Shown here: in pieces, positions 1 to 5,771 of the stretch
Layout: each line of letters begins with the position of its first letter
Numbering within the stretch: position 1 is the stretch's first letter
NCBI GenBank assembly: GCA_003695725.1
Contig: RFHX01000260.1
Location: 1 to 5,771 of the forward strand
Length of the DNA stretch: 5,771 nt
Source of the DNA: J061 sp003695725 [NCBI: Candidatus Schekmanbacteria bacterium]
Lineage (GTDB): Bacteria > Schekmanbacteria > GWA2-38-11
Direction: 5' to 3'
The notes under the pieces: model-generated
Databases searched by the model: none
What the model was told of the DNA's origin: nothing
The model's input: the letters and a program-made list of their open reading frames with translations, nothing else
Position numbers and translations under genes: made by a program

Positions 1-1058
1 CAAAATATCTCCAATGAAGCCTTAACTATTCTATTGATTTCCTCTTCAGTAAGCGATGGATAGATAGGAAGAGAAACAAATTTTTTGAAACACTCTTCAG
101 CACCTTTATAATCTTTTAAATTCATTTTTAAATATCTATGAAGGGGATAATAAATGGGCTTTTCTGCAAAAATACCTCTTTTTCTATATTCACCTATTAC
201 TTTTTTGACATTTCCCCTTTTGATTTTGATGATATACCTGTAGTAAATTGATTTTTTTCTCTCATCGAAGGAATGATGAATTACATTTGGCAACGATATC
301 CTTTTCGAATATTGAGAAGCAATCTTCCTCCTTTTAGAAATCATTCTTTTTAGTTTTGATAATTGGGCAATCCCAAGGGAAGCAGATAAATCAGTCATCT
401 TATAATTATACCTTACAGAATAGTTTTTTTTCTTGTCATAGGACCGAAGGTCTAAAATTGTTTTATGTATCCTTTCATTGTCACATACAATCATTCCTCC
501 CTCTCCTGTAGCTATCACTTTAGTTGCATAGAAGGAAAAAACTGCTACTCTTCCAAACCTACCTGTAAGTTTTCCATCATATTCAGCGCCAAGGGACTGG
601 GCACAATCCTCGATAACAGGGATGCCAAAGGATATTATCTCTTTTATATCTGCTGGTATCCCAAATAGATGAGGAACAATAATAGCTTTCGTCTTAGAAG
701 TAATCTTTTTTCTAACAGAATCAGGAGAAATATTGCCGTCATATGCAGATACATCAGCTATAACCGGTTTTGCACCTGTATAATTGACAGCGTTTAACAG
801 GGCAGGACAAACATAAGAGGGAATAATAACTTCATCGTTACCGCTCATTTTCAGTGAAAGCAAGGAAAGGTGAAGGGCTGATGTCCCACTGTTGACTGCT
901 ATGGCGTATTTTCGTTCTATCAGCTTCTTAAACTTTTTCTCAAAACGACGAACTTCTCCATCGAGGGCTATCATTCCGCTTTTCAAAACTCTGATGGCTG
1001 CATCGATTTCATCTTGTCCCAAATAGGGCTTTGAATGGGGTATAGGTAAAATTTTCAT
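1..1058 (-). CDS. DegT/DnrJ/EryC1/StrS-family PLP-dependent sugar aminotransferase (3' end outside window)
   Basis: A PLP enzyme that moves an amino group, usually from glutamate, onto a keto-sugar nucleotide, giving the amino sugars of O-antigens and capsules. Translating the reverse complement from the ATG at 1058 gives 352 residues with no stop up to the window edge. Family motifs in order: MKILPIPHSKPYLGQDEI at the start, NSGTSALHLSLL (56-67, cofactor phosphate region), PSYVCPA (81-87), PHLFGIPAD (129-137), VIEDCAQSLGA (148-158, with D151 expected to contact the pyridine nitrogen), FSFYATKVIATGEGGM (174-189, with K180 the expected Schiff-base lysine), YNYKMTDLSASLGIAQL, and KPIYYPLHRYL near the end. 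It ends inside the usual C-terminal pattern SLPIYPSLTEEEINRIV, so only a few residues should be missing. AGGTGA sits just before the ATG; an in-frame GTG at 1064 is a less likely start. The substrate cannot be told. The Asp usual in the GD step before the lysine strand is Arg here (GRFGRVAVFSF). Confidence 0.95.
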   Translation of the reverse strand, partial: MKILPIPHSKPYLGQDEIDAAIRVLKSGMIALDGEVRRFEKKFKKLIERKYAIAVNSGTSALHLSLLSLKMSGNDEVIIPSYVCPALLNAVNYTGAKPVIADVSAYDGNISPDSVRKKITSKTKAIIVPHLFGIPADIKEIISFGIPVIEDCAQSLGAEYDGKLTGRFGRVAVFSFYATKVIATGEGGMIVCDNERIHKTILDLRSYDKKKNYSVRYNYKMTDLSASLGIAQLSKLKRMISKRRKIASQYSKRISLPNVIHHSFDERKKSIYYRYIIKIKRGNVKKVIGEYRKRGIFAEKPIYYPLHRYLKMNLKDYKGAEECFKKFVSLPIYPSLTEEEINRIVKASLEIF

Positions 1059-1060
1059 TG

Positions 1061-1066
1061 TCACCT
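1061..1066 (-). promoter_or_regulatory. Shine-Dalgarno of the aminotransferase gene
   Basis: AGGTGA matches the 3' half of the ideal ribosome-binding sequence and overlaps the TAG stop of the deacetylase (TAGGTGACAATG). It is 2 nt before the ATG at 1058, equal to 5 nt when measured from the AGG core, which is a normal distance. It favours the ATG over the in-frame GTG that lies within the site itself. Confidence 0.65.
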
Positions 1067-1688
1067 ATTCTTCCGAAATATTGATAAAAACTCTCAAAGG
1101 AACAAATCCTTCTGCGTATTTTACTCTTGCAAGAGTACCCCTAAAATTAGCAGTGGATAAAACTATGTCTTCAATAGAAATACCCGCGATATTGGTGCGC
1201 ATAACTTGAGATGCATGTGCCTTCACCAACGCAATTTTTATATCCAAAACTTTTTCAATGTCGCTAAAAATGGTAGGACTAAAATCCTGAGTTGTGGGTC
1301 CTTCATAGAATAAAACATTCTTTGCATAGCGTGCTGCGGAAATTACTGCATTGCTTAAATGTCTATGGTCCTGATGAGTGTCGTTATAATAGTGCGTAAA
1401 AGTAAATACTGGTTTTACTTCCTTTATAACACTCTCAACTTTTTGAATCGTGCTCAATCGTGAATCGATTTTTGTATCTTCTAATCCTCCCCAAAAAATT
1501 TTTTTTACACCCATTATTCTTGCGGCTTCTTCCTGCTCTTTCTTTCTTACCTGAGGGTCACCTCCCTGCTCTCCCATTGTCATAATAAGATAATAAATTT
1601 CATCTCCTTTCTGGGCATATTTTTTCAAAGTTCCGCCGCAACCAACTTCAATATCATCGGGGTGTGAACCAATTGCAAGAATTTTCAT
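1065..1688 (-). CDS. PIG-L/LmbE-family N-deacetylase
   Basis: A 207-residue zinc-dependent deacetylase of the PIG-L/LmbE superfamily, which includes MshB, BshB and GlcNAc-PI deacetylase and removes N-acetyl groups from amino-sugar conjugates. The first motif is SHPDDIEVGCGGTL (8-21), with H9 and D12 as expected zinc ligands and D11 as the expected general base. The second is THYYNDTHQDHRHLSNA (98-114), with the HxDH element H105-Q-D107-H108 supplying the third zinc ligand. The core FWGGLEDTKI (65-74) and the tail AHASQVMRT (157-165) to YAEGFVPLRVF (191-201) are also typical. Length is near the lower end for the family, with no added domain or signal, so it is cytoplasmic. The ATG at 1688 overlaps the WbqC stop (ATGA) and has AAGGGG 7 nt upstream. 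In this setting the substrate is more likely a sugar nucleotide or lipid-linked sugar than a thiol precursor, which is inference. Confidence 0.92.
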   Translation of the reverse strand: MKILAIGSHPDDIEVGCGGTLKKYAQKGDEIYYLIMTMGEQGGDPQVRKKEQEEAARIMGVKKIFWGGLEDTKIDSRLSTIQKVESVIKEVKPVFTFTHYYNDTHQDHRHLSNAVISAARYAKNVLFYEGPTTQDFSPTIFSDIEKVLDIKIALVKAHASQVMRTNIAGISIEDIVLSTANFRGTLARVKYAEGFVPLRVFINISEE

Positions 1689-2377
1689 AACTTATCCCCT
1701 TTTAAAATTGAATAACTCTCTTTTCCACAATTAAAAAGAAGGTCAACTATAGAAAGGTGTGAAAGAAAACTGCCGTATTGTTGAGGATAGACTGGATGTT
1801 TATATTCTTGAAAAATCACCTCTATTCCAGAATCTTCATACTTCTTAAAATTCATATAATCTTTTCCCCCTGCTCCTGCCAAATATTTGTTAGCGCCAAT
1901 TCTCTTACATATACCGATTAGTCTTTCATCTGCATCATCTGGTAAATCATCCATTTCTGATGAACTGAGTGTTTTGGTCTTAATTCCTAAAAATGACATA
2001 ATTTTTATTATAAGGGCAATATTTAAATCTTTCAGGTAAATAAATTCTTTTTCAATAATTTTTTTTATTTCAGGAAAATATTCCATAAAATAAGGAGCAG
2101 ATGAATAGTTAATTTCAAGGGCTTTGAGATGTTTTCTTTTCCAATGTTTTTTTCTGTCAATGGTAACTTCAAAAATCTTCTGAGGAAATCTATAATTCAC
2201 GGGCACTGTAAGCCACATTGAAGAGTTGGCTGTTTTAATCTTGTTTCTATTTTGCCACTCATTCTTTTTGTATTGGACAGTATCCAAAAAGACAAAGACA
2301 TCACAGCTTGAAATCTTGTCAAAATAACCAAGCCATGGCAAATATTGAGGTTGATGGACAGATACAATCATAATCAC
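1685..2377 (-). CDS. WbqC-like family protein
   Basis: A 230-residue protein of the WbqC-like family, named after a gene in an enterobacterial O-antigen cluster and often found in polysaccharide loci. The family has no firmly known reaction; a role in adding an acyl or aminoacyl group to an amino sugar is a hypothesis. Signatures are the N-terminal VHQPQYLPWLGYFDKI (7-22), DVFVFLDTVQYKKNEW (26-41) followed by NRNKIK (43-48), WLTVPV (55-60), the glycine-rich YLAGAGGKDYM (165-175), and the C-terminal HPVYPQQYGSFLSHLSIVDL (194-213). Length is typical and no membrane segment is visible. The GTG at 2377 overlaps the PHP gene's TGA as GTGA, the same arrangement as two other junctions in this operon. 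An in-frame ATG at 2371, preceded by AAGTGA, would give MIVSVHQPQ and is equally plausible. The gene end overlaps the deacetylase start by 4 nt, tying the two together. Confidence 0.9.
   Translation of the reverse strand: MIMIVSVHQPQYLPWLGYFDKISSCDVFVFLDTVQYKKNEWQNRNKIKTANSSMWLTVPVNYRFPQKIFEVTIDRKKHWKRKHLKALEINYSSAPYFMEYFPEIKKIIEKEFIYLKDLNIALIIKIMSFLGIKTKTLSSSEMDDLPDDADERLIGICKRIGANKYLAGAGGKDYMNFKKYEDSGIEVIFQEYKHPVYPQQYGSFLSHLSIVDLLFNCGKESYSILKGDKL
1696..1701 (-). promoter_or_regulatory. Shine-Dalgarno of the PIG-L deacetylase gene
   Basis: AAGGGG lies 7 nt before the ATG at 1688, within the final codons of the WbqC-like gene. With the ATGA overlap it supports both coupled and direct initiation at this start. 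Confidence 0.7.
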
Positions 2378-3822
2378 TTTGAATCGAGGGAAACATTATA
2401 AAAAATTGGATTGCTTACCGCTTTCCCCCCATCCTTAAAATTAACCATTAATCTAAAATAGCCTTTATCATTAGAGCCTGCAGAAAATAAAAACTTCTTT
2501 TCAAAGGGCAGCATTATCTCCTTTTTTATAAAAATTTTCCCATTTCTTACTATAGTTAAAAATGCCTCTTCTTTTTTCCCATACTTTTCACTAATCATAA
2601 CAGATAAAATCGCTTCTCCACTCACCTTTAATGATTCACCCATTTCTGCTTCATTAACCTGCTCCTTATCACTCAATAGAAACTCATCAATGACAATTTC
2701 TCCGGAATTGCTCTGCCTTACAGCATAACAACGACCATTCTTTAATGCTTGAATGATGCTTTTTTTTGACAAGTTATCTGTAATAAAAATAGTTTTAACT
2801 TCATCAATCTTCTCATCCTCATCTCCATGATAATCTATACCTCCAACCGTCCAAATTGGTTTATTCCTCTCCTTTCTTATAAAATCTAAAAGTAAGATAT
2901 CCCACTCTTTTCCTGCCTCAATCATTGTCGCAGTATCACGATATAAACCTTCAAAAGCGGTATAATTGTAGGTTTTTAGCAAATCTTCTACATATTTTGG
3001 CGTCAACATTCTTACACCGTTGATTTCTCTTTCTTTGTAAGATTCAGGATGTGCCCATATTGACAATATTTCCTTCTCGTTGGCGTAATCAATCAATTCC
3101 TGATAAGGAATCACTCCGGCATTACTTTCATATTGGTTAAAAAGCGTACTTTGGAAGGGATGATAGTTGATTATTAAAAGAAGTGATATAATCGAACATA
3201 TCAACCCAAAAGCTTTAGCAAATTTTTCTCCTGTAAAATAAAGCAAGAAAGACAATATAAAAGCAAACAAAAAGAAAAGAGCTTTAGGCGTAAGCTCTTT
3301 TACATATCGGAGAGAAAAACCGTTATGTATTACAGGCAAATCATCTATTTCCTCCGCACTATGAAAGCCAACAAGAAGAATATGCTTTTGCCAATTATTT
3401 GCCGTTAAATTTCCATTAAAAATACTCCCCGACCAAAAATAATGGGCTGTTGATTCAACGCCAGGTATAACAACTACATTTTTTCTTCTTTTATTGATAT
3501 CCTCAATCTCTTCAATATATTCAGATGCTCCTCTTTTCGTAACGCTTTGAAGTTCATAGTCTTTTTTAAATATATTCCGAAATGGAGGTATCCCATACTC
3601 AACCTTTATGACATCATGATCTGTCATCAATACGGCTTTAATGCCCTTCTCCTTCGCTTTATCAACTATTTCTTCAAGAGAATTTCTGCCTGTAGAAAAC
3701 TGCGAATGAAGATGAATGAGGCCGTCGATTTTCATTCCATAGCAAATAGAAATACAAAAGAGAAAAAGGGAAAGGAAAGAAAAAAAGTGGAAAAACAATT
3801 TTTTAATTGACACTCTATTCAT
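2374..3822 (-). CDS. Membrane-anchored PHP-domain metallohydrolase (CehA/McbA-like)
   Basis: A 482-residue protein with a PHP metal-dependent hydrolase domain, a fold that splits phosphoesters and sometimes other esters. Recognisable ligand motifs are HLHSQFSTG (H37, H39), MTDHD (D68, H69), PGVES (E123), KHILLVG (H147), WAHPES (H258) and GGIDYHG (D330, H332), in the order expected of the family. The Asp usual in the first motif (SDG) is replaced by T44. Residues 9-28 form a signal sequence or anchor; no proper lipobox is seen. A second hydrophobic pair lies at 180-197 and 203-220, with the basic turn GEKFAKA between. This puts both halves of the PHP domain on the outer face of the membrane. 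Residues 373-482 look like a beta-sandwich of the kind seen at the end of CehA/McbA-like PHP proteins, with LTIVRNGK and GYFRLMV and ending near SNPIFYNVS. The ATG at 3822 overlaps the preceding GT4 gene by 8 nt and has AAGGG 8 nt upstream. The substrate is unknown. Its place in a glycan operon hints at glycan or lipid-phosphate processing, but that is inference. Confidence 0.88.
   Translation of the reverse strand: MNRVSIKKLFFHFFSFLSLFLFCISICYGMKIDGLIHLHSQFSTGRNSLEEIVDKAKEKGIKAVLMTDHDVIKVEYGIPPFRNIFKKDYELQSVTKRGASEYIEEIEDINKRRKNVVVIPGVESTAHYFWSGSIFNGNLTANNWQKHILLVGFHSAEEIDDLPVIHNGFSLRYVKELTPKALFFLFAFILSFLLYFTGEKFAKAFGLICSIISLLLIINYHPFQSTLFNQYESNAGVIPYQELIDYANEKEILSIWAHPESYKEREINGVRMLTPKYVEDLLKTYNYTAFEGLYRDTATMIEAGKEWDILLLDFIRKERNKPIWTVGGIDYHGDEDEKIDEVKTIFITDNLSKKSIIQALKNGRCYAVRQSNSGEIVIDEFLLSDKEQVNEAEMGESLKVSGEAILSVMISEKYGKKEEAFLTIVRNGKIFIKKEIMLPFEKKFLFSAGSNDKGYFRLMVNFKDGGKAVSNPIFYNVSLDSK
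3163..3285 (-). other. Two-helix membrane hairpin inside the PHP domain
   Basis: These codons give residues 180-220 of the PHP protein: two hydrophobic runs, ALFFLFAFILSFLLYFT and FGLICSIISLLLIINY, separated by the short basic turn GEKFAKA. They lie after ligands H37 to H147 and before H258, D330 and H332. With an N-terminal anchor oriented N-in, the basic turn would sit in the cytoplasm by the positive-inside rule and both flanking catalytic segments would sit outside. Topology is predicted from hydrophobicity by eye only. Confidence 0.75.
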
Positions 3823-4990
3823 TAACTAATCCCTTTTCTTTCAATAACTTCCTGTAGAGGTTTTCTATTTTTTCAACCATTCTTTTTACACTGAATGAAT
3901 CGGCTCTTTTCTGTCCCATCAAGCCCATTCTATTGCGCAATTCCTTGTTAAAAAACAATTGTTCTATTTTTTCTGCAATGCTTCTTTCATCTTCAGGCGG
4001 AATGACAAATCCCGTTAGACCATCCTCGATTATCTCTCTTACGCCTCCCACATCTGTCCCTATAACAGGAAGACCCGCTGCCATTGCTTCAACAATGACC
4101 TTTCCCATTCCCTCATTGACAGATGAAAGCACATAGAGGTCTAAAGAATAAAGAAAAGCTCTGCAATCGCTTTGCCAAGGAATAAAAAAAAATTTTTTTT
4201 CAAGCCCATATTCTAAGACAAGTTTTTTCAAAGATTTCTCCAATTCACCTTCGCCGGCAAGCATAAAATAGGCGTTATCAATCTTTGAAGAAACTATTTT
4301 TGCGGCTTTTATAAAATATTCAAACCCCTTGACTTTTACAAACCTCCCCATACTGCCCACAACGAAGGAGTTAGGAGGAATACGATTCTTTTTTACGAAT
4401 GGTCTTTCATTTTTTTGCGCATAGTTTTTAATGGAATCAACATCTACACCGCTATGAATTACAGAGATCTTTTTCTCATCTCCTACTTTGAAGGAAATAT
4501 GTTCTTTCTTCCCTCTTTCTGTAAGGCAAATCAGATTGTCTGTTATGGACGCTGTAATTCTTTCTATGAATATAAATATCCATGAAATTATTTTCCCATA
4601 ATAACCATAAAAAATGTGGCCATGAGGGGTGTGCACAATTACAGGAACACCGGTAAATTTGGCTGCCCATCTTCCGAGTATTCCTGCTTTTGAGCTATGA
4701 GTGTGGACAATATGGTAATTATTTTTACTGATAAAAGAATATATCTTAAAAAATGCCTTAACATCTTTGAGGGGATTAATTTCTCTTACCAAATCTTCAA
4801 TATTGAAAAAAACCTCAATATTTTTTTTTACAGAAGGCAAATATTTTTCATCAGGGTTTTTCGTCATTCCGTACAAAATAGAAGATTCATATCTTTCATT
4901 GTCAAGATTTTTTACAGTTAGAAGAGTATTTTCAGATGAACCGCCCTTGTCAAGGCGGGTGATAATGTGAAGCACCTTTATCCTTTTCAT
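3815..4990 (-). CDS. GT4-family glycosyltransferase
   Basis: Complete 391-residue GT4 enzyme, the usual length for the family. The N-terminal Rossmann domain opens with KVLHIITRLDKGGSSENTL, whose double glycine (16-17) is the conserved loop before helix 1. The acceptor side carries HIVHTHSSKAGILGRWAA (93-110) and HTPHGH (120-125). The donor domain starts near ISVIHSGVDVDSI (175-187) and shows GSMGRFVKVKGFEYFIKA with K221, the AGEGEL loop (245-250) and the EX7E motif EGMGKVIVE (E293 and E301), then AMAAGLPVIGTDVGGVREI. The ATG at 4990 is chosen because the family's N-terminus begins there and it overlaps the upstream TGA as ATGA. No Shine-Dalgarno lies within about 20 nt, so translation probably depends on coupling to the gene before it. 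The hydrophobic helix at 133-143 (KIISWIFIFIE) is a likely membrane-contact surface. The sugar transferred is unknown. The gene holds two long A/T homopolymers (4184-4200, 4821-4829). Confidence 0.95.
   Translation of the reverse strand: MKRIKVLHIITRLDKGGSSENTLLTVKNLDNERYESSILYGMTKNPDEKYLPSVKKNIEVFFNIEDLVREINPLKDVKAFFKIYSFISKNNYHIVHTHSSKAGILGRWAAKFTGVPVIVHTPHGHIFYGYYGKIISWIFIFIERITASITDNLICLTERGKKEHISFKVGDEKKISVIHSGVDVDSIKNYAQKNERPFVKKNRIPPNSFVVGSMGRFVKVKGFEYFIKAAKIVSSKIDNAYFMLAGEGELEKSLKKLVLEYGLEKKFFFIPWQSDCRAFLYSLDLYVLSSVNEGMGKVIVEAMAAGLPVIGTDVGGVREIIEDGLTGFVIPPEDERSIAEKIEQLFFNKELRNRMGLMGQKRADSFSVKRMVEKIENLYRKLLKEKGLVNE
3831..3835 (-). promoter_or_regulatory. Shine-Dalgarno of the PHP-hydrolase gene
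   Basis: AAGGG lies 8 nt before the ATG at 3822, inside the last codons of the preceding GT4 gene. It supports this ATG, which precedes the hydrophobic leader, rather than the internal Met30. Confidence 0.65.
4184..4200 (-). repeat. A8T9 homopolymer block inside the second GT4 gene
   Basis: On the coding strand eight A are followed by nine T, encoding KKFFF (residues 265-269). The reading frame is intact here. Such a block is a possible site of polymerase slippage, but several shorter A/T runs occur elsewhere in the window and the whole region is A+T-rich, so it may have no function. Confidence 0.4.
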
Positions 4991-5771
4991 AAAATAGATT
5001 TATAAATAGTTAAAAGCTTCTCTGCAGACTTTTCCCATGTATAATGCTCTTCAACTACTCTTCTCCCTTTTTTTGAAATTTCATCATAATATTCCTTTTT
5101 GTTCTTATATATATCAATCCACTGCAAAATACCTTCTGCAAGTGAATCAACCTCAGTTGAAGAAAAAATCAGCTTTTTATCTACCTTAGATAATATTTCA
5201 GGTGTCGCTCCTGCAGGGGTGCCAAGGACAGGTACTCCTGATGCAAGAGCTTCAACTGTCACAAGGCCGAACCCTTCCTGCTCAACTGTAGGAAGCAAAA
5301 AATAGTCTGACATTCTGTAAAAATCAGAAAGGTTGTTCTCATCGATATAGCCTGCAAAAATAATCAAATCGGAAAGACCTTCAGAATGTGCCATATTTTC
5401 AAGTTTTGATTTGAGTGGACCGCTTCCGCCGATTACAAAAAGAGATGATGTACAATGATTTTTGATTTTTTTTATTGCCTTGATAAGGTTTTCAAGTCCC
5501 ATACGAGGTTCCATATTTCTTAAAGTCGAAAATATTATTGATTCAGCAGGCAGATTAAATTTTTTTCTAAGCATCTGCTTATTATTCACTGGACAAAATC
5601 TGTCTTCATTGACACCACCGGGAATAATCTTGATTTTTGAATCATCTATTGATGCAAATTTCTTTAGTCTCTCTGATGTATATCTGCTCAATACTCTTAT
5701 GAGAGATGACTTTCTGAAATTATATTTTTCCATATATTTAATCAAAGGAATGACAAAGGTTCTATCTGTAA
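4987..5771 (-). CDS. GT4-family glycosyltransferase, C-terminal part (5' end outside window)
   Basis: Retaining GT-B glycosyltransferase of family GT4, which transfers a sugar from a nucleotide sugar to a glycan acceptor on the cytoplasmic side of the membrane. The frame stays open to the window edge, giving 260 visible residues, so the N-terminal acceptor domain is cut off. A TTG at 5745 could be read as a start, but the frame continues upstream as TDRTFVIP and a 250-residue GT4 would lack half the fold, so it is not the true start. Visible signatures are the linker IIPGGVNEDRF, the donor-domain opening LRNMEPRMGLENLI (basic residues usually contacting the nucleotide phosphates), the loop FVIGGSGPL, and the EX7E motif EGFGLVTVE (visible residues 165-173) followed by ALASGVPVLGTPAGATPEI. 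The last helices, with YTWEKSAEKL, are typical of the family end. Its TGA stop overlaps the next gene's ATG (ATGA). Donor and acceptor cannot be told from sequence. Confidence 0.93.
   Translation of the reverse strand, partial: TDRTFVIPLIKYMEKYNFRKSSLIRVLSRYTSERLKKFASIDDSKIKIIPGGVNEDRFCPVNNKQMLRKKFNLPAESIIFSTLRNMEPRMGLENLIKAIKKIKNHCTSSLFVIGGSGPLKSKLENMAHSEGLSDLIIFAGYIDENNLSDFYRMSDYFLLPTVEQEGFGLVTVEALASGVPVLGTPAGATPEILSKVDKKLIFSSTEVDSLAEGILQWIDIYKNKKEYYDEISKKGRRVVEEHYTWEKSAEKLLTIYKSIL

Follow-up and report, generated by a model that had tools for sequence, protein, structure and literature searches.

Tyrosine phosphatases of the CpsB/YwqE type are soluble, cytoplasmic PHP proteins. A role in polysaccharide loci is described for CpsB, YwqE and Cap8C (PMC10816263). 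Catalytic PHP proteins carry nine metal ligands, published as H, H, D/H, H, E, H, C/H, D/N and H (PMC3666897). The fold persists after metal-ligand loss in the PHP domain of E. coli DNA polymerase III alpha, and arginine is the commonest replacement at six of the nine positions in variant PHP domains (PMC3666897). Exported PHP-type enzymes are already described: Sb-PDE of Sphingobium TCM1 is a PHP phosphodiesterase with a signal peptide whose cleavage was backed by N-terminal sequencing (PMC5460133), and McbA is a periplasmic carbaryl hydrolase (PMC11302072). Two further reports mention an HD and a PHP phosphoesterase beside a polyisoprenoid-linked gene (PMC12419801) and a PHP protein encoded on a clone from a carbamate screen (PMC5730166).

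The window analyzed here is a stretch of 5,771 nt from J061 sp003695725 (Candidatus Schekmanbacteria bacterium; assembly GCA_003695725.1, contig RFHX01000260.1). An ORF listing of the whole stretch contained a single open frame at 2374-3822 on the minus strand, encoding a PHP protein of 482 aa. The surrounding genes, all on the same strand, were assigned by Pfam. On one side lie a WbqC family gene (1685..2377; Pfam WbqC 2e-80) that overlaps the PHP stop codon, a PIG-L deacetylase gene (1065..1688) and a DegT/DnrJ/EryC1/StrS aminotransferase frame (3..1064) whose 3' end is lost at the contig edge. On the other side lie a GT4 glycosyltransferase gene (3815..4990), with the NCBIfam model TIGR03088 on top but below its cut-off, and a second GT4 glycosyltransferase gene (4987..5769) whose 5' end is lost at the contig edge.

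The PHP model PF02811 matched residues 37-125 (3e-9; 37.9 bits against a cut-off of 26.4) and was found in 20 of the 45 members of family alignment A3 at E <= 0.001. A search of PDB sequences with the protein returned short PHP motif matches only. The AF2 model (pLDDT 94) is predicted to form a PHP barrel; the computed alignment with 2anu (Z 19.5, 2.7 Å) covered 214 of 224 residues and spanned model residues 29..372, and 3e38 was a second PHP structure match (Z 18.7). Since the 2anu alignment includes residues on both sides of an internal insertion, the fold is predicted to span that insertion. The first part of the domain comprises aa 29-151 (3370..3738) and the second aa 230-372 (2707..3135). 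The predicted C-terminal beta-sandwich (aa 373-480; 2383..2706) gave borderline matches of the Wzt carbohydrate-binding-domain kind (5hno, Z 8.0; 6o14, Z 7.7), a resemblance which, at Z ~8, may reflect just a common fold.

The NCBIfam family that fits the protein best is CehA/McbA (NF038032; carbaryl hydrolase), at 61.2 bits, with the curated cut-off of 80 not reached. Among eight other proteins scanned with this model, seven scored 45.6-66.9 and only L014 passed (127). Alignment A3 was homologous to L014 over its full length (hhalign; 353 columns, probability 99.3), with a gap at the insertion. Members of both groups combine a PHP-type domain with a C-terminal domain ending in SNP[IV]F. L014 has an N-terminal hydrophobic stretch; it lacks the internal hairpin and has the full set of nine ligands. 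By sequence comparison, the 482-aa protein is thus related to the exported CehA/McbA metallohydrolases but divergent from them and distinguished by its hairpin. The membrane segment of McbA is N-terminal according to the available descriptions (PMC8292978, PMC11302072), as opposed to the internal hairpin found here. Sb-PDE likewise shares an exported PHP domain with the 482-aa protein but differs in that its nine ligands are reported as conserved and it is a homodimer, with no hairpin mentioned in the available text (PMC5460133).

The insertion (aa 174-219; 3166..3303) lies between the sixth and seventh ligands, H147 and H258. Two hydrophobic segments were located at residues 176-201 and 199-223, with best 19-residue means of 1.96 and 2.11, and the model contains helices at 174-197 (24 residues) and 200-219 (20 residues) separated by about two residues and inserted in the PHP fold. 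The two hydrophobic helices that the initial annotation had placed between the ligands are therefore borne out by hydropathy, by the structure model and by homologues, among which the pair was present in 90 of 91 aligned rows (the 482-aa protein included). When residues 30-482 were shuffled, 20 of 5000 sequences gave two segments with a mean of at least 1.9 within 45 residues, a control that is modest alone. The hairpin is real and conserved as judged from these sequences, and it is probably membrane-spanning. It is improbable that residues 174-219 instead fail to span the membrane, whether by packing as a soluble element or by lying on the outer leaflet as a re-entrant or amphipathic clip; the short gap between the modeled helices would suit such an arrangement, but the helix lengths, the mean hydropathy of ~2, the charged tip and the 13 homologues with long K/R-rich inter-helix loops argue against it.

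Those long loops, found in 13 of 90 rows, measure 22-32 residues as delimited in the alignment scan and contain 4-9 K/R. Across the family rows, K/R density is 0.226 per residue in the hairpin loop, against 0.095 on one flank and 0.061 on the other, and both PHP parts should therefore face the periplasm if this bias is read as a topology signal. Hydrophobic segments also occur at the N-terminus between residues 6 and 36, an N-terminal segment was present in 83 of 88 evaluated rows, and the model places a helix at aa 4-23 (3754..3813) that could act in export as a signal peptide or anchor. Together with the PHP fold predicted across the insertion, these features support the earlier proposal that both ligand-bearing parts lie on one side of the membrane, outside the cytoplasm. 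The three membrane crossings also proposed would hold only if the N-terminal helix is uncleaved, as ICYG-MK after it is a possible signal-peptidase site. The protein's probable place is the outer face of the inner membrane, in the company of enzymes that build polysaccharide. Because exported PHP-type enzymes such as Sb-PDE and McbA are already known, the location is not what sets the design apart; the unusual part is the hairpin within the PHP domain, and no description of a PHP domain split by an internal membrane hairpin was found in the open-licence literature.

Relatives in genome contigs were limited to the best 80 of 254, so that the alignment is weighted to near relatives. The hairpin scan placed segments in a fixed alignment stretch with a cut of 1.1, after removal of L009 (frameshifted) and of L013 and L014 (outgroup). 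The single row without the hairpin is L012 (36% identical), in which the operon is kept; a homologue of this kind had been named in advance as evidence against the proposal, and it occurs once in an otherwise conserved set. A looser scan of 18 further loci at the same cut gave 14 that pass, with L130 just under (1.0) and L143 broken there, while L147 and L148 have no hairpin and are CehA/McbA-like; 10 more loci beside these 18 are repeats of genomes already counted. The 482-aa protein was the only query for viral contigs, where 59 pattern matches included 0 relatives, and tblastn against plasmid records gave no match.

Eight canonical ligands (H37, H39, H69, E123, H147, H258, D330 and H332) are present at the positions first annotated. 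D68 had also been counted as a metal ligand, but its equivalent is outside the nine-ligand table (PMC3666897), and the available text of PMC6616362 does not list it with the eight PolX ligands that were mutated. Motif I supplies the third ligand through the Asp of SDG, which corresponds to T44 in HLHSQFST (aa 37-44; 3691..3714), as determined by PDB-chain alignment, the nine-ligand table and family counts; the 482-aa protein thus has 8/9 ligands. The nine ligands fall into three metal sites, following the E. coli YcdX structure. With H37/H39/E123/D330 and E123/H147/H258 kept, two metals may be retained in this branch and some hydrolytic activity would be plausible. A fully intact ligand set in this branch was considered and rejected on the nine-ligand table (PMC3666897).

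The ligand count used 94 rows, of which 92 are family members, including L012 (without the hairpin) and L120. The complete set expected of a catalytic PHP protein was kept in 0/92 family rows and in both outgroup rows. The PHP hydrolase with an assembled set of ligands that was first envisaged is consequently upheld for eight positions and not for the ninth, and it is incomplete in every family row. DxR or DxK replaces HxH in 62 of the 92. Among 90 rows (L073 and L107 are without motif I columns), HxH occurs without D/E at position 44 in 19 and with it in 1, while rows without HxH have D/E in 59 and lack it in 11. This association between HxH and Asp/Glu loss is one of counts, with too few independent pairs and with states that are largely the two branches of one tree; the pairs L003/L069 and L004/L101 are identical on the tree columns. 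As read from the sequences, every family member examined has an eroded metal site, and the hairpin is nearly always retained.

One possible though doubtful reading is a working periplasmic metal-dependent hydrolase, cleaving a bond (phosphoester, ester or amide) in a lipid-linked or growing polysaccharide and positioned at its substrate by the hairpin. The same 8/9 ligands occur in the 482-aa protein and seven other rows, including its sister L002 (45-47% identical), and both the 61-bit CehA/McbA match and the exported precedents Sb-PDE (PMC5460133) and McbA, a carbamate hydrolase (PMC11302072), are in keeping with catalysis. However, all eight of these rows have Ser or Thr at position 3, no family row has the full set, and PMC5636811 reports that D23N in M. 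tuberculosis DnaE1, by inference the same position, abolished exonuclease activity. It is scarcely credible that hairpin PHP genes are relics of a decaying family hitch-hiking in operons. Ligands are lost by many routes, the hairpin region has frame or deletion damage in G050 and G267, and L074 has an early stop; nonetheless, a long open frame is kept in 79 of 80 loci (best 80 of 254; several reach the contig end) at 31-40% identity and 24 columns are invariant among 45 sequences, which points to selection.

Gene neighborhoods were tabulated with a crude in-house gene caller and clustering. At least two of GT4, WbqC, PIG-L, DegT and WecA-like genes were found within 8 genes in 40 of the 80 loci (best 80 of 254), and in 14/14 HxH-type loci among them. 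In this same set, WbqC is directly downstream of the PHP gene in 19/80 and GT4 directly upstream in 23/80, the uninterrupted order GT4-PHP-WbqC-PIG-L-DegT-WecA occurs in only 3/80, and in a Nitrospinota-type DxK branch (25/80) a response regulator or Val-tRNA synthetase gene adjoins the PHP gene instead. Of the 12 genomes that encode a family member, nine have exactly one WbqC gene, which in eight cases lies no more than ~600 bases from the PHP gene, and the other three (G008, G094, G096) have none. The PHP gene therefore recurs with exopolysaccharide genes (GT4, WbqC, PIG-L, DegT, WecA-like), indicating a recurrent gene set in Nitrospinota, anammox bacteria, Desulfobacterota relatives, Aminicenantes and others. 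An exosortase-dependent (XrtA/PEP-CTERM) system was considered for the source genome and rejected, as PF09721 was not found in this 98% complete genome; PF09721 was present in 5/12 genomes with a family member.

In one relative, G001, the module adjoins Wza-, Wzc- and Wzy_C-type genes. The Wzc-like gene and the PHP fold would be expected of a cytoplasmic CpsB/YwqE-type phosphotyrosine phosphatase that targets a Wzc-type kinase encoded in its own locus and uses the helices as mere anchors, but this is very unlikely to be the function. Although the CpsB/YwqE/Cap8C proteins share the fold and a polysaccharide-locus role, the 482-aa protein is predicted to have an export helix and a conserved membrane hairpin, the charge bias places the hairpin tip rather than the domain inside, the top NCBIfam family is CehA/McbA, profile homology leads to L014, and the family ligands are eroded.

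The dismantling of the metal centre while fold and hairpin persist makes holding or sorting of nascent glycan likelier than canonical phosphodiester cleavage. The reading favored here, with somewhat better than even confidence, is that a PHP-fold protein is exported, tied to the membrane by its hairpin and employed in exopolysaccharide assembly in this way; across the family, the likely role is that of a periplasmic accessory in glycan assembly, tethered to the membrane and in many cases non-canonical or non-catalytic. The N-terminal helix would initiate export and the first PHP part would surface in the periplasm. The chain would then cross the membrane and return, leaving a short positive tip in the cytoplasm, before the second part completes the domain and is followed by the beta-sandwich, a possible glycan binder. 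The PHP cleft would thereby sit close to the membrane surface, the place of undecaprenyl-linked glycan assembly, and the three-metal centre would have been dismantled variously across the family while the fold, the hairpin and often the glycan genes persisted. The PHP domain of polymerase III alpha, a described case of a fold outlasting its ligands, is part of a polymerase and is without a membrane insertion. Here a metallohydrolase barrel appears to tolerate a widely conserved membrane hairpin between its metal-binding positions, better kept than the metal site itself, which offers a testable model for enzyme folds turning into membrane-surface scaffolds.

Points that count against the exopolysaccharide explanation are the hairpin-less L012 in a kept operon, the rarity of the full gene order, the DxK branch in other surroundings, the three genomes without WbqC, the borderline nature of the Wzt resemblance and the weighting of the alignment to near relatives.

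The literature search in open-licence papers turned up no described WbqC function and no paper that contained 'WbqC' and 'PHP domain' together. No BshC-family gene was found in the source genome, and hhalign found no sequence-profile homology between WbqC and BshC (probability 0.1). The WbqC model (pLDDT 95) nonetheless aligned with BshC 4wbd over 221 residues (Z 14.9, 3.2 Å; next row 8.5), with a Foldseek E of only 1.8e-3. This predicted similarity hints at bacillithiol-like chemistry. As in the BshA-BshB-BshC pathway, the neighbors include a GT4 enzyme (best NCBIfam model BshA, for the second GT4 gene), a PIG-L deacetylase (best model BshB1) and a BshC-fold WbqC, whereas both model scores are under their cut-offs (115 bits against 182.5 for BshB1) and the context is one of polysaccharide. 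A speculative scheme would have the GT4/PHP/WbqC/PIG-L/DegT/WecA-like set perform such chemistry on exopolysaccharide: GT4 and the BshB-like deacetylase would free an amine on a GlcNAc-type residue, the BshC-like WbqC would add an amino acid or a comparable acyl moiety, and the flipped glycan would be received outside by the hairpin PHP protein, its trinuclear centre having been converted in one lineage after another to a site for binding or for altered hydrolysis. BshC thus provides a structural lead for WbqC.

The PHP protein is encoded by the third of six genes in the window (2374–3822, minus strand). The window is a complete contig (C260) of a 2.77 Mb genome comprising 374 contigs (98% complete), and its minus-strand genes, with abutting or overlapping ends, run in the order cut GT4, GT4, PHP protein, WbqC (1685–2377), PIG-L deacetylase and cut DegT aminotransferase. 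Hydropathy analysis of the PHP protein indicated hydrophobic segments near the N-terminus and two further at ~176–223; a comparable pair arose in 20 of 5000 shuffles. As the initial annotation had anticipated, the AlphaFold2 model built with 45 sequences (mean pLDDT 94, pTM 0.90) predicts helices at 4–23, 174–197 and 200–219. Structure 2anu matched residues 29–372 of the model (Z 19.5; 214 of 224 residues aligned), so that the predicted PHP domain is recovered on both sides of the insertion. A profile alignment of the family against L014, a hairpin-less CehA/McbA-like protein, spans 353 columns, with the gap falling at the hairpin.

A scan of GTDB-species genomes detected 254 relatives, the best 80 of which were analysed; their record titles indicate Nitrospinota, Scalindua/Brocadiaceae, Desulfobacterota-type bacteria, Aminicenantes, Omnitrophota, Elusimicrobia and others. 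The predicted helix pair is present in 90 of 91 aligned rows (the window protein, 10 homologues and the best 80 of 254, with two identical pairs). The prediction supports the hairpin proposed to lie between the ligand positions, and among these rows the exception is L012. When 386 genomes were screened with a profile, 31 gave matches at E ≤ 1e-20, a count that takes in hairpin-less CehA/McbA-like proteins (G043, G188, G320). Eighteen further loci from this search comprised 14 with the pair, one slightly under the cut, one broken there and two hairpin-less relatives. Locus L112 (864–2210 on contig C73 of genome G041) is an open, in-frame homologue that lacks the hairpin and keeps the operon position between GT4 and WbqC, representing either a natural hairpin-less version or a loss through assembly. 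The gene is broken in the hairpin region by a frame change or deletion in L149 (G267) and L115 (G050), and L074 carries a premature stop beyond that region, possibly through sequencing error in each case. Two or more hairpin-less CehA/McbA-like copies lie near each other on one contig at L013 (G043) and at L151 (G188).

The top NCBIfam family for the window protein is CehA/McbA, at 61 bits against a cut-off of 80. The CehA/McbA member L014, which scores above the cut-off, lacks the hairpin. Exported PHP-type enzymes are known, as described for Sb-PDE (PMC5460133) and McbA (PMC11302072, PMC8292978); a literature search of open-licence papers revealed no case in which a membrane hairpin interrupts a PHP domain. 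All 90 hairpin loops (most of them from the best 80 of 254 relatives) contain at least one K or R, 74 are devoid of D/E, and K/R per residue is 0.226 in the loop versus 0.095 and 0.061 in the outer flanks. Among the 88 rows with sufficient N-terminus (most of them from the best 80 of 254), a hydrophobic N-terminal segment was observed in 83, K/R ahead of it in 80 and an A-x-A motif, which may mark signal-peptide cleavage, in 33; this motif was not found in the N-terminus of the window protein. Because the hairpin brings the chain back to its starting side, the two PHP parts would lie together, and the predicted export helix would place both outside the cytoplasm. The K/R-rich loop, read with the positive-inside rule, supports by inference the extracytoplasmic location suggested initially.

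The published PHP table lists nine ligands (H, H, D/H, H, E, H, C/H, D/N, H), of which number three is the Asp in motif I, and D68, one of the ligands initially assigned, is absent from these positions (PMC3666897); all the other assigned ligands stand. Alignments to 2anu and PolX would place the third ligand at the Asp of 'SDG', where the window protein has T44. Complete sets of nine were observed in both hairpin-less outgroup rows (L013, L014) and in 0 of 92 family rows (including the best 80 of 254); among these 92, nine rows, window included, keep eight ligands, 62 replace H37/H39 by D with R (DxR, 36) or K (DxK, 26), and 20 retain HxH. Ligands were grouped after what we take to be the E. 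coli YcdX arrangement: site A (37, 39, 123, 330), site B (44, 69, 332) and site C (123, 147, 258). With this presumed grouping, the same 92 rows, including the best 80 of 254, keep C only (30), B and C (24), B only (15), A and C (14), A only (3) or none (6); no row combines A with B, and the window protein falls in the A and C class. The metal-ligand change D23N in DnaE1, taken to be at the third PHP ligand position, abolished exonuclease activity (PMC5636811). E. coli Pol III alpha offers a precedent for a fold retained despite ligand loss (PMC3666897). With no complete row among the 92, the enzymatic role proposed initially is doubtful across the family, although it may apply to the window protein.

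A quick tree of 94 rows (including the best 80 of 254), weakly supported at the root, contains a branch of 26 rows (SH-aLRT 91) that holds all 20 HxH family rows plus six others and is separate from rows of the DxR and DxK types. L002 is the sister of the window protein (support 100). Homologues L040 (labelled Nitrosomonadaceae) and L087 (labelled Emcibacteraceae) nest within the Nitrospina-type branch with similar gene order, so both contigs could have been binned wrongly.

Neighbouring genes were counted within eight genes at 80 loci (the best 80 of 254): GT4 was observed at 39, WbqC at 34, PIG-L at 29, DegT and WecA-like at 23 each, and AsnB-like, left out of the core tally, at 20. At least two of the five core genes are nearby at 40 of these best 80 of 254 loci, namely 14/14 HxH, 23/36 DxR, 0/26 DxK and 3/4 others; 25 of the 26 DxK loci instead have a response regulator or Val-tRNA synthetase as neighbour. 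Of the 14 HxH loci, 9 have WbqC close by. The unbroken order GT4-PHP-WbqC-PIG-L-DegT-WecA occurs at three of the best 80 of 254 loci (L033, L048, L069) and in genome G001, and the window follows it up to the contig end at DegT. Twelve genomes with a family member contain a single WbqC (nine) or none (three), and the WbqC and PHP genes are at most ~600 bases apart in eight of the nine, G050 being the exception. The same G001 run includes XrtA-associated-like ATPase, HD domain, Wza-, Wzc- and Wzy_C-type genes, the XrtA-type labels resting on model scores under cut-off; a search of the window's genome gave no exosortase.

The WbqC model, built from 34 sequences (pLDDT 95), matched BshC 4wbd at Z 14.9 over 221 residues, with the following row at Z 8.5. 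The Foldseek E-value was weak (1.8e-3), and profile comparison of WbqC with BshC gave no match. The best NCBIfam models, both sub-threshold, were BshB1 for PIG-L and BshA for the second GT4. Given these models and the BshC-like predicted fold, the trio looks like bacillithiol chemistry, the pathway being as outlined in PMC4360819. This likeness is tempered by the polysaccharide setting of the window genes and by the window's genome, in which BshC was not found.

At seven anammox-type loci among the best 80 of 254, a small protein is encoded directly downstream of the PHP gene on the opposite strand (11444–11833 in L045, which gave no Pfam match, and 11611–12033 in L046). Nitrospinota DxK homologues (L041, L044, L070, L096, L101 and others) have an extended C-terminus and a constant gene setting next to a Val-tRNA synthetase or response regulator (25 loci), and L096, the one scanned for domains, showed a weak, sub-threshold bacterial SH3 match.
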